Below are positions 1-64,000 of a stretch of DNA of 64,000 bases, piece after piece; positions within the stretch are counted from its first letter, which is position 1; each line of letters begins with the position of its first letter. Where the stretch lies: positions 1 through 64,000 of the forward strand of contig SVBE01000002.1 of the NCBI GenBank assembly GCA_015059065.1, written 5' to 3'. The notes beneath the pieces are model-generated. The model did no database searches, was not told the DNA's origin, and worked only from the letters and a program-made list of their open reading frames with translations. This DNA is from Erysipelotrichaceae bacterium (lineage in GTDB: Bacteria > Bacillota_I > Bacilli_A > RFN20 > CAG-826). Position numbers and translations under genes: made by a program.

Positions 1-77
1 ATAGCCCATCGATACTGGGATCGTTAGATTCCTTGAGTGGGAAGCCCCAATCTTCTATAAGTTGGGGAGGAAGTCAC
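1..77 (+). mobile_element. Right end of an IS605/IS1341-type (TnpB) element, partial
   Basis: The first 77 bases look like the 3' end of a TnpB-family transposon. A GGGAAGCCCC-type block (40-48) runs into a hairpin, CCCCAA (45-50) pairing with TTGGGG (62-67), followed by an AGTCAC-like terminus near 72-77. This resembles the subterminal hairpin that closes many Firmicute IS605/IS1341 elements and forms the 3' scaffold of the TnpB-associated omega RNA. No tnpB reading frame is visible; it would lie left of the window. The identification rests on remembered similarity of the end structure, not on a search. It could also be an unrelated hairpin in the leader of the next gene. Confidence 0.5.
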
Positions 78-166
78 AATTATTTAGACTTTTATATCAA
101 CTAGGATGTTAAATATATATTAGGGTTATCCCATACCTATATTGATAACAAATAAGGAGTAAAAAT

Positions 167-637
167 ATGAAAGAGAGCAAATTTGATAGCGTTGTCTTTA
201 TGTGGTTCAGTTTCGGTTTAATCGTTCTTGCCACTCTCATGATGTTTGTCCCAACTTTTGTTGCAGAAGGCCAAACATATAATGCTGTATCTGGTTATTT
301 CAACTCTGCAAGCGGATCATATCAAGGCGCTTGGCCATCATTCCTCGGTTATATGCTTGTCCTCTTAGGTGGATTAATGACAGGTATCCTTGCTTTACCA
401 ATGATTAGACCAAGCTACACGGTTGAAAAACTAGTTCTCATCCTTGCTTCTATACTAGAAGTTGTCGGCGTCGTGCTTATTATGACCGCTGTTGTTTGGT
501 GGTGCTTAATCAACTATGGTAATACCGATTACATCACTCACTCTGGATACAATCTACAAGCTGGTAGCTATATCACTACCGTCTTAGCGTTCCTTGCAGT
601 AACTTGTAATATACGCGCTTTATTCTTAGATAGATGA
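167..637 (+). CDS. Four-helix membrane protein of unknown function
   Basis: A 156-residue integral membrane protein that I cannot assign to a named family. Four hydrophobic segments are visible at about residues 13-33, 59-80, 89-115 and 135-154. The loop between the first two is rich in Ser, Gly, Tyr and Asn and probably faces outward. The start is supported by AAGGAG about 7 bases upstream. The gene ends in TGA, which shows that TGA is a stop in this genome. It stands alone, directly after a probable transposon end, and shares a bidirectional terminator with the convergent peptidase gene. Confidence 0.8.
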   Translation: MKESKFDSVVFMWFSFGLIVLATLMMFVPTFVAEGQTYNAVSGYFNSASGSYQGAWPSFLGYMLVLLGGLMTGILALPMIRPSYTVEKLVLILASILEVVGVVLIMTAVVWWCLINYGNTDYITHSGYNLQAGSYITTVLAFLAVTCNIRALFLDR

Positions 638-652
638 AAGAAGCAAAACAAA

Positions 653-682
653 ACCGAGACTTTTGAAAATCTCGGTTTTTTG
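653..682. terminator. Bidirectional intrinsic terminator
   Basis: ACCGAGA (653-659) pairs with TCTCGGT (670-676) and is followed by a T run on the plus strand. The minus strand also ends in a T-rich tract. It lies between two convergent genes and can serve both. Confidence 0.85.
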
Positions 683-690
683 TTGTCTAA

Positions 691-2397
691 TTATTCCTTA
701 ATCTCAAATTCTTTAAGGTATTTATTCACGCCCTTCACAGCTTTTTCTACTGTGCCATCTTCAAATGGGTTTCTGAGATGTGCTCTTGCGAGAAGTTCAG
801 TGAATGGATATTTGCCACCCATCTTGGTGTATTTGAGATAATGCTTCCACGCTTTTTCATGGTTCTTTTGATTCTCGAGGAAGAATTGGAAGGCCACGAC
901 TTGCGCGAGAGTATAATCGATATAATAGAATGGTCTTTCAAAGATGTGAGACTGTCTTAACCACCAAGTACCACGGTTAAGAGCTGGACATTCATCATAT
1001 AGTTTATGAGGAGTGTATTTCGCTTCTAATTCTTTCCACTTTGCACATCTCTCAGCATGTGTGATAGTTGGATGTTCATAGACGAAGTGTTGGAATTCAT
1101 CAACGCAGACACCATATGGAAGGAATTCTAATGCGCCAGATAAATGGTGATATAAATATTTCTTTGCATCTTTTCCAAAGAATCCTTCAGCGTATGGATA
1201 AGCAAAGAATTCCATACTCATAGAGTGAATCTCACAAGCTTCCATGCCGGCATTACGATATTCTGGAACTTTGAAGTTCGCACATAAATAGGCTTGGAAA
1301 GCATGACCACCTTCGTGAGTTAAAACATCAACATCCCCCGCTGTTCCATTGAAATTAGAGAAGATGAATGGGGATTTATAAAGTGGGAAAGTTGTACAAT
1401 ATCCTCCTGGGACTTTGCCTGGTCTAGCAGATAAATCTAATAATTCGTTTTTGACCATGAAGTCGAAGAATTCACCGCTTTCTTTTCCTAAAGCGTGGTA
1501 CATCTTGTTAGCGACACCGACGAGATATTGTTCATCACCAGCTGGGACTGGATTACCAGATTTAAAGGAAACAGAATAATCATAGAATTGTGGGTTTTTC
1601 ACTCCGATATTCTTCATCTGTGCCTTATATAATTTCTGGCAGCTTGGAACTACAGAAGCGTAAATTTGATCACGATATTTCTTCACTTCTTTCGCGGTAT
1701 AATCAGTTCTACCCATACGGTAATAACCGAGTTCAATATAATTCTTGAAGCCAAGCTTCTTTGCCATCTCATTTCTTAAGTTGACTAATTTAGAATAAAT
1801 GTCGCCTAATTCTTCATCGTGTTCACCGATCCATTTGTCTAAAGCAACCGCTGCTTCTCTACGTGTATCACGATTAGCATCTTGCATATATTTACCGATT
1901 TGAGAAAGGTTCAATGTCTCTCCTCTAAATGGAATCTGCGCCCCACCTAAGATTTCAGAATAACGAGTGCATAATTTGTTTTCTTCAATGGATTCTTGAA
2001 TGATCTTTTCATCAAAAACCTTTAAAGAAATATCTTTTTGTTTGAGCAAGTATTTACCAAATTTTGCTTCTAAATCTTTTCTATAACGCGCCTTGCATAA
2101 GACTTTGTTATATTCGACTTGATATTTGGAAACAACAGGTCCTAACTCATCTAAAGCTGCCATCGCCTTCTTGTTTCTTGGATTAGTAGAATCTAATGTG
2201 TAGCGAACATAGATGACACTGCTTTGTGTATCGAGTTCATCCATATATTTGTTCCAGTGTTTAATCGCTGTCACTGCTGTGTTAATAGATCCACATTCTT
2301 TGATTTCTTGAAGTAATTTCTCTAGCTTATTTACTGTTCTTTTTTCCGTAGGAACAATAAAAGGATACTGAGAAAACTTAATCGGTTCTGTCTTCAT
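691..2397 (-). CDS. M3 family oligoendopeptidase (PepF-like)
   Basis: A 568-residue cytoplasmic zinc metallopeptidase of family M3, expected to cut short peptides and so complete degradation of imported or proteasome-derived oligopeptides. The zinc site is visible: HEGGH at residues 361-365 supplies two His ligands and the catalytic Glu, and Glu389 in the downstream EIHSMSME motif fits the third ligand. Length matches the shorter bacterial PepF/M3 group (about 550-600). There is no signal peptide. An AGGAGG-type site lies just before the ATG. It is a single-gene unit ending at a shared terminator; substrate preference cannot be read from sequence. Confidence 0.93.
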   Translation of the reverse strand: MKTEPIKFSQYPFIVPTEKRTVNKLEKLLQEIKECGSINTAVTAIKHWNKYMDELDTQSSVIYVRYTLDSTNPRNKKAMAALDELGPVVSKYQVEYNKVLCKARYRKDLEAKFGKYLLKQKDISLKVFDEKIIQESIEENKLCTRYSEILGGAQIPFRGETLNLSQIGKYMQDANRDTRREAAVALDKWIGEHDEELGDIYSKLVNLRNEMAKKLGFKNYIELGYYRMGRTDYTAKEVKKYRDQIYASVVPSCQKLYKAQMKNIGVKNPQFYDYSVSFKSGNPVPAGDEQYLVGVANKMYHALGKESGEFFDFMVKNELLDLSARPGKVPGGYCTTFPLYKSPFIFSNFNGTAGDVDVLTHEGGHAFQAYLCANFKVPEYRNAGMEACEIHSMSMEFFAYPYAEGFFGKDAKKYLYHHLSGALEFLPYGVCVDEFQHFVYEHPTITHAERCAKWKELEAKYTPHKLYDECPALNRGTWWLRQSHIFERPFYYIDYTLAQVVAFQFFLENQKNHEKAWKHYLKYTKMGGKYPFTELLARAHLRNPFEDGTVEKAVKGVNKYLKEFEIKE

Positions 2398-2430
2398 ATA
2401 ATAACCTCCTAATATGAATAATATTTATAT

Positions 2431-2958
2431 CTAAGATATAATTTGTTTACTTTTTACTTTTAATAAACGGTAGAAGAAACGGGTTGGGAAGAAGCTAATC
2501 CAGTAATTAAATCCTAACACGTCCGCGTTATACATCGCGATGAGACTACGATAATTCGCATCCATTTCAATGATGTTGTTTTTCGCTTGGCGAATTTCAC
2601 CGTGTTTAGATAATCTTTCATTTTGTTCAGCAAGATAGACGAGTTCATCGCGAAGCATCGATAAAGAAGTACGCGATTCTAAGCACAATTTGCTCTCTTG
2701 ATTGGAGAAACAATCTGGATTGATTTCATCAAACATTCTTAAATATTTGTCACCAATTCTTACGTTATATTTATCAAGAATGGTCAATAATTTCTTAATG
2801 TTGTCGTATTTGTAGTGAAGGAAGACTTCTAAGGCTTTATTATGTTTGATGAAAATCTTTCTGAACATCAAAACAAAGACCACATCCATGATGAATAAAA
2901 GGATATATAATCCAAGGATTATTCCTAACACTAATAAGACGATTTGATATGCTTCCAT
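2431..2958 (-). CDS. LemA-like membrane-anchored protein
   Basis: A 175-residue protein with one N-terminal membrane segment (about residues 4-24) and a long helical region ending in a YNADVLGFN...FFPTRFF stretch. That ending resembles the LemA family, whose members end in YN..V..FPSN..A..F and whose function is poorly known. The reading frame extends upstream to 3000, but I prefer the ATG at 2958: the membrane helix follows directly, and a TATAAT (2966-2971) lies only 7 bases before it, so the transcript would be nearly leaderless. The upstream codons overlap the promoter and the target duplication of the adjacent insertion sequence. Family call moderate. Confidence 0.6.
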   Translation of the reverse strand: MEAYQIVLLVLGIILGLYILLFIMDVVFVLMFRKIFIKHNKALEVFLHYKYDNIKKLLTILDKYNVRIGDKYLRMFDEINPDCFSNQESKLCLESRTSLSMLRDELVYLAEQNERLSKHGEIRQAKNNIIEMDANYRSLIAMYNADVLGFNYWISFFPTRFFYRLLKVKSKQIIS

Positions 2959-2965
2959 AACTCTT

Positions 2966-2996
2966 ATTATATTAACATATAAATCATATTTATCAA
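2966..2996 (-). promoter_or_regulatory. Promoter of the LemA-like gene
   Basis: On the minus strand, TTGATA (2991-2996) and a perfect TATAAT (2966-2971) are separated by 19 bases, slightly long. The -10 lies 7 bases before the ATG. The -35 overlaps the 9-bp target duplication of the insertion sequence, so the element landed just upstream and left this promoter intact. Confidence 0.5.
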
Positions 2997-3002
2997 GCAT
3001 CC
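2994..3002. repeat. Left target-site duplication of the IS
   Basis: The 9-mer CAAGCATCC directly abuts the left inverted repeat and is repeated exactly at 4528-4536 beyond the right end. Confidence 0.9.
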
Positions 3003-3021
3003 TACGGCAAACGCATGAAAT
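3003..3021. repeat. Left terminal inverted repeat of the IS
   Basis: Nineteen bases that match the reverse complement of 4509-4527 without mismatch. Confidence 0.92.
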
Positions 3022-3050
3022 TTTTTAGCCAATAAAAACGGCGGTTTTCT

Positions 3051-3076
3051 AGGAGAACTTCATTCTTCTCCTTTTT
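3051..3076 (+). terminator. Terminator-like hairpin near the IS left end
   Basis: AGGAGAA (3051-3057) pairs with TTCTCCT (3066-3072) and runs into five T residues. It lies upstream of the transposase promoter region (TATAAT at 3131-3136) and probably insulates the transposase from outside transcription. Confidence 0.65.
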
Positions 3077-3155
3077 ATATGGGACAAAATTAGTGGTTAA
3101 CTTATTGTTTAATTTATTTTATAAATTAAATATAATGAGAATAAGGAGAAAATAT

Positions 3156-4364
3156 ATGAGCGTTAAGAAACTAATTAAGTCTCACCGTTTTAGGCTTTTT
3201 TATGAAGGCCTAGAAAAGATTTATGACTATCGAATGCGAGGAAAAGTCAAACATCGGCAAAGTGACTGTTTGGTGATCATTCTTCTAGCGATGCTTTCTG
3301 GTTGTAATATCTTTAGAGAATTCGTGTCCTTTGCTAAGAAGCATGAAAGTAAATTAACTAAGATTCTTTCTTTAAAGAACGGGATACCGTCTCATGACAC
3401 ATTAGAGAGAATTATGCATCGAATAAAGCATGCAGATTTAGAAAGAATGCTGAATAAGATGCTAGCGAGGTTATTGGATTATCCTGTTATTGTTTCTTTA
3501 GATGGGAAATATATAAGAGCAACTAGAGATTCTTCTAAGGAGTATACTACCTCAGCCATTAATGTCGTAACTTTATATGATGATATTACTAAAAGACCAA
3601 TATTATCTCGTAAAGTAGCAAAAGATCAGAATAAGAAAGGTGGAGAACAAGGAGCGATAGAATTCTTATTAAAGAGATACCATCATCAGCATCCTAAAAA
3701 GAAACTAATAATTAGTATTGATGGGGTAGGTGCAACTAGAGATATAACAAAGTTATGTAAGAGGCTAAATTACGATTTTGTTATTAATGTTAAGCGAGAA
3801 GAATATGACGGTTTAGCGGGTACGATTAAAGATGATTTCTTAACTGAAATAGCTAATAATAGTCATTCGGATAGATTAACTAAAAAGATTATTTATAACC
3901 CAAAAATTGAACATGGTCGAATAGAAAAAAGGGTATTCTATTTAATTAAAGATCTTTCTTATATCAAATCTACATACGGGAAACCTTGGAAAGGGATAAA
4001 AGCTATTGGAATGATGAGAAGTGAAGTATTCAATATTAAGAAGAATAAAATAACTGTTCAAGACAGATTCTTCATAACAAGTGATATGGATATTGATACA
4101 TTCTCTAGTGTGAGAAGAATGCATTGGAATATTGAATCTTTCCATTACATATTAGATAACTCATTCAAAGAGGATCGGTGTCGTATGAAAAAAGGTTTAA
4201 GTTCAATAAACCTAAACCTCATTCGTAAATTCATCTATATGATTGTCCAACTGTCCAGGAAAGATAAATCATTCGATGAAACGAGGAGTGAGAATAAATA
4301 TCTTTCCCCTCGAGAATTATTGTATAAGATTTTGTTTCTTAAGAGTATAAAAAGTGTCCAATAG
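3156..4364 (+). CDS. ISAs1-family DDE transposase
   Basis: A 402-residue transposase. The N-terminal part (about residues 10-90) resembles the DDE_Tnp_1-associated domain (RQSDCLVIILLAMLSG). The catalytic DDE residues appear in order: Asp in VSLDGKYIRA, Asp in ISIDGVGATRD, and Glu in MHWNIESFHY. It acts on the ends of its own element by cut-and-paste transposition. The open frame begins at 3093, but the ATG at 3156 has AAGGAG 7 bases upstream and gives the usual family start; the upstream codons cover the promoter. The frame is intact and all three catalytic residues are kept, so the enzyme may be active. Confidence 0.93.
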   Translation: MSVKKLIKSHRFRLFYEGLEKIYDYRMRGKVKHRQSDCLVIILLAMLSGCNIFREFVSFAKKHESKLTKILSLKNGIPSHDTLERIMHRIKHADLERMLNKMLARLLDYPVIVSLDGKYIRATRDSSKEYTTSAINVVTLYDDITKRPILSRKVAKDQNKKGGEQGAIEFLLKRYHHQHPKKKLIISIDGVGATRDITKLCKRLNYDFVINVKREEYDGLAGTIKDDFLTEIANNSHSDRLTKKIIYNPKIEHGRIEKRVFYLIKDLSYIKSTYGKPWKGIKAIGMMRSEVFNIKKNKITVQDRFFITSDMDIDTFSSVRRMHWNIESFHYILDNSFKEDRCRMKKGLSSINLNLIRKFIYMIVQLSRKDKSFDETRSENKYLSPRELLYKILFLKSIKSVQ

Positions 4365-4508
4365 AAGAAGGTGATAATTGAAGAAGAAACTGTTTTTGGC
4401 TTACTTTTTGAAGTTTTAAAACCCATAAAAACTATCTTTATTGTGCTTAAAAATGTGATTTAAATCAAAAGACAAAGGATTCTATGGGTTTGGGAACCTA
4501 TTCAATAG

Positions 4509-4527
4509 ATTTCATGCGTTTGCCGTA
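4509..4527. repeat. Right terminal inverted repeat of the IS
   Basis: Exact reverse complement of 3003-3021. The 144 bases between the transposase stop and this repeat hold only a long-loop inverted repeat (AAACCCATA near 4420, TATGGGTTT near 4482). Confidence 0.92.
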
Positions 4528-4536
4528 CAAGCATCC
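4528..4536. repeat. Right target-site duplication of the IS
   Basis: Exact copy of the 9-mer at 2994-3002. Confidence 0.9.
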
Positions 4537-4544
4537 TGATGCAA

Positions 4545-4573
4545 TTGATTATATTATCTTTTTGTGATAATAT
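4545..4573 (+). promoter_or_regulatory. Promoter of the HAD-S1-pgi operon, near leaderless
   Basis: TTGATT (4545-4550), a 17-base spacer and TAATAT (4568-4573). The ATG at 4583 is only 9 bases after the -10 and has no Shine-Dalgarno sequence, so the mRNA would start at or within a few bases of the start codon. Confidence 0.65.
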
Positions 4574-4582
4574 ATTTCAGTT

Positions 4583-5416
4583 ATGAAAAAGAAAAAACCA
4601 ATAATCGCCTTATTATACGATTTTGATAAAACTCTCTCGACGATGGATATGCAGAATTACACATTGATTCCTCGTCTTGGTTTAAGTCCTGATGAATTTT
4701 GGGCAATCGCAAGTGAATATACAAATAAGCATGGCATGGAAAGAACTCTTTCCTATATGTATGCGATGCTTTCTGTAGCCAAAGAAAAGAACATAAAAAT
4801 CACAAAAGAGTTCTTAAGAGAATGCGGAAAAGATATTGAATTCTATCCTGGTGTCACCACCTGGTTTAAAAGAATTAACGAATACGCTGCTAGCAAGGGA
4901 ATAGCCGTTGAGCACTACTTAATCAGCTCTGGCACAAAAGAAATTGTGGAAGGCTCCCCTATCGCCAAAGAATTCAAAGAGATGTATGGATGTGAATTCT
5001 ATTTTGAAAATGGAGTTGCTGTATGGCCTAAATTTGTGATCAATTTCACACAGAAGACACAGTATTACTACCGTGTTGCTAAAGGTGCCACTAACCCGGT
5101 TGATGATGACGGGGTTAATAAGAAAAGTGAAACGCATAGAATCCCTTATCGCAATATCGTTTATTTAGGTGATGGAATTACTGATATCGCCTGTATGACT
5201 GTGGTGAAAAAGAATGATGGTAATTCAATCGCTATCTACCCAGAAGGGGAATCAAATAAAGTCAAACAAATCCTTTTAGATAACCGTTGTAATTTCATTG
5301 TTAAAGGTGACTATCGCGCTAATTCTGATTTGGACAAAGTTATTAAAAACATTATTGATAAAATTGCGATTATAGAAGATATTGAAGCACAACAAAAAAT
5401 CCTCGCGGAGAAATAA
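4583..5416 (+). CDS. HAD-superfamily phosphatase
   Basis: A 277-residue cytoplasmic haloacid-dehalogenase-fold hydrolase of the phosphoserine-phosphatase-like branch. Motif I is DFDKT (Asp13 nucleophile, Asp15 acid/base), motif II is a Ser in LISSGTKE (about 113-120), and motif IV is GDGITD (196-201), which binds Mg2+. A helical cap sits between motifs I and II. The substrate cannot be told from sequence. It is the first gene of an apparent operon with an S1-domain gene 1 base downstream and pgi after that. A strong promoter sits just upstream and the start lacks a ribosome-binding site, suggesting leaderless translation. Confidence 0.9.
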   Translation: MKKKKPIIALLYDFDKTLSTMDMQNYTLIPRLGLSPDEFWAIASEYTNKHGMERTLSYMYAMLSVAKEKNIKITKEFLRECGKDIEFYPGVTTWFKRINEYAASKGIAVEHYLISSGTKEIVEGSPIAKEFKEMYGCEFYFENGVAVWPKFVINFTQKTQYYYRVAKGATNPVDDDGVNKKSETHRIPYRNIVYLGDGITDIACMTVVKKNDGNSIAIYPEGESNKVKQILLDNRCNFIVKGDYRANSDLDKVIKNIIDKIAIIEDIEAQQKILAEK

Positions 5417-5417
5417 T

Positions 5418-5789
5418 ATGTACGAGATTGGACAACTCATCATTGGGAAAGTAACAGGTGTTAAACCATATGCCTTATTTTTAACTTTTGATGATGGCAC
5501 TCAAGGTTTATTGCACATCTCAGAAATCTCTGATGATTTCGTTCGCGATATTGAAAAATATGGCACTTTTGATGATGAAATGCGTGTAAAAGTCATATCA
5601 ATTGACAATAAGAATGGCTTTTTAAGAGTGTCCTATAAACGCGTTGATGCAGCAGATAGATACAACACTCACAATAACGAAAAGAAATCTTCACCACTAT
5701 CAGTCAAAGAGGAAGATTTCGCCCCTTTAAAGGAAAAACTACCCGTGTGGATAGCTGATACATTGAAGAAGGCTAAGGAGGAGAAATAA
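5418..5789 (+). CDS. S1-domain RNA-binding protein (YugI/GSP13/CvfD-like)
   Basis: A 123-residue protein with one S1 RNA-binding domain at about residues 3-72 (start IGQLIIGKVTGVKPYALFL, then GLLHISEIS) and a charged C-terminal tail. Relatives in Bacilli (YugI, GSP13, CvfD) bind RNA or ribosomes and affect stress or virulence gene expression. The open frame starts at 5382 inside the HAD gene, but the ATG at 5418 is preceded by GGAG at 5407-5410 and begins the domain. It lies between the HAD gene and pgi; yugI-type genes also lie near pgi in Bacillus. Confidence 0.88.
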   Translation: MYEIGQLIIGKVTGVKPYALFLTFDDGTQGLLHISEISDDFVRDIEKYGTFDDEMRVKVISIDNKNGFLRVSYKRVDAADRYNTHNNEKKSSPLSVKEEDFAPLKEKLPVWIADTLKKAKEEK

Positions 5790-7067
5790 ATGCAATTAGA
5801 CCTTTCAAAATTATTACAAAAAAATGAAGTTGATTCCTACAGAGAACAAGTGAAGGTAATCAACAAGATGATTGACGACAAATCAGGAAAAGGAAACGAC
5901 TTCCTTGGATGGGTTGATTGGCCAGTCAATTATGATAAAGAAGAATTAGGAAGAATCAAAAAAGATGCTCAATATGTGAGAGACCACTTCGACATTCTCG
6001 TCGTCTGCGGCATCGGTGGTAGTTACCTCGGTGCAAGAGCAGCTCTTGAAGCATTAAAGGGTTTAAAATACAAAGACTCATTAGAGATTATCTTCATGGG
6101 TCAAACATTCTCACCAAACTATGTTGCCCAAGTCCTTGACTACTTAAAGGGTAAGAACTTTGCTATCAACGTTATCTCTAAGAGTGGCACAACTACTGAG
6201 ACATCCATCTCCTTTAGATTATTAAAAGAGTTATTAATTTCTCAAATTGGTAAAGAAGCAAGTAGAAAAGCCATCTATGCCACTACTGATAAAGCAAGAG
6301 GCGCTTTAAAGACTGAATGTAACAAAGAAGGATATGCCACATATGTCTTACCAGATGATATCGGTGGTCGTTATTCCGTATTAACAGCGGTTGGTTTATT
6401 CCCACTTGCCTGTGCAGGCCTTGATGTCCAAGCGATGTTAGATGGTGCCGCAAAAGCTCGTAAAGACTTCGATAACGATGATTTAGATAACAACATCTGC
6501 TATCAATATGCTGTCAGCAGAGATTATATGTATAGACATGGAAAACCAGTGGAATTATTCGTTGTCTATGAACCACAATTCACCCAAATCACTGAATGGT
6601 TAAAACAATTATTCGGTGAATCAGAAGGTAAAGAGAAGAAAGGCTTGCTCCCAGGAAGCGTCACATTCTCCACTGACTTACATAGCTTAGGTCAATTCGT
6701 CCAAGATGGTTCCCCAGTCTTATTTGAAACTATTCTTTATGTCGAGACTCCAAACTTCGACATCACAGTCCCACATGACGAAGAAGATCTCGATGGCTTA
6801 AATTATTTAGAAGGAAAGAATCTTGCCTTCGTCAACAAGAAAGCCTTTGAAGGAACTCTCAAAGCCCATACTGAAGATGGCGGGGTCCCATGTGGCATCA
6901 TTTCTTTAGATAGATTAAACGAATTTAACCTCGGTTATCTCTTCTACTTCTTCATGAGAGCTTGTGCGATGAGTGCCTATCTCCTCGACGTTAATCCATT
7001 CAATCAACCAGGTGTTGAAATCTATAAGAAAAATATGTTCCACCTCCTTGGTAAAAAAGGTTACTAA
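5790..7067 (+). CDS. pgi: Glucose-6-phosphate isomerase
   Basis: A 425-residue phosphoglucose isomerase that interconverts glucose 6-phosphate and fructose 6-phosphate in glycolysis. Visible signatures are GIGGSYLGA near residue 75, the phosphosugar-binding loop ISKSGTTTE near 145, GGRYSVLTAVGLFP near 205, and the C-terminal QPGVEIYKKNMF with the catalytic Lys. Length fits the short bacterial form. A strong AAGGAGGAG site overlaps the end of the upstream S1 gene, so the three genes form one operon. A terminator follows at once. It links import of maltodextrin and galactose sugars to central metabolism. Confidence 0.98.
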   Translation: MQLDLSKLLQKNEVDSYREQVKVINKMIDDKSGKGNDFLGWVDWPVNYDKEELGRIKKDAQYVRDHFDILVVCGIGGSYLGARAALEALKGLKYKDSLEIIFMGQTFSPNYVAQVLDYLKGKNFAINVISKSGTTTETSISFRLLKELLISQIGKEASRKAIYATTDKARGALKTECNKEGYATYVLPDDIGGRYSVLTAVGLFPLACAGLDVQAMLDGAAKARKDFDNDDLDNNICYQYAVSRDYMYRHGKPVELFVVYEPQFTQITEWLKQLFGESEGKEKKGLLPGSVTFSTDLHSLGQFVQDGSPVLFETILYVETPNFDITVPHDEEDLDGLNYLEGKNLAFVNKKAFEGTLKAHTEDGGVPCGIISLDRLNEFNLGYLFYFFMRACAMSAYLLDVNPFNQPGVEIYKKNMFHLLGKKGY

Positions 7068-7094
7068 TTTATTAATAATAAATAAGATTTTAGA

Positions 7095-7126
7095 AATGCT
7101 GATAGTCGATATCGGCATTTTCTTTT
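7095..7126 (+). terminator. Intrinsic terminator of the pgi operon
   Basis: AATGCTGATA (7095-7104) pairs with TATCGGCATT (7110-7119, one G-U) around a 5-base loop, followed by a T-rich run. Confidence 0.9.
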
Positions 7127-7148
7127 ACAAATTTGCAAAAGTATTTTA

Positions 7149-7178
7149 TTGACTAAACTTATAGCAAAGTGCTATATT
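7149..7178 (+). promoter_or_regulatory. Promoter of the tRNA cluster
   Basis: TTGACT (7149-7154), an 18-base spacer and TATATT (7173-7178), ending 20 bases before tRNA-Val. Confidence 0.75.
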
Positions 7179-7198
7179 ATACAAGCGTATCTCGTTAG

Positions 7199-7274
7199 GG
7201 ATGCTTAGCTCAGCTGGGAGAGCATCGCCTTTACACGGCGGAGGTCGGGAGTTCGAGCCTCTCAGCATCCACCA
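7199..7274 (+). tRNA. tRNA-Val(UAC)
   Basis: Cloverleaf with acceptor GGATGCT/AGCATCC, anticodon loop TTTACAC giving UAC, GTTCGAG T-loop and an encoded CCA. First of five clustered tRNAs. Confidence 0.96.
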
Positions 7275-7287
7275 CTATTACGCTTAT

Positions 7288-7371
7288 GGAGAGGTAGCGA
7301 AGAGGCTAAACGCGGCTGACTGTAAATCAGCTCCTTCGGGTTCGGCAGTTCGAATCTGCCCCTCTCCACCA
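7288..7371 (+). tRNA. tRNA-Tyr(GUA)
   Basis: Acceptor GGAGAGG/CCTCTCC, anticodon loop CTGTAAA giving GUA, a long variable arm typical of bacterial tRNA-Tyr, and encoded CCA. This is the charged tRNA expected to be read by the tyrosine leader peptide at 45713-45778. Confidence 0.96.
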
Positions 7372-7379
7372 AACATAAT

Positions 7380-7455
7380 TGGGGTGTAGCCAAGCGGTAA
7401 GGCAACAGACTTTGACTCTGTCATCTCGGTGGTTCGATCCCACCCACCCCAGCCA
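7380..7455 (+). tRNA. tRNA-Gln(UUG)
   Basis: Acceptor TGGGGTG/CACCCCA, anticodon loop CTTTGAC giving UUG, discriminator G and encoded CCA. The U1-A72 end is typical of tRNA-Gln. Confidence 0.95.
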
Positions 7456-7463
7456 AAATCTCT

Positions 7464-7539
7464 CTCCCGTTAGCTCAGTCGGTAGAGCACTTGACTTTTA
7501 ATCAAGGGGTCAGAAGTTCGAATCTTCTACGGGAGACCA
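7464..7539 (+). tRNA. tRNA-Lys(UUU)
   Basis: Acceptor CTCCCGT/ACGGGAG, anticodon loop CTTTTAA giving UUU, encoded CCA. A second lysine tRNA (CUU) is at 16228-16303. Confidence 0.95.
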
Positions 7540-7546
7540 ATTTGAT

Positions 7547-7633
7547 GCCCAGGTGGCGGAACAGGTAGACGCACAGGACTTAAAATCCTGCGGTAGCGAT
7601 ACCGTACCGGTTCGATTCCGGTCCCGGGCACCA
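7547..7633 (+). tRNA. tRNA-Leu(UAA)
   Basis: An 87-base class II tRNA with anticodon loop CTTAAAA giving UAA, a long variable arm and encoded CCA. The acceptor GCCCAGG/CCCGGGC carries an A-C mismatch at pair 5-68; the rest pairs normally. Confidence 0.95.
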
Positions 7634-7645
7634 TTTGATTGAAAT

Positions 7646-7673
7646 ACCTTCACTAGTTGAAGGTTTTCTTTTT
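7646..7673 (+). terminator. Terminator of the tRNA cluster
   Basis: ACCTTCA (7646-7652) pairs with TGAAGGT (7658-7664) and is followed by TTTCTTTTT. Confidence 0.85.
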
Positions 7674-7745
7674 GCTAATTTGCCTAAAAGCAAATTATTG
7701 TAATAATTTATATTTTTATTTATTATTTTAATAGAGGACTTTAAG

Positions 7746-8657
7746 ATGAAACATTTAATTTTATTAAATTCACACGCTGGAAAAGGCGAAGATTTAAAAG
7801 TGAAAATCGACGAAGCTTTCAAGGGTTTAGATTATCAAATTTATGAAAGCGAAGCTCCTAGATCCATCACAAAATACTTAAGAGAATATTTTAAAAAGGA
7901 AAAAGGACAAGTTAGAGTCTACGCCTGTGGCGGAGATGGCACTCTTCACGAAGCTGTTGATGGCTTAGTCGGTGTCCCAAATGCTGAATTAGCTTTATAT
8001 GCTGCTGGTACTGGCAATGACTTTGCGAAAGTATATGGCGGTAAAGATAAATTTTTAGATTTTGCTAAATTAATCAAATGGGAAGCAAAACCTATCGATT
8101 TATCTTATATCGAAGGACCTTCATTAGAAGAAGGTTGGTATTCTATCAATGTTATCAACTTTGGTTTCGATGCAATCGTCGGAGCAAAAGGCAACGAAAA
8201 TAAAATTAAAGGTCGCGCTAATCCATATGGATTTAGACAAGCGATTGTCCCTGCTCTTCTCCACGGAAGATTTAACAAAACCACTGTTTATGCCGATGGC
8301 AAAGATTTAAATGGAAAGAAATTATTGCTCTCCTCTGTTGCCCAAGGCAAATTCGTCGGGGGTGAATATCAAGCTTCACCAAAAAGCGACAATACTGATG
8401 GTTTAATGGATGTTATCGTCGTAAAAACGATGAGTTTGTTCCGTTTATTAATTCAATTATTTGGTAAATATCATGATGGCAAACACCTCGATGATCCAAA
8501 AATCCGTAAGTGGCTCTACTATGCACGCGCCAAAGAGGTGGAAATCAAAGCCCCAGAAGATATCGACATCTGTGTTGATGGCGAAATGATTAGAGGAAAA
8601 GAATTCAAAGTCACTTGTTTACCAGGTGCTATTAAGTTCGTCGTTCCTCAGGAGTAA
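7746..8657 (+). CDS. Diacylglycerol kinase-family lipid kinase (DagK/YegS-like)
   Basis: A 303-residue cytoplasmic lipid kinase of the diacylglycerol kinase catalytic family. ATP-binding GGDGTLHE is at 62-69 and GTGND at 88-92. In Gram-positive bacteria members turn diacylglycerol back into phosphatidic acid, mainly recycling lipid left from teichoic-acid synthesis; a related sphingoid or glycerolipid kinase role is possible. Length matches DgkB/YegS (about 300). It starts after GAGGACT and begins an operon: plsC starts 3 bases after its stop and a choline-kinase-like gene follows, pointing to phospholipid or glycolipid assembly. Confidence 0.93.
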   Translation: MKHLILLNSHAGKGEDLKVKIDEAFKGLDYQIYESEAPRSITKYLREYFKKEKGQVRVYACGGDGTLHEAVDGLVGVPNAELALYAAGTGNDFAKVYGGKDKFLDFAKLIKWEAKPIDLSYIEGPSLEEGWYSINVINFGFDAIVGAKGNENKIKGRANPYGFRQAIVPALLHGRFNKTTVYADGKDLNGKKLLLSSVAQGKFVGGEYQASPKSDNTDGLMDVIVVKTMSLFRLLIQLFGKYHDGKHLDDPKIRKWLYYARAKEVEIKAPEDIDICVDGEMIRGKEFKVTCLPGAIKFVVPQE

Positions 8658-8660
8658 CAA

Positions 8661-9503
8661 ATGTTTTTAGAATTTATTATTTTAGGCCTATCTGTTGCCA
8701 ATGCGGTAATCGCTCCACTCACCTACTGGAAGATTTATAACTGGTGGGACTTTTATATCCCAATCGTCATCTTTGTGACAACTTATATCATCGCATTACT
8801 ATTAGTGATTCTTTTCTTACAAATCATGGGAATGGTTCTCAGATATTTGTTAAAGAAAATGCCAAACAATAAGATTCTCACCCACCGCGCAAGATTCTTT
8901 CTAAAAAGCGGACTCACTCTTATCAATTTTCACTCCAATGTCAAAGTAAAAACAAAAGGCTTAGCCAAGCTTCCAAAGAATGAAAGATTCTTATTAGTTT
9001 GCAACCACCGTTCTAATTACGACCCAATGATTTCTATTGAACAGTTGAACCGTTTTGAAGTTGACTTCATCACCAAAGAATCAAATATGAAGATTCCAGT
9101 GGCGAGCAATTATTTAAAAGCTTTAAATTTCTTACCAGTTGATAGAAATGATCCAATCCAAAGCTTAAAGATGATGAATAAAGCCATTCAGCTCATCCAA
9201 GAAGATATTTGCTCCATCGGTGTTTATCCTGAAGGAACTAGAGGTCATACAGAAAAGATGCTTCCATTCCACGAAGGCGTATTCAATATTGCTATTAAAG
9301 CACAGTGTCCAATCGTCATTGTCACTGTGAAAAATACAGACTGTATCAAAAAGAACGCTCCGTTTAAACGCACGAAAGTGTTTCACGACATCGTCACTGT
9401 TATTCCTTATGAAGAAATCGAAGGTAAAACAGCAAAGGCCGTCTCTGATCTTGTTAGAGACATCATGGAGAACAACTTAAGAAGATACCAGCAACATGAA
9501 TAA
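8661..9503 (+). CDS. plsC: 1-acyl-sn-glycerol-3-phosphate acyltransferase (PlsC family)
   Basis: A 280-residue membrane-bound acyltransferase that acylates lysophosphatidic acid to phosphatidic acid. Two hydrophobic segments (about 4-22 and 31-60) precede the catalytic domain. The NHx4D motif is NHRSNYD (His116, Asp121) and the phosphate-binding motif is YPEGTRG (189-195). AGGAG precedes the ATG. The gene sits between a lipid kinase and a choline-kinase-like gene and overlaps the latter by 8 bases, so translation is probably coupled. Both upstream genes yield phosphatidic acid, by two routes. Confidence 0.92.
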   Translation: MFLEFIILGLSVANAVIAPLTYWKIYNWWDFYIPIVIFVTTYIIALLLVILFLQIMGMVLRYLLKKMPNNKILTHRARFFLKSGLTLINFHSNVKVKTKGLAKLPKNERFLLVCNHRSNYDPMISIEQLNRFEVDFITKESNMKIPVASNYLKALNFLPVDRNDPIQSLKMMNKAIQLIQEDICSIGVYPEGTRGHTEKMLPFHEGVFNIAIKAQCPIVIVTVKNTDCIKKNAPFKRTKVFHDIVTVIPYEEIEGKTAKAVSDLVRDIMENNLRRYQQHE

Positions 9504-10374
9504 AATCTACGCTAAAGACATCCTAAAAAGAGTATTTAAAGACGATTATAAAATCTCTTCCCGCCTCTATGGGGGAATGATGAATGTATCTTACCTCATC
9601 GAGGATTCCTATTCTCGTAAATACATTTTATATATCCCAAATGGCAAAGCTAACAAATTAGTCAATCGTGAAAACGAATTAGCCTCACAAAGGATCGCTT
9701 ATAATCTCGGCATTACTTCTCGTAATCTCTATTTTGATACTTATCGCGGCATCAAGATTAACGATTATATCGAAGGAAAGTCTTTAGATAAATATGAAGG
9801 GGAAATCGATTATCAAAAAGTCGCGAATATCCTCCACATATTCCACTCCTCAAAAGAGTTATGCCCAAATGACTATAATCCTCTTCAAAGGTTCTTTAAT
9901 TACGAAAAAAAGGCATTATCATTTCAACCATTAAGTGTGAGGTATTATAAATCACGCGATTTCTTCTTTTCCTATGTTCCTTATCTAGAAGAGCATTATC
10001 AAAAAGTCGCTTCTCATAATGACGCGCAGAGAAGCAACTTCATCGTTGCTGATAACGGAGAATATTATCTCATTGACTATGAATTCGCTGGTAATAACGA
10101 TCCAATATATGACATTGCGACATTCGGCAATAATTCCGTAGATGAAGGTGAAAAATTACTTAAAGCTTACTGCGTTAATCCAAGCGAAGAAGATTATAAG
10201 AAATATTATTTATGGAGAATGTTCGTCTCCCTTCAGTGGTTCTTAGTAGCCATCAGTAAACATTATCAAAAAGAAGGAAAGGCAACAGGTTTTAATTTCA
10301 TGTCTGTCGCTGAATATTTCTTACTTAACTGCGAAGAAGCAAAAAGACGCTTTGAGCGTCTCTTCGTTAAATAG
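9496..10374 (+). CDS. Choline/ethanolamine kinase-like phosphotransferase
   Basis: A 292-residue kinase of the choline kinase/aminoglycoside phosphotransferase fold. HND (174-176) carries the catalytic Asp, Asn181 helps bind metal, and IDYEFAG (193-199) is the Mg2+-binding loop. The IDYEF form is closer to choline/ethanolamine kinases such as LicA than to antibiotic kinases. The start overlaps the plsC end, so the gene belongs to the lipid operon, and phosphorylation of choline, ethanolamine or a lipid head group is the likeliest role. No cytidylyltransferase such as LicC is seen nearby, so the pathway is incomplete here. A weak hairpin AGACGC/GCGTCT lies at the 3' end of the gene. Confidence 0.78.
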   Translation: MNKIYAKDILKRVFKDDYKISSRLYGGMMNVSYLIEDSYSRKYILYIPNGKANKLVNRENELASQRIAYNLGITSRNLYFDTYRGIKINDYIEGKSLDKYEGEIDYQKVANILHIFHSSKELCPNDYNPLQRFFNYEKKALSFQPLSVRYYKSRDFFFSYVPYLEEHYQKVASHNDAQRSNFIVADNGEYYLIDYEFAGNNDPIYDIATFGNNSVDEGEKLLKAYCVNPSEEDYKKYYLWRMFVSLQWFLVAISKHYQKEGKATGFNFMSVAEYFLLNCEEAKRRFERLFVK

Positions 10375-10386
10375 TTTTAATAATTA

Positions 10387-11853
10387 TTATTTAAATTCGA
10401 TATCACGGCGGATGATAGGAACGAGCATTGCAGCTTCTTCATCGCCTTTTTTTGATGCGATGAGATAATATCTCAACGCTCTTTCATAATCTTGTTCAAC
10501 TCCTAGTCCTTTTAAATAGCATTCTGCTAATCTCTTAGTAGCTTCTAGGTGACCTTTCTTCGCGGCGAATTGATAAGCTTCGAAAGCAGCTTTTAAATCT
10601 TTTTCTAAGCCTCTTCCTTCACTCATTCTTTCACCATATTCAAAGGCGCAATTTTCATCATGTGTATAGTGATAAGCATAGCCGTAATATTTGGTCGCCT
10701 TAGCCTCATCTCTTTCCACTCCTTTAGCCCCTTCATCAAAGATGCGAGCAAGAGGAAGAGCGGCGTCATAACATTTACCCGCTAATGCTCTTTGATAATA
10801 TTCGACAGCCTTAACTGGATCTTTACGGCACCCAAGTCCTTCAAGAAGCATATCAGCAGTTCTTTTTAAGCCTTCTGGTTCTTCTTGTCTTGCTGCTTCT
10901 TGATACCAGTGGAAAGCACGGTGTAAATTCTTTCTAAAACCATTGCCGTTATAATAGTGATTACCCACTACCACTTGAGCGCGTTTATCGCCTTCTTGGG
11001 CCCTTCTTACTAAGTAGCTGATCGCTTCTTTATAATCAGGTTGGACGCCGTCTCCATAGACATAAGCATGGGTCACGAGTTCTGCAGCTTCATTATTACC
11101 AAGTTCTGCAGCCTTACGATAGAATCTAAAAGCAGTCGTGTGGTCAATTGGCACACCGATACCATCGTAATAACAATCTCCAAGGAGTTTGGCAGCAAAC
11201 ATATGTCCACCTTCAGTGGCTTCTTGTAGATAATAATTTGCACGAATAATATTTTTGTTCACCCCAATACCGTCGAAATAAGCTTTGCCTAAATTGTATT
11301 GAGCTTCGCTATAGCCTTCATCAGCGTACTTCTTTAAGATGGCTAAACCTTTATCAGGATCAGCTTGACAGCCCACGCCATAAAGCAAGCAATAGCCATA
11401 GTTAATTGAGCCTTTAACATAATTATTTTCATGACAGAATTTGAATTTGTTAAATCCGGCTTCATCATCTCTTTCGATATTCATACGGCCCATGAGCAAA
11501 ATTTCGCCCATATGATTAATGGCAGGGATATAACCCTTGTCACTTGCTTGAATTAAATATTCGTTAGAAATCTTATAGTCGCGATCTACGCCTGTTCCTC
11601 TTTCAAACATCGTACAGAGCATGAAACAAGCACTAGCGTATCCTTTCATCGCAGATTCACGAAGATAATCCAAAGCCTTGTTTAAATCTTTTTCATAGAT
11701 GTAACCAGTATAGTAAAGATGGGCTAAATAATAGAGAAATGCAGGGTTTTTATCATATTTATGAGAATCGATAAGTCTAAGAATTTCTTTCTCTTTTCCC
11801 GCTTTTTCTAATGACATAAATAGTTGAAGTATATTTTTTTCTGCCATAATCAT
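10387..11853 (-). CDS. Sel1-like repeat protein
   Basis: A 488-residue protein made almost wholly of about a dozen Sel1-like (TPR-related) repeats of 36 residues. The recurring pattern is A..YY..A...G...A...LG..Y..G.GV..D...A. Such solenoids act as adaptors for protein complexes; the partner is unknown. There is no signal peptide or membrane helix, so it is cytoplasmic. The first ATG overlaps the stop codon of the upstream zinc-ribbon gene (GAATGATT); a second ATG two codons on (MAEKN) is an equal candidate. The overlap argues that the two proteins are made together and may act together. Confidence 0.9.
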   Translation of the reverse strand: MIMAEKNILQLFMSLEKAGKEKEILRLIDSHKYDKNPAFLYYLAHLYYTGYIYEKDLNKALDYLRESAMKGYASACFMLCTMFERGTGVDRDYKISNEYLIQASDKGYIPAINHMGEILLMGRMNIERDDEAGFNKFKFCHENNYVKGSINYGYCLLYGVGCQADPDKGLAILKKYADEGYSEAQYNLGKAYFDGIGVNKNIIRANYYLQEATEGGHMFAAKLLGDCYYDGIGVPIDHTTAFRFYRKAAELGNNEAAELVTHAYVYGDGVQPDYKEAISYLVRRAQEGDKRAQVVVGNHYYNGNGFRKNLHRAFHWYQEAARQEEPEGLKRTADMLLEGLGCRKDPVKAVEYYQRALAGKCYDAALPLARIFDEGAKGVERDEAKATKYYGYAYHYTHDENCAFEYGERMSEGRGLEKDLKAAFEAYQFAAKKGHLEATKRLAECYLKGLGVEQDYERALRYYLIASKKGDEEAAMLVPIIRRDIEFK

Positions 11854-13163
11854 TCACCTTCTTTATTACTAAGTCTTTTCACCCAGATGTATTCTTTTTT
11901 CTCTTTATCAGTGAGGAGCATATATTTGCTTCCGCATACTGAGCATTCATAATTACCGTTATTATCACTAGATTCGACATGACCACCACAGATTGGGCAA
12001 TAATGCGAATAAGTAAATGCGTTTGCTGGGAGATATAATAAACAGCTTTCAATCATATTAGTTAAATTAGCATCAAATGGATTAGCGTTCGGTGAAGCGA
12101 TGATGATGTTGTTGTTTTGTAGTCCTAATAATGTGGTAATCACAAATGCATTATCATAGCCTTTTGATAGACGAGCGTTGACCTTTTTAGCAAAATAAGA
12201 AGAAGCCTCTTCGTTAGTTGGAACAACCTTATCTAAAGATGGATATAAATCAAGTGAGACCTTTGAAATTCTTTTGCCTTTTTGTTTGTAATCGTTATTG
12301 TCTTCAAATAATAAATCGATATGATCATCGCTATCAGTGTTGATAGAAAGATTGATATTGTTTCTACTGAATTTGAGATTTTTAACTTTGAGTAAGTAAT
12401 CTTTATTATCGAATTCTGGAGAAGCACCATTAAGAACAAAACCAATATTATCCAAAGTTAAGAGTAAACAGAGTAACAAATAATTATGGTAATCATTATT
12501 TCTCACTGGAGCAGGTAAATCATAATGAGCGGATAAAAGCTCTTTTAATCGTTTATAGAAATCATAACAAGCTCCATAAAGTGGATCGTTTGCAATCACT
12601 CCGTTGATGCATACGGATTTATCATCGAAGTAAACGCTTTTTTTAAGGCAGTTATAATAATTTGTTTCCATTAGTAGCCCTAATGTCTCACGAAGCTGTA
12701 ATAGTTTTCTTTGCTCTTCAACGAAAAGATTGTTATTAGCACTAAGCACCTTAACATCTTTAAGAAGTGCAACATCATTTAAAGAGATGTTTTGGCCAAT
12801 GAAATAGTCATTTAATTTCTTTGTCGAACTAGCGAGGTTTGAACTAGTCACTGCTAATAAAGAGGAAAGTTGATCGATGAGAAAAACAATATAACGGTCC
12901 TCAAAGGTATCAAATTCACTATTTTCAAATTCATTTTCAAGATTGATATTTGGGTTAATGTTGTTGACGATGGTTTTAATCTTGCTAACCACCTCTTCCG
13001 CTTCGTGTATCCAAGGGAGATCAATCATCTCATCATCATAAGATAAAGAGGCTTTCTTTTTCTTTCCATACATCAATAATTTTGAGTAGTCGAAACGACT
13101 TCCCAAATCATCTGTGAGTTGTTCATTAAAACTTTTAAAATAATTTGCTAATTTGTCATTCAT
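11850..13163 (-). CDS. Zinc-ribbon protein of unknown function
   Basis: A 437-residue cytoplasmic protein I do not recognise. Most of it is charged and Asn-rich, probably helical, without clear motifs. The C terminus carries a zinc ribbon with Cys389, Cys392, Cys407 and Cys410 (CPICGG and CSVCGS). Ribbons of this kind often bind nucleic acid or mediate protein contacts. It is translationally coupled to the Sel1-repeat gene downstream. The promoter (TTGTGA, 17-base spacer, TAAAAT) contains a perfect dyad, so it may be controlled by a repressor. There is no Shine-Dalgarno sequence before the ATG. Confidence 0.7.
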   Translation of the reverse strand: MNDKLANYFKSFNEQLTDDLGSRFDYSKLLMYGKKKKASLSYDDEMIDLPWIHEAEEVVSKIKTIVNNINPNINLENEFENSEFDTFEDRYIVFLIDQLSSLLAVTSSNLASSTKKLNDYFIGQNISLNDVALLKDVKVLSANNNLFVEEQRKLLQLRETLGLLMETNYYNCLKKSVYFDDKSVCINGVIANDPLYGACYDFYKRLKELLSAHYDLPAPVRNNDYHNYLLLCLLLTLDNIGFVLNGASPEFDNKDYLLKVKNLKFSRNNINLSINTDSDDHIDLLFEDNNDYKQKGKRISKVSLDLYPSLDKVVPTNEEASSYFAKKVNARLSKGYDNAFVITTLLGLQNNNIIIASPNANPFDANLTNMIESCLLYLPANAFTYSHYCPICGGHVESSDNNGNYECSVCGSKYMLLTDKEKKEYIWVKRLSNKEGE

Positions 13164-13184
13164 AATTGTGCTGTGTTTAAATTA

Positions 13185-13213
13185 ATTTTACTTTACCAAA
13201 GTAAATATCACAA
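13185..13213 (-). promoter_or_regulatory. Promoter with operator-like dyad, zinc-ribbon/Sel1 operon
   Basis: On the minus strand TTGTGA (13208-13213), a 17-base spacer and TAAAAT (13185-13190). A perfect dyad TTTACTTT-ACC-AAAGTAAA (13187-13205, plus strand) fills the spacer and overlaps the -10, a typical repressor position. Confidence 0.6.
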
Positions 13214-13340
13214 AAGAAATTTACGAAATTAATCATAAAAAGTAATTGACTATAAATAACCATACGATAATTGCAACCTACATAATCCACTACAACTATC
13301 AATAATAAAAATAAAGGTTATTTATTTAAATAAAGGGTAG

Positions 13341-13346
13341 TATAAT
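13341..13346 (+). promoter_or_regulatory. Likely -10 element of the DUF308-like gene
   Basis: TATAAT at 13341-13346 lies 24 bases before the start codon, and AGGAGG at 13358-13363 serves it. No clear -35 is visible; instead a palindromic TTTATTTAAATAAA occupies that area. Confidence 0.55.
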
Positions 13347-13370
13347 TGTTAAATAATAGGAGGCTATAAT

Positions 13371-14045
13371 ATGAAAACTTTATATGCGCGTCATAAATGG
13401 ATGCAAATCGTCTTTGGAGGTTTATTCCTCGCTGCAGGTATTGCCATTATCATTATCTCGTTAAATTTCCCAGATAATATCGCTAAAGCATTATCTGTGA
13501 TTCTTGCTATCACATTATTTTTATTTGGTGCGTCATGCATTTTCTCTGGCGTTTTCTCATTAAAATCCAAATATTTTGATCCAGCATTTATCTATGGTGA
13601 TCTCGCAATTGCCCTCGGCGTTTTGCTTTGTATTCACAATACAATGATTCAAGACCTACTCGTCGTCTTTGTCGGAACACTTCTTACCACTATCGGTGTT
13701 GTCTTCCTCGGTGAAGCCGTTGCAATGATCTTCTTCAAAAGACCTAAACCATCAATCGTGATTTTCTTCTTATTAGGTGCCGCTTTCTTAACATTTGGTG
13801 TATTATCCTACGTTTATCAAAACGAAGCTACGCAAGTCATTTACATCGCTACTGGTGCGTTAATGGCCTTAGTTGGATTTATCCAAATCATCTTCGGCAT
13901 CGTCGCCACTATTAAGGCGAAGAAAATCGCTAACGATATTGCTGAACAAAGCGAACCAATTGTTCTCGATAACGAACCTGAAAACCCACAACCAATTGAT
14001 GCTAAACCAGATGATAACAATAACGGCAGTAACGCCGACGCATAA
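13371..14045 (+). CDS. DUF308/HdeD-like membrane protein
   Basis: A 224-residue membrane protein with six hydrophobic segments in three pairs (about 12-30, 36-57, 72-92, 95-118, 125-146 and 153-178). This is the usual arrangement of HdeD/DUF308 proteins, linked to acid stress in enteric bacteria but of unknown role in Firmicutes. The last 40 residues are a hydrophilic tail rich in Asn, Asp, Glu and Pro, probably cytoplasmic. AGGAGG precedes the start at good spacing. A single-gene unit with its own promoter and a terminator shared with the convergent transporter gene. Confidence 0.8.
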   Translation: MKTLYARHKWMQIVFGGLFLAAGIAIIIISLNFPDNIAKALSVILAITLFLFGASCIFSGVFSLKSKYFDPAFIYGDLAIALGVLLCIHNTMIQDLLVVFVGTLLTTIGVVFLGEAVAMIFFKRPKPSIVIFFLLGAAFLTFGVLSYVYQNEATQVIYIATGALMALVGFIQIIFGIVATIKAKKIANDIAEQSEPIVLDNEPENPQPIDAKPDDNNNGSNADA

Positions 14046-14069
14046 TCATCAACGAACATCTATAAAACG

Positions 14070-14102
14070 AAAGGCGCATCAATCACTTGCGCCTTTTCTT
14101 TA
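14070..14102. terminator. Terminator between the DUF308-like and cstA-like genes
   Basis: AAAGGCGCA (14070-14078) pairs with TGCGCCTTT (14088-14096), followed by T residues. It overlaps the end of the convergent gene. Confidence 0.85.
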
Positions 14103-15647
14103 TTCTTTGTTTTCTTGATTATCTTCTGTAGTTTCTTCTGAACTATCTTTTGTTTCTTCTTCGGAATTATCTACTTTAACATCGAGAAGTTCTTTTCGCG
14201 TCAGCATCTTATAGATGTAGAAGCCAAATAACGCTAAAGAGGAAACGATACCGACTATAAGACCGATGTGGTAAGGAATAAATCTTCCTAACGCTAATCG
14301 AGGCTCAGCGAAGATATAAGTGATAACCACTGCTGTCATGATTAAAGCCGGAATCGCGGTAAATAAGGAATAATATCGATTAGGGTGTGTTTTATATAGA
14401 TAACCCGTACAAACCCACAAACAGACTGCCGCAAGGACTTGGTTAGACCAAGCAAACCAACGCCACAAGACATTGAAATTATTAGGGTCTGCAAAGTTCC
14501 AGATACTGATACCGATAACTGCAAGGAATAAGGGGAGAGTGAGAATAACACGATTCTTCATCTTCTTTTGGTCCCAATGGAATATTTCTCCGACAATCAG
14601 TCGACAGCTTCTTAAGGCCGTATCACCACTGGTGATTGGGCATATGATAACACCCACAATCGCAAATATTGTACCAACTGGTCCTAATACGCCTCTAGAA
14701 ATATCATTGACAGAAGTTGAATTGCCGCCGACTGCATTAAGCGCTTCCCAGCCTTCCGCTGTATTCACTTTATAAAATGCCATCGCTGCAGCAGCCCAAA
14801 TCAAAGCAATAATCCCTTCGGCAACCATCGCGCCATAGAAGATTTGACGGCCATCTCTCTCGCTTTTAATACATTTAGCGATCATTGGAGACTGAGTCGC
14901 GTGGAAGCCGCTTACTGCCCCACATGCCACTGTGGTAAGCATAAATGGCCACCAAGGCAAGGAACCATTCTCTTTAGAGAAATCCTTAAAGTTGCCAATT
15001 AATTCAAGCATTGGATACTTTCCAGACTGCGTCATCACTCCAACGATAACCGCGACCGCCATCACGATGAGAATGACGCCAAATAAAGGATAGATTTTAC
15101 CGATTACTTTATCGATTGGAACAATTGTAGAAATGAAATAATAAACGAGAATGATAATCATCCACACCCAAGCGTGGACATTACCATTTGTTAACGATTC
15201 TAATAATGTTGAAGGAGAAACGACGAAAACCGCTGTCACTAAGATGAGAAGTAACACTGAGAAAATTCTCATGATTACTTCGATTACTTTGCCGTTATAT
15301 TTTCCTGATAATCTCACGATTGATTCGCCGTTATTTCTTGAAGAAATCATCCCTGAGAAATAATCGTGAACCGCACCACCTAAAATACAGCCAAGAACAA
15401 TCCAAAGAAAGACAATTGGTCCGAATAAAGCACCGCTAATCGCTCCAAAAATAGGGCCGGTGCCCGCGATATTTAATAGTTCAATAAGAAAGGCTTTCCA
15501 CTTTGGTAATGGGGTGATATCCACTCCATCCGGATTTCGCATCGCAGGAGTTTTTCGATCATCAATCGCAAACACTTTTTCAGTGACACGAGAATAAACA
15601 AGATAACCGACTATTAATAAAGCCAAAGCAATAAAAAATGTAACCAT
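14100..15647 (-). CDS. CstA-family carbon starvation/peptide-pyruvate transporter
   Basis: A 515-residue integral membrane protein with more than ten helices. The family signatures are the N-terminal LNIAGTGPIFGAISGALFGP, GGAVHDYFSGMIS, and the central SGFHATQSP. CstA/BtsT proteins take up pyruvate or peptides under carbon limitation. The charged C-terminal tail (SSEETTEDNQENKE) is unlike the E. coli proteins, which are also longer (about 700). The start has no Shine-Dalgarno sequence; an extended -10 (TGC TATACT, 15654-15662) ends 6 bases before the ATG, so the mRNA is probably leaderless. Confidence 0.93.
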   Translation of the reverse strand: MVTFFIALALLIVGYLVYSRVTEKVFAIDDRKTPAMRNPDGVDITPLPKWKAFLIELLNIAGTGPIFGAISGALFGPIVFLWIVLGCILGGAVHDYFSGMISSRNNGESIVRLSGKYNGKVIEVIMRIFSVLLLILVTAVFVVSPSTLLESLTNGNVHAWVWMIIILVYYFISTIVPIDKVIGKIYPLFGVILIVMAVAVIVGVMTQSGKYPMLELIGNFKDFSKENGSLPWWPFMLTTVACGAVSGFHATQSPMIAKCIKSERDGRQIFYGAMVAEGIIALIWAAAAMAFYKVNTAEGWEALNAVGGNSTSVNDISRGVLGPVGTIFAIVGVIICPITSGDTALRSCRLIVGEIFHWDQKKMKNRVILTLPLFLAVIGISIWNFADPNNFNVLWRWFAWSNQVLAAVCLWVCTGYLYKTHPNRYYSLFTAIPALIMTAVVITYIFAEPRLALGRFIPYHIGLIVGIVSSLALFGFYIYKMLTRKELLDVKVDNSEEETKDSSEETTEDNQENKE

Positions 15648-15653
15648 AAAATA

Positions 15654-15662
15654 AGTATAGCA
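15654..15662 (-). promoter_or_regulatory. Extended -10 of the cstA-like gene, leaderless start
   Basis: On the minus strand TGCTATACT is an extended -10 whose end is 6 bases from the ATG at 15647. A good -35 is not visible. Confidence 0.5.
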
Positions 15663-15692
15663 CTTGTCATCTTTTTTTATGTATAAAAAAGA

Positions 15693-16178
15693 TTATTCTT
15701 CTGCTATTGCCTTTCGTTTTTTATTAATAAAGAAACAAGTGAGAAAAACGATTCCTCCACCAAGGAAAAACCCAGAATAATTAATAAGCATATCAACAAA
15801 AGCAAAGCCGCGATTCGCCGCTAATAACTGGACAAATTCCGAAAAGCAAGCGAGGAAAGCTCCTAATAACAAATATGTGATGAGAAATATATTAGTCTTA
15901 TATTTATTTATATATTTAAGGATATAGTAAGTGGCTAATGTGGTGAAAACACCATCAACAACATATAAAAGGAAATGACCGATGAGTTTACGGATAATAT
16001 GATGATAATTATCATCAGGAGTGATATGAAATACTTTCGCGATGATATCTGCAACCCAGCTGCTTTGAGAAGCACTGCTACTTCCTGACATCCCTGCTTC
16101 CACGATGATAAAAACATTGATCATAATCGCAAGAATCACAAAGACAATCATCAAGATTTTTATCCGTTTATTATTCAT
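15693..16178 (-). CDS. VanZ-like family membrane protein
   Basis: A 161-residue membrane protein of the VanZ-like family. An N-terminal helix (about 5-25) is followed by a hydrophilic outer segment, then RKLIGHFLLYVV, a helix, FSEFVQLLAANRGFAFVD and a last helix: the K..H...Y, SE..Q and R...D..N..G pattern of the family. VanZ gives low teicoplanin resistance in enterococci; most relatives have unknown envelope roles. The frame can also start at 16187, but the ATG at 16178 is 7 bases after a TATAAT and is preferred. It lies just past the tRNA-Lys terminator. Confidence 0.82.
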   Translation of the reverse strand: MNNKRIKILMIVFVILAIMINVFIIVEAGMSGSSSASQSSWVADIIAKVFHITPDDNYHHIIRKLIGHFLLYVVDGVFTTLATYYILKYINKYKTNIFLITYLLLGAFLACFSEFVQLLAANRGFAFVDMLINYSGFFLGGGIVFLTCFFINKKRKAIAEE

Positions 16179-16191
16179 ATATCCCATTATA

Positions 16192-16216
16192 ACAAAAAAC
16201 CACTTATTAAAGTGGT
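16192..16216 (-). terminator. Terminator of tRNA-Lys(CUU)
   Basis: On the minus strand ACCACTT pairs with AAGTGGT around a short loop, then six T residues. Confidence 0.85.
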
Positions 16217-16227
16217 AATTTGTTTAT

Positions 16228-16303
16228 TGGTGATCCCTAAAGGATTCGAACCTTTGACCCACTGATTAAGAGTCAGTTGCTCTACCAGCTGAGCTAAGGG
16301 ACC
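16228..16303 (-). tRNA. tRNA-Lys(CUU)
   Basis: Minus-strand cloverleaf with acceptor GGTCCCT/AGGGATC (one G-U), anticodon loop CTCTTAA giving CUU, and encoded CCA. Single-gene unit with its own promoter and terminator. Confidence 0.95.
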
Positions 16304-16316
16304 GGTAGCGAATATT

Positions 16317-16345
16317 ATTTTACATAAGTATATATCAATAAACAA
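16317..16345 (-). promoter_or_regulatory. Promoter of tRNA-Lys(CUU)
   Basis: On the minus strand TTGTTT (16340-16345), a 17-base spacer and TAAAAT (16317-16322), 13 bases before the tRNA. Confidence 0.55.
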
Positions 16346-16361
16346 GATAATTATTTTTTAT

Positions 16362-16393
16362 TTATAAAATAAAAAGGGCCTCGTTAGAGACCC
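16362..16393 (-). terminator. Terminator of tuf and the str operon
   Basis: On the minus strand GGGTCTC (16387-16393) pairs with GAGGCCC (16376-16382), followed by TTTTTATTTT. Confidence 0.9.
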
Positions 16394-16419
16394 TAGTTAG
16401 TCAATTAATGAATCACTAA

Positions 16420-17604
16420 TTATTTAATGATTTCGTTAACAGTACCGGCACCGACAGTTCTGCCGCCTTCACGGATGGAGAATTTAGTACCCTTTTCGAT
16501 AGCGATTGGGTGAATTAATTCAACAGTGAGTTCGACGTTATCACCTGGCATAACCATTTCAGTTCCAGCTGGAAGAGTAATGACACCAGTGACGTCAGTA
16601 GTACGGAAGTAGAATTGTGGACGATAGTTGCTTAAGAATGCAGTATGACGGCCACCTTCTTCTTTAGTTAACACGTAGACGGAAGCTTTGAACTTAGTGT
16701 GTGGAGTAACAGAGCCTGGTTTGGCTAAGACTTGACCACGTTGGACTTCGTCACGGTTGATACCACGGAGTAAGACACCAACGTTATCACCAGCGACAGC
16801 TTCGTCGATTAATTTACGGAATGTTTCAAGACCAGTAATGACAGTGGATTTAGTTTCTTTAATACCAACGATTTCCACAGTGTCACCGATCTTAGCGCTA
16901 CCTCTTTCGACACGGCCTGTAACAACAGTACCACGACCAGAGATAGTCATAACGTCTTCGATAGCGAGTAAGAATGGTTTATCAACATCACGAACTGGAT
17001 CTGGGATATAGGTATCGACAGCATTCATTAATTCCATGATAGCGGCTTCTGCTTTTGGATCGCCATCAAGGGCTAAACGAGCAGAACCTCTGATAACTGG
17101 AACTTCATCGCCTGGGAAGCCATAGTTATTTAATAAGTCACGGACGTCCATTTCGACTAAGTCTAATAATTCTGGATCGTCAACTAAGTCAGTCTTGTTA
17201 ATGAAGACGACGATGTAAGGAACACCGACTTGACGAGCAAGTAAGACGTGTTCACGAGTTTGTGGCATAACACCATCAGTACCAGCAACAACGAGGATAG
17301 CACCATCCATTTGAGCAGCACCAGTGATCATGTTTTTGACATAGTCAGCGTGGCCTGGGCAGTCGACGTGAGCATAGTGTCTCTTGGCTGTTGAGTATTC
17401 GATGTGGGCAGTGTTAATTGTAATACCACGTGCTTTTTCTTCTGGTGCAGAGTCGATTTGTGCATAGTCAGTTTTGACAGCTCCACCATTTTTTGCTAAG
17501 ACAGCAGTAATAGCAGCAGTTAATGTAGTTTTACCGTGGTCAACGTGGCCAATAGTACCAATGTTAACGTGCTTTTTACTTCTATCAAATTTTTCTTTTG
17601 CCAT
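16420..17604 (-). CDS. tuf: Elongation factor Tu
   Basis: A 394-residue EF-Tu, the GTPase that brings aminoacyl-tRNA to the ribosomal A site. The G-domain motifs are GHVDHGKTT (19-27), RGITINTAH in switch I, DCPGH and NKTD. The C-terminal beta-barrel domains follow, and the protein ends in [10 protein letters not shown]. Length is normal. It is the last gene of the rpsL-rpsG-fusA-tuf operon. The 95-base gap before it holds a promoter of its own, so tuf can be made both from the operon and independently. AAAGGAG precedes the ATG. Confidence 0.99.
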
Positions 17605-17650
17605 TGATTGAATCTCCTTTCAGTAATCAAATTTCGTATTCAACGATACA

Positions 17651-17679
17651 ATAATATAGCAAACATTTTTTATAATCAA
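17651..17679 (-). promoter_or_regulatory. Internal promoter in front of tuf
   Basis: On the minus strand TTGATT (17674-17679), a 17-base spacer and TATTAT (17651-17656), about 47 bases before the tuf ATG. A weak hairpin (AACACT-TTA-GGTGTT) lies just before it and could lower read-through from fusA. Confidence 0.6.
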
Positions 17680-17699
17680 CACCTAAAGTGTTAATTATC

Positions 17700-19775
17700 T
17701 TAACGGGCAACGCCAGCCTTCTTCACGATTTCATCTTGAACAAAGCGTGGGCATTCTCCATAATGGTCAAATTGCATCACGTAGTTACCTCTACCTTGAG
17801 TCATACTACGTAAGTCAGTGACGTAACCAAACATCTCGGCAAGTGGGACTTCCGCTTCGATAATCTTGGCGTTACCTCTTTGAGATTCACCAGTGGTTTG
17901 ACCTCTACGTCTAGCGATATCACCTAAGACATCACCATAATATTGTTCTGGAACTGTAACTTCAATCTTCATGATTGGTTCAAGGATGACTGGGTTACAT
18001 TTCTTGGCGGCTTCTTTAAGAGCTAAGGAAGCAGCGACTTTATAGGCGGCTTCAGAGGAGTCGACATCATGGTAAGAACCATCGAATAATGTGGCTTTAA
18101 TATCCATGACTTTGAATCCTGCGATCATACCTCTATCAAGAGCGTCAATTAAGCCGTCTTGAGTTGGTTTGATGTATTCTTTTGGAACAGCACCACCAAC
18201 GATGGCATCAACGAATTCAAATCCTTTGCCTGGGTTTGGTTCGAATTTGATCCAGACGTGACCATATTGACCACGACCGCCGGATTGACGAATGTATTTA
18301 CCTTCACATTCCGCAGCCGTTTTAATAGTTTCACGGTATTCAACTTGTGGAGCACCAACGTTAACTTGAACGTTGAATTCTCTCTTCATACGGTCAACGA
18401 TGATGTCTAAGTGTAATTCACCGACACCAGCGATGATTGTTTGACCAGTTTCTGGATTAGTTCTCACACGGAATGTTGGATCTTCTTCCGCGAGTTTGCT
18501 TAAGGCAATGGACATCTTCTCTTGGTCAGCCTTTGTCTTTGGCTCAACAGCTTGTTCGATAACTGGATCTGGGAATTCCATCTTCTCTAAGATGACAGGA
18601 TTCTTTTCATCACATAATGTGTCACCAGTGGTCGTATTCTTTAAGCCGACGACTGCACCGATATCACCAGCGTGTAATTCTTCAACTTCTTGACGGTGGT
18701 TGGAATGCATTAAGACTAAACGTCCAATTCTTTCCTTAGTACCTTTTGTGGAGTTGAGGACATAACTACCAGCCTTTAATGTACCAGAGTAAACTCTGAC
18801 ATAGGCTAATCTACCGATGAATGGGTCAGTAGCAATCTTGAAGGCTAAGACGCCTAAGTTTGCATTATCATCAGGATGGCAGACCACTTCGTTGCCATCT
18901 TCATCAGTGCCTTTGGCAGGTGGGATGTCGAGTGGGCTTGGTAAGTAGTCGATAACGCCGTCTAATAATAATTGAATGTTCTTATTCTTATAAGCGGATC
19001 CGCAGAAGACTGGGTGGAATTCACCAGTTAAGACAGCTTTACGAATCGCGGACTTAGTAGTTTCGACATCTGGTTCTTGTCCTTCTAAGACCATCATCAA
19101 GATATCTTCATCAAAGTTCGCTAACGCTTCGAATAATTTTGTTCTGAGTTCCTTCACTTTATCAGCGTATTCAGCTGGAACTTCACCTTCGATTGGTTCT
19201 TGGTGAGTATCGCTTGTATAAGTGTAGGCTTTTTGTTTGATGATATCGATACATCCCTTTAAAGAGGATTCGATACCGATTGGGTATTGAACAGCTGCAG
19301 CGTTCGCACCTAAACGTTCATGTAAGGAACGAACACACATTTCAAAGTCGGCACCAATCGCGTCTAATTTGTTGACGAAGACGATTCTTGGAACACCGTA
19401 TTTGGAACCTTGTCTCCAAACTGTTTCAGTTTGTGGTTCAACACCGTTTTTACCGTCTAAGACAGTAACCGCACCATCGAGAACACGGAGGGATCTTTCA
19501 ACTTCAACAGTGAAGTCGACGTGCCCTGGAGTGTCGATAATGTTAATTCTGTTTCCCTTCCAGAAAGCAGTGGTTGCGGCAGAGGTAATAGTAATACCTC
19601 TTTCTTGTTCTTGGGCCATCCAGTCCATTGTGGCGGCACCTTCGTGGACTTCACCGATCTTATGAATCTTACCAGTGAAGAATAAGATACGTTCAGTAGT
19701 TGTAGTTTTACCGGCATCGATGTGAGCCATGATACCGATATTTCTTGTATGGGCTAAATCATATTCTCTGGCCAT
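17700..19775 (-). CDS. fusA: Elongation factor G
   Basis: A 691-residue translocase GTPase that moves tRNA and mRNA through the ribosome and helps recycle it. Motifs are AHIDAGKTT (17-25), [14 protein letters not shown] and NKLD in the G domain; domains II-V follow, with the ...YRETI segment and the GGAVPKEYI loop of domain IV. Length is that of the canonical housekeeping form, not the FusB/TetM type. A GGGAGG-type site precedes the start and rpsG ends 17 bases upstream, consistent with the str operon. Confidence 0.99.
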
Positions 19776-19792
19776 AACAATCTACCTCCCGA

Positions 19793-20263
19793 TTACCAAC
19801 GGTAATGAGCGTAAGCCTTGTTGGCTTCAGCCATCTTATGGACATCGTCTCTCTTCTTAACAGAGGCGCCTGTACCGTTTGCAGCATCGATAATTTCCGC
19901 TGCGAGTCTGTCTTCCATACTATTCTCGTGTCTAAGTCTGGAATAATTGACTAACCATCTAAGACCTAAAGTGACTTTTCTCTCAGGGGTAACTTCCACT
20001 GGGACTTGGTAGTTAGCGGCACCAATACGACGAACTTTTAATTCGACTTCTGGCATAATGTTGTTTAATGCAGTTGCGAAGACGTCCATGGCTGGTTGAC
20101 CAGTTTTGTCTTCAATGTTCTTAAAGGCGGTGTAGAGAATCTTTTGGGCAGTTCCTTTTTTACCGTCGATCATGATTTTGTTAACTAAACGAGTGACTAA
20201 CTTACTGTTATAAATTGGATCAGGTAAGACATCACGCTTAGCGACTTTTCCTTTTCTTGGCAT
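19793..20263 (-). CDS. rpsG: 30S ribosomal protein S7
   Basis: A 156-residue S7 protein, the 16S rRNA 3'-domain organiser that also contacts E-site tRNA. Family features are [20 protein letters not shown] at the start, [14 protein letters not shown], and the C-terminal [14 protein letters not shown]7 commonly represses its own operon in other bacteria; no obvious target hairpin is visible here. It sits 17 bases after rpsL with AAGGAG before its start. Confidence 0.99.
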
Positions 20264-20280
20264 CGTTGATTCTCCTTTCC

Positions 20281-20700
20281 TTATTTCTTCTCTTTTGGTT
20301 TCTTAGAACCATAGAGGGAACGACCTTGACGACGTTTTTCAATACCGGCGCAGTCTAATGTACCTCTAATGATATGGTATCTAACACCTGGGAGGTCCTT
20401 AACACGGCCACCTCTAATAAGAACAGTACTGTGTTCTTGTAAGTTGTGTCCTTCACCACCGATATAGGCAGTGACTTCGTAACCATTGCTCAAACGCACA
20501 CGAGCGTATTTTCTTAAAGCTGAGTTAGGTTTCTTTGGAGTCATGGTACCGACACGAGTACACACTCCTCTTTTTTGGGCGGAAGGTTGGTTAGCTTCTT
20601 TTTTCTTTAAGGAGTTCCATCTCTTACCGAGGGCTGGGGCCTTAGACTTTTCAAAGCCTGTTTTTCTTCCTTCACGAACCAATTGGTTAATTGTAGGCAT
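20281..20700 (-). CDS. rpsL: 30S ribosomal protein S12
   Basis: A 139-residue S12 protein of the decoding centre. The conserved [11 protein letters not shown] start, the [17 protein letters not shown] segment containing the streptomycin-determining Lys, and [13 protein letters not shown] are all present; the second streptomycin position is in [13 protein letters not shown], with Lys as in sensitive strains. First gene of the str operon (rpsL-rpsG-fusA-tuf). The rpoBC genes, often just upstream in Firmicutes, are absent here. AAAGGAG precedes the start. Confidence 0.99.
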
Positions 20701-20728
20701 GTAAATGCTCCTTTCAACTGATTAATGG

Positions 20729-20757
20729 TGTATTTTCCACAATACCGGTTGTGTCAA
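20729..20757 (-). promoter_or_regulatory. Proximal str-operon promoter candidate
   Basis: On the minus strand a perfect TTGACA (20752-20757) is followed 17 bases later by AATACA (20729-20734), a weak -10. Confidence 0.35.
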
Positions 20758-20769
20758 CATTTCCTTTAA

Positions 20770-20790
20770 AAAATGGACCAGACGGTCTGC
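20770..20790 (-). promoter_or_regulatory. Small terminator-like hairpin in the str leader
   Basis: On the minus strand a GACC-GTCT-GGTC hairpin is followed by CATTTTTT. It lies between a distal promoter (20818-20847) and the proximal TTGACA, so it could attenuate the long transcript. Only four base pairs are certain. Confidence 0.3.
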
Positions 20791-20817
20791 GGAGTCATTT
20801 CTAACACACGCTTATAT

Positions 20818-20847
20818 AATATATAGGATAATAAAAAAGAACTACAA
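20818..20847 (-). promoter_or_regulatory. Distal str-operon promoter
   Basis: On the minus strand TTGTAG (20842-20847), an 18-base spacer and TATATT (20818-20823). This would give an rpsL leader of about 110 bases. Confidence 0.5.
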
Positions 20848-20973
20848 GAAGAATTTTCAAAAAGTGCAATTTTACTTACTTGAAATATTAAATTCCGTTT
20901 TAAGAAATTGTTTTTATATTTACTGATTTTACTCGTTCAAATGGCCCATCATGTGGATAAAGCACTATGTGCT

Positions 20974-21507
20974 TCATTTCACATTCATACGATAAACACT
21001 ATAATAGTCACCTGTTACATGTTTCATGACTTTGAGGAAGTCTTCTTTATCGACTTTTTCTCCACTGGTGAGGAGAACATACTTAACTCCATACTCAGTG
21101 ACTTTGACATCGGTTTTGCTAAAGCCGTTATGCGAATAGAATCTGATGCGATTATCTCTTTCATTCTTATTGTCGCATTCAATGTCAGGGTCTTCTGCCA
21201 TCAAAAAGATGCGTTTACCACTATTATTATCTACAACATCTTTAAGGATCTGGGAGCCATACCCTCTTTGACGGTATTTCTTTTTTACTGCAAGGAAGAA
21301 AACATATAACAAATCTTCACATTCTACCGTAGATAATAAGCCAACGAATTCAGAGTGGTCTTCAACCGCATATAGTTTATTTTTATCTAAAGATAACATC
21401 ATCGAAAAATGTGGTCTTTCTTCGCTTGGAAAAGCGTGTTCAAAAAGATGTTTTACCTTTCCATAATTAACGTATTTATCATCAACAAGAATATAATCTA
21501 ATTTCAT
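20974..21507 (-). CDS. GNAT-family N-acetyltransferase
   Basis: A 177-residue GNAT acetyltransferase that would move an acetyl group from acetyl-CoA to an amine. The acetyl-CoA loop (motif A, R/Q-x-x-G-x-G) is RQRGYGS at 79-85 after the beta-4 strand FFLAVKKKY. The substrate is unknown. Its ATG overlaps the stop of the upstream GNAT gene (ATGA), so the two are coupled behind galactokinase. The second half (FKM.EDPDIECDN) is not diagnostic for protein, sugar or antibiotic targets. The 273-base gap to rpsL contains the str promoters. Confidence 0.85.
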   Translation of the reverse strand: MKLDYILVDDKYVNYGKVKHLFEHAFPSEERPHFSMMLSLDKNKLYAVEDHSEFVGLLSTVECEDLLYVFFLAVKKKYRQRGYGSQILKDVVDNNSGKRIFLMAEDPDIECDNKNERDNRIRFYSHNGFSKTDVKVTEYGVKYVLLTSGEKVDKEDFLKVMKHVTGDYYSVYRMNVK

Positions 21508-22025
21508 TGTTGTTTATGAACTTGTTTGGTGAAATGAATATCGCGATTATTCCAATGTGGGCATCTTTCATCGTAGAGAGATTTAGAGAAGATGGATATT
21601 GGATATTTTAAAGATGCAGGATCGTTAAAATTGATATATCTCTCTTCGAAGAACCCTAAATGTTTATAAAAATTCCTCGTCTTGTCATTATTTAATGTGT
21701 CCGTAAATAAACGCGCGAACCTAAAGCCATGATCCTTCGCTAATTCTTCAAAGAATTCAAGGGCTTTTCTTCCATATCCTTTCCCACGATATTCTTCTAA
21801 TAACCCAAACCAACCAAGCCAAGCATCATCTGGATATGCATCATAGGAATATAGACCGATAATACCAATAAAAATATCGTTGTCCTTGATGAGATAATAT
21901 TCGCTTTTCTTAGGGTTAATCAAAGAATCTAAATAATTATTTAGAGCGTTATAATGCGGAAAAATTGTATTCTCAATTTCTCGAGCAGTATCGAGATTGG
22001 TTTTATCGATCTGAACAAAATCCAT
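21504..22025 (-). CDS. GNAT-family N-acetyltransferase
   Basis: A 173-residue GNAT enzyme with motif A RGKGYG at 80-85 and a following NNDKTRNFYKHLGF segment, the usual C-terminal part of motif B. It is distinct from the neighbouring GNAT and not an obvious tandem copy. The frame opens at 22064 inside galactokinase, but the ATG at 22025 lies just after the galK stop (TGATATG) and starts at a typical GNAT N terminus. It lacks a clear ribosome site, so it is probably translated by coupling to galK. The substrate is unknown. Confidence 0.82.
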   Translation of the reverse strand: MDFVQIDKTNLDTAREIENTIFPHYNALNNYLDSLINPKKSEYYLIKDNDIFIGIIGLYSYDAYPDDAWLGWFGLLEEYRGKGYGRKALEFFEELAKDHGFRFARLFTDTLNNDKTRNFYKHLGFFEERYINFNDPASLKYPISIFSKSLYDERCPHWNNRDIHFTKQVHKQQ

Positions 22026-22026
22026 A

Positions 22027-23190
22027 TCAATATAGACCAGAACCGCGAGAGATCTCCACTTCAATTAAACCTTTTTCACCATATTTACCGATAATAGCTT
22101 TCTTAAAGGCTTCCACTTCTTCATCCTTAATAAAGGAAATAGTTGTACCCATAAATCCACCACCATGGACGCGGTGTGCGCTCTTAGGCGCGGCAGCTCT
22201 AGCAATCTCTAAAGCTTCTTCTGGGGATTGTTCCTTTCTTCCTGGAACAAATGTATTTTGTAAAACAAAAGAGCTTGATAAACCGGATTCGTTGATCGCT
22301 TTGATAAAGGCTTCTTCATCGTTATCATTAATCGCTCTGAAGGCTTCTTTAACTCTTCTATTTTCTTCAAAGAAGTGTTTTGCTCTTAAAGCTTGCATCT
22401 TCGTTAAAGAGCAGCTACCTGAATTCACATAATTATTAAATTCTTCTTCATCCACTTCTCTTAAGATATTTTTACCAAAGACTTTCGCTGCATTCTTCAT
22501 ATCTGTTGGAATAGAAGCATAATAATCAGTTAAGCCAGCATGTGATCCACCTGGATTGACGAGGAAGATATGTAATTTAAATGGGAAATGGGTGTTGTTA
22601 ACTTCTGGAGATTCTCCTTTAAAGTCAACGATGGAAATATCGCCATAGCAAGAACCGATTTGATCTAATAAACCACAAGGTTTACCGAAATATTGAGATT
22701 CAGCTTCTTGAGAGATCTTCACCATATCCATTCTGCTCACTTTATCTTTATTGAAAACATGGTTAAGAATTTCACAGACTAATGTTTCAAAAGCTGCGGA
22801 AGAAGAAACCCCACTACCAGAGAGGACTTCGCTATCCATTGCAATGTTGATGCCGCCGACATCGTATCCTCTTTTAATAAAGCCAGAAACAATGCCTTCC
22901 ACTAAAGCACTTGTTCTGCCATATCCTCTAGGATTAGGCGAAGATAATTTAGTACGCGTTTCAAACATTCCAAAACCATTGGAATATAATCTCACACGAC
23001 TTGTACCTGTTGGGGCAGCAGCTGCGTACATTCTTAAAGAAGCGCCTGCCACAATCGCTAAGCCACCATTATGGTCGGTGTGGTTGCCGATAATTTCAAG
23101 TCTACCTGGAGAGATGAAATATTCTTTTGGTTCCGCACCATCGAAAGCTTTCGCGTATAATTCTTTCAAAAATTCTTTGCTCTTTGACAT
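22027..23190 (-). CDS. galK: Galactokinase-type GHMP kinase
   Basis: A 387-residue GHMP-family sugar kinase, best matched to galactokinase, which phosphorylates galactose at C1 using ATP in the Leloir pathway. The signature region GRLEIIGNHTDHNGG is at 29-43, the ATP loop LSGSGVSSSAA at 123-133, and the third motif RVHGGGFMGT is near 365. The signature departs from the usual GEHTDYN: Glu36 is Asn and Tyr40 is His. Such variants occur in Firmicute proteins annotated as galactokinase, but the sugar may differ. galE is 31 kb away and no galT is in the window. The start has AGGAG and lies after a dyad. Confidence 0.85.
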   Translation of the reverse strand: MSKSKEFLKELYAKAFDGAEPKEYFISPGRLEIIGNHTDHNGGLAIVAGASLRMYAAAAPTGTSRVRLYSNGFGMFETRTKLSSPNPRGYGRTSALVEGIVSGFIKRGYDVGGINIAMDSEVLSGSGVSSSAAFETLVCEILNHVFNKDKVSRMDMVKISQEAESQYFGKPCGLLDQIGSCYGDISIVDFKGESPEVNNTHFPFKLHIFLVNPGGSHAGLTDYYASIPTDMKNAAKVFGKNILREVDEEEFNNYVNSGSCSLTKMQALRAKHFFEENRRVKEAFRAINDNDEEAFIKAINESGLSSSFVLQNTFVPGRKEQSPEEALEIARAAAPKSAHRVHGGGFMGTTISFIKDEEVEAFKKAIIGKYGEKGLIEVEISRGSGLY

Positions 23191-23202
23191 GTTAATCTCC
23201 TC

Positions 23203-23218
23203 ATCAATTTTAATTGAT
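23203..23218. promoter_or_regulatory. Operator-like dyad upstream of galK
   Basis: ATCAATT (23203-23209) and AATTGAT (23212-23218) form an inverted repeat with a 2-base centre, about 12 bases before the galK start on the minus strand. It could bind a repressor or fold in the mRNA near the ribosome site. Confidence 0.4.
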
Positions 23219-23328
23219 ACCTCAATTATTTATATTAACATATGAAAGATGACTTTTGTTACCTAAGATGATGAATATGAGATTTATATATCTTTATATA
23301 AACGAAAAGATGTGATATTTTGTGGTAT

Positions 23329-24066
23329 ATGGATAAATATCAAATACTTTCAAACATGATTAATCACTCCCGTAAAATCGTCTTCTTTACAGGAGCGGGC
23401 ATCTCTGTCCCAAGCGGGATTCCTGATTTTCGAAGCGCGGACGGATTATATAACGAACAAAGAGAAGATAAGATTAGACCAGAAGACATCATCTCCCATA
23501 GTTTTTATGTATCTCATAAGGAACTATTCTATTCATTCTATAAAAATAAGATGATGTATTTGGACGCTAAACCAAATGCTGCCCATAAATGGATTGCTGA
23601 TTTACAAAAAGATAAACAAGTTTCTGTCGTCACCCAAAACATCGATGGCTTACACACTCTCGCAGGCAGTAAAGAAGTCTATGAAATCCATGGTTCAATC
23701 CACCGCAACTACTGTGAGAAATGCCATAAATTCTTTGATGCAAAATATGTGCATGACGCTAACGGAGTGCCAAAATGTGATAAATGTGGAGGCGATATCA
23801 AACCCGATGTTGTTCTCTATGAAGAAGGTCTAGATGAAGAAGTTATCAACGGGGCAATTCATGCGATCATGCAAGCTGATACCTTGGTTGTTATCGGCAC
23901 CTCACTAACTGTCTACCCTGCTGCCGGATTCATCCGTTATTTTCGTGGCAGCTGTTTAATATTATTAAATAAATCCACGACGAGTTATGACAATATGGCC
24001 GACCTCGTCATCAACGAAGACATCGTAAAAATAATCGAGAAAATGAATGAAGAAAAGAAATATTAG
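23329..24066 (+). CDS. cobB: Sir2-family NAD-dependent protein deacylase
   Basis: A 245-residue sirtuin that removes acyl groups from lysines using NAD+. The NAD-binding GAGIS (22-26) and PDFRS (32-36), TQNIDGLH (102-109), catalytic His121 (IHGS) and zinc ligands Cys129, Cys132, Cys150 and Cys153 are all present; GTSLTVYPA completes the fold. It could counteract acetylation, possibly by the nearby GNATs (inference). A TTG at 23320 extends the frame, but the ATG at 23329 is preferred; neither has a clear ribosome site. It overlaps the next gene by 20 bases. Confidence 0.93.
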   Translation: MDKYQILSNMINHSRKIVFFTGAGISVPSGIPDFRSADGLYNEQREDKIRPEDIISHSFYVSHKELFYSFYKNKMMYLDAKPNAAHKWIADLQKDKQVSVVTQNIDGLHTLAGSKEVYEIHGSIHRNYCEKCHKFFDAKYVHDANGVPKCDKCGGDIKPDVVLYEEGLDEEVINGAIHAIMQADTLVVIGTSLTVYPAAGFIRYFRGSCLILLNKSTTSYDNMADLVINEDIVKIIEKMNEEKKY

Positions 24067-25183
24067 TCGTGATGAACAACTCAAAATATGGCGTTTTTAC
24101 ATCTCTTTTCGTACAAACCCCATATTAAATAATCTTTTAAACACCAAGCAACACCGCACTTCGAATACTTATCGACATGTTTCTCTTGTCGCTAAAAAAT
24201 CCGTGCAATACGCTTTGAAAAGAAATCTCGACATCGACTACTACTCTCTAATCAGAGGAGCTTTTCTCCACGACTTATTTTTCTATGATTGGCGAAAAGA
24301 AAAAGATAAAGCTTTTCACCATTTAACTAGGCACCCACAAGTGGCCTATGAAAACGCCAAACAATATTTTGACTTAAACGATATTGAAAAGGATATCATC
24401 GTCAATCATATGTGGCCAGTGACTTTCCGTCATTTCCCGAGAACGAAAGAAGGAAGAATCGTTAATCACATCGATAAAACTGTGACTTTTAAAGAAGTCT
24501 TTTCAAAGAAAAAGGATATCATCATCTTTGATTTAGATGGCACTTTATTAGACACTCTTGATGATTTGATGAACGCTGTCAATCACGCTTTAAAATTGCA
24601 TAATTATCCAACTAGAGACCGCGAATTTGTTCGTCTAGCCATTGGTAACGGGACCACCATGCTCATCAAAAGATGCGCGCCAGAAGAAACTAGCGAAGAA
24701 GAACGCGACGAATTATTAAATGATTTCCGCAAATATTATTTCGCTCACGTCAACGATAATACTAAACCATATCCTGGCAATTATGCTGCTCTTAGAGAGC
24801 TTAAAAGAAGAGGTTATCGTCTTGCGGTTGCTACCAATAAACTTCATTCAGCAGCTAATGAATTGATTAATGATCATTTCCCAGGATTATTTGAATATGT
24901 CCAAGGAGATGATGGACATGTCAGAAAAAAACCTAGTTACGATATGATTGCCGCGATTAGAGGAAATATGCGCATCCGTCGCATCGATAAAATCCTTTAT
25001 GTTGGGGATACTAATGTCGATTATCAAACCGCAAAAAATGCTCACCTTAAATGCGTCATCGTGACATATGGATACCGCACCAAGGAAGAGATGAGCAACA
25101 TCATCAATAAAAAAACTCCGACAGTTTCATCTCTCGGAGAATTAGTAACTTATTTAGATAATAATAAAATTAAGCGGCTTTAA
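24047..25183 (+). CDS. HD-domain and HAD-phosphatase fusion protein
   Basis: A 378-residue two-domain protein. Residues 1-150 are an HD phosphohydrolase domain: His44, His75-Asp76 (FLHDLFFYDW), His121 (VNHMWP) and Asp143 provide the metal ligands. Residues 157-375 are a haloacid dehalogenase of the phosphoglycolate-phosphatase/beta-phosphoglucomutase type: FDLDGTLLDT (161-170), then a Thr in VATNK, Lys in HVRKKPSYD and the acidic GDTNVD. Both catalytic sets look complete. The two domains usually occur as separate genes, so this is probably a natural fusion acting on nucleotides or phosphates. It overlaps the sirtuin gene and, tail to tail, the last 14 bases of carD. Confidence 0.88.
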   Translation: MKKRNISRDEQLKIWRFYISFRTNPILNNLLNTKQHRTSNTYRHVSLVAKKSVQYALKRNLDIDYYSLIRGAFLHDLFFYDWRKEKDKAFHHLTRHPQVAYENAKQYFDLNDIEKDIIVNHMWPVTFRHFPRTKEGRIVNHIDKTVTFKEVFSKKKDIIIFDLDGTLLDTLDDLMNAVNHALKLHNYPTRDREFVRLAIGNGTTMLIKRCAPEETSEEERDELLNDFRKYYFAHVNDNTKPYPGNYAALRELKRRGYRLAVATNKLHSAANELINDHFPGLFEYVQGDDGHVRKKPSYDMIAAIRGNMRIRRIDKILYVGDTNVDYQTAKNAHLKCVIVTYGYRTKEEMSNIINKKTPTVSSLGELVTYLDNNKIKRL

Positions 25184-25664
25184 TCTTTGCTAAAAACATC
25201 GCTTCAACTTCGTTACGAGGCACATTATAAGTAATCGCGAGTTCGTCGTACATCGTTGTCGTCGCATATTTTAGCATTTCTACGTCTGCTGGGCCGAATT
25301 TAACCGGTACTGCTATTTCATTTGGGTGAGTGAAGAAATAAAGCTGTCTAGCGAGAAAAGCGAGGTCACGAATATTGCCGCTTCCAAGACGACGTTTAAA
25401 GCCATCTCTTCTCTGCTTTGTATTAGTGATATATTCTGGTTCCACATCCCTAATATAGTTGATGAGTTCTTCCGCTTCTTGTGCATTAGAAACATGACGG
25501 ATAACCGCCATCGCAGTGTCAACTGGCACATAGATGATTTCGCTTTCATCTCTCACAACGCGGATGATGAAATAATCTTTTTCATTCATCCTACGTATCT
25601 CAGTGATATGCGAGAGCCCTTCTCTAAAATGCATTACTGTATCGCCGACGTTAAAAGTACTCAT
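25170..25664 (-). CDS. CarD-family transcriptional regulator
   Basis: A 164-residue CarD/CdnL-like protein. Residues 3-60 form the RNA-polymerase-interacting (RID) domain (FNVGDTVMHFREGLSHITEI, then IIYVPVD), shared with the transcription-repair factor Mfd; the rest is the helical DNA-binding half. Homologues bind the RNA polymerase beta subunit and stabilise open complexes at promoters. The frame opens at 25682; the ATG at 25664 begins the fold. There is no clear ribosome site, and AT-rich -10-like sequence lies just upstream, so it may be leaderless. Its 3' end overlaps the convergent HD-HAD gene by 14 bases. Confidence 0.88.
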   Translation of the reverse strand: MSTFNVGDTVMHFREGLSHITEIRRMNEKDYFIIRVVRDESEIIYVPVDTAMAVIRHVSNAQEAEELINYIRDVEPEYITNTKQRRDGFKRRLGSGNIRDLAFLARQLYFFTHPNEIAVPVKFGPADVEMLKYATTTMYDELAITYNVPRNEVEAMFLAKIKAA

Positions 25665-25724
25665 ACACAATAATATTATCATAAAAAGTGATTTTATTCT
25701 CCTTTTTTCTTAAAAATGAGACCT

Positions 25725-25748
25725 AACACTTGTAAAGTGTTTTTTCTT
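25725..25748 (+). terminator. Plus-strand terminator beyond carD
   Basis: AACACTT (25725-25731) pairs with AAGTGTT (25735-25741), followed by TTTTT. It is the first good terminator after the sirtuin and HD-HAD genes, so their transcript would run antisense through all of carD. Confidence 0.75.
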
Positions 25749-25767
25749 ATACATAAACCTACAAACA

Positions 25768-25795
25768 TAAAAAAAGGCGATACATAAGTACCGCC
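25768..25795 (-). terminator. Terminator of the maltodextrin transporter operon
   Basis: On the minus strand GGCGGTAC (25788-25795) pairs with GTATCGCC (25776-25783), followed by seven T residues. Confidence 0.9.
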
Positions 25796-25813
25796 TAATC
25801 AGTTTAACTTAGC

Positions 25814-27544
25814 TTAGATTTTGCCTTCTAATGCTTTCTTGGTTTTCTTATCTTTTCTACCAAGTTTATCTGGCTTAATCTCGACTTGTCCAACACCTTC
25901 GATGGAAGTTTCTTTAACTTTCACTGCTGGTGGATTGACGAGGTTGTAACCTTCCTTGTCGAATAAGTGCATAACTTTGCCTTCGAATCCGACATGGATT
26001 TGTGTGCCTGGGGCAACAGCTTTAGAGACTTGATCGCCTTCACCTAAGGAGATTGTTGGAACACGAATGACAACTTGCTTTTCGTCTGGTGCTTGCGCGT
26101 GGACGAAGTATTCAGAACCCATCATTTCGTTAACTAAGATCTCGAGGTCTAAGGCATTAGTCGCTTTTTCCTTTTGAAGGACCATGTGTTCTGGTCTGAC
26201 ACCAAGGGTGATATCTTGTTCAGGAACATCACGTTTGTTGAGCTCTTCAGCTTTCCAACCATGAACTGGGAATGTCTTACCATATAATGTGACACTGTAT
26301 TCTTTGCCTTTTCTATTTAAGTGGGCATCGAATAAGTTCATTTGTGGAGCGCCGATGAATGTCGCGACGAATAAGTTAGTTGGTAAATCGAACACTTCTT
26401 GTGGAGTACCGATTTGTTGAGTATAACCATCTTTCATGATGACGATTCTGTCACCTAAAGTCATGGCTTCAGTTTGGTCGTGAGTAACGTAGATGAATGT
26501 GGAGTCAATCTTCTTTCTTAATAAGATTAATTCCGCTCTCATTTGGTTACGTAATTTCGCGTCTAAGTTTGATAATGGTTCGTCCATTAAGAAGACCTTA
26601 GAATCTCTGACCATCGCTCTACCAATAGCGACACGTTGTCTTTGACCACCAGAGAGGGCTCTTGGCTTTCTCATTAAGTATTGAGTAATACCTAATGTCT
26701 TAGCAGCAGAGAGAACTCTGTCATAGATTTCTTCTTCTGGCATCTTCACTCTCTTAGTTTTGAAGAGTGGGACTGGTGTCACTTTGAGTCTTTCATTTTC
26801 TTCTTCGAATTGTTTGATACGTTTATCGAAGTCTTCTAATAATTTCTCATTGTTCGCACTGATGTTGCCGAGACGACGATCGATACCTTCGATTTCATAT
26901 TTGAGGTCCTTGACTCTCTTATCAGCTTTCTTGGCAGATTCTTCTGCTGGGAAAGGTGATGGTAATGGTTTACCTTGAGCCTCTAATTGAGCCTTTTTAG
27001 CCGCTAAGTTGGCATTTAATTTAGCTGCGTTAGCTTCTGCTTTGGCTAAAGCGCCCATATCGTTCGCTTTTTCTTTTTGAAGTCTCGCGATAGTTCTTGG
27101 TTCTTCAAGTTTAACGCTATCTCTTCTCATCTTGAGATTAGCGATTTCTCTTTCATTTGCTTTGATGGCTTCCTCATCAATACCTTGTTTTTGGACGCCA
27201 TTTTCCATGATTGGTTCTTTGACTAAGTATCTCTTTAATCTCAAAGAGAATGCCATGTTTTCGAAGACCGAGAGGTGTGGGTAAAGGGCATAGTTTTGGA
27301 AGACCATGGCGATATTACGATCCTTTGGTTCAAGGTCATTAACAATTTCACCATCGATGGAAACAGTACCTTCACTGATTTCCTCCAAACCGGCAACCAT
27401 TCTTAAGGTTGTAGATTTACCACATCCAGATGGACCAACGAAGACGACGAATTCTTTATCTTTAATTTCAAGGTTGAAGTCGTGAACCGCTACGACGTGA
27501 TTATCGTAGATTTTCTTAACATCCTTTAAAATAACACTTGCCAT
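25814..27544 (-). CDS. Sugar ABC transporter ATPase (MalK/MsmK/UgpC-like) with coiled-coil insert
   Basis: A 576-residue ATPase that powers the MalEFG-type importer. Walker A GPSGCGKST (37-45), Q-loop Gln83, signature LSGGQ (297-301), Walker B VFLMDEP (317-323), H-loop His355 and a C-terminal TOBE/OB regulatory domain are all present. Normal MalK/UgpC proteins have about 370 residues. The extra 160 or so (about 105-268) sit in the helical subdomain between Q-loop and signature, are rich in Lys, Glu and Ala, and look like a coiled coil. Mycoplasma UgpC/MsmK proteins have, to my knowledge, similar oversize, suggesting a shared trait. Last gene of the operon. Confidence 0.95.
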   Translation of the reverse strand: MASVILKDVKKIYDNHVVAVHDFNLEIKDKEFVVFVGPSGCGKSTTLRMVAGLEEISEGTVSIDGEIVNDLEPKDRNIAMVFQNYALYPHLSVFENMAFSLRLKRYLVKEPIMENGVQKQGIDEEAIKANEREIANLKMRRDSVKLEEPRTIARLQKEKANDMGALAKAEANAAKLNANLAAKKAQLEAQGKPLPSPFPAEESAKKADKRVKDLKYEIEGIDRRLGNISANNEKLLEDFDKRIKQFEEENERLKVTPVPLFKTKRVKMPEEEIYDRVLSAAKTLGITQYLMRKPRALSGGQRQRVAIGRAMVRDSKVFLMDEPLSNLDAKLRNQMRAELILLRKKIDSTFIYVTHDQTEAMTLGDRIVIMKDGYTQQIGTPQEVFDLPTNLFVATFIGAPQMNLFDAHLNRKGKEYSVTLYGKTFPVHGWKAEELNKRDVPEQDITLGVRPEHMVLQKEKATNALDLEILVNEMMGSEYFVHAQAPDEKQVVIRVPTISLGEGDQVSKAVAPGTQIHVGFEGKVMHLFDKEGYNLVNPPAVKVKETSIEGVGQVEIKPDKLGRKDKKTKKALEGKI

Positions 27545-27561
27545 ATATTTTTCCTCCGTTA

Positions 27562-28476
27562 TTATCCTTTAACCGCGCCGCCGGTAACACCTTCGACGTA
27601 GTATTTTTGTAAGAACATGAATAGTAATGTAACTGGTAAGGCAACGATAACACCACCAGCACAGAACATTGTGTAGTAATTGTTGATCATTTCTTTAGTT
27701 AACCAAGAATATAAACCAACAGCGACGTTATATCCACCTGGTGCACCGAATGCGACGTATTGAGCGAAGATGAAGTCGCCCCATGGTCCCATAAATGCAG
27801 TCAAGATCGTATAGATGACGATTGGCTTAGCCATTGGTAAGATGATTTTGATCAACACTTGGGCTCTATTCGCGCCATCGATTCTGGCCGCTTCATCAAG
27901 TGCCTTTGGCACTGTATCGAAGAAACCTTTTGAGACGTGATAGCCCATACCACTACTAGCCACATACACGAGAATCAAACCAGGAACAGCATGCTCTTGA
28001 GTGAGTCCTATATCTTTTAAGATATTGTATAAGACTAATAATGTTAAGAAACCAGGGAACATACCGATAACGAGCATGAAGTTCATTAAGAGTTTTCTGC
28101 CTTTGAAACGGCTTCTTGATAATGTGTATGACATACATAACACAATGAGAGTTTGTAACACTGCCACGAATAAGGCAATGATGAACGTATTCAAGAACCA
28201 AGTTGGGAAACGAGTTTCTGTGAATAATTTAGTGTAGTTACCAAGTCCCCACTCATAACCAGAACCTGAGAATGGGTTACCAGTATTTAAAGTTGGATAA
28301 GTTCTGAAACTTTCAAGAAGAATGAGTAAGAATGGGAATAACCAAATGATAGAGATGAGAGTTAATACGACGTAAATGATGATGTTAGTAACTCTCTTAT
28401 TCTTCTTTTGGGAAGATTTCTTCCTGGTGTTATCAGGAATATAAACGACTTTTTGTTGTTGTAATTCTTCAGCCAT
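27562..28476 (-). CDS. Maltodextrin ABC transporter permease (MalG-like)
   Basis: A 304-residue inner-membrane permease with six predicted helices and the cytoplasmic EAA loop DEAARIDGANRAQVLIKIIL, which contacts the ATPase. It forms the translocation channel with the MalF-like protein. The hydrophilic N-terminal 25 residues are basic and cytoplasmic. Its ATG shares a base with the malF stop codon (TAATG), so the two subunits are translationally coupled, and the ATPase gene follows 17 bases downstream. Confidence 0.95.
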   Translation of the reverse strand: MAEELQQQKVVYIPDNTRKKSSQKKNKRVTNIIIYVVLTLISIIWLFPFLLILLESFRTYPTLNTGNPFSGSGYEWGLGNYTKLFTETRFPTWFLNTFIIALFVAVLQTLIVLCMSYTLSRSRFKGRKLLMNFMLVIGMFPGFLTLLVLYNILKDIGLTQEHAVPGLILVYVASSGMGYHVSKGFFDTVPKALDEAARIDGANRAQVLIKIILPMAKPIVIYTILTAFMGPWGDFIFAQYVAFGAPGGYNVAVGLYSWLTKEMINNYYTMFCAGGVIVALPVTLLFMFLQKYYVEGVTGGAVKG

Positions 28477-29966
28477 TATTGGAAATCCTCCTCGTTCTTC
28501 ATACTTGGAATAATGTTATAGATGACCACAGAGATAAAGGCGACAACAACGAAGACTAAGATACCGATAACGGATGCCATCTTGTAGTTGTTTTGGTTAA
28601 CAGTTAATTTGTATAACCAAGTGATCAATAAGTCAGAGTGACCAGCACCACCTTCAAGGGCGATATCTGAAGGTTCACCACCGTTAACTAAGAAGATAAC
28701 GTTGAAGTTGTTCATGTTGCCGATGAAGCTGGAGAGTAAGTATGGTCCAGTGACGAATAACATATAAGGTAATGTAATCTTGATGTACATCTTCCATGGA
28801 GAAGCACCGTCAATCTTAGCAGATTCGTATAAGTCTGCAGGAATGTTCATCAAGATACCAGAAGTAATTAACATCAAGTATGGAATACCAACCCAAATGT
28901 TAACTAAGATGATTGTAATACGTGCCCACATTGGATCTTTCCAGAATGGAAGAGGTGCTTTGATTGCCCCCATTTGCATGAGGATACCATTGATAAAGCC
29001 TGTGTCAGAGAACATTTTACCAACGTAGAGCAGTGAGATAAATTGTGGAATTGCTATGGAAACAACTAAAATAGTTCTCCATAATTTTTTGAGTTTGATG
29101 CCTTTTCTATTGATGATCATCGCAACGATCATACCTAAGAAATAGTTAGTGAATGTGGCGAAGAATGCCCAAACAAGAGTCCAAACTAAGATTTCACCGA
29201 ATGTGGATGCGAATTTAGATCCACCGAAGTTGAAGACTTCAGCGAAGTTTGCGCCTCCTATCCAAGTGAATAAGTTCTTTGGTGCCAAGTGTTGGCCATC
29301 GTAGTTAGTGAAGGCAATCAAAATCATAAAGAAGATTGGTAAGACAGTAAAAACTAAAATACCTAATAAAGGTAAAGCTAATAAAGTCTTATGGAATTGA
29401 TCGTCGACAAGAGATTGTAAATCTTCTTTTCCGCTTTTTAAAGGTTTGCCAGTAGCAAGAATTTCTTGGGAGATTTTGTTTTGCTTAACGTTGACGTACC
29501 AAGTATAAGCAAAGGCGGCGATAAAGAATAATGAGAGCACGCCATAGAGAAGAATTTGGAACGAGTTATCACCAACATGTTCCACACCCCACTCATCAGT
29601 CCAAGTGTGTGTGATACCTAAGGTATCTAACTTATAGAGGTTTGGTCCACCAACGAAGATCATAAAGACGATAAATACGACCTCGAAGAGCATGAACAAG
29701 ATGCCTCTTAAATATTGTCCTCTCGCCACATTACCAAAGCCTAAAATGAAATAGGAAACTCTAGTTTTGTAATCACCATTTTTCCAGGTGAGAACGATGT
29801 CACGGAAGACATTAGCAATTTTAATGCCTAAACCTTTAAAGAAACGGCCAATAGCAAATGTGAGAGCGACTATGCCAGATGGTATCGACTTAAAAAACTT
29901 AGCAAAATTATGCATAGTACGACGATACTTTGGTAATCGCATGTATTCTAATTCAGTAGTTGCCAT
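28476..29966 (-). CDS. Maltodextrin ABC transporter permease (MalF-like)
   Basis: A 496-residue permease partner of the MalG-like subunit. The C-terminal part (from about residue 195) has six helices and the EAA loop ESAKIDGASPWKMYIKITLP. The long N-terminal part (about 1-190) adds two or three further helices and a polar loop, as in MalF proteins that carry an extra domain, though the sequence differs from the E. coli P2 domain. A GGAGG site precedes the start. A strong hairpin lies between this gene and the binding-protein gene upstream. Confidence 0.95.
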   Translation of the reverse strand: MATTELEYMRLPKYRRTMHNFAKFFKSIPSGIVALTFAIGRFFKGLGIKIANVFRDIVLTWKNGDYKTRVSYFILGFGNVARGQYLRGILFMLFEVVFIVFMIFVGGPNLYKLDTLGITHTWTDEWGVEHVGDNSFQILLYGVLSLFFIAAFAYTWYVNVKQNKISQEILATGKPLKSGKEDLQSLVDDQFHKTLLALPLLGILVFTVLPIFFMILIAFTNYDGQHLAPKNLFTWIGGANFAEVFNFGGSKFASTFGEILVWTLVWAFFATFTNYFLGMIVAMIINRKGIKLKKLWRTILVVSIAIPQFISLLYVGKMFSDTGFINGILMQMGAIKAPLPFWKDPMWARITIILVNIWVGIPYLMLITSGILMNIPADLYESAKIDGASPWKMYIKITLPYMLFVTGPYLLSSFIGNMNNFNVIFLVNGGEPSDIALEGGAGHSDLLITWLYKLTVNQNNYKMASVIGILVFVVVAFISVVIYNIIPSMKNEEDFQ

Positions 29967-29991
29967 AAGTCCCTCCTTATTTTTCTAAAAG

Positions 29992-30025
29992 AGAAGGCAG
30001 TTACAAAAATCCGCAACTGCCTTCT
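29992..30025 (-). terminator. Hairpin between the malE-like and malF-like genes
   Basis: On the minus strand AGAAGGCAGTT (30015-30025) pairs perfectly with AACTGCCTTCT (29992-30002), followed by CTTTT. In such operons a partial terminator or mRNA-stabilising hairpin here lets the binding protein outnumber the permeases; that role is inferred. Confidence 0.75.
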
Positions 30026-30037
30026 AGTATTAATTAA

Positions 30038-31249
30038 TTAGGATAATAAATTCTCAAGACCACCGTCGTAGTCAGCAAGCATTTGTTTTAATTCAGCTTC
30101 AGTCTTTTTGCCTAAGCCATTACCTAATGCTTTTGCGAGATCCCACCAAGAACCTGGATATTGTCCTTGAGCAGTACCTTGGTTCATTTGAAGAGCAACG
30201 ACTCTAGCGACTGGGTCAGCCTGAACAGCACTGTCAGCTTGGGCAGCTTTGTTGGATGGTCCCCAACCTAATTTTTCGAATCTCTTTAATTGAGCATCTT
30301 TGTTAGTTAAAGCAAGAGCGACATCAACAACAGCTTGAGCTCTTTCAGTAGTTGTTTGTGGTTTAGTACCAACTAATTTACAACCAGTGAATGGTTTTAA
30401 CTTGTAAACAGCGTTGCCAACTTTCCAAGATGGTAAGACAGCAACACCCAAGTTATTGCCTAAAGCTTCTTTAGCAGTACCTTTGTCCCAAGTACCGGAG
30501 ACAACAGCAGCAGCTGGAGCTGTGGATGAGCTGAATGCAGCAGCACCGTCACCAGCAGCTTTGAAGGCAGTGGCTTCAGCACATAATTTGTTCATTTCTT
30601 TCATGGCTTCAAGACCATTGGATTTGTAAGTGTCATCGTAAGCAGTGAAGTTACCTTTGGCATCAGTAGTCCATTCGGATTTGGCACCAGCAGCATAGAA
30701 GAATGAAGCATTGTACCAAGCGTTAGCTAAATCCATGTAGAAATACTTGTTGGCAGCTTTACATTTTTCGACGATCTTGTCTAAATCAGCGACATCAGTT
30801 TCACTTAAGACACTCTTATCATAGTAAAGGAAGAATGTGTTATCTGATGTAGTTGGATAAGCATAAACATCACCACTAGTAGTGGCAGCAGCAACAGAGA
30901 CCTTATCGTTTTCATCTGTTACAGTTTTCTTAGCAGCATCTGGTAACTTTGAAATGGCTTTCGCAGTAACTAAACGAGCTAATTGGTCTTGAGCAAAGAA
31001 GTAGACATCAGCACCGGCGCTTGGGTCAGTGATCATGTTACCAGCAGCGGAACCTTCACCAACAGGCTCGATCTTGAATCTGTACTCGAAACCTGAGTGA
31101 TTTTTCTTGAAGTCGTCAAGAAGTTGAGTTGTAGTTTCAACAACTAATTCGTCACACCAAACTTTAATAGTCTTGCCATCATCACCACAGGCTGAAAGCG
31201 CGCCTAAAGAAAGAAGGGCGACAGTAGATAGAAAAAATGCCTTTTTCAT
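30038..31249 (-). CDS. Maltodextrin-binding lipoprotein (MalE-like, SBP family 1)
   Basis: A 403-residue extracellular solute-binding protein. The N terminus is a lipoprotein signal (MKKAFFLSTVALLS, lipobox LSAC, Cys21), so it is tethered outside the membrane. The mature protein is a family 1 sugar-binding fold rich in Ala, Thr and Lys, with VEPV/INP-type beta strands such as KTIKVWCDELVVETT. It would capture maltodextrins released by the amylase and pullulanase upstream and hand them to the MalFG channel. Its own promoter lies upstream, and the hairpin after it favours high expression. The ribosome site (AAAGGA) is unusually far from the ATG, about 13 bases. Confidence 0.93.
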   Translation of the reverse strand: MKKAFFLSTVALLSLGALSACGDDGKTIKVWCDELVVETTTQLLDDFKKNHSGFEYRFKIEPVGEGSAAGNMITDPSAGADVYFFAQDQLARLVTAKAISKLPDAAKKTVTDENDKVSVAAATTSGDVYAYPTTSDNTFFLYYDKSVLSETDVADLDKIVEKCKAANKYFYMDLANAWYNASFFYAAGAKSEWTTDAKGNFTAYDDTYKSNGLEAMKEMNKLCAEATAFKAAGDGAAAFSSSTAPAAAVVSGTWDKGTAKEALGNNLGVAVLPSWKVGNAVYKLKPFTGCKLVGTKPQTTTERAQAVVDVALALTNKDAQLKRFEKLGWGPSNKAAQADSAVQADPVARVVALQMNQGTAQGQYPGSWWDLAKALGNGLGKKTEAELKQMLADYDGGLENLLS

Positions 31250-31270
31250 CTGTTTAAAAAATCCTTTCTT

Positions 31271-31293
31271 GAGGAACTAAAACTAGTTTCCTC
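31271..31293 (-). promoter_or_regulatory. 5' UTR hairpin of the malE-like gene
   Basis: GAGGAACT (31271-31278) and AGTTTCCTC (31285-31293) can pair with one bulged base in the leader between promoter and start codon. It may stabilise the mRNA; no terminator run follows it. Confidence 0.35.
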
Positions 31294-31310
31294 TTTTCTA
31301 ATATAACTAA

Positions 31311-31339
31311 ATTATATAGCAACGACTTTCATCTTACAA
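31311..31339 (-). promoter_or_regulatory. Promoter of the malE-malF-malG-malK-type operon
   Basis: On the minus strand TTGTAA (31334-31339), a 17-base spacer and a perfect TATAAT (31311-31316). The leader would be about 55 bases. No cre-like operator is obvious. Confidence 0.75.
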
Positions 31340-31371
31340 ATATTTTATATATAAAAATCTCATAACTTAAA

Positions 31372-31400
31372 AGGCTGAGCAAACGCCCAACCTTTTTTCA
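31372..31400. terminator. Terminator after the amylase-pullulanase-lipoprotein operon
   Basis: AAAAGGCTGAGC and GCCCAACCTTTT form a long stem with G-U pairs around AAAC. T runs lie on both sides, best on the plus strand; on the minus strand it lies directly after the small lipoprotein gene. Confidence 0.65.
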
Positions 31401-31415
31401 TTTTGTCCTTTGTAA

Positions 31416-31805
31416 TTATTCGCCAACAAAGATGCCAAACAGTTCAATGTAACCACCGACAGCTTCTTCTTCACTAATAGGAGTGTTGAAGTCGAAGAGG
31501 TATTGATCTTCGTCCACTAATGCATGTCTGCTCCAGCCCTTAAATACTGGGTAGAATGGATCAGGAACCGTATCTGGATCCTTGAGTTGAATATCATCCT
31601 TAGAAAATGGTACATCGAAGTCCCACCACGCCACATAATATGGATTATCTGGGTCGTAATGGTTGTAATCAAGGTAACAGTTTATCTTGAAATCCCTCTC
31701 TTTTGGATTGCTTGGATCGTACTTAGATGGAGTCTTTGGACCATTGTTACATCCAGTAAGGAGTAACGCTAATGCTGGTAATAAGATTAATTTTCTCATT
31801 TTCAT
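31416..31805 (-). CDS. Small lipoprotein of the alpha-glucan locus
   Basis: A 129-residue lipoprotein I do not recognise. The signal MKMRKLILLPALAL ends in lipobox LTGC (Cys19). The mature part is acidic and rich in Asp, Pro, Tyr and Trp (for example NPYYVAWWDFDVPF), which could form an extracellular beta-domain that binds carbohydrate; that is only a guess from composition. The frame is open back to 32105 inside pullulanase, but the ATG at 31805 has AGGAGG 7 bases upstream and starts the signal peptide. It lies 13 bases after the pullulanase stop and so belongs to the same transcript. Confidence 0.85.
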   Translation of the reverse strand: MKMRKLILLPALALLLTGCNNGPKTPSKYDPSNPKERDFKINCYLDYNHYDPDNPYYVAWWDFDVPFSKDDIQLKDPDTVPDPFYPVFKGWSRHALVDEDQYLFDFNTPISEEEAVGGYIELFGIFVGE

Positions 31806-31818
31806 TTCTCTGTCCTCC

Positions 31819-34800
31819 TTATGCGTTATAAATCGCGCCTGAATATTGTTCCATCGAGAGTGTTGTTCCATCAAAGGAAACACTGCCGACAGCTGTGACT
31901 TTCGTCTTCGCGCCAACCGCCCATTCAAAGGCATTAGCGGAACGTCCAGAGATAAAGGCACAATATCCGCCGAGATAAACTGCGACAAAGGTTGAACCAT
32001 TACCAGCGCCGAAGTAATTACATTTATCTTTATCTTTATTATTAGATGTGTAGCTGAATCCGTTAGTATTTGGAGTCTTCTTCGCAATTTCTTTTCTCGC
32101 AGCAATCGCAGCCTTTAAAGCTTCCATATAATCGTTTTTGAAAACGCCTTGAGAGACTGAACCCGTGAAAATGGAATCCTTATAGCCAGAGACTTTAATC
32201 TTACGATCCCATTTGAAGGAGTTGCACTTAGTGGAACTCTTATAAGAGTTATGGGAAACACATTTGCCGTACATCTTCACATAATCGTCATTAAGACGTG
32301 ATTTCTCTGGTTCATCTTCAATCTTGTTACGGAATAATTCTTCACCGCCGAGCATGAAGGCGACACCATTAGACATCATCACTGCACAGTTGATAGCAGT
32401 TGATGCTCTCATAACATCTGCGACATATGGAGCTTTAGATGCATCAGTTGCACTACCACCAGTTTCACTAAGTGTCCAGCTGAGTTGATCATATAACGTG
32501 TAGTTATCGTGACATGAAGCATAGTTCACTGTTTGACGTGGGTCTTGGTTAGCATATGTACAAATGGAGTTCGCACCAGTTAACATCTGTCCGACTTCCA
32601 CGGATTTACCACCGACATCGCCAGCGCCTTGGGAGATAAAGCCCCAACCTGGAGTTCTAACATTAGAGCCCCAACCACCATCGTTACCGCCTCTAACCGC
32701 GTTACGACCACCATCGTTGAAGCCACCCATGAAGACTGCTTTATTATTGCCGTTCATCTTGGCATAAACATTATAAGTATCGCCACCTTTATCTTTTGGT
32801 CCGTTGTAGCTAAGAGCCCAACCTTCACCATACATATAGATATCTGGGTCAATCTTATTTAATTCTTGTCTTGCTTTGTTAAGCATATCGATGTCGAGAA
32901 GTTTCATTAAGTCGAAACGGAAACCTTTGACTTTGTATTCTTTGGCCCACCAACATAATGAGTCAACGATATATTTAGTCATCATTGGTGCTTCTGTCTT
33001 CACTTCGTTAGAACATCCTGAACCATCGAAATACACATCGTTCTTTTCATCAAATCTGAAGTAATAACGAGGCATGATTTTTGTAAACACAGTGTTAGCA
33101 ACAGAGGATACGTGGTTATAGACAACGTCCATAATGACACGAGTCTTATTCTTGTTGTTCGCGTATGCTTTTACTAATTCTTTGAATTCTTTAACACGCG
33201 CTGCGCCATCGCGAGGATCTGAGGAATATGAACCTTCAATACAGTTGTAGTTGAGAGGGTTATAGCCCCAGTTGAAGTCCATATGTAATGTGCCATCGAA
33301 TAATGCATCTGGGTTCTCAGCGAGAACATCGTCGACATATTCAGTGGAGACATAGACTTGTTCCTTGGTTTCTTTGCCTTTTTCATCCTTTTTATAGTAA
33401 TAATAGGATTCGTTGTTATCGTGATCAAACATTGGCATGATTTGAATCGCGTTAACACCTAATTCTTCAATATGATCGAAACCAGTTGTCACTTTGCCAG
33501 TGTTACCACTTGCGTCTTTACCACTATAGGATGTGCCTTTTTCATAGAAGGCTTGATAAGTGCCACGACGAGCTTTACCAGTCCAAGTCTTATCTTCAGT
33601 TAAATCTCTAATATGGATTTCATAGATGGATAATTCTTGTGGGGTCTTGATATCTCTTTCAGTGCCATCCCATTTGAGTGGTAACTTATCCCAATCAGTT
33701 GGATTAGTCTTGCTGAAGTCGAGAATCATCGCTCTTTGACCGTTAACACCACAGGCTTTCGCATATGGGTCACAGACTTCGTTAACGCCTTCTGAGTTAT
33801 AAACAGTATATGTGTAGTATCTGTTCTCTAATGAATCGGCAGGGATATCGACATCATAACCAGTAGTGAGAAGTGTCTTTTCCCACACACCACCAGGTTG
33901 CATTGTCATGAAGAAGGAAGTGTGAATATCACTTGCTCCACCACCTTTAATACCCGCGGATTTTGGAGTGCCTTTATTATAGATATTAAGGATAACCGCA
34001 CCTGCAGTTGGAGCCCACACTTTGAATGTGGTCTTATCTTGAGCAAATGTGCATCCGAGGTCATCACCAGAATAGTTGTAATATTTCTTGAAATTCGCAT
34101 CATCATATAACTTATAAGAAGTAACGATAACTGATTGAATCTTATCTGGACGAGAAGCGTATTGAGTCTCGACAACGTATTGAACGTTGACGTGGGCTGT
34201 ATGATTAAATTTGATATCAAAGTCAGCCTTTGTTGGTGTTCCTTCTTTGATGAGTCTTAGATTTTGAGTTCTTTCTTGAATCGCTTGAGAGGAAACGAGA
34301 TAAGCTTTGTCATAAGCATATAAACGATACACTGATGGCACTTCTTTCTTTCCATCGATTGCTTCGCCTGTACAACGGATTGTCTTCCAGTCTACAAAGT
34401 AAGCTTCAGATAATTTTGACATCTTTGTATCATCTTTGGATCGGTAGATGTCAACTTTACCAGCTCTTGCAGAAACGCACCAGACTTCAACCACACCTTG
34501 AGCATTCGGTGGAAATTCATTGAAGTCGAGACGGATATCGAGAGATTGGCCAGTCCAATCATCATCCTTCTTTGGCTTTACGATGAAGTTTAAGAATGTT
34601 TTTCCGGCATAAGCAGCATCCGCTCCTGTATAATCGAGTTCAATATGCCAATAGTTAATGTCACTCTTGTCGTCTTGAATTAAATCGGAGTGTTTGCTGT
34701 CGTTACCTGTAGTCCAAGTGTAAATTTCACGGTCATTATTCTTCTTATCAGTACTGTAATAGTGAATGATGACTTTCTTTACATTTACTTCAGTATCGCC

Positions 34801-34959
34801 TTCATCCGCGGCTTTCGCTTCGTGATAATATTCGGCGACAGGGGTTTCATATTGGATTGGATCTCGGAAATCATCGAGCAGCTTGCCTGGCATTGCCGCA
34901 CCTGCTACTACGAGAATCGAGGCTCCTCCTAAAACCCATAGTTTTTTAAGAGCATTCAT
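31819..34959 (-). CDS. Secreted pullulanase (GH13, type I)
   Basis: A 1046-residue secreted debranching enzyme that cuts alpha-1,6 bonds of pullulan, glycogen or starch. A signal peptide (about 1-23, WVLGGASILVVAGAA, no lipobox) is followed by a pullulanase-associated CBM41-like domain (VIIHYYSTDKKNNDREIYTW), an N-terminal CBM48-like domain, then the GH13 barrel. Motifs are the pullulanase-specific YNWGYNP-type DFNWGYNPLNY, region I DVVYNH, region II GFRFDLMK with the Asp nucleophile, region III GEGW with the acid/base Glu, and region IV SCHDN. AGGAGG precedes the start. It follows the amylase gene 19 bases downstream in one operon. Confidence 0.95.
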   Translation of the reverse strand: MNALKKLWVLGGASILVVAGAAMPGKLLDDFRDPIQYETPVAEYYHEAKAADEGDTEVNVKKVIIHYYSTDKKNNDREIYTWTTGNDSKHSDLIQDDKSDINYWHIELDYTGADAAYAGKTFLNFIVKPKKDDDWTGQSLDIRLDFNEFPPNAQGVVEVWCVSARAGKVDIYRSKDDTKMSKLSEAYFVDWKTIRCTGEAIDGKKEVPSVYRLYAYDKAYLVSSQAIQERTQNLRLIKEGTPTKADFDIKFNHTAHVNVQYVVETQYASRPDKIQSVIVTSYKLYDDANFKKYYNYSGDDLGCTFAQDKTTFKVWAPTAGAVILNIYNKGTPKSAGIKGGGASDIHTSFFMTMQPGGVWEKTLLTTGYDVDIPADSLENRYYTYTVYNSEGVNEVCDPYAKACGVNGQRAMILDFSKTNPTDWDKLPLKWDGTERDIKTPQELSIYEIHIRDLTEDKTWTGKARRGTYQAFYEKGTSYSGKDASGNTGKVTTGFDHIEELGVNAIQIMPMFDHDNNESYYYYKKDEKGKETKEQVYVSTEYVDDVLAENPDALFDGTLHMDFNWGYNPLNYNCIEGSYSSDPRDGAARVKEFKELVKAYANNKNKTRVIMDVVYNHVSSVANTVFTKIMPRYYFRFDEKNDVYFDGSGCSNEVKTEAPMMTKYIVDSLCWWAKEYKVKGFRFDLMKLLDIDMLNKARQELNKIDPDIYMYGEGWALSYNGPKDKGGDTYNVYAKMNGNNKAVFMGGFNDGGRNAVRGGNDGGWGSNVRTPGWGFISQGAGDVGGKSVEVGQMLTGANSICTYANQDPRQTVNYASCHDNYTLYDQLSWTLSETGGSATDASKAPYVADVMRASTAINCAVMMSNGVAFMLGGEELFRNKIEDEPEKSRLNDDYVKMYGKCVSHNSYKSSTKCNSFKWDRKIKVSGYKDSIFTGSVSQGVFKNDYMEALKAAIAARKEIAKKTPNTNGFSYTSNNKDKDKCNYFGAGNGSTFVAVYLGGYCAFISGRSANAFEWAVGAKTKVTAVGSVSFDGTTLSMEQYSGAIYNA

Positions 34960-34978
34960 AAAATGTCCTCCTTATTAC

Positions 34979-37588
34979 TTATTTTTTCAATAAGACGGCA
35001 CTCATTCCACCGACGCTGCTTGTTGAAGCAGTGCCGAATTTCGCAACGACATTTCCGTATCCTGAAACATTAACAGGATCATTGCTCATGTTAACAACGA
35101 CCATGTAGTTATTGCCTCTAGTGAATTTGAAAACGTATCTATTGCTTGGATCTTGCGCGCCAATAGAACCTGTAATTAATTCGTTGATAGTACCTTTAGC
35201 AGTCGCAAAGGCTTTAATTGCAGCCTTATGAGCTGAATTTGCTGTTGCGGCAGGAACTTTATTAGAAGAGTTGAGACTATCTAATCCAACTGTCATACCA
35301 CTACCAGTAACAGCGTAACCTGTAGTAAAGCTGCCATCACCAACCTTACCGCCTTGTTTCCACTTCATTGGTTGACGATAGTATAAGTCAGCGTATGCAG
35401 ATTCAGCTGTGAATGGCTTACCGTAAATGTCTTTATCTGGGAAGTTGCCAGCAAGACCGATTTCATCACCATAGTAAATCCAAGTACAGCCTGGAAGCAT
35501 AAGTTCAGTGATTTGTACTAAAGTCGCGTATTTATCATAAGTGTCATAAGTGCTTGATGTGACATTGCCTTGGGCAGTTAAGCCGTTAGAATCGCTCTTT
35601 GTGCCAGCAACACGGTTAATGGTTCTTGCAATATCGTGGTTAGATGTAAATACACCATCCATCGCTTTGCCACCACGACGAGAATTCGCCTTCGCTAGCA
35701 TGCTAGTATAATCCCATTTAACTGAGCCTTCAATTTTATGGTTATCAGAGGATCCATTTCCAAGCCATGCATAAGCAGAGGTTGGACCAGTGCTGATATT
35801 GCCCTTAGCTTGAGCCGCGATTGTGGTGATATTGAAGTATGCATAGAAATCGAATAATGAATCAAAACCTTCATAATAAGGTGTGACGTTATATGCATTA
35901 CCATCGAAGTTTTCACCAACAAAGAAACAGTTTGGATATCTTGATTTGACATCGGAGTTAAGTTGTCTCCAGAAGTGCAAATTCTTCGTTAAGTTAGAAG
36001 AATAATCTGCTTTAACATCGCCTTTTTTATGAATAACTTTTCCAGATGCATCTTTAACATCAGCTTCATATTTGACGACATCATCAACAACAACGTCACC
36101 TTTAGACACTGCTGCTTCATCTTTCATAAAGATATGTTTAACAGCGTCCATACGGAATCCATCAACACCAATTTCGCACCAGTTAAGAGCGATAGTTGCT
36201 ACTGCTGCTCTAGTAGAAACGTAGTTAAAGTTGAGTTCTGGCATTGAGCTACCAAACTTAGCGTAGTAACTATAGACGTGATCGCCGTAAGGATACCAAC
36301 ACTTATCTTCATTGATATTTTTGGAATCTGTTTCATGATTACCCCATTGATAATAACCACGGTAATCTTTGTCTAATTGAGCAGATTTAATAAACCAGTT
36401 ATTTGTTGGAGCAGTGTGGTTGAGAACTAAGTCCATGACAACCGCCATACCTTTTTTATGAGCTTCAGCTATTAAATCTTTATAATCTTCCATAGCTGTT
36501 GCAGAAGTTGGTTTACTACCATTAGAGTGTGGGGAAGCAGTTGAACCGAATTTTGGATCAACTTGATTGTAATCAGAAATGTCGTATCCGTGATAAGAAT
36601 CAGATAATTGAATTGGAGTTAACCAAATAGCATTGACACCTAAATCTTTAATGTAGTCAAGTTTTTGGGTAATACCATAAATATCACCAAATCCATCACC
36701 ATCGGAGTCCGCAAAGGAACTGACCATAATTTGATAGCCGACACCAGCGCCATATTGTAAAATATCGCCTTTTCCTGGAGCCTTATTACTACCACTATAG
36801 AATAATGGAGAAGTAGCTTTCTTACCCGCAGTCTTTGTGAAGTCAACGTTGCTATATTCCGCTTTACCATATGTCACATTAGTGCCATCATCACCATCAA
36901 ATGGGTCGACATGTTCAGTTGGTGGAGTAGCTGTTGGTTCTTTGACTTTATCTTGAGAAACGAACACGTGATAAGAAGTTCCACCATTTTTATTATCAAG
37001 AGCATAACTATTTAAATTGATATAGACGTTACCACTATCGTTGGCCCAGAAACTTGAACCGGTTGTTCTTGTCGCGGATTCAACGATTTGAATGCCGATC
37101 TCTTCATCAAGCTTTGTCTTAGAACTGTCTTGGTAATAATTGGTAGTCTTGCCACCAATGGTCTTTTTATCGTTATTCCAACCACCGTTATACTCTTTAG
37201 TTAAATCAATGTCACAAACGACATAGCCAAAACTATCGATCTCAGCATTTCCTGAAGCATCTTTTTCTGGATTTGTAGCATTGGTTGTTCTACCTTTCCA
37301 GTCAAAACGATATCCTTCGCCTGCTTTTGGTAAATATGGCCAACTCCAGACATCCCATTTGTTGTAGTCAGCAACATTTTGAGCATATCTGTAATAGTGA
37401 AGATAGAAGTGCTTATCCTCGGAGTTTGCTTTAAGATCGTCCATATACTTTTCCACTTCATCTTTTGTGTGTTGCTCCTGACTGCCGCTTGTGCCGGAGC
37501 CCCCACCAGAGGATGAGCCACCGTTGTTACAGCCTGTTAGAGCAAGTGAAAAAGTGAAAAGAGTAACAAAAAGTTTCTTAGTTTTCAT
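34979..37588 (-). CDS. Cell-surface alpha-amylase family lipoprotein (GH13)
   Basis: An 869-residue alpha-glucan hydrolase anchored as a lipoprotein: signal MKTKKLFVTLFTF with lipobox LTGC (Cys20), then a Gly/Ser linker. A starch-binding-like domain (LHYYRYAQN...WDVWSWPY) precedes the GH13 barrel. Motifs are DLVLNH (region I), GFRMDAVKH (region II, nucleophile Asp), GENFDG (region III, acid/base Glu) and SNHD (region IV). It would cut alpha-1,4 bonds of starch outside the cell. The frame can start at a GTG (37594); I use the ATG at 37588. First gene of the amylase-pullulanase-lipoprotein operon. Confidence 0.93.
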   Translation of the reverse strand: MKTKKLFVTLFTFSLALTGCNNGGSSSGGGSGTSGSQEQHTKDEVEKYMDDLKANSEDKHFYLHYYRYAQNVADYNKWDVWSWPYLPKAGEGYRFDWKGRTTNATNPEKDASGNAEIDSFGYVVCDIDLTKEYNGGWNNDKKTIGGKTTNYYQDSSKTKLDEEIGIQIVESATRTTGSSFWANDSGNVYINLNSYALDNKNGGTSYHVFVSQDKVKEPTATPPTEHVDPFDGDDGTNVTYGKAEYSNVDFTKTAGKKATSPLFYSGSNKAPGKGDILQYGAGVGYQIMVSSFADSDGDGFGDIYGITQKLDYIKDLGVNAIWLTPIQLSDSYHGYDISDYNQVDPKFGSTASPHSNGSKPTSATAMEDYKDLIAEAHKKGMAVVMDLVLNHTAPTNNWFIKSAQLDKDYRGYYQWGNHETDSKNINEDKCWYPYGDHVYSYYAKFGSSMPELNFNYVSTRAAVATIALNWCEIGVDGFRMDAVKHIFMKDEAAVSKGDVVVDDVVKYEADVKDASGKVIHKKGDVKADYSSNLTKNLHFWRQLNSDVKSRYPNCFFVGENFDGNAYNVTPYYEGFDSLFDFYAYFNITTIAAQAKGNISTGPTSAYAWLGNGSSDNHKIEGSVKWDYTSMLAKANSRRGGKAMDGVFTSNHDIARTINRVAGTKSDSNGLTAQGNVTSSTYDTYDKYATLVQITELMLPGCTWIYYGDEIGLAGNFPDKDIYGKPFTAESAYADLYYRQPMKWKQGGKVGDGSFTTGYAVTGSGMTVGLDSLNSSNKVPAATANSAHKAAIKAFATAKGTINELITGSIGAQDPSNRYVFKFTRGNNYMVVVNMSNDPVNVSGYGNVVAKFGTASTSSVGGMSAVLLKK

Positions 37589-37631
37589 ACTCACAATTTC
37601 CTTTCGTACAAACGTACATAACTATACATAT

Positions 37632-37661
37632 ATTATATATACGCATAACTAAAAATGCGTA
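37632..37661 (-). promoter_or_regulatory. Promoter and operator-like dyad of the amylase operon
   Basis: On the minus strand TATAAT (37632-37637) lies 44 bases before the amylase ATG. A perfect dyad TACGCAT-N8-ATGCGTA (37640-37661) covers the region just upstream and replaces a recognisable -35, suggesting activator or repressor control, perhaps by a LacI-type sugar regulator (inference). Confidence 0.55.
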
Positions 37662-37699
37662 CACTAATTTTCTTACTATAAAGTAAAAAATATCGTAGG

Positions 37700-38488
37700 T
37701 TAGAGGCCTATGACATTGAGTTTAAAAGTCTCGATCATATAGCGAATCTCATCGGAATAATCGAGTAAAAAGTTGACAGGTTCATGAGCATCAATTCCGA
37801 AGACAACAGGGCAACCGTATTCTCCAACAATCTTCCAGAATTTATCAAAAGGATAGGAGTCTAATCCGTTATGAATTCCACCTTTGAGAATGGCGAATCG
37901 TGGATAGGTCAAATTCACTTCAAGAGGAATATTTAGTTCAAGAGATTTTTGACATATTTGTCTCATTTGACTTTCGATGAAATAATCGTTAATTCGATAG
38001 CCATTAAGGAAGTGATCTGGATGAGCGACATATTTGAATAATCCGCTCTCCATTCCCTTGATAACTTGTTCGACATAACGAGAGGCCATTTCTTTACTAT
38101 TTGGGAATTGGTTATAAAAATACGGTTCACCGTTATCGTCAATTTCTCCATGTTGGCCAAGGATAAAATATTCGATTCCATATTCTTTTTTAATTCTTTG
38201 ATAAAAGGGAACAAATTCATCGATATATTCCACTTCTAATCCGAGATGAATATCGATAATATCTTTATATTTTTCTTTCAAAAAATTGATGCTATTTACG
38301 TAATTTTCCAGCAAATCCTCGTTCATTCTGATTCTTGGTTGAGAAATATTTGGCCATGGAGTGTGGTCAGAAAAACCAAGAACTTTGATTCCCGCTTGTA
38401 TCGCTGCTAAAACATATTCTTCATCCTCGCCAAGAGCGTGTCCGCATCTCGCAGTGTGAGTGTGATAATTACTCGTAATCTGATACAT
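37700..38488 (-). CDS. PHP-domain phosphatase (histidinol-phosphatase-like)
   Basis: A 262-residue PHP metallohydrolase of the HisK/histidinol-phosphatase type. Metal ligands appear in order: His9 and His11 (YHTHT), His16 in RCGH, SDHTPW, Glu in GLEVEY, LGQHG, AHPDHF, and GIDAHEP at the end. With no other histidine gene in the window it may act on another phosphate monoester. The frame opens at 38500; the ATG at 38488 starts the conserved domain. Either start overlaps the upstream membrane-protein gene by 20 or more bases, so translation is coupled; no ribosome site is visible. Confidence 0.88.
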   Translation of the reverse strand: MYQITSNYHTHTARCGHALGEDEEYVLAAIQAGIKVLGFSDHTPWPNISQPRIRMNEDLLENYVNSINFLKEKYKDIIDIHLGLEVEYIDEFVPFYQRIKKEYGIEYFILGQHGEIDDNGEPYFYNQFPNSKEMASRYVEQVIKGMESGLFKYVAHPDHFLNGYRINDYFIESQMRQICQKSLELNIPLEVNLTYPRFAILKGGIHNGLDSYPFDKFWKIVGEYGCPVVFGIDAHEPVNFLLDYSDEIRYMIETFKLNVIGL

Positions 38489-39062
38489 ATAAACAAACAA
38501 AGAATATCGCTAGTGTTTGGAAACACATTGCTACAATCTCAAAAACGTTGAACCATTGAATGCCGCCCTGCGCGCAGTTGATAATCGCTACAACCGTCGC
38601 TCCAAGAAGCGCAATTCCTGTTAAAAGAACCGTGAATTCAATCCATTTCCAATACTTATTTTCTTCAAAATAATAATGGAGACAAAAGAAGAAAAATGTC
38701 GTAAGCGAAAGGACCCCTGCAGCAAGCAAGAAATCGTTCGTCACACGTTCTAAGTTATTGATATGTCCATCATCAATTTTATTTAAGCTGTTCAAGATGA
38801 AAAATGTGCCATCCCACACTTTTAAAATGACGAGCATTAAATCGATAAGACCATAGTTTCTTTTAAATAAACCAAAGACAAGAGCAAAGCCAAATACAGT
38901 GTCGAAAATGATGACCGCTAATTCATAATATAGAAAAGTTCCACTAGCGACTTCAAAAGAGAAGCGGAAGATGTCGATTGCTACTGCAAAGATATACAAA
39001 ATAAGAGCGAGCAAACGCATCAATGAAAATTCTTTTGGTAACGCTTTAGGGGTCTGACTCAT
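38469..39062 (-). CDS. Membrane protein of unknown function
   Basis: A 197-residue membrane protein without a recognised family. About five helices are visible (near 16-34, 40-65, 71-92, 113-133 and 141-163, with a last one at 170-193). Several Phe, Trp and Tyr residues lie at helix ends. The start codon shares a base with the stop of the small upstream gene (TAATG) and the end overlaps the PHP phosphatase gene, giving a tight three-gene unit: small protein, membrane protein, PHP phosphatase. Confidence 0.8.
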   Translation of the reverse strand: MSQTPKALPKEFSLMRLLALILYIFAVAIDIFRFSFEVASGTFLYYELAVIIFDTVFGFALVFGLFKRNYGLIDLMLVILKVWDGTFFILNSLNKIDDGHINNLERVTNDFLLAAGVLSLTTFFFFCLHYYFEENKYWKWIEFTVLLTGIALLGATVVAIINCAQGGIQWFNVFEIVAMCFQTLAIFFVCLYVSDYE

Positions 39063-39253
39063 TATTCTACCTGCTTAAAGACATAAAAGAATCCACAACA
39101 TCGACCATCCTTGGTGATTTCTGACATATTATCGAGATAATAACCCGCGTTTAACCATGAATTAAGCCATTCATCAATCGCGGTCACTACCTCGTTTGTT
39201 AATCCTTTTTCGCTGTCGAAGTGATATGCTGCTGTCTTGTACTTTTTTATCAT
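39062..39253 (-). CDS. Small protein of unknown function, probable leaderless start
   Basis: A 63-residue soluble protein with no family I recognise. It has an amphipathic helical middle (TNEVVTAIDEWLNSWL) and two adjacent Cys near the end (GRCCGFFYVF). The frame opens at 39274, but the ATG at 39253 lies 6 bases after the -10 TATCAT of a promoter with TTGACT at 17-base spacing, so the mRNA would be leaderless. It is coupled to the membrane-protein gene by TAATG, which supports it as a real gene. Confidence 0.65.
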   Translation of the reverse strand: MIKKYKTAAYHFDSEKGLTNEVVTAIDEWLNSWLNAGYYLDNMSEITKDGRCCGFFYVFKQVE

Positions 39254-39259
39254 AAAAAT

Positions 39260-39288
39260 ATGATAATCATTCACACTTAACTAGTCAA
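39260..39288 (-). promoter_or_regulatory. Promoter of the small protein-membrane protein-PHP operon
   Basis: On the minus strand TTGACT (39283-39288), a 17-base spacer and TATCAT (39260-39265). It stands back to back with the mntP promoter. Confidence 0.65.
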
Positions 39289-39294
39289 TAAAAG

Positions 39295-39322
39295 TTGAAT
39301 ATATATTCAAAAGGGGTAATAT
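39295..39322 (+). promoter_or_regulatory. Promoter of mntP, near leaderless
   Basis: TTGAAT (39295-39300), a 16-base spacer and TAATAT (39317-39322), 9 bases before the ATG. AAGGGG is in the spacer, too far to act as a ribosome site. No yybP-type Mn riboswitch fits in this short space. Confidence 0.6.
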
Positions 39323-39331
39323 ACTTAATAT

Positions 39332-39970
39332 ATGACTGCACAGATTATCATTCAAATCATCTTATACGGGATATCTTTATCCATGGATGCTTTTGCAGTG
39401 TCAGTCTCATACGCACTCACATACACAGGTATTAATAAGAAAAGAATATTTCTAATCGCTTTAACATTTGGTGTGTTCCAAGCCGCGATGCCTTTAATCA
39501 GCTATTGGCTAATCGAAAGAATTGGGCAAGCTGTCGGAGCCGAAAAAAGCGCGGATGTCGGTCACATATTATCTCTTGTTGTGACCTGGGTTGCATTTGC
39601 CTTATTAGTCTTCATCGGTAGCAAGATGATCTTAGAAGGTAGCAAAAGATTAAAACAACCTGACGAAGAAAGAGTTGAAAAAGTATTTTCATATAAAGAA
39701 TTATTAGTGTTCGGCATCGCCACTGCTATCGATGCACTAGCCGTTGGGGTATCACTACACTCTGGAACCCTTTCTGACAATACGACCATTTGGTTACATG
39801 TCAGCATTATTATGATCATCACATTTATGCTCTCATTAATCGGAGTATTGCTCGGTTCATCGATCATCAAATTATTCAAGGGAAAGCAAGATATCACATC
39901 AATTATTGGAGGAACAATCCTTCTCTTTCTCGCCATTTGGGTAATTGTGAGTCACTATACAGGCATATAA
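39332..39970 (+). CDS. mntP: Manganese efflux pump MntP
   Basis: A 212-residue membrane protein of the MntP (DUF204) family that exports Mn2+. Six helices are arranged as two repeats of three, each with the conserved acidic D-A-x-A-V motif: SMDAFAVSVSYAL near 17-29 and AIDALAVGVSLHS near 131-143. Length is close to E. coli MntP (188). No ribosome site precedes the ATG; a promoter -10 ends 9 bases before it. A possible hairpin with a T-rich tail (about 40011-40045) follows. Confidence 0.92.
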   Translation: MTAQIIIQIILYGISLSMDAFAVSVSYALTYTGINKKRIFLIALTFGVFQAAMPLISYWLIERIGQAVGAEKSADVGHILSLVVTWVAFALLVFIGSKMILEGSKRLKQPDEERVEKVFSYKELLVFGIATAIDALAVGVSLHSGTLSDNTTIWLHVSIIMIITFMLSLIGVLLGSSIIKLFKGKQDITSIIGGTILLFLAIWVIVSHYTGI

Positions 39971-40085
39971 TTATAGAAATTCGCTACTAGCGAAGATTAG
40001 ATAATGCGTCTGAGGAAAGTTTTTTGTACATTTCCCTTTTATTTATAGAATAAAAATAGTATCATTCTTCCGTCAGGTGATAATT

Positions 40086-41504
40086 ATGAAATACGATGTA
40101 ATTTTAGTTGGTGCAGGACCAGCGGGTTACTTTGCTGCTTATGAGCTCAGCAAGAAGGACCCAAATCTCAAAGTAGCTCTTATCGATAGAGGCGCGGATA
40201 TCCGTAAACGTAGATGTCCACTTGTCGAACATAAAATTAAACAATGCCCACTCAATGTCAAAGGCAAAAGAGAATGCTATCCAGCATGTTCTATCACTAA
40301 CGGCTTTGGTGGAGCGGGTGCATACTCAGATGGTAAATTCAACATCACTACTGAATTCGGTGGTTGGTTAACCGACTACATGGATGATGATGAACTTTTA
40401 GATTTGATCAACTACATCGACCAAGTCAACCTTGATTTTGGTGCGACTGAAGAAATCACTAATCCATTAACTCCTGCAGTTAAAGATATCGAAAGACGTG
40501 CGATGTCTGTCGGTCTTAAATTATTAAGAAGCAAAGTCAGACACTTAGGCACAGAAGAAAATATTAAAATCTTAACAAGAATCTCTGATTATCTCGCTGA
40601 TAAAGTCGATATGATCTTTGAAAAGAGAGTCACCGACTTAGTCCTCGATGACAACAAAGTTAAAGGTGTTGTCTTACAAGATGGCACGACATATGAAGCT
40701 GATTATGTCGTTCTTTCCGTTGGTAGAGAAGGCAGCAAATGGTTATCCGAATTATTCAATAAATACCATGTCGAAATGAACCAAACTCAAGTCGATATCG
40801 GTGTTCGTGTTGAATGTCCTAACCTCATCATGGAAGAGATCAACACTAACTTATATGAAGGTAAATTCCTCTTCAAGACATCCACTGGTAATACTGTGAG
40901 AACTTTCTGTTCCAACCCAGGTGGACACGTCGTTATGGAAAACTATGAAGGCGTCGTCAATGTTAACGGCCATTCTTATAGAGATAGCAAATTACAATCC
41001 GATAACACAAACTTTGCCTTATTAGTCTCTCACCACTTCTCTGAACCATTCAAAGAACCAAATGAATATGCGAAGAAAGTTTCTTCTTTAGCTAACCAAC
41101 TCGCTTGTGGTTCTGTCATCGTTCAAAAATATGGCGATTTAAAAGAAGGTAGACGTTCCACTGAGAAACGCATTCGTGAAGGTTTCGTGAGACCAACTTT
41201 AAAAGAAGCGGTTCCAGGTGACCTCGCCTTATGTATGCCACAAAAAACATTAGAATCAATTATTGAAATGATTGAAGTCTTAGATAAAATCACTCCAGGT
41301 ATCGCTACTGAACACACATTACTTTATGGTGTAGAAGCGAAATATTATTCATCCCATCCAAAGATTAATAAGAACTTGGAGGTCACCAATATTAAAAACC
41401 TCTACGTTGGTGGTGATGGAGCCGGATTAACTAGAGGTCTTGCCCAAGCTGGTGCTTCTGGTGTTTATATCGCTAGGGACATTATCCAAAAAAGGAGGAA
41501 ATAG
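40086..41504 (+). CDS. FAD-dependent dehydrogenase (COG2509-like)
   Basis: A 472-residue cytoplasmic flavoprotein. The Rossmann motif VGAGPAGYFAAYELS (9-23) binds the ADP part of FAD, CSITNGFGGAGAYSDGKF (about 70-87) is family-typical, and the C-terminal VGGDGAGLTRGLAQAGASG closes the FAD site. It belongs to uncharacterised FAD-dependent dehydrogenases related to the GidA/HI0933 fold. A short Cys-rich segment (CPLVEHKIKQCPLN...CYPAC) could bind a metal or disulfide. Start taken at the ATG 40086 with AGGTGA upstream. Two bases separate it from the CofE-like gene, so the pair is probably functionally linked. Confidence 0.85.
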   Translation: MKYDVILVGAGPAGYFAAYELSKKDPNLKVALIDRGADIRKRRCPLVEHKIKQCPLNVKGKRECYPACSITNGFGGAGAYSDGKFNITTEFGGWLTDYMDDDELLDLINYIDQVNLDFGATEEITNPLTPAVKDIERRAMSVGLKLLRSKVRHLGTEENIKILTRISDYLADKVDMIFEKRVTDLVLDDNKVKGVVLQDGTTYEADYVVLSVGREGSKWLSELFNKYHVEMNQTQVDIGVRVECPNLIMEEINTNLYEGKFLFKTSTGNTVRTFCSNPGGHVVMENYEGVVNVNGHSYRDSKLQSDNTNFALLVSHHFSEPFKEPNEYAKKVSSLANQLACGSVIVQKYGDLKEGRRSTEKRIREGFVRPTLKEAVPGDLALCMPQKTLESIIEMIEVLDKITPGIATEHTLLYGVEAKYYSSHPKINKNLEVTNIKNLYVGGDGAGLTRGLAQAGASGVYIARDIIQKRRK

Positions 41505-41506
41505 AT

Positions 41507-42703
41507 ATGTCAAGATACGTTGGCACGACATCTAGAGGTATTAGATGTCCAATCTTCAAAGAAGGCGATGATCTTGCAAAGATCGTTACCGAAAGCGTTC
41601 TCACAGCTTCTAAGGGTGAGAACTTCCCTATCAAAGATAGAGATGTTATTTGTATCACAGAAAGCGTCGTCGCGAGAACTCAAGGCAATTACTGCACTAT
41701 TGACGATATCGCTACAGACGTTAAAAACAAATTTGGTGAAGGATCCACTATCGGCGTTATCTTCCCAATCTTAAGTAGAAATAGATTTTCTATTCTTCTT
41801 AAAGGTATTGCTAGAGGCGCAAAGAAAGTCGTCATCATGCTCTCCTATCCATCTGATGAAGTCGGTAATGCTTTATTAACTTATGACCAATTAGATGAAA
41901 AAGGCATTAACCCATATACCGATGTCTTAAGCCTTGCTAAATACCGTGAATTATTCGGTAGAAACGAACACGAATTCACTGGTGTTGACTACGTTCAATT
42001 CTATGAAGACTTAGTCACTGAACAAGGCGCGGAAGTCGAAGTCATCTTCGCTAACCAAGCAAAAGCTATCTTACCTTACACTAAGAAGGTCTTAACTGCT
42101 GATATTCACACTCGTGCAAGAAGCAAACGTTTACTTAAAGAAAATGGTGCGGAAGTCGTCCTTGGCTTAGATGACATTATGACTGATTCAATTAATGGAT
42201 CTGGCTACAATAAGAAATACGGCTTACTCGGTTCTAACAAAGCCACTGAAGATAAAGTCAAACTCTTCCCAAGAGATGCTCAACCATTAGTAGAAACAAT
42301 CCAAGCTAACATCTTAAAAGAAACTGGTAAACACGTCGAAGTTATGGTGTACGGCGACGGTGCCTTCAAAGACCCACAAGGAAAGATTTGGGAACTCGCT
42401 GATCCAGTGGTCTCCCCATTCTTCACCAAAGGTTTAGTCGGCACACCAAACGAATTAAAACTAAAATATCTCGCCGATAACCAATTCGCTGATTTAAAGG
42501 GTGATGAACTCAAAAAAGCGATTGAAAAATCCATCAAAACTAAAGACGCTAACTTAAAAGGAAAGATGGCAACAGAAGGAACTACTCCAAGACAATTAAC
42601 TGACTTAATCGGTTCCTTATGCGACCTCACTTCTGGAAGTGGCGACAAAGGTACTCCAGTCGTTTATATCCAAGGTTATTTCGATAACTACACTAACGAT
42701 TAA
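41507..42703 (+). CDS. CofE-like gamma-glutamyl ligase family protein
   Basis: A 398-residue protein related to coenzyme F420-0:L-glutamate ligase (CofE, F420_ligase domain). The start RGIRCPIFKEGDDLA, VICITESVVARTQGNY (about 45-60) and the C-terminal GTTPRQLTDLIGSLCDL fit the family; it is longer than archaeal CofE (about 250). This lineage is not expected to make F420, so another gamma-glutamylated cofactor is likely. CofE relatives have been linked to folate polyglutamylation in bacteria lacking FolC. AGGAGG precedes the start, 2 bases after the FAD dehydrogenase gene. A terminator follows. Confidence 0.8.
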   Translation: MSRYVGTTSRGIRCPIFKEGDDLAKIVTESVLTASKGENFPIKDRDVICITESVVARTQGNYCTIDDIATDVKNKFGEGSTIGVIFPILSRNRFSILLKGIARGAKKVVIMLSYPSDEVGNALLTYDQLDEKGINPYTDVLSLAKYRELFGRNEHEFTGVDYVQFYEDLVTEQGAEVEVIFANQAKAILPYTKKVLTADIHTRARSKRLLKENGAEVVLGLDDIMTDSINGSGYNKKYGLLGSNKATEDKVKLFPRDAQPLVETIQANILKETGKHVEVMVYGDGAFKDPQGKIWELADPVVSPFFTKGLVGTPNELKLKYLADNQFADLKGDELKKAIEKSIKTKDANLKGKMATEGTTPRQLTDLIGSLCDLTSGSGDKGTPVVYIQGYFDNYTND

Positions 42704-42718
42704 TCGATTAGAAAAATC

Positions 42719-42748
42719 AAAAAGACAGCGAAATTGCTGTCTTTTTTT
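42719..42748. terminator. Bidirectional terminator
   Basis: AAAGACAGC (42721-42729) pairs with GCTGTCTTT (42736-42744); A and T runs flank it on both sides. It serves the CofE-like gene and the convergent ABC operon. Confidence 0.9.
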
Positions 42749-42769
42749 GTGCAAATATCGAATATTTTA

Positions 42770-43567
42770 CTAATTTGATAAAACTACGGAATCAGGCACT
42801 TCACCGATAGAGGAGAATAATTTAACAAGATCTTCAATGGTTAATTTCTGTTTTTCTTCCCCGCTAGCTTCATAGATGATTTTGCCACCATCCATCATGA
42901 TTAAGCGATTGCCATATTTAATCGCATCTTTCATGTTGTGAGTAATCATTAATGTTGGCACTTTAGATTCTTTAACGATCTTATCAGTGAGTTCCATAAT
43001 TCTTTTAGCCGTCTTTGGATCAAGCGCGGCAGTATGTTCATCAAGCAACAAAATCTTTGGATTGCTCATCGAAGCCATCAGTAATGTCACCGCTTGTCTT
43101 TGCCCTCCAGAAAAAGTGCCAACTGGAACATCTAATCTATCTTCTAAACCAAGTCCTAATGGTTTCAATAAATCCTTAAACATCTGTCTTTGATTTGTGG
43201 AAAGTGCCCAACGGAATGGAGACTGTTTTTTTCCTCTTCTAGAAGCGATAGAAAGGTTCTCAAATAAAGACATATCCGCGATTGTACCTTGTAGAGGATC
43301 TTGGAAGACACGACCCACATATTTCGCGCGTTGATAATCCTTCTTTTTATTGATGTCCTGATCATCTAATAGGATTCTGCCATTATCCACAGGATAGATA
43401 CCAGAGATGGAATTTAATAATGTTGTTTTACCAGAACCGTTAGAACCAATGACAGTGATGAAATCGCCTTCGTTAATGGTGAGGGAGACACCTTGTAATG
43501 CGCGTTTATCATTCTCTGGATTGTTATCAAGATGAAATGTTTTATAAATATTGTCCACTACTAGCAT
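42770..43567 (-). CDS. ABC transporter ATPase of a TrpXYZ/TyrXYZ-type importer
   Basis: A 265-residue ATPase. Walker A is GSNGSGKTT (about 36-44), the signature FSGGQRQAV, Walker B ILLLDEHTAALD, and the H-loop LMITHN. It resembles the ATPase encoded with TrpX-type binding proteins. In Walker B the usual Pro is replaced by His (DEH), as in several members of this branch. The ATG at 43567 lies inside the end of the permease gene (GTATGCTAG); the frame also opens at 43588 but that start lacks support. The Tyr-rich leader upstream of the operon suggests an aromatic amino acid as substrate. Confidence 0.92.
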   Translation of the reverse strand: MLVVDNIYKTFHLDNNPENDKRALQGVSLTINEGDFITVIGSNGSGKTTLLNSISGIYPVDNGRILLDDQDINKKKDYQRAKYVGRVFQDPLQGTIADMSLFENLSIASRRGKKQSPFRWALSTNQRQMFKDLLKPLGLGLEDRLDVPVGTFSGGQRQAVTLLMASMSNPKILLLDEHTAALDPKTAKRIMELTDKIVKESKVPTLMITHNMKDAIKYGNRLIMMDGGKIIYEASGEEKQKLTIEDLVKLFSSIGEVPDSVVLSN

Positions 43568-44634
43568 ACACTTCTCTCTCCTAAACAATGTCTCACGAAC
43601 GATTCCTTCATACTCGTTAATTGCTTACGCGTTTGTGAAGGACCATTTCCTGGTTCTATTTCCTTATTTCTACCACCTGTGCCTATCTTATCTTTGATAA
43701 CCGCGATCAATAGCTGAACACCGATGATAAGGATGAGCAACAAGGCTTTATAAATCGATAACATAAATCCTTGAGTGTCGATTAACATCAAGATTTGAAT
43801 GAGATACCAGTAGATGATTGAACCAGCGATTGCAGACACTAAGCTCATCTTGAATGAACGAGGTGAGAATATCGTTTCTCCTAAGAATAATGAAGATAAG
43901 CCGATAACGATCATCCCTTGCCCATCCGTTGGTAAACCCATCGTATTATGTTGGCCATATAATGTCGCGGATAAACCGACCAGTCCACCCGATATCGCTA
44001 AACCAATAATCATCATACGGTTGATATTGATGCCATTTGCCCTGGCCATCGTTTTATTCTTACCAACCGCGCGGATTGCCATACCAAGTTCAGTACCAAA
44101 GAAGAAGTAGATAACCGCGGAAATTAAAAGCAAGATGACTAAAGCCACGATGATATATGAAAGATAAGAACTCCAGAACATGAATTCTCTTTTACTTGAT
44201 AAGTCCCAATCTGTCGCGATGCTATTTAATGCATTCTGCAACCAGTTAAATACTGTTTGACTGCTCGAAGCATCAAAACTTACGGAGCCAGAACGTAATG
44301 AGTTGATCATAATGCCGACACCGAAAGTTAAAGCCATCACGATGATACCTGAAAGCAAAGGCGGTGTTTTTAAATATATGGTTAATAAAGCATTCATCAC
44401 TCCACATACCGCTCCAATAATAATAGATAGGAATAATACCAACCAAGGATTAAGCCCATCCCCAATTAAAGCTGCTGTAAATAAAGTAATCATCGGCACT
44501 ATTCCTTCAACAGATAAATCAGCGATATCCAATATACGAAAGGAAATGAATACTCCTAACACCATCAAACCAAGGATCAAACCATTGACCCAAGGATTGA
44601 TGAAGAATGATGATATAGTCGAAACGTAAATCAT
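43561..44634 (-). CDS. ABC transporter permease of a TrpXYZ/TyrXYZ-type importer
   Basis: A 357-residue permease with about nine helices, similar to branched-chain-type permeases paired with ABC_sub_bind proteins. Conserved stretches are FRILDIADLSVEGIVPM (30-46) and GLVGLSATLYGQHNTMGLP near 215-235. It forms the membrane channel. A hydrophilic Gly/Asn-rich C-terminal tail of about 40 residues is cytoplasmic. Its start codon shares a base with the stop of the binding-protein gene, and its end overlaps the ATPase gene by 7 bases, so all three are coupled. Confidence 0.92.
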   Translation of the reverse strand: MIYVSTISSFFINPWVNGLILGLMVLGVFISFRILDIADLSVEGIVPMITLFTAALIGDGLNPWLVLFLSIIIGAVCGVMNALLTIYLKTPPLLSGIIVMALTFGVGIMINSLRSGSVSFDASSSQTVFNWLQNALNSIATDWDLSSKREFMFWSSYLSYIIVALVILLLISAVIYFFFGTELGMAIRAVGKNKTMARANGININRMMIIGLAISGGLVGLSATLYGQHNTMGLPTDGQGMIVIGLSSLFLGETIFSPRSFKMSLVSAIAGSIIYWYLIQILMLIDTQGFMLSIYKALLLILIIGVQLLIAVIKDKIGTGGRNKEIEPGNGPSQTRKQLTSMKESFVRHCLGERSVC

Positions 44635-45602
44635 TAGATTATTTTTGCTCCTTCAATATTAAGAACATCTTGAGGAATCGTTATGCCAAGAGAAGTAGCC
44701 CAAGTTTGATTGATAGTAATTTCTGATGTTGAACAATCTTGAACAGGAATATCTGCTGGTTTTTTGCCGTCCTTTATAATGGAAATCGCCATCTGTGCGG
44801 CTTGAACACCTGCACTGTAATAATTAATGCCAGAGCAGAAAATACTTCCTTCGATAATACCGACATCACATCCAGCGATAATTAATTTATTCGTTCTTGT
44901 CTCATTAGCTTGTTTCACTTGTCCAATAGCGTTAGCAATCGTGTCATCAGTAGGAAGGAATAAAGCATCCACATCCGCAGGGATAGAAGACATATCTAAA
45001 GCGGAAGCGATTTCAGAAGCAGAGGTAATCGTCTTACGAACATGTTCAACATTATGACTCTTGCACCACACATCGGCGATATCCGCTTGATAAACAGAAT
45101 TAACTTCAGTTGCAGTATAGAAAGAAACGATTTTATGAACATTAAACTTCGCTAAGATATCGAGCTCAGCAGCGATATCACTTAAATCGGTGACACCTGT
45201 GCAGTTGCCACCAGGTTTATCTAGTGAAGTAACTAATTTGGCACCAAGTGGATTAGTGACCGCAGAGAAGAGGACTGGAGTGTCTAAACCAAAAGAAGCA
45301 ACCGCGCTTTTTAAAGCACTCGCGCTAGGAGTAGCTACGCCATATAGTAAGTCACTACTAGAAGCTAATGTTGAAGCCATTGAAGCATTTGTCGCACCAT
45401 CCGCATTTGGATTTGAGATTTTGATTTCAATCTTATCTTTGATTTCTGAGTCATTCAAAGTATGGACGAATCCATCAGTGGCTTTTTGTAATGCTTCAAA
45501 AGATCCAAATTGAAGCACGCCGATTTTGGTTTTTCCGTTTCCACTACCACATCCAGTGACGAGAAGTGCTGAAACAGCAAGTAAGGCAAGTTTCTTTTTC
45601 AT
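44634..45602 (-). CDS. ABC substrate-binding lipoprotein (TrpX/ABC_sub_bind family)
   Basis: A 322-residue surface lipoprotein: signal MKKKLALLAVSALLV with lipobox VTGC (Cys18). The mature protein is an ABC_sub_bind (TrpX-like) periplasmic-fold protein; GVATPSASALKSA and TNPLGAKLV are typical of the family. Relatives in Firmicutes are predicted tryptophan or tyrosine binders. A Tyr-codon-rich leader peptide and an intrinsic terminator precede this gene in the same transcript, so tyrosine (or a related aromatic) is the best guess. GGGAG precedes the start. First structural gene of the three-gene importer operon. Confidence 0.92.
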   Translation of the reverse strand: MKKKLALLAVSALLVTGCGSGNGKTKIGVLQFGSFEALQKATDGFVHTLNDSEIKDKIEIKISNPNADGATNASMASTLASSSDLLYGVATPSASALKSAVASFGLDTPVLFSAVTNPLGAKLVTSLDKPGGNCTGVTDLSDIAAELDILAKFNVHKIVSFYTATEVNSVYQADIADVWCKSHNVEHVRKTITSASEIASALDMSSIPADVDALFLPTDDTIANAIGQVKQANETRTNKLIIAGCDVGIIEGSIFCSGINYYSAGVQAAQMAISIIKDGKKPADIPVQDCSTSEITINQTWATSLGITIPQDVLNIEGAKII

Positions 45603-45621
45603 ATTTTTATCTCCCTTTTAA

Positions 45622-45650
45622 TAAAAAATGCCTAGGTGGGAACACCTAGG
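45622..45650 (-). terminator. Attenuator terminator before the aromatic amino acid importer
   Basis: On the minus strand CCTAGGTG (45643-45650) pairs perfectly with CACCTAGG (45631-45638) around a 4-base loop, and six T residues follow. It lies between the leader peptide and the binding-protein gene, about 20 bases before the ATG, so it must be overcome for the operon to be expressed. Confidence 0.88.
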
Positions 45651-45667
45651 AACAACATCGCTTCATC

Positions 45668-45691
45668 GGTGTTCAACTTTCGTCTCCCACC
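45668..45691 (-). promoter_or_regulatory. Candidate antiterminator segments of the tyrosine attenuator
   Basis: On the minus strand GGTGGGA (45685-45691) and GAACACC (45668-45674) are complementary to TCCCACC and GGTGTTC within the terminator hairpin. Together they match 12 contiguous terminator bases, GGTGTTCCCACC, apart from a bulge. Pairing here would disrupt both terminator arms. Alternatively GGTG and CACC of this region pair with each other. Confidence 0.6.
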
Positions 45692-45712
45692 GCTTATTAA
45701 AACAATAGGAAA

Positions 45713-45778
45713 CTACCTAGTGTAATAATAATAGTAAAAGTAAACGCCATAGGAGTTAATCGTGTTTAACTTTTTCAT
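45713..45778 (-). CDS. Tyrosine-rich leader peptide (attenuator)
   Basis: A 21-codon ORF on the minus strand with seven Tyr codons: residues 10, 13 and 15-19, with Phe at 14 (end SYGVYFYYYYYTR). GAAGGT (45786-45791) sits 7 bases before the ATG as a ribosome site, and a promoter lies just upstream. The stop is followed by complementary segments and the intrinsic terminator before the ABC importer genes. This is the layout of trp/his-type attenuators: scarce Tyr-tRNA stalls the ribosome in the Tyr run and favours antitermination. The peptide itself needs no further function. Too short for automatic gene calling. Confidence 0.85.
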   Translation of the reverse strand: MKKLNTINSYGVYFYYYYYTR

Positions 45779-45799
45779 CTCGTTTACCTTCATGCAAAA

Positions 45800-45828
45800 A
45801 TCATATAACGGTTAGATGAATAGGACAA
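45800..45828 (-). promoter_or_regulatory. Promoter of the leader peptide and ABC importer operon
   Basis: On the minus strand TTGTCC (45823-45828), a 17-base spacer and TATGAT (45800-45805), about 21 bases before the leader ATG. Confidence 0.65.
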
Positions 45829-45864
45829 GCAATTTTTCTTGATTATAAGGTTACAAAAGATAAA

Positions 45865-45881
45865 TATAATGTTAACATTAT
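45865..45881. promoter_or_regulatory. Palindrome overlapping the -10 of bioY
   Basis: ATAATGTTAACATTAT (45866-45881) is a perfect 16-bp palindrome overlapping TATAAT (45865-45870) and ending 6 bases before the bioY ATG. The GTTAAC core recalls biotin-repressor half-sites, but the usual spaced TTGTTAACC/GGTTAACAA layout is absent. Confidence 0.45.
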
Positions 45882-45887
45882 ATAAGT

Positions 45888-46436
45888 ATGTCGATTAAAA
45901 GAATTAGCAAAGATGCGATTTTATTAGCCTTATTATGTGTCACGGGAATGTTTTCTCTTCCCCTTGGCGATAATATCAAAGTGTCGCTTCAACTATTAAC
46001 ATTATTTATCATTTGGGGAATATGTGATGATATTTGGGACCGCATCTTAATCCCTGCTTTATATTTAGTAATAGGTTTATTCATTCCTGTATATGCGGGG
46101 TTCCAAGCAGGTATTACTCCTACCTTCGGCTTTGTCATCTCTTTTGTTGTCGCGGGTATCCCATTTCATTTCATCTATAAATATTTAAAAACCGGTCTTA
46201 TTATGAGGTACGTCCTCGCCTGTTTTGTATCTTTGCTCGTCGTCTATATCATCGGCACAGTTTATCTTAAGCTATATCTCAACATCGATTTTTCAAAAGC
46301 ATTATTAATCGCGGTTGTCCCGTATATTCCATTTGATATCAGTAAGATTGCCATCTGCACGGTGATACTAAATGCCCTACCAGATAAAATCAAAAATCCT
46401 AAGCCAGAGGTTGACCAAACACCAATAGAAAAATAA
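45888..46436 (+). CDS. bioY: Biotin transporter S-component BioY
   Basis: A 182-residue membrane protein with six helices, matching BioY, the substrate-binding subunit of ECF-type biotin importers. GDNIKVSLQLLTLFI and PVYAGFQAGITPTFGFVISF are family-typical. It works alone or with the shared EcfAAT energising module, which is not in the window. The start lacks a ribosome site and lies about 17 bases after a -10, so the leader is very short. A perfect palindrome at the promoter suggests repression. A terminator follows immediately. Confidence 0.85.
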   Translation: MSIKRISKDAILLALLCVTGMFSLPLGDNIKVSLQLLTLFIIWGICDDIWDRILIPALYLVIGLFIPVYAGFQAGITPTFGFVISFVVAGIPFHFIYKYLKTGLIMRYVLACFVSLLVVYIIGTVYLKLYLNIDFSKALLIAVVPYIPFDISKIAICTVILNALPDKIKNPKPEVDQTPIEK

Positions 46437-46460
46437 AAAGGAGCATAGCTCCTTTATTTT
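46437..46460. terminator. Terminator between bioY and the hydrogenase operon
   Basis: AAAGGAGC (46437-46444) pairs with GCTCCTTT (46448-46455), followed by ATTTT; A residues on the other side allow use in both directions. Confidence 0.85.
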
Positions 46461-46461
46461 A

Positions 46462-47889
46462 TTATTCAACGAATGTGGCAATCGAATCTTTAATGGAAGT
46501 CTCTTTTGCTTCGTGACCGTATTTATCGACTTCGTTTTTATCTCGCATCTCATGAGTTAGGTTACAAGGACCACCGATACAACCACCGACACAACCCATT
46601 CCTTCAATAAAATTGAAATCACGATTTGCTGATTTGGCTTTGTTGAGCATTAAACGGCAGTTATCAATCCCATCCACAAATACTGGTTTAGCTTCAAAGT
46701 CGCTACCTTGTTCTTTTAAGGCTTGTTTCACCGCATCGGTAAGACCACCACTACGGGCGAAGATACGGCCATAATATGAGGCGTTATCAAGCTGTGATTC
46801 TTCTAGAGATGCAACATCGATTTCACGTGCATCGATAAGAGCTTGTAATTCTTCAAATGTTAAAGTGAGATCCACATATTTCTTCACTTCTTCTTGTCTA
46901 ATTTCTTGTTTCTTAGAAATGCATGGTCCAATGAACATAATCTTGCATTCTGGATGTTGTGTTTTAATCCATCTCGCAATCGTTGCCATTGGAGATAAGT
47001 TAGAAGAGATGTGCTCCACTAATGTTGGGAAGTTCTTCTTAATAAAGGCGACAAATGTTGGGCAGCATGAAGAAGTCAAGAATCCTTTTTCTGCTAATTC
47101 TTTGGCTTCGTTATAGCTCACCATATCCGCGCCTAAAGCCGCTTCGACGACATCTTGGAATCCGAGTTTCTTAATCGCTGAGACGACTTGTCCTAATTTA
47201 TAATCTTTAAACTGGGTGGCAATCGATGGAGCGACAATCGCATAGACTGGATATTTCTTACAGTTATCGCTGTCTCTTAAAATTTCAATCGCTTCTTTGA
47301 TATAGGATTTATCCATGATCGCACCAAATGGGCATTGATAGACACAAGCACCGCATTGAATGCATTTGCTGTCATCGATTTTCGCCGCATGATCTTCATC
47401 CATAGAAATGGCTCTCACCTTACAGGATTGTTCACATGGTCTGATGAAGTTTTGAATCGCATTATATTGGCAAGCTTTCGCGCACATACCACAGTTGATA
47501 CATTTAGTTTTATCAATATAAGCAGCACGTGTTCTTTCATCGAATTTAATCGCTTCTTTATGACAAGCTTGTTCACATCTATGAGCGATACAACCACGAC
47601 ATCTATTCGTCACTTCATATCCACCTAATGGACATTCATCACAAGCGATTTTAATAACTTCAACGACGTTATCGATATTCTTATTCCCGCCTAATGCGAG
47701 TTTCATTCTTTCTAAAACAATCGCTCTTTCTTTATAGATACAGCAACGCATCGTGGATTTAGGACCAGGAGAAATACGCTTTGGAATCTCGTTATAATCC
47801 TCTAATAAAGTGTTGCTGTAAACAGCTTTAGCAATCTCTTTTAAAACTCTATATTTAAGTTCTTGAACTCTTGTATCGAAATGTGGCAT
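46462..47889 (-). CDS. Monomeric [FeFe]-hydrogenase, group B-like
   Basis: A 475-residue [FeFe]-hydrogenase that reversibly reduces protons to H2, probably with ferredoxin. The N-terminal half has several Cys clusters for 4Fe-4S groups (CRGC...C, CINCGMC, CIQCGACVYQCP). The H-cluster motifs are TSSCCP (272-277), GPCISKK (321-327) and MGCVGGCIGGPC near the C terminus. The GG-C-x-GGPC form and overall order fit group B monomeric enzymes. The frame opens at 47964, but the ATG at 47889 follows AAGGAG by 7 bases. Last gene of the hydrogen operon. HydEFG maturases, needed for activity, are not in the window. Confidence 0.92.
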   Translation of the reverse strand: MPHFDTRVQELKYRVLKEIAKAVYSNTLLEDYNEIPKRISPGPKSTMRCCIYKERAIVLERMKLALGGNKNIDNVVEVIKIACDECPLGGYEVTNRCRGCIAHRCEQACHKEAIKFDERTRAAYIDKTKCINCGMCAKACQYNAIQNFIRPCEQSCKVRAISMDEDHAAKIDDSKCIQCGACVYQCPFGAIMDKSYIKEAIEILRDSDNCKKYPVYAIVAPSIATQFKDYKLGQVVSAIKKLGFQDVVEAALGADMVSYNEAKELAEKGFLTSSCCPTFVAFIKKNFPTLVEHISSNLSPMATIARWIKTQHPECKIMFIGPCISKKQEIRQEEVKKYVDLTLTFEELQALIDAREIDVASLEESQLDNASYYGRIFARSGGLTDAVKQALKEQGSDFEAKPVFVDGIDNCRLMLNKAKSANRDFNFIEGMGCVGGCIGGPCNLTHEMRDKNEVDKYGHEAKETSIKDSIATFVE

Positions 47890-47899
47890 ATCTTTCTCC

Positions 47900-49078
47900 T
47901 TAATAATAACTAATCTTAACGTTCTTACCGGCTCTTTTGAGTAAACCAGCAAGTTCATCAACAATTTTCATCTTAATCTTTATATTGATGTGAGTATCTT
48001 CGCCTTGGTGAGCAGGATTGACCGCACATCCCACGAAGAAGTTGATGTCGGTCGCTTCCTCAAGCAAGATCATCGCGATCTGTGAAGCTCCATCAAGGTT
48101 ATACTGTCTATCAAAATATAACGCATTGCTATTTAGATAATCTTCAGCGTAGACCAATACTTTGTTGAGAGTGACAATTCCTTCTGTCACTAGGTCAACA
48201 CCTTCAATCTTTGCCGTCGGCGGAATCTCTTTATCCACATAATCTAAATCGAGAATAAGTGGTTTATTGAGATATCGTGAGACGATGTTTGAAGTCGTGC
48301 CCCCACTGACGATATGAGTCCCACCTTTAGAGAAGAATAAGGACAACATCATTTCATCATCATCTTTATTAGTTGCCGGACCAAATAATAAATTGGCTTG
48401 GTTTCTCTCTCTTATCCTAAGCACGGCGACGGTTGTATCATCACCAGGACGCGCATTATATAAGGCATCGCATTTGGCTACTAATTCAGTGGCTAAGCCT
48501 TGGCTAGAGGTATATTTGCTATATATGTTAGCAACATAATTTTTAATCTGAGGCAAATCCCAACCGAAATTAAGCGTCTCTCCAACACCTGCGTATTTCA
48601 CCCCATCACTCATCAACACAAAAGTATCATAGACTGAAGCGTGATATTTCGCATGATAAATAGTCTTTCCTTCGACAATAGAAGAAGAATAATCGAGATC
48701 TACTATTTTGCCATCATGGACTAAGAAAGGGGTTGGATTATCAAAATTATAGATTTCCACGAACATATCACCACTCACTTTGATGATGGTGAATGTAGAA
48801 TATGCGACCTGTCTTTCTTTACATATTGGGAGAGTTCTCGCAACAGCCTTAACGCATTCTTTAATTGATAAATTGTTCGCTACCATCGTGGAAAGCATCT
48901 TGCTTGTTAAGGTCGATAAGATGTTAGCTTTAACACCACTTCCTAAGCCATCAGAAAGGACCATGATGGTCGTATCTTCATCAGGCTTAACAATCTCCAC
49001 TCTATCCCCACAAAGCTCTTCGCCAAAATGGTTGATTGAATGATAACCAGCTTCCACTATGTAGCGATCATTCATCAT
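47900..49078 (-). CDS. SpoIIE-type PP2C serine phosphatase, hydrogenase-associated
   Basis: A 392-residue protein with an N-terminal PP2C/SpoIIE phosphatase domain (about 1-230). Metal-binding motifs are MVLSDGLGSG (39-48), VLMSDGVK and GDDTTVAVL. The C-terminal 150 residues have no clear match and may bind a partner. Such phosphatases travel with sensory (group C) [FeFe]-hydrogenases and are thought to pass an H2 signal on by dephosphorylating a protein target. It overlaps the PAS remnant by 11 bases and precedes the hydrogenase gene by 10 bases. Its presence argues that the locus is a sensing module and not only an H2-evolving enzyme. Confidence 0.9.
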   Translation of the reverse strand: MMNDRYIVEAGYHSINHFGEELCGDRVEIVKPDEDTTIMVLSDGLGSGVKANILSTLTSKMLSTMVANNLSIKECVKAVARTLPICKERQVAYSTFTIIKVSGDMFVEIYNFDNPTPFLVHDGKIVDLDYSSSIVEGKTIYHAKYHASVYDTFVLMSDGVKYAGVGETLNFGWDLPQIKNYVANIYSKYTSSQGLATELVAKCDALYNARPGDDTTVAVLRIRERNQANLLFGPATNKDDDEMMLSLFFSKGGTHIVSGGTTSNIVSRYLNKPLILDLDYVDKEIPPTAKIEGVDLVTEGIVTLNKVLVYAEDYLNSNALYFDRQYNLDGASQIAMILLEEATDINFFVGCAVNPAHQGEDTHINIKIKMKIVDELAGLLKRAGKNVKISYY

Positions 49079-49490
49079 CTTTTAATGTCTCCTTAAGAGA
49101 GGATAATGCCACTTTAGTTTCCGCGATAGATTCACCGAGGAGAGAGGAGATTTCTTGAACCGCTCTCATATTCTTTTCGATAACAGCATCGGTGATATCC
49201 ACAGACTTTTTGAGAATCTCTTCTTGTTTTTGTTTATGTAATTCTTCTTTTGTAATATCTTTCATAATCGATACTAAAATATGGTGGTTTTGATCAAAAA
49301 TCGCTGAAGATTCCACATATTTTGAATATTCGCTTAAATAAATTTTCTTTCTAAGTACTGTCTCTCCAGAAAGAGCAGTATAGAATTCAGTTGGTTCTAA
49401 AATAGAAGTGACGCTCTTATGGAAGAGGAACTTTGGATCCTTCACTCCTAAGATGTTAATCATTGCTCTATTCATGAGTTGAATGTTTAA
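49068..49490 (-). pseudogene. C-terminal PAS part of the sensory hydrogenase, cut off by an in-frame stop
   Basis: This frame continues the upstream hydrogenase-like gene without a shift: ...GIMVLDE, TAA (49491-49493), LNIQLMNRAM... The joined sequence is a normal PAS core (VLDE-x-LNIQLMN), followed by a helical tail ending KETLKDDE. The TAA stands where one residue is expected, so a single nonsense change is the simplest reading. Internal restart at the ATG of MNRAM (49475) is possible, giving 135 residues, but no ribosome site precedes it and the PAS domain would lack its first strand. The downstream phosphatase gene overlaps its end. Confidence 0.75.
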
Positions 49491-50747
49491 TTATTCATCT
49501 AATACCATGATGCCAAGAGGCATATTGCTCACGATGGTATCAGAGAAAGATTCTGCTTTTTCTAAAAGGGAAGGTAAGCACATTTCCATCACCGCTTTTC
49601 CTTGGATGATAGCGATGGCTTTTTCACGACAAGAATCATAACCACATGAACCACAGTTCAAGCGTTTTTCTTTATCTTCTTTGCCCATCTTCTTGAGAGT
49701 TTCTTCAATATCGATTTCGCTTGGAGTAGCCTCTGTAAAAACGATTTGACGATAATTTCTTTCAATATCTTTATAGGCAATCTTGCCATCGGTAAAATCT
49801 TTTTCACCAGCGCTTCTATTAATCGCTAAATAGCTAGCAGCCACACTGCCTTTATCTTTATTGACCATTGGGCCATTGACACAGCTACCGCTACAGGCAG
49901 ACATTTCAATAAAGGCTTTATGAATCTTTCCGTTAACCACATCGTCTAAAACACGCTTGCAGTTTTCCACTCCATCAATCGCGATATATTCGTAATCCTT
50001 TTCTTTGCACTCCATGGATTTGATAACACCACCACAAGTTGGGAAGAATCTCGCTTTGGAAAATTCTTTCTTCCAGTTTTCATCCTTTTTAGCAAATTCA
50101 AGTCCAGCTTCGTTGAGCCAGGCATCAAGTTCAGGGAAGGTGAGAACCAAATCGACATAATCGCGGTTGCGATCACATTCATCTTTTTTCGCGATGCATG
50201 GACCGATGAAAACAACCTTTGCTCCTGGATGTCTTGTTTTAATATCTTTACCATGCGCGAGCATAGGAGAAAGAACATTAGCTAAATATGGGGTCGCTTC
50301 TGGATAGTGTTTTTGGATGAGGAGATTCACGCTATGGCAGCAGCTAGAAATGATGACATCTCTATCTTCCTTAAGCATCTCATCATAGGACTGTTTCACA
50401 ATCGTCGCACCAATCGCTGTTTCTTCAACTTCTGAAAAGCCTAATTTCTTAAGTTTATCAGTAATCTCTTCTAATGAAGAATATTGATAATTTGAAATGA
50501 AAGATGGGGCTAAGGAAACGATTACTTCTTTATTTGAAGCGATTAATCTTTTTACTTCTTCAATATCGTTACGCACTTCTTTAACTTGTTGTGGGCAGAC
50601 CAAATAGCATTCCCCACAGAGAATGCAAGTATCATGAATGATGTTTGCTTTATTATTGACAAAAGCAATGGATTTAGTAGGGCAATGACGAATGCATTTA
50701 TAACAATTTTTACAGTTACTTGTTTTACTTTCTAAACAGTGGGACAT
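49491..50747 (-). CDS. Sensory [FeFe]-hydrogenase-like protein (HydS/group C-like), truncated
   Basis: A 418-residue hydrogenase-like Fe-S protein. Two ferredoxin clusters (CKNCYKCIRHCP, CILCGECYLVCP) come first, then an H-cluster domain with SSCCH, GPCIAKKDE and MSACSGSCVNGP, then a 4Fe-4S domain (LNCGSCGYDSC), and the first strand of a PAS domain, where the frame stops. In relatives the PAS domain continues and the protein acts as an H2 sensor, not an enzyme. In the first H-cluster motif the usual Pro is His. Start at ATG 50747 with GGAG at good spacing; a TTG at 50759 also lies in frame. The stop is probably a nonsense mutation. Confidence 0.88.
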   Translation of the reverse strand: MSHCLESKTSNCKNCYKCIRHCPTKSIAFVNNKANIIHDTCILCGECYLVCPQQVKEVRNDIEEVKRLIASNKEVIVSLAPSFISNYQYSSLEEITDKLKKLGFSEVEETAIGATIVKQSYDEMLKEDRDVIISSCCHSVNLLIQKHYPEATPYLANVLSPMLAHGKDIKTRHPGAKVVFIGPCIAKKDECDRNRDYVDLVLTFPELDAWLNEAGLEFAKKDENWKKEFSKARFFPTCGGVIKSMECKEKDYEYIAIDGVENCKRVLDDVVNGKIHKAFIEMSACSGSCVNGPMVNKDKGSVAASYLAINRSAGEKDFTDGKIAYKDIERNYRQIVFTEATPSEIDIEETLKKMGKEDKEKRLNCGSCGYDSCREKAIAIIQGKAVMEMCLPSLLEKAESFSDTIVSNMPLGIMVLDE

Positions 50748-50759
50748 ATTTCTCTCCAA

Positions 50760-51005
50760 CTAAAGCTTCGCCAAAATATGTTTCTTGAAAACTTCATCGA
50801 AGTTATTCTCAGTAACACCAGTAATAATCTCGTCATCAACTTTCATTGAGACGCCCGCGACGCCGCATTTACCAACGCAGAATGTCGCTTTAAAAGTAAC
50901 TTTGTCTTCGAGGTGATGCTCAGCTATTGCCGCCCTCATTAATTCAATAATTCTATAACTTCCTTTGAGGTGGCAGGAAGAGCCGACACAAACAAAAACA
51001 TTCAT
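50760..51005 (-). CDS. Thioredoxin-like [2Fe-2S] ferredoxin
   Basis: An 81-residue thioredoxin-fold 2Fe-2S protein related to the NuoE/HymA C-terminal domain. Four Cys ligands are visible: Cys6 and Cys11 (CVGSSC) and the pair in CVGKCG near 43-47. It probably carries electrons to or from the hydrogenase-type proteins encoded downstream. First gene of the hydrogenase operon; the next ATG lies 12 bases after its stop. GGGGGA precedes its start. A dyad TAATGC-ATAA-GCATTA (51023-51038) lies in the leader. Confidence 0.88.
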   Translation of the reverse strand: MNVFVCVGSSCHLKGSYRIIELMRAAIAEHHLEDKVTFKATFCVGKCGVAGVSMKVDDEIITGVTENNFDEVFKKHILAKL

Positions 51006-51022
51006 ATTTTAATCCCCCATGA

Positions 51023-51038
51023 TAATGCATAAGCATTA
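51023..51038. promoter_or_regulatory. Dyad in the leader of the hydrogenase operon
   Basis: TAATGC (51023-51028) and GCATTA (51033-51038) are separated by 4 bases, just upstream of the ribosome site of the first gene. It may be an operator or mRNA hairpin. Confidence 0.35.
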
Positions 51039-51088
51039 CTTTCACTATTACTATATCACAAAAGGAGGTCTTATCCTATCATCAAAAA

Positions 51089-52633
51089 TCAACTGTCTAG
51101 TTGGATGATATAATCAACGATATCTTCGTAAAATTCCTTTTCGTGGCTGACGAGTATCACTACTCCATCATAATGGTCAATTGCTTTCTTTAACGATTCT
51201 TTAGCGATGACATCTAAGTGATTAGTCGGTTCATCTAACACAAGAATATTTGATTTAGCAATTGTTAATAAACAAAGACGAGATTTAGCTTCTTCTCCAC
51301 CGCTTAATTCTTTTAAAGGCCTAATCGCTAAATTGGATTTCACCCCACACCTAGCGAGCATGCTTCTAATCTCTCCTGGTTTAAAAGAAGGATACACCCT
51401 TTCAATTAATTGGACAGGAGTTATTGATAAATCAGGGTTCTCTGTTTGAGAGAAATAGGCAATCTTTTTCTTCTCGTTAAAAGTGAAGGAACCACTGATA
51501 GGAGGAATGATTCCTAATAAAGTTTTTATCAATGTGGATTTACCGATGCCGTTTTTACCAATGACCGCTATTCTATCTCCTTCTTTTAAGGAAAAAGAAA
51601 TTGGATTTAATAACGGCTTATTATCATAGCCAATCACTAAATCATTAACATCTAAAACATCTCTCCCAATAGATCCAGAGAAAGGGAAATTAAAGAATAC
51701 TTTGTTTGTATCGTTTGTTGGAGCTTCTAATCTCTGCAAGTGACTTAATCTTTTTCGATGAGACTTTGCCGCGCGTGCTGATGTTGCGCGTACGATATGA
51801 GAAGCAATAAACTGTTCTTCTTTTTTAATATATTTCTGTTGAGCTGCATAATCCTTTTCGTATTGCTCTTTTCTTATTACTGATTGAGAGAGGAAATAAT
51901 CATAATCCCCTTTATATCTTTCAATCTTTTTATTCGATAGATGGAATACGACATTCGCGATCCCTTTCACAAAGTCTTCATCGTGAGAGACGATAAGAAA
52001 AGCATTCGGATAATTCTGTAAATATTCTTTTAGCCAGGCGACATGCTCAACATCTAAATAGTTAGTCGGTTCATCAAGGAGCAAAACATCATTCTTTTCT
52101 AGTAGCATCTTCGCGAGATATACTTTCTCTCTTTGCCCACTGCTGAGCTCTGTTAATTTCACTGGTAATTTGCTTTTAGGAATGCCTAATCCAACGATGA
52201 TTTTATTGATCTCTGTTTCGATATCATAAAAGTTTTCATTTAATAAAAACTGGTTGATTTGCTCGGCTTTTTCTAAATATTCGTCGTATTTTGGATTAGA
52301 AAAATCACTGCCGAGAAGATAATATTCATTCATCTCTTTTTCCTTGTCAAAGAGAGGTTTATAAATCTGCTTTAAGAATTCATCAACCGTATAATTATCA
52401 TTAACTTTATAATGTTGGTCTAGATATGAATAGGTCACTCTGGGAGTCCATTCAATGCTCCCTTTATCTGGTACAAGTTTTTTAGTTAATAAATCGATAA
52501 AAGTCGTCTTGCCACAACCATTTTGACCAACCAAGACCGCGTGATCTTCACGATTAAGCTGCAAAGAAACTTCATCATAAAGTTCTTTGTCATAATAATT
52601 GAATTTTAATCCTGTAACTTTTACTAAACTCAT
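51089..52633 (-). CDS. ABC-F family ATPase
   Basis: A 514-residue cytoplasmic protein with two ABC ATPase domains and no membrane part. The first has GQNGCGKTT (36-44), LSSGQREKV and LLLDEPTNYLD; the second has GKNGIGKST, LSGGEEAKS and LVLDEPTNHLD. A basic helical linker (about 240-300, AAKSHRKRLSHLQRLE) joins them. ABC-F proteins act on the ribosome, either as translation factors or as antibiotic protection proteins such as Lsa/Msr/Vga. The linker alone does not tell which; resistance cannot be claimed. A single-gene unit ending near 51089. Confidence 0.92.
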   Translation of the reverse strand: MSLVKVTGLKFNYYDKELYDEVSLQLNREDHAVLVGQNGCGKTTFIDLLTKKLVPDKGSIEWTPRVTYSYLDQHYKVNDNYTVDEFLKQIYKPLFDKEKEMNEYYLLGSDFSNPKYDEYLEKAEQINQFLLNENFYDIETEINKIIVGLGIPKSKLPVKLTELSSGQREKVYLAKMLLEKNDVLLLDEPTNYLDVEHVAWLKEYLQNYPNAFLIVSHDEDFVKGIANVVFHLSNKKIERYKGDYDYFLSQSVIRKEQYEKDYAAQQKYIKKEEQFIASHIVRATSARAAKSHRKRLSHLQRLEAPTNDTNKVFFNFPFSGSIGRDVLDVNDLVIGYDNKPLLNPISFSLKEGDRIAVIGKNGIGKSTLIKTLLGIIPPISGSFTFNEKKKIAYFSQTENPDLSITPVQLIERVYPSFKPGEIRSMLARCGVKSNLAIRPLKELSGGEEAKSRLCLLTIAKSNILVLDEPTNHLDVIAKESLKKAIDHYDGVVILVSHEKEFYEDIVDYIIQLDS

Positions 52634-52702
52634 AACTATCCTTCATATAATAACATAATCTTATACCTATAAGAATTCATTATTTCACTAGGATAAGGTA
52701 AC

Positions 52703-52727
52703 AAAAAAAGCCATTTAATATGGCTTT
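52703..52727 (-). terminator. Terminator of tRNA-Ala
   Basis: On the minus strand AAAGCCAT (52720-52727) pairs with ATGGCTTT (52707-52714), followed by T residues. Confidence 0.88.
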
Positions 52728-52738
52728 ATTGCACAAAT

Positions 52739-52814
52739 TGGTGGATCCGACGAGGATCGAACTCGCTACCTCTTCCATGCCATGGAAGCGCTCTCCCAGG
52801 TGAGCTACGGACCC
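52739..52814 (-). tRNA. tRNA-Ala(GGC)
   Basis: Minus-strand cloverleaf with acceptor GGGTCCG/CGGATCC, anticodon loop ATGGCAT giving GGC, and encoded CCA. The G3-U70 pair, the alanine identity element, is present. Confidence 0.95.
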
Positions 52815-52818
52815 ATTA

Positions 52819-52857
52819 GGCGAAATAAATAATAATAGAATTTCGCCAATAATTCAA
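52819..52857 (-). promoter_or_regulatory. Promoter of tRNA-Ala inside an inverted repeat
   Basis: On the minus strand TTGAAT (52852-52857), a 17-base spacer and TATTAT (52829-52834). The -10 lies in the loop of an 8-bp inverted repeat, GGCGAAAT (52819-52826) and ATTTCGCC (52840-52847). Confidence 0.6.
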
Positions 52858-52867
52858 TAGAAGATAA

Positions 52868-53545
52868 TTATTTCTTTCCAAGATAATGGTCAATTGGGGA
52901 AACAATCGCATAAAATGCGGGGATAGTAATGAATAAGAACCAATATACACCCCAACCATTAAAGTTGAAATAATGACCTAAAAATCCTAGTAGCAAATAC
53001 ACAAAAGTCACAAGAAGAGGATAAGCAAAGCGGTGAATCTTTCTCGTCACTATCGCACTGACAAGTGAACCGATGATACCTGGAATGAAAAATACTAACC
53101 ATCCCATTGCCCAGCCGATATTGCGGTCAGTAATAAATACACCCATCAAAATATAAGCCACTAAAGAGAGAAGGAACATGCTGCCATAAAGAGACTGTAT
53201 AACCGTGAGCAACTTTGAATGGGTCTTTTGTTTCTCTTGGCTTTTGATGTGAAGATTGACTTCACCATCATCTGATATCTCAATAGTTTTTGTTTGACGA
53301 AATTCTTCTTTGTCTTTTGGATCGACGAATTCAGGATTGAGCACTTCTTTACCTAATAATTCATCAGTGGTTACACCCAAGATATCGGAAAGAGATAAGA
53401 TGATAGAAATATCTGGGGAGGCGGAATCATCTTCCCATTTTTCTATTGCGGCAAGAGAAATACCAAGCTTTTCAGCGATTTCTTCTTTGCTTATATTTTT
53501 TTCTTTTCTTAATCTTGCTAATCTTTGTCCAAATGTTTCTTTCAT
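52868..53545 (-). CDS. XRE-family regulator with membrane domain
   Basis: A 225-residue protein with an N-terminal helix-turn-helix of the XRE type (about residues 6-62, RLARLRKEKNISKEEIAEKLGIS) and four membrane helices after residue 110. Such membrane-anchored XRE proteins may sense envelope signals or bind a membrane partner while touching DNA; the target is unknown. The frame opens with GTG at 53554, but the ATG at 53545 has AGGTG 6 bases upstream and is chosen. It lies between tRNA-Ala and tRNA-Arg, all on the same strand. Confidence 0.88.
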   Translation of the reverse strand: MKETFGQRLARLRKEKNISKEEIAEKLGISLAAIEKWEDDSASPDISIILSLSDILGVTTDELLGKEVLNPEFVDPKDKEEFRQTKTIEISDDGEVNLHIKSQEKQKTHSKLLTVIQSLYGSMFLLSLVAYILMGVFITDRNIGWAMGWLVFFIPGIIGSLVSAIVTRKIHRFAYPLLVTFVYLLLGFLGHYFNFNGWGVYWFLFITIPAFYAIVSPIDHYLGKK

Positions 53546-53620
53546 AATAATCACCTCGACATAAAATAATAATTCATTATTATTGGTATTATCACAATCA
53601 TTTTACCACACACCTATAAA

Positions 53621-53648
53621 AAAGAAAAACAGCCGTTACGAGGCTGTT
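53621..53648 (-). terminator. Terminator of tRNA-Arg
   Basis: On the minus strand AACAGCC (53642-53648) pairs with GGCTGTT (53628-53634), followed by TTTTC. Confidence 0.85.
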
Positions 53649-53661
53649 AATCATTAATCTG

Positions 53662-53738
53662 TGGCGCGCTTGAGACGATTCGAACGTCCGACCCCTTCCT
53701 TAGGAGGGAAGTGCTCTATCCAGCTGAGCTACAAGCGC
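53662..53738 (-). tRNA. tRNA-Arg(CCU)
   Basis: Minus-strand cloverleaf with acceptor GCGCTTG/CAAGCGC, discriminator G, anticodon loop CTCCTAA giving CCU, and encoded CCA. Confidence 0.95.
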
Positions 53739-53745
53739 AAAAAGA

Positions 53746-53763
53746 AGGGGTTTATAAACCCCT
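53746..53763 (-). terminator. Palindromic terminator at the end of the alpha/beta-hydrolase gene
   Basis: AGGGGTTTATAAACCCCT is a perfect 18-bp palindrome followed by TCTTTTT on the minus strand. It contains the stop codon of the hydrolase gene and ends 7 bases before tRNA-Arg; its central TATAAA could also serve as the tRNA -10. Confidence 0.75.
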
Positions 53764-54648
53764 GTTGAAGAATTCAATAACGTCATCACTCACCGTTTTC
53801 CAATCGTCTTCATTGAGGATTTCATGACGCATATTGGAATAGGTTTTGTGACTCACTTCTTTTAATCCTAATTCTTTATATTGTTGTTCTAATTCTAATG
53901 TGAATTTACCGAAGTTAGTGACTGGATCCCCATCTCCTCCAATAAGGAAGATTGCAGTATCTTTATCAACTTTTTTGAGATTCTCTTCAGTATAAAGAGG
54001 AACCATGCCTTCGATAAAGGAGAGACAGAAACCATTAGTTGGGCCAAAGCCACATAAAGGATCAGCTTCGTATTTCTTCACATTTTCTTGATTGATAGAA
54101 AGCCAGGCGAGTTTGCCTTCTTTCTTATAAGCATTAGATAAATTGGCAAACATCAAATTGTTCATCAATCCCGCTTTCTTATTCCAGTTTGAATCGTGGA
54201 CCACGATCTTCGCGATGAGATGTCCAAGACCAAGGATTGGGTTTTTGCCACCACTACCACAGATGCAAAGTCTTTTGGATTTGCCTGGGTGTCTTTCTAG
54301 GAAAGATTGGCACATAAAACTACCCATGGAATGAGAGAAAACAAATAGAGGTAAACCGCTTTCATTAAGTTTATCTGCTAATTCAGCATAATTATCGACT
54401 TGTTTGTGGAAACCATCTTTTGGCCAAATACCTAAACCATCTGTTTCCGCATTCTCACCTTGACCGTAAGTATCGATAGAATAAACGTTATAACCAGCTT
54501 TGTTGAGCTCTTGGGCAAACTTGTCATATCTTGCAGCATATTCTTCCATGCCTTCAAAGATCATGACATTGGCTTTTGGCTTTTTGATTTCCCAACAAAC
54601 ACCTCTTCTTGTTTCACCGAGACGATTAACTAATTGATATTTTTCCAT
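53752..54648 (-). CDS. Alpha/beta hydrolase (lysophospholipase/S33-like)
   Basis: A 298-residue serine hydrolase. The nucleophile elbow is SHSMG (Ser107), the acid is Asp in IGGDGDPVTN, and the His is in SNMRHEILNE near the C terminus, giving a full triad. The order and the SNMRHE motif resemble monoacylglycerol lipases/lysophospholipases. It probably hydrolyses a lipid ester or similar substrate in the cytoplasm, as no signal peptide is present. It lies 5 bases after galE in the nucleotidyltransferase-galE operon and ends in a palindromic terminator. Confidence 0.88.
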   Translation of the reverse strand: MEKYQLVNRLGETRRGVCWEIKKPKANVMIFEGMEEYAARYDKFAQELNKAGYNVYSIDTYGQGENAETDGLGIWPKDGFHKQVDNYAELADKLNESGLPLFVFSHSMGSFMCQSFLERHPGKSKRLCICGSGGKNPILGLGHLIAKIVVHDSNWNKKAGLMNNLMFANLSNAYKKEGKLAWLSINQENVKKYEADPLCGFGPTNGFCLSFIEGMVPLYTEENLKKVDKDTAIFLIGGDGDPVTNFGKFTLELEQQYKELGLKEVSHKTYSNMRHEILNEDDWKTVSDDVIEFFNRGL

Positions 54649-54653
54649 ATTTA

Positions 54654-55670
54654 TTATTCTCCGTAACCGTTTGGATTATGACTTTGCCAGTTCCAGGAAT
54701 CTTTACATGCATCGACGATCGTGAGTTTAGTTTCCCAACCCATTTCGCGTTTTGCCTTAGAAGCATCCGCGTAGTTTTCATCGACATCACCTGGACGACG
54801 TTCACAAATCTTATATTCGATATGAATATTGTTAGCTTCTTCAAAAGCTTTGACGAGTTCGAGGACGGATGTACCTTTACCAGTACCTAAGTTATAGATC
54901 ACTAAGCCTGGTTTCTCGGCAAGTTTCTTTAAAGCACATAAATGTCCAATCGCTAAATCGACAACGTGAATATAGTCACGAACACCTGTGCCATCAACCG
55001 TTTTATAATCATTACCATAGACATTTAAGAATGGGCGTTTACCAACTGCCACTTGTGTAATATATGGCATTAAGTTATTTGGAATACCTGTTGGGTCTTC
55101 ACCGATTCTACCACTTCTATGTGCACCAATTGGGTTGAAGTATCTCAAGATGGCAATATTTGCTGTTGGCACTTCTTTAGCGAAATCTTTAAGTAAATAT
55201 TCGATATCTAATTTTGTTTGTCCATATGGATTAGTGCAGCCACCAACCTTGTCGTCTTCCTTTAATGGGACATGATCAGGGACGCCATATACTGTCGCGG
55301 AAGAGGAGAAGACTAAATTATTCACTCCATATTCCTTCATGAGTTTTAAAATAACCTTTGTGCCACCGACATTATTCTTTTCATAAAGTTCTGGGAATTT
55401 GACGGACTCGGCAACGGATTTTAATCCTGCAAAGTGAATGATATCTGTAACTTTTTCGGCTTCAAAAACCTTTCTCATCGCTGCTTCATCTTGGATATCA
55501 GCGAAGTAAAATCTTGGTCTTTTGCCAGTGATTTCTTCAATTCTATCTAAAACAACTGGCTTTGAATTTGAATAGTTATCTAATATTGCAACATCGTAGC
55601 CCGCATTTAAAAGTTCAACAACTGTATGGGAACCGATATAGCCAGTTCCACCTGTCACTAAAATAGCCAT
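54654..55670 (-). CDS. galE: UDP-glucose 4-epimerase
   Basis: A 338-residue short-chain dehydrogenase-type epimerase that interconverts UDP-galactose and UDP-glucose with bound NAD+. The NAD motif GGTGYIGSH is at 7-15, the catalytic pair is Ser-x24-Tyr (SSSATVYG near 122-129 and YGQTK near 148-152), and the C-terminal ERRPGDVDENYAD is typical of GalE. Length is normal. It lies 15 bases after a sugar nucleotidyltransferase gene, so together they supply UDP-galactose or UDP-glucose, possibly from galactose 1-phosphate made by the GalK-type kinase at 22-23 kb. Confidence 0.97.
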   Translation of the reverse strand: MAILVTGGTGYIGSHTVVELLNAGYDVAILDNYSNSKPVVLDRIEEITGKRPRFYFADIQDEAAMRKVFEAEKVTDIIHFAGLKSVAESVKFPELYEKNNVGGTKVILKLMKEYGVNNLVFSSSATVYGVPDHVPLKEDDKVGGCTNPYGQTKLDIEYLLKDFAKEVPTANIAILRYFNPIGAHRSGRIGEDPTGIPNNLMPYITQVAVGKRPFLNVYGNDYKTVDGTGVRDYIHVVDLAIGHLCALKKLAEKPGLVIYNLGTGKGTSVLELVKAFEEANNIHIEYKICERRPGDVDENYADASKAKREMGWETKLTIVDACKDSWNWQSHNPNGYGE

Positions 55671-55685
55671 TGATAATGCTCCTTA

Positions 55686-56579
55686 TTAATATAGACCTTT
55701 TTTGTAATAGCCTTTTTCCACTAAGTCAGCTAAAGCTTTAACGACTTGTGGTTTATCTTCTTTATAAGTCACGCCGAACCATTGAGATGGAGTTTGAAGG
55801 ACTTTCACAGTCGCTCTACCTTCATGGACCAATTCATCGACAACAGTTGGAATTAAGAATTCTGCTTTTAAGTTAGAGATATTGTCCTTTAACCAAATTG
55901 GGAATTTTCTTCTGAGTTCATCGATTAAACCTTTAGAGAAGGCGAATAAGTTCATGGAAACTAATGCATCTTCACCGACTTCAAAGCTATCGCCTTTTTC
56001 AAGTGGGGTGCAAACAATCTTGCCTTCAGCATTTCTTTCAATAGAAGACTCGATTAATTTTTCTAAGTAACCTTCTTTATTAGCGAATAAGACACCTCTT
56101 TTCACAGAGCCATTTTCAGTCATTGTGTTAGAGACTTTGAAAGCGACGTTTGCGTATTCTTCTTTGTTCGCATTCTTTAAGTAATCGTAAGCGACTTTAT
56201 ATGTTTCTTGTCCGTAGAAGTCATCGCCATTGATGATGATGAAGTTGTCATTGATTAAATCACGGGCGGCATAAATCGCATGCGCTGTACCCCATGGTTT
56301 TACTCTACCTTCTGGACATTTAAAGCCTTCTGGTAAATCGTTTAAATCTTGGAAAGCGTATTCCACTTTAATAATCTTTTCAACGCGTTTTCCAATGCTT
56401 TCTTTGAATTCCTTGTAGAAATCCTTTTTGATGATGAAAATGACGGAATCAAATCCAGCCTTTTTCGCATCATGAACGGAGTAGTCTAATAAAAAATTAT
56501 TAGCTTCATCCATTGGTTCCATTTGTTTTAGGCCACCAAATCTAGAACCCATTCCGGCCGCTAAAATAACTAGTTGCAT
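55686..56579 (-). CDS. Sugar-phosphate nucleotidyltransferase
   Basis: A 297-residue NTP_transferase-family enzyme that would couple a sugar phosphate to a nucleotide. The nucleotide loop is LAAGMGSRFGGLKQ (6-19), and Asp in INGDDFYG (about 117-124) binds the metal. It lacks the typical GalU/RmlA signature beyond the loop, so the sugar is open. With galE as its neighbour, a UDP-sugar pyrophosphorylase acting on glucose or galactose 1-phosphate is a reasonable inference; it could stand in for GalT, which is not in the window. AGGAG precedes the start. Confidence 0.85.
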   Translation of the reverse strand: MQLVILAAGMGSRFGGLKQMEPMDEANNFLLDYSVHDAKKAGFDSVIFIIKKDFYKEFKESIGKRVEKIIKVEYAFQDLNDLPEGFKCPEGRVKPWGTAHAIYAARDLINDNFIIINGDDFYGQETYKVAYDYLKNANKEEYANVAFKVSNTMTENGSVKRGVLFANKEGYLEKLIESSIERNAEGKIVCTPLEKGDSFEVGEDALVSMNLFAFSKGLIDELRRKFPIWLKDNISNLKAEFLIPTVVDELVHEGRATVKVLQTPSQWFGVTYKEDKPQVVKALADLVEKGYYKKGLY

Positions 56580-56601
56580 GTTAAAATCTCCTGCAAATGA
56601 A

Positions 56602-56610
56602 ATTATATCA
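56602..56610 (-). promoter_or_regulatory. Extended -10 promoter of the nucleotidyltransferase-galE operon
   Basis: On the minus strand TGATATAAT is an extended -10 (56602-56610), 22 bases before the start codon. No good -35 is visible. Confidence 0.55.
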
Positions 56611-56655
56611 CTTACAGGAGTATTCTTCTATATAAGAATCTCTTATTGTTTTAGG

Positions 56656-57417
56656 TTACAATTCTTTAGCAACTCTCAAGGCGACTTCAAAAGCTTGAAT
56701 TTGAAGAACGAGCTCTGAGTCTCCACCAAAATCAACTCTTTCCCACTTTTCTAATCCATCGAGGGAATCAGCAGAGAAAAGGATATGGTAATTATCGATA
56801 TCATAATAACGAGCCACTGCTTCAACACCACTCACTTCCATCTCCACAGCCAAGCAGCCCTCTTCTTTATGTTTGTTAACTTTATTAACTGTTTCCATAT
56901 AGATTCCATCAGTCGTCCAGATAGGACCAGCAACAAACGGAATATTGGTCTTGCTTAATATTTGCTCAACTTTAGAATGATTTCTCACATCAACATAGTC
57001 ACTTGGAGCCATATAGTGATAGGAAATGCCTTCATCTCGATAGGAGGAAGTTGGAACGATAATCTTTCCTCTGCAGGCTTCCTCATTAAGAACACCACAG
57101 CTACCGAAATAAATGAATTTATGACTTCCAGTAACGACACTGACTTCTTTCATAATAATAGAAGCAACAGTCGCCCCTATTCCGCTGCAATAGACTTGAA
57201 ATACCTTGCCTTCATATTCAAATGAATAAACATCTTGAAATCCGTTAGTAGTCTTATAGCTGCAAGTTTTTTTCGCACCATATTTTTCTATGGCATAATC
57301 AACAACTTTTTGTTTGAATGTCACTATTGTGACAACATCATTACGTTCCACCTCACCATAAAAACCTTCTGCGGTGATAAATGGTTTGGAATTTGGATCA
57401 AAACTATTTGTAATCAT
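56656..57417 (-). CDS. Nucleoside phosphorylase (PNP/UDP family)
   Basis: A 253-residue phosphorylase that splits a nucleoside with phosphate into base and ribose 1-phosphate for salvage. The family signatures are GSCGVLNEEACRGKIIVP near 95-112 and the substrate-binding EMEVSGVEAVA near 200, where Glu-Met-Glu contacts the ribose. The sequence lies between uridine phosphorylases and PNPs, and it is shorter than hexameric PNP-I; purine versus uridine specificity is undecided. It lies 12 bases after the ligA stop, so it may be the end of the pcrA-ligA transcript. No terminator is seen before the next operon. Confidence 0.88.
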   Translation of the reverse strand: MITNSFDPNSKPFITAEGFYGEVERNDVVTIVTFKQKVVDYAIEKYGAKKTCSYKTTNGFQDVYSFEYEGKVFQVYCSGIGATVASIIMKEVSVVTGSHKFIYFGSCGVLNEEACRGKIIVPTSSYRDEGISYHYMAPSDYVDVRNHSKVEQILSKTNIPFVAGPIWTTDGIYMETVNKVNKHKEEGCLAVEMEVSGVEAVARYYDIDNYHILFSADSLDGLEKWERVDFGGDSELVLQIQAFEVALRVAKEL

Positions 57418-57429
57418 ATTATTCCCGCC

Positions 57430-61631
<4,202 letters not shown>

Positions 61632-61640
61632 ATTAAAAAT

Positions 61641-61669
61641 ATATTATCAAAAGATAATATTTTCTTCAA
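61641..61669 (-). promoter_or_regulatory. Promoter of pcrA-ligA, near leaderless
   Basis: On the minus strand TTGAAG (61664-61669), a 17-base spacer and TAATAT (61641-61646), 9 bases before the ATG. The spacing equals that of the HAD-S1-pgi promoter at 4545-4573. Confidence 0.65.
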
Positions 61670-61681
61670 TATGATATCGGG

Positions 61682-62134
61682 TCAACTGCGATAATGCGAC
61701 AACTCTTCTTCTATATAAATATTCTTAATAATATTCTTTTCAATTCTTCCGTTTTTAATAAGTACTAGCTGAGGTGTTACCATCACAAATATGTCATCGA
61801 CATTATTTGAACCTATCGTTTGATTGATCTCTTGATAGGTATAATTATGCGGAATTGATTCAGTGGCATAAATAAAATAGAATTCGAGATAACCTTTTAA
61901 AGCGAAATCAATCACTTCATTTTTAATCTCACTGCAACTATGACAAGTTTCCTGATAAAAATAAACAAAATGGTCTTTATCACTGATGGAAAAAGATTGG
62001 TCATATGTAATCTTCAAATGTTCGATCTCGGAATAATCGTGCTCTGGATATCCTTGTGAGGATGAACTGCTATTATCACCTGCACATGAGGTAAGCAATA
62101 AGATAGGTAATAAAGATAAATATTTCAATGCCAT
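61682..62134 (-). CDS. Thioredoxin-like lipoprotein
   Basis: A 150-residue lipoprotein: signal MALKYLSLLPILL with lipobox LTSC (Cys17), then a Ser-rich linker. The mature domain has a CHSC motif (Cys64, Cys67) after the strand HFVYFYQ, as in thioredoxin-fold disulfide proteins, and a strand-turn with TPQLVLIKNGRI near 118, with the cis-Pro position expected of the fold. It probably reduces or forms disulfides on surface proteins. The start lacks a ribosome site. It does not overlap its neighbours and ends shortly before the pcrA promoter. Confidence 0.82.
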   Translation of the reverse strand: MALKYLSLLPILLLTSCAGDNSSSSSQGYPEHDYSEIEHLKITYDQSFSISDKDHFVYFYQETCHSCSEIKNEVIDFALKGYLEFYFIYATESIPHNYTYQEINQTIGSNNVDDIFVMVTPQLVLIKNGRIEKNIIKNIYIEEELSHYRS

Positions 62135-62205
62135 ATACTTATATATACCTTAAAAACTCAGTTTTGTTTCATTTTTTTTGAAATTTTTTTAAAATTTTAT
62201 TAGAT

Positions 62206-63102
62206 ATGTTTAAAAAGAGAGAAACTTTAACACAAAATATTGCCTATATGGGATTGATGGCTGCAATCAATGTCATCTTTGTTCTCCTCACTTATTTTGT
62301 TCCTTTTCTCATCTTTCTTCTCGTTTTTGTCTTACCGCTTACAAGTGTCGTTGTCACCATCTTTTGTCAGAAGAAATACATCCCGATTTATGTGCTTGCC
62401 ACTATCGGGCTTTGTCTCATCGCCACTATCAATAATTTTTCTGACACTTTGTTCTATGTAATACCGGCTTTGATATCTGGTGTTGTTTTTGGTTTATTGC
62501 TGGAAAAGAAAATACCACCAGTATGGATCATTTTTGTATCAAGTTTACTGACAACTGGTTTATCTTATGCTTTTGTTCCATTAATCGAATTAATCTATAA
62601 CCAAAACATCATTAATGTCTTTCTAACCATCTTTAAAGTTAATGATTTTCAATATATTTACTACATGGTCCCTTGTTTTATTTATTTAATTTCATTAATT
62701 CAATCAATATTATCTTATATATTTATTAGATCAGAACTCCCAAAACTTGGAATTGTTGTTTCTGATGAAACGAGATTTCCCCCTCTCCTCATCGCCTCTG
62801 CAATAACCCTTATTCTCATCGGTATTTCAATCCCATTATTCCCAGAATTGTCTTATCTATTTTCAATGTGGTTAATCTATTTTTCATGCTATATCCTCAT
62901 CAACTTATTACTTCTCAAAAAGACTTATATTTATGTGGTTTTAGGATTATCTGTCATTGTTACTTTTGTCCTCTTTGGAACTTTGTTTAAATCCATTCCA
63001 AATCCTTTTGGATTTCTCCTTATCGATTCTTTATTCCTTCTTATTATTTGTCTCGGAATAGTTGATAACTATTTAATTACAAATAGACATAAGGTAGAAT
63101 AA
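62206..63102 (+). CDS. Multi-helix membrane protein (possibly YybS/DUF2232-like)
   Basis: A 298-residue membrane protein with about eight hydrophobic segments, including a long one at 18-50 and a pair near 185-225 and 235-290. The pattern of an N-terminal AAINVIFVLLTYF and repeats of short polar loops suggests the DUF2232/YybS or ECF-S-like class, but no clear signature confirms it. It begins a three-gene membrane-protein unit that runs off the window. No ribosome site precedes the ATG; the upstream sequence is an AT-rich run. Confidence 0.6.
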   Translation: MFKKRETLTQNIAYMGLMAAINVIFVLLTYFVPFLIFLLVFVLPLTSVVVTIFCQKKYIPIYVLATIGLCLIATINNFSDTLFYVIPALISGVVFGLLLEKKIPPVWIIFVSSLLTTGLSYAFVPLIELIYNQNIINVFLTIFKVNDFQYIYYMVPCFIYLISLIQSILSYIFIRSELPKLGIVVSDETRFPPLLIASAITLILIGISIPLFPELSYLFSMWLIYFSCYILINLLLLKKTYIYVVLGLSVIVTFVLFGTLFKSIPNPFGFLLIDSLFLLIICLGIVDNYLITNRHKVE

Positions 63103-63106
63103 TAGC

Positions 63107-63469
63107 ATGCTGACAGATATTTTAAAGAAATGTGGAAGAGGGGTTTTGTATATTATTACATTACCAATTCTTCTCGTGGTTCTATCCATTTACGCTGTTA
63201 TTGGGGTTATCCAATTCTTTTATGTTGGCATTAAATCAATCTGGTATTTTTTCACAGGCAGAAATCTCTTTGGCGAATTCCCCGAAGATGTTAAAGCTCG
63301 TGAAATATTAGAGGGTAAAGAAGTTACCAACATCAATATTGTTAATGAACCAGTTGAAACTCCTACTCCTTCTCAGCCATACATCACCACTCCACAACCA
63401 TATATCACTAAACCTGAAGATGATAATAATGGGGTCACGATTATATCAAGCGAGGATGAAGAGAAATGA
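63107..63469 (+). CDS. Single-helix membrane protein with disordered tail
   Basis: A 120-residue protein with one strong hydrophobic segment (about 12-45, possibly two close helices) and a C-terminal tail of 60 residues. The tail is rich in Thr, Pro, Gln, Glu and Asp and has a repeated QPYIT motif. The family is unknown. It lies 4 bases after the upstream gene and overlaps the next by ATGA, so it is expressed within the same unit. Confidence 0.75.
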   Translation: MLTDILKKCGRGVLYIITLPILLVVLSIYAVIGVIQFFYVGIKSIWYFFTGRNLFGEFPEDVKAREILEGKEVTNINIVNEPVETPTPSQPYITTPQPYITKPEDDNNGVTIISSEDEEK

Positions 63470-64000
63470 ACATCTTAATATCATTATCTGAAACCGATAA
63501 GAGAGTGATATTTGTCCTCCTCCTTTTAATCATCGTTACTTTGGTCATTTTTGGTTATATCGGTTTACTCATTACTCGCGTGATGAGATGGCAAGGTAAG
63601 AGAGTGGACAATTATACCCACGATGTCGTCGTTACTAAAGTAATCAACAACAAGAAAGATTTTGTGAGATACGCTAATAAAAAGAACTGGGTGTGGTTCT
63701 TCAAACAAGCTTGGAAGCCATTAACTATCATTCTTATCGCCTTCTTATTCTTAGTCATTAGAAACGCAATTGCTAGAGATTGGAATTATAACCTCTTTGA
63801 CCATAAAAAAACAGGGTTTGGAACCCTGCTCTTCGTCTGGGATTTTGCTGATCCAAATATCTATAAAGAATTCTTTGGAATTCGTTTAATCGCTGATTGG
63901 CCACCACTTATTAATACCCCTCACTGGGAATGGGATGCTTGGGTCAGCTATTTATTCGTCCCTGCTGTCTTCATCGGAAGCATTTGGTATCTTATCGCTT
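63466..64000 (+). CDS. Membrane protein, 3' end beyond the window
   Basis: An open frame of 178 codons that runs off the right edge. It starts ATG at 63466, overlapping the previous stop (ATGA). The start MNILISLSETDKRVI is followed by a membrane helix (about 15-37), a basic loop with a GKRVDNYTHDVVVTKV segment, a second helix near 87-100, and further hydrophobic parts near residues 118-125 and 160-178. I do not recognise the family. A terminator-like hairpin on the opposite strand lies inside it (63804-63828). Confidence 0.7.
   Translation, partial: MNILISLSETDKRVIFVLLLLIIVTLVIFGYIGLLITRVMRWQGKRVDNYTHDVVVTKVINNKKDFVRYANKKNWVWFFKQAWKPLTIILIAFLFLVIRNAIARDWNYNLFDHKKTGFGTLLFVWDFADPNIYKEFFGIRLIADWPPLINTPHWEWDAWVSYLFVPAVFIGSIWYLIA
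63804..63828 (-). terminator. Minus-strand terminator-like hairpin inside a coding region
   Basis: On the minus strand CAGGGTT (63822-63828) pairs with AACCCTG (63812-63818) around CCA, then seven T residues. It sits within the open frame of the truncated membrane protein gene. Confidence 0.5.

Follow-up and report, generated by a model that had tools for sequence, protein, structure and literature searches.

Leader-peptide attenuation is a textbook device of enteric bacteria, and Firmicutes are described as relying on T-boxes. In the his- and trp-type layout, a short open reading frame (ORF) with a run of cognate codons is followed by nested alternative hairpins and an intrinsic terminator, and the position of the ribosome picks the fold. 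The Tyr-rich leader region discussed here resembles hisL and the trp, phe and thr leaders of enteric bacteria in each of these respects, i.e. in its cognate codon-run ORF, nested hairpins, intrinsic terminator and ribosome-position choice. It differs from them in that the codons are Tyr rather than His, the target is an importer instead of a biosynthetic operon, and there is no sequence relation; moreover, the hosts belong to Bacillota and Chloroflexota, whereas the enteric systems are found in Proteobacteria. The his-type attenuator layout has been described (PMC9413887).

Among Gram-positive bacteria, His leader-peptide attenuators have been described for hisZ/hisS in Bacilli (PMC2965389), and His leader attenuators of his operons in the B. 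cereus group, Peptostreptococcaceae and Erysipelotrichales (PMC9413887). Both these and the present system represent classical Gram-positive leader-peptide attenuation replacing T-box control, although the former rely on His codons, occur in few lineages and precede synthetase or biosynthesis genes, while the latter relies on Tyr codons, precedes an importer and is much more widely spread. The uORFC-13-1 motif upstream of aroF in Acholeplasma is a Phe-type uORF candidate (PMC8632094). It likewise places an aromatic-codon uORF before a terminator and an aromatic amino acid gene, in a related lineage; in contrast to our leaders it is a Phe candidate (at least one Phe codon) at a biosynthetic gene of one genus, with no Tyr run. 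In S. suis, trpXYZ is controlled by a Trp T-box (PMC9382623). The importer is homologous and transcription is again attenuated by tRNA charging, but the T-box binds tRNA directly, with a UGG specifier and no leader peptide. Additionally, PMC13009471 cites a leader rich in Leu for S. aureus.

A search of open-access papers gave no description of a Tyr-specific leader attenuator, though one may exist behind a subscription. As a mechanism the system belongs to a known class, and it is the Tyr class, its importer target and its breadth of distribution that appear to be new. A Tyr-specific class in front of one importer clade in many Bacillota lineages would imply that ribosome-sensing attenuation is widespread there.

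The importer operon and its leader region

The stretch of DNA analysed here (64,000 nucleotides, hereafter the window) corresponds to positions 1–64,000 of the forward strand of contig SVBE01000002.1 from an Erysipelotrichaceae bacterium (GCA_015059065.1), a draft genome of about 90% completeness. The locus is located on the minus strand and includes three importer genes:

44634–45602, minus strand: substrate-binding lipoprotein (SBP), TrpX/TyrX-like (PF04392)
43561–44634, minus strand: importer permease (PF02653), start overlapping the SBP stop
42770–43588, minus strand: importer ATPase (PF00005), overlapping the permease

The successive overlaps agree with the coupling of the three genes proposed in the original prediction. 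The SBP scores 208 bits against NCBIfam NF041285 (tryptophan ABC transporter SBP TrpX), below the curated cut-off of 390; judged by sequence it is a relative of NF041285 TrpX, without assignment to that family. Neither a T-box (RF00230) nor any other cis-regulatory Rfam family was detected at gathering score within the window, and the T-box core is absent, as had been claimed. T-boxes are present elsewhere in the genome, in front of genes that we take to be valS, ileS and alaS. The importer is absent from the sole other genome of the same genus, and no plasmids were found carrying the locus.

Upstream of the SBP gene, the following elements were assigned, with the Shine–Dalgarno-like site and the Tyr codons read directly from the sequence:

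45800–45828, minus strand: putative sigma-70 promoter, TTGTCC-17-TATGAT (9/12 match)
45787–45791, minus strand: Shine–Dalgarno-like GAAGG, 8 nt 5′ of the leader ATG
45713–45778, minus strand: leader peptide ORF of 21 codons, MKKLNTINSYGVYFYYYYYTR (ATG 45778, TAG 45713; Tyr density reached in 0/3000 shuffles)
45751–45749 and 45742–45740, minus strand: two other leader Tyr codons
45722–45736, minus strand: five consecutive Tyr codons, at which the stall is proposed

The 21-codon ORF with seven Tyr codons, five of them consecutive, is confirmed; it contains one Phe codon. In dinucleotide shuffles of the 400-nt upstream region, an ATG ORF of 8–45 codons with at least seven Tyr in 12 codons never appeared (0/3000), and one with at least five Tyr in 12 codons appeared in 6/3000. 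An in-frame ATG at 45793 would give a possible 26-codon peptide, but coincides with the predicted transcription start. Sequences matching the promoter and ribosome site claimed earlier are both present; still, the GAAGG motif is short, and the promoter match taken singly does not stand out from chance, as ten matches of this grade (9/12) were seen in the region against 8.7 expected. Across 83 distinct leaders, a TTGAC box was located 25–85 nt 5′ of the leader start in 19, compared to an expected 4.5%. The genome contains 11 matches to TAYTAYTAYTAY, most of them not leaders; the other sites were rejected as leaders on account of long frames or of frames without a plausible start.

Downstream of the leader ORF, a T-rich stretch is followed by GCGGTGGGAGAC (45693–45682), GTTGAACACCGA (45677–45666) and the terminator CCTAGGTG-TTCC-CACCTAGG (45650–45631), a perfect intrinsic terminator between the leader and the first importer gene. 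The segments that engage in alternative pairing, and the T tract as read from the sequence, are as follows:

45715–45720, minus strand: segment A, CTAGGT, leader end; in the read-through fold, paired to ACCTAG of the terminator 3′ arm
45700–45713, minus strand: segment B, GTTTCCTATTGTTT, beginning at the last base of the stop codon; pairs with C
45682–45695, minus strand: segment C, AAGCGGTGGGAGAC, containing GGTGGGA; pairs with B (14 bp) or D
45668–45674, minus strand: segment D, GAACACC; pairs with C (hairpin 45692–45667, terminating state) or E (antiterminator)
45639–45650, minus strand: segment E, terminator 5′ arm CCTAGGTG plus loop TTCC; the antiterminator partner GGTGTTC is 45646–45640
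45631–45638, minus strand: segment F, terminator 3′ arm CACCTAGG; pairs with E
45623–45628, minus strand: terminator T tract, TTTTTT

GGTGGGA and GAACACC, which had been claimed to be complementary to the perfect terminator, are indeed so, the former to its loop and 3′ arm and the latter to its 5′ arm and loop. Their proposed role as two antiterminator segments holds in part: GAACACC is the conserved antiterminator strand, whereas GGTGGGA is mainly a sequestering strand. The original prediction had also left the switching geometry open, with a stop codon far before the first antiterminator segment. This is resolved by segment B, which had been missed and which lies at the stop codon and pairs with GGTGGGA.

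Folding as a function of ribosome position

The leader RNA was folded with the leader occupied or free, as the original prediction had proposed, with the ribosome edge fixed 10 nt past the A-site codon by assumption. When the ribosome occupies the stop codon, B is hidden as far as about 45703, and the minimum free energy (MFE) structure consists of the C:D hairpin (45692–45667) and the E:F terminator. Placing the ribosome at Tyr13 or Tyr15 switches the fold: the MFE structure (−34.1) combines the 14-bp B:C helix with D:E (GAACACC with GGTGTTC), an outer helix joins the leader end CTAGGT to the terminator 3′ arm, and the terminator is gone. The full-length MFE structure retains the terminator when the ribosome is absent. 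For a ribosome on the last Tyr codon, the full-length equilibrium fold still has the terminator, so that the model predicts a stall early in the run. The truncated-RNA measure introduced below is flat in the window (7.7 versus 7.9).

By analogy, this fold logic is that of a nested attenuator of the his-operon type, and the locus is very likely a ribosome-mediated transcription attenuator that senses tyrosine via tRNA-Tyr charging and controls a tyrosine ABC importer operon. When Tyr-tRNA is ample, the ribosome would get to the stop codon at 45713 and cover most of B; C would then pair with D, E would stay free, and the E:F terminator would form, ending transcription before the importer. Conversely, when Tyr-tRNA is scarce the ribosome would stall early in the Tyr run and leave B free, whereupon B:C would form over 14 bp, D would be released to pair with E, and with the terminator blocked the importer would be transcribed. 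Stalling at uncharged Tyr codons, read-through in vivo and a response of read-through to Tyr-tRNA charging are what the arrangement of these parts predicts. The translation-dependent, Tyr-specific attenuation originally put forward is the best-supported reading, given that nearly all relatives with the importer keep leader and terminator and that segment B fixes the geometry.

Distribution of Tyr leaders among relatives

The importer protein search took in the order (86 of 279 genomes), the class (91 of 395) and named genomes; the MAGs among them are incomplete. Contig searches gave no matches with a single SBP as query and gave matches with an alignment as query. A Tyr-rich leader, defined as an ATG ORF of 8–45 codons with at least four Tyr in 12 codons, precedes the importer in 74 of the 87 usable upstream regions at order level (antisense 1; shuffles 0.9%). 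With a stricter threshold of at least five Tyr in 12 codons, 67 of the 87 regions qualify (antisense 0; shuffles 0.14%), and terminators are found in nearly all leader loci. Relatives that had the importer but lacked the Tyr run or the terminator would have spoken against the original prediction; nearly all keep both. The comparison of related loci that it had proposed showed Tyr runs as well as covarying stems, evident from the leader counts above and from the B:C and D:E partner tests (see below).

Further members of the class have a Tyr leader in 18 of the 24 loci inspected. Tyr leaders also occur in Streptococcus (ending YFYSYFR), in Clostridia (Anaerofustis, Crickella, Eubacteriaceae) and in a Chloroflexota bin labelled Leptolinea, and in many of these outlying leader loci (class, Streptococcus, Clostridia, Chloroflexota) SBP identity to the window is down to 31–38%. 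Leader sequences and hairpins diverge freely among relatives. The sole feature common to the leaders is Tyr density, with both TAT and TAC in use (302/158). They are a natural system for studying how a codon run and nested hairpins persist while all else drifts. Two architectures were distinguished. In the first, the window type, B begins at the stop codon, and related loci have B inside the leader end, 3′ of the Tyr run. In the second, a hairpin of CCAAGA with TCTTGG extends over both the leader end and the bases 3′ of the stop codon; CCAAG after the last Tyr codon with CTTGG within 70 nt is found in 26 of 83 distinct leaders. Seven Streptococcus leaders (L113, L117, L119, L129, L138, L140 and L141) show a longer spacer, with the terminator about 140–150 nt past the stop codon, and repeated GTTTGTA/TGCAAAC and ATCTATG/CATAGAT elements that suggest extra nested hairpins.

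The residue composition bears on the specificity of the sensor. Phe ranks second in frequency among the final 14 leader residues, at 14%, and F/Y alternation is seen in several lineages (YFYFYYFYFR; HFYYFSFFR in S. henryi), as expected for a mixed sensor that stalls at Tyr and Phe codons upstream of a general aromatic amino acid transporter. This reading is unlikely: Tyr makes up 36% of the same residues, pure runs of 5–8 occur only for Tyr, the window leader contains a single Phe, and Phe codons, being one base from Tyr codons, can arise by drift. The leaders are also short and end close to the Tyr cluster, which would suit nascent-peptide arrest of the TnaC type, where free tyrosine in the exit tunnel, and not tRNA charging, would be sensed by the leader peptide. 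Such a mechanism is very improbable, as no residue pattern is conserved beyond Tyr density, there is free variation in how many Tyr codons occur and in what order, and the fold logic turns the operon on upon an early, starvation-like stall rather than upon arrest near the stop codon.

Pairing and switching across loci

To return to attenuation by tRNA-Tyr charging, the alternative pairings were evaluated by an own-partner test on mechanically chosen windows of 72 non-redundant loci, similar loci having been collapsed; the loci are not phylogenetically independent. For D:E, the 45 nt before the terminator prefer their own 5′ arm and loop (mean rank 0.10, z 11.6, top decile in 54/72). For B:C, the 45 nt past the ribosome-at-stop edge prefer their own stop-codon region (mean rank 0.16, z 9.7). 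The three pairings that served as controls on the same 72 loci gave mean ranks of 0.48–0.55 and z near zero. For hand-picked segments of 19 window-type loci, B:C, C:D, D:E and E:F each reached p = 0.00005 compared to p = 0.73 for B:D; as these segments were chosen by eye, with the selection bias that this entails, we rely on the mechanical-window test instead. Mutually exclusive antiterminator and terminator hairpins are kept by covariation.

The computed dependence of the fold on ribosome position, codon run versus stop, extends to other loci and is weaker at full-length equilibrium. When the ribosome was moved from the stop codon to the Tyr run, the terminator 5′ arm gained on average 2.4 nt of upstream pairing over 100 loci, against 0.41 (sd 0.26) for spacer-shuffled controls, none of which was as high (0/1000). 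This measure, for which the RNA is truncated before the terminator 3′ arm, is more informative than full-length folding, which is weak as a cross-locus test because the terminators are strong. At full-length equilibrium, stalling destabilises the terminator by more than 1 kcal/mol in 28/100 loci, and switching by the set thresholds, for which the terminator must also be favoured at the stop codon, was seen in 20/100 loci versus 2.7% of shuffles. As clear full-length destabilisation is confined to those 28 loci, co-transcriptional kinetics have to be invoked for most cases.

Riboswitches and T-boxes likewise rely on alternative hairpins with a terminator, and T-boxes control related importers. 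Direct action on the RNA by a tyrosine riboswitch or an atypical T-box, with the ORF incidental, is nevertheless even harder to credit than peptide arrest: the region contains no Rfam family or T-box core, no aptamer sequence is conserved between lineages, where only the Tyr ORF and the alternative pairings persist, B sits right at the stop codon in loci of the window type, and the ORF is missing in antisense and shuffled sequences. Finally, a chance Tyr-rich ORF before an ordinary operon terminator, for which the ease of TAT runs in AT-rich DNA and the mostly non-leader TAYTAYTAYTAY matches could be cited, is already refuted by the comparative tests, namely the window shuffles, the excess of leaders with at least five Tyr in 12 codons among relatives, and the partner tests.

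T-box paralogues and substrate

Nine of the order-level regions without a Tyr leader have T-boxes with a UGG (Trp) specifier, which was read from the Rfam alignment or, for L073, from close relatives. The remaining leaderless regions comprise a second tandem copy (L051), one region that has neither element (L068) and a handful of sequences that are partial or weak. Five genomes (G076, G059, G188, G187 and G182) each carry the importer once behind a Tyr leader and once behind a Trp T-box, and such paralogues within one genome allow a direct comparison of both regulators. In three of these genomes (G188, G187 and G182; loci L072, L073 and L076) the Trp T-box has a degenerate antiterminator core, GGTGGCATAG replacing GGTGGNACCG, and L073 is missing much of the region from stem I to the antiterminator. 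Two class-level importers (L194 and L197, in G487 and G341) show neither a Tyr leader nor a T-box match; they have in common a conserved upstream element, with ggattgtctaattaaa, a stretch of TTATTCCATCC/GGAATA and a terminator, and may be under a different regulator.

In a tree built from 52 SBPs, the nine T-box proteins and L068 fall opposite all 41 Tyr-leader proteins (split support 92/95), with two changes of regulator label compared to 10.2 for shuffled labels. Regulator type tracks importer clade, and the importers of the Trp T-box loci make up a clade of their own. The two groups of importers cannot be told apart by NCBIfam TrpX scores. Taken with the pairing data, the distribution points to what is probably an undescribed and widespread class of Tyr-specific leader attenuators (“tyr leader”), controlling a tyrosine-importer clade in at least one Chloroflexota genome as well as in Bacilli and Clostridia. 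The class would preserve the B:C/C:D/D:E logic through replacement of nearly all the primary sequence, and would take the place of the T-box of the sister tryptophan importers.

The nearest solved chains to the window SBP are 3LFT, 6HNI and 3LKV, which bind Trp, Tyr and Phe, respectively (PMC6816091). The tyrosine hydroxyl in 6HNI is bonded to Glu-263, and Tyr-279 keeps Trp out (PMC6816091). The window SBP has Asp and Tyr at the corresponding columns, as do most T-box paralogues; these columns are consistent with Tyr, not decisive. The CD0873 selectivity residues were rejected as a discriminator between Tyr and Trp, since they fit Tyr in the window SBP yet are shared by most Trp T-box paralogues. 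Prephenate dehydrogenase was not found in the genome (about 90% complete), and the organism is therefore probably a Tyr auxotroph that probably needs import. From leader and protein sequence together we infer that the importer substrate is tyrosine. The Tyr leader may in this way offer a route, from sequence alone, to assign Tyr specificity among ambiguous Trp/Tyr/Phe importers.

Neighbouring genes

Divergent from the Tyr leader lies a gene for a BioY-type biotin transporter (45888–46433, plus strand), and a bidirectional-looking terminator (46437–46455) precedes the next gene. The latter region continues with a monomeric [FeFe] hydrogenase of group B1 (46462–47964, minus strand; NCBIfam TIGR04105, 561 bits), which is preceded by a gene for a SpoIIE-domain phosphatase (47900–49078). 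On the other side of the importer, an F420-0:gamma-glutamyl ligase family protein (41507–42700, plus strand; PF01996, E 6e-57) is encoded beside an FAD-dependent oxidoreductase. An F420 ligase family protein in a Bacilli genome is unexpected if F420 is not made here.
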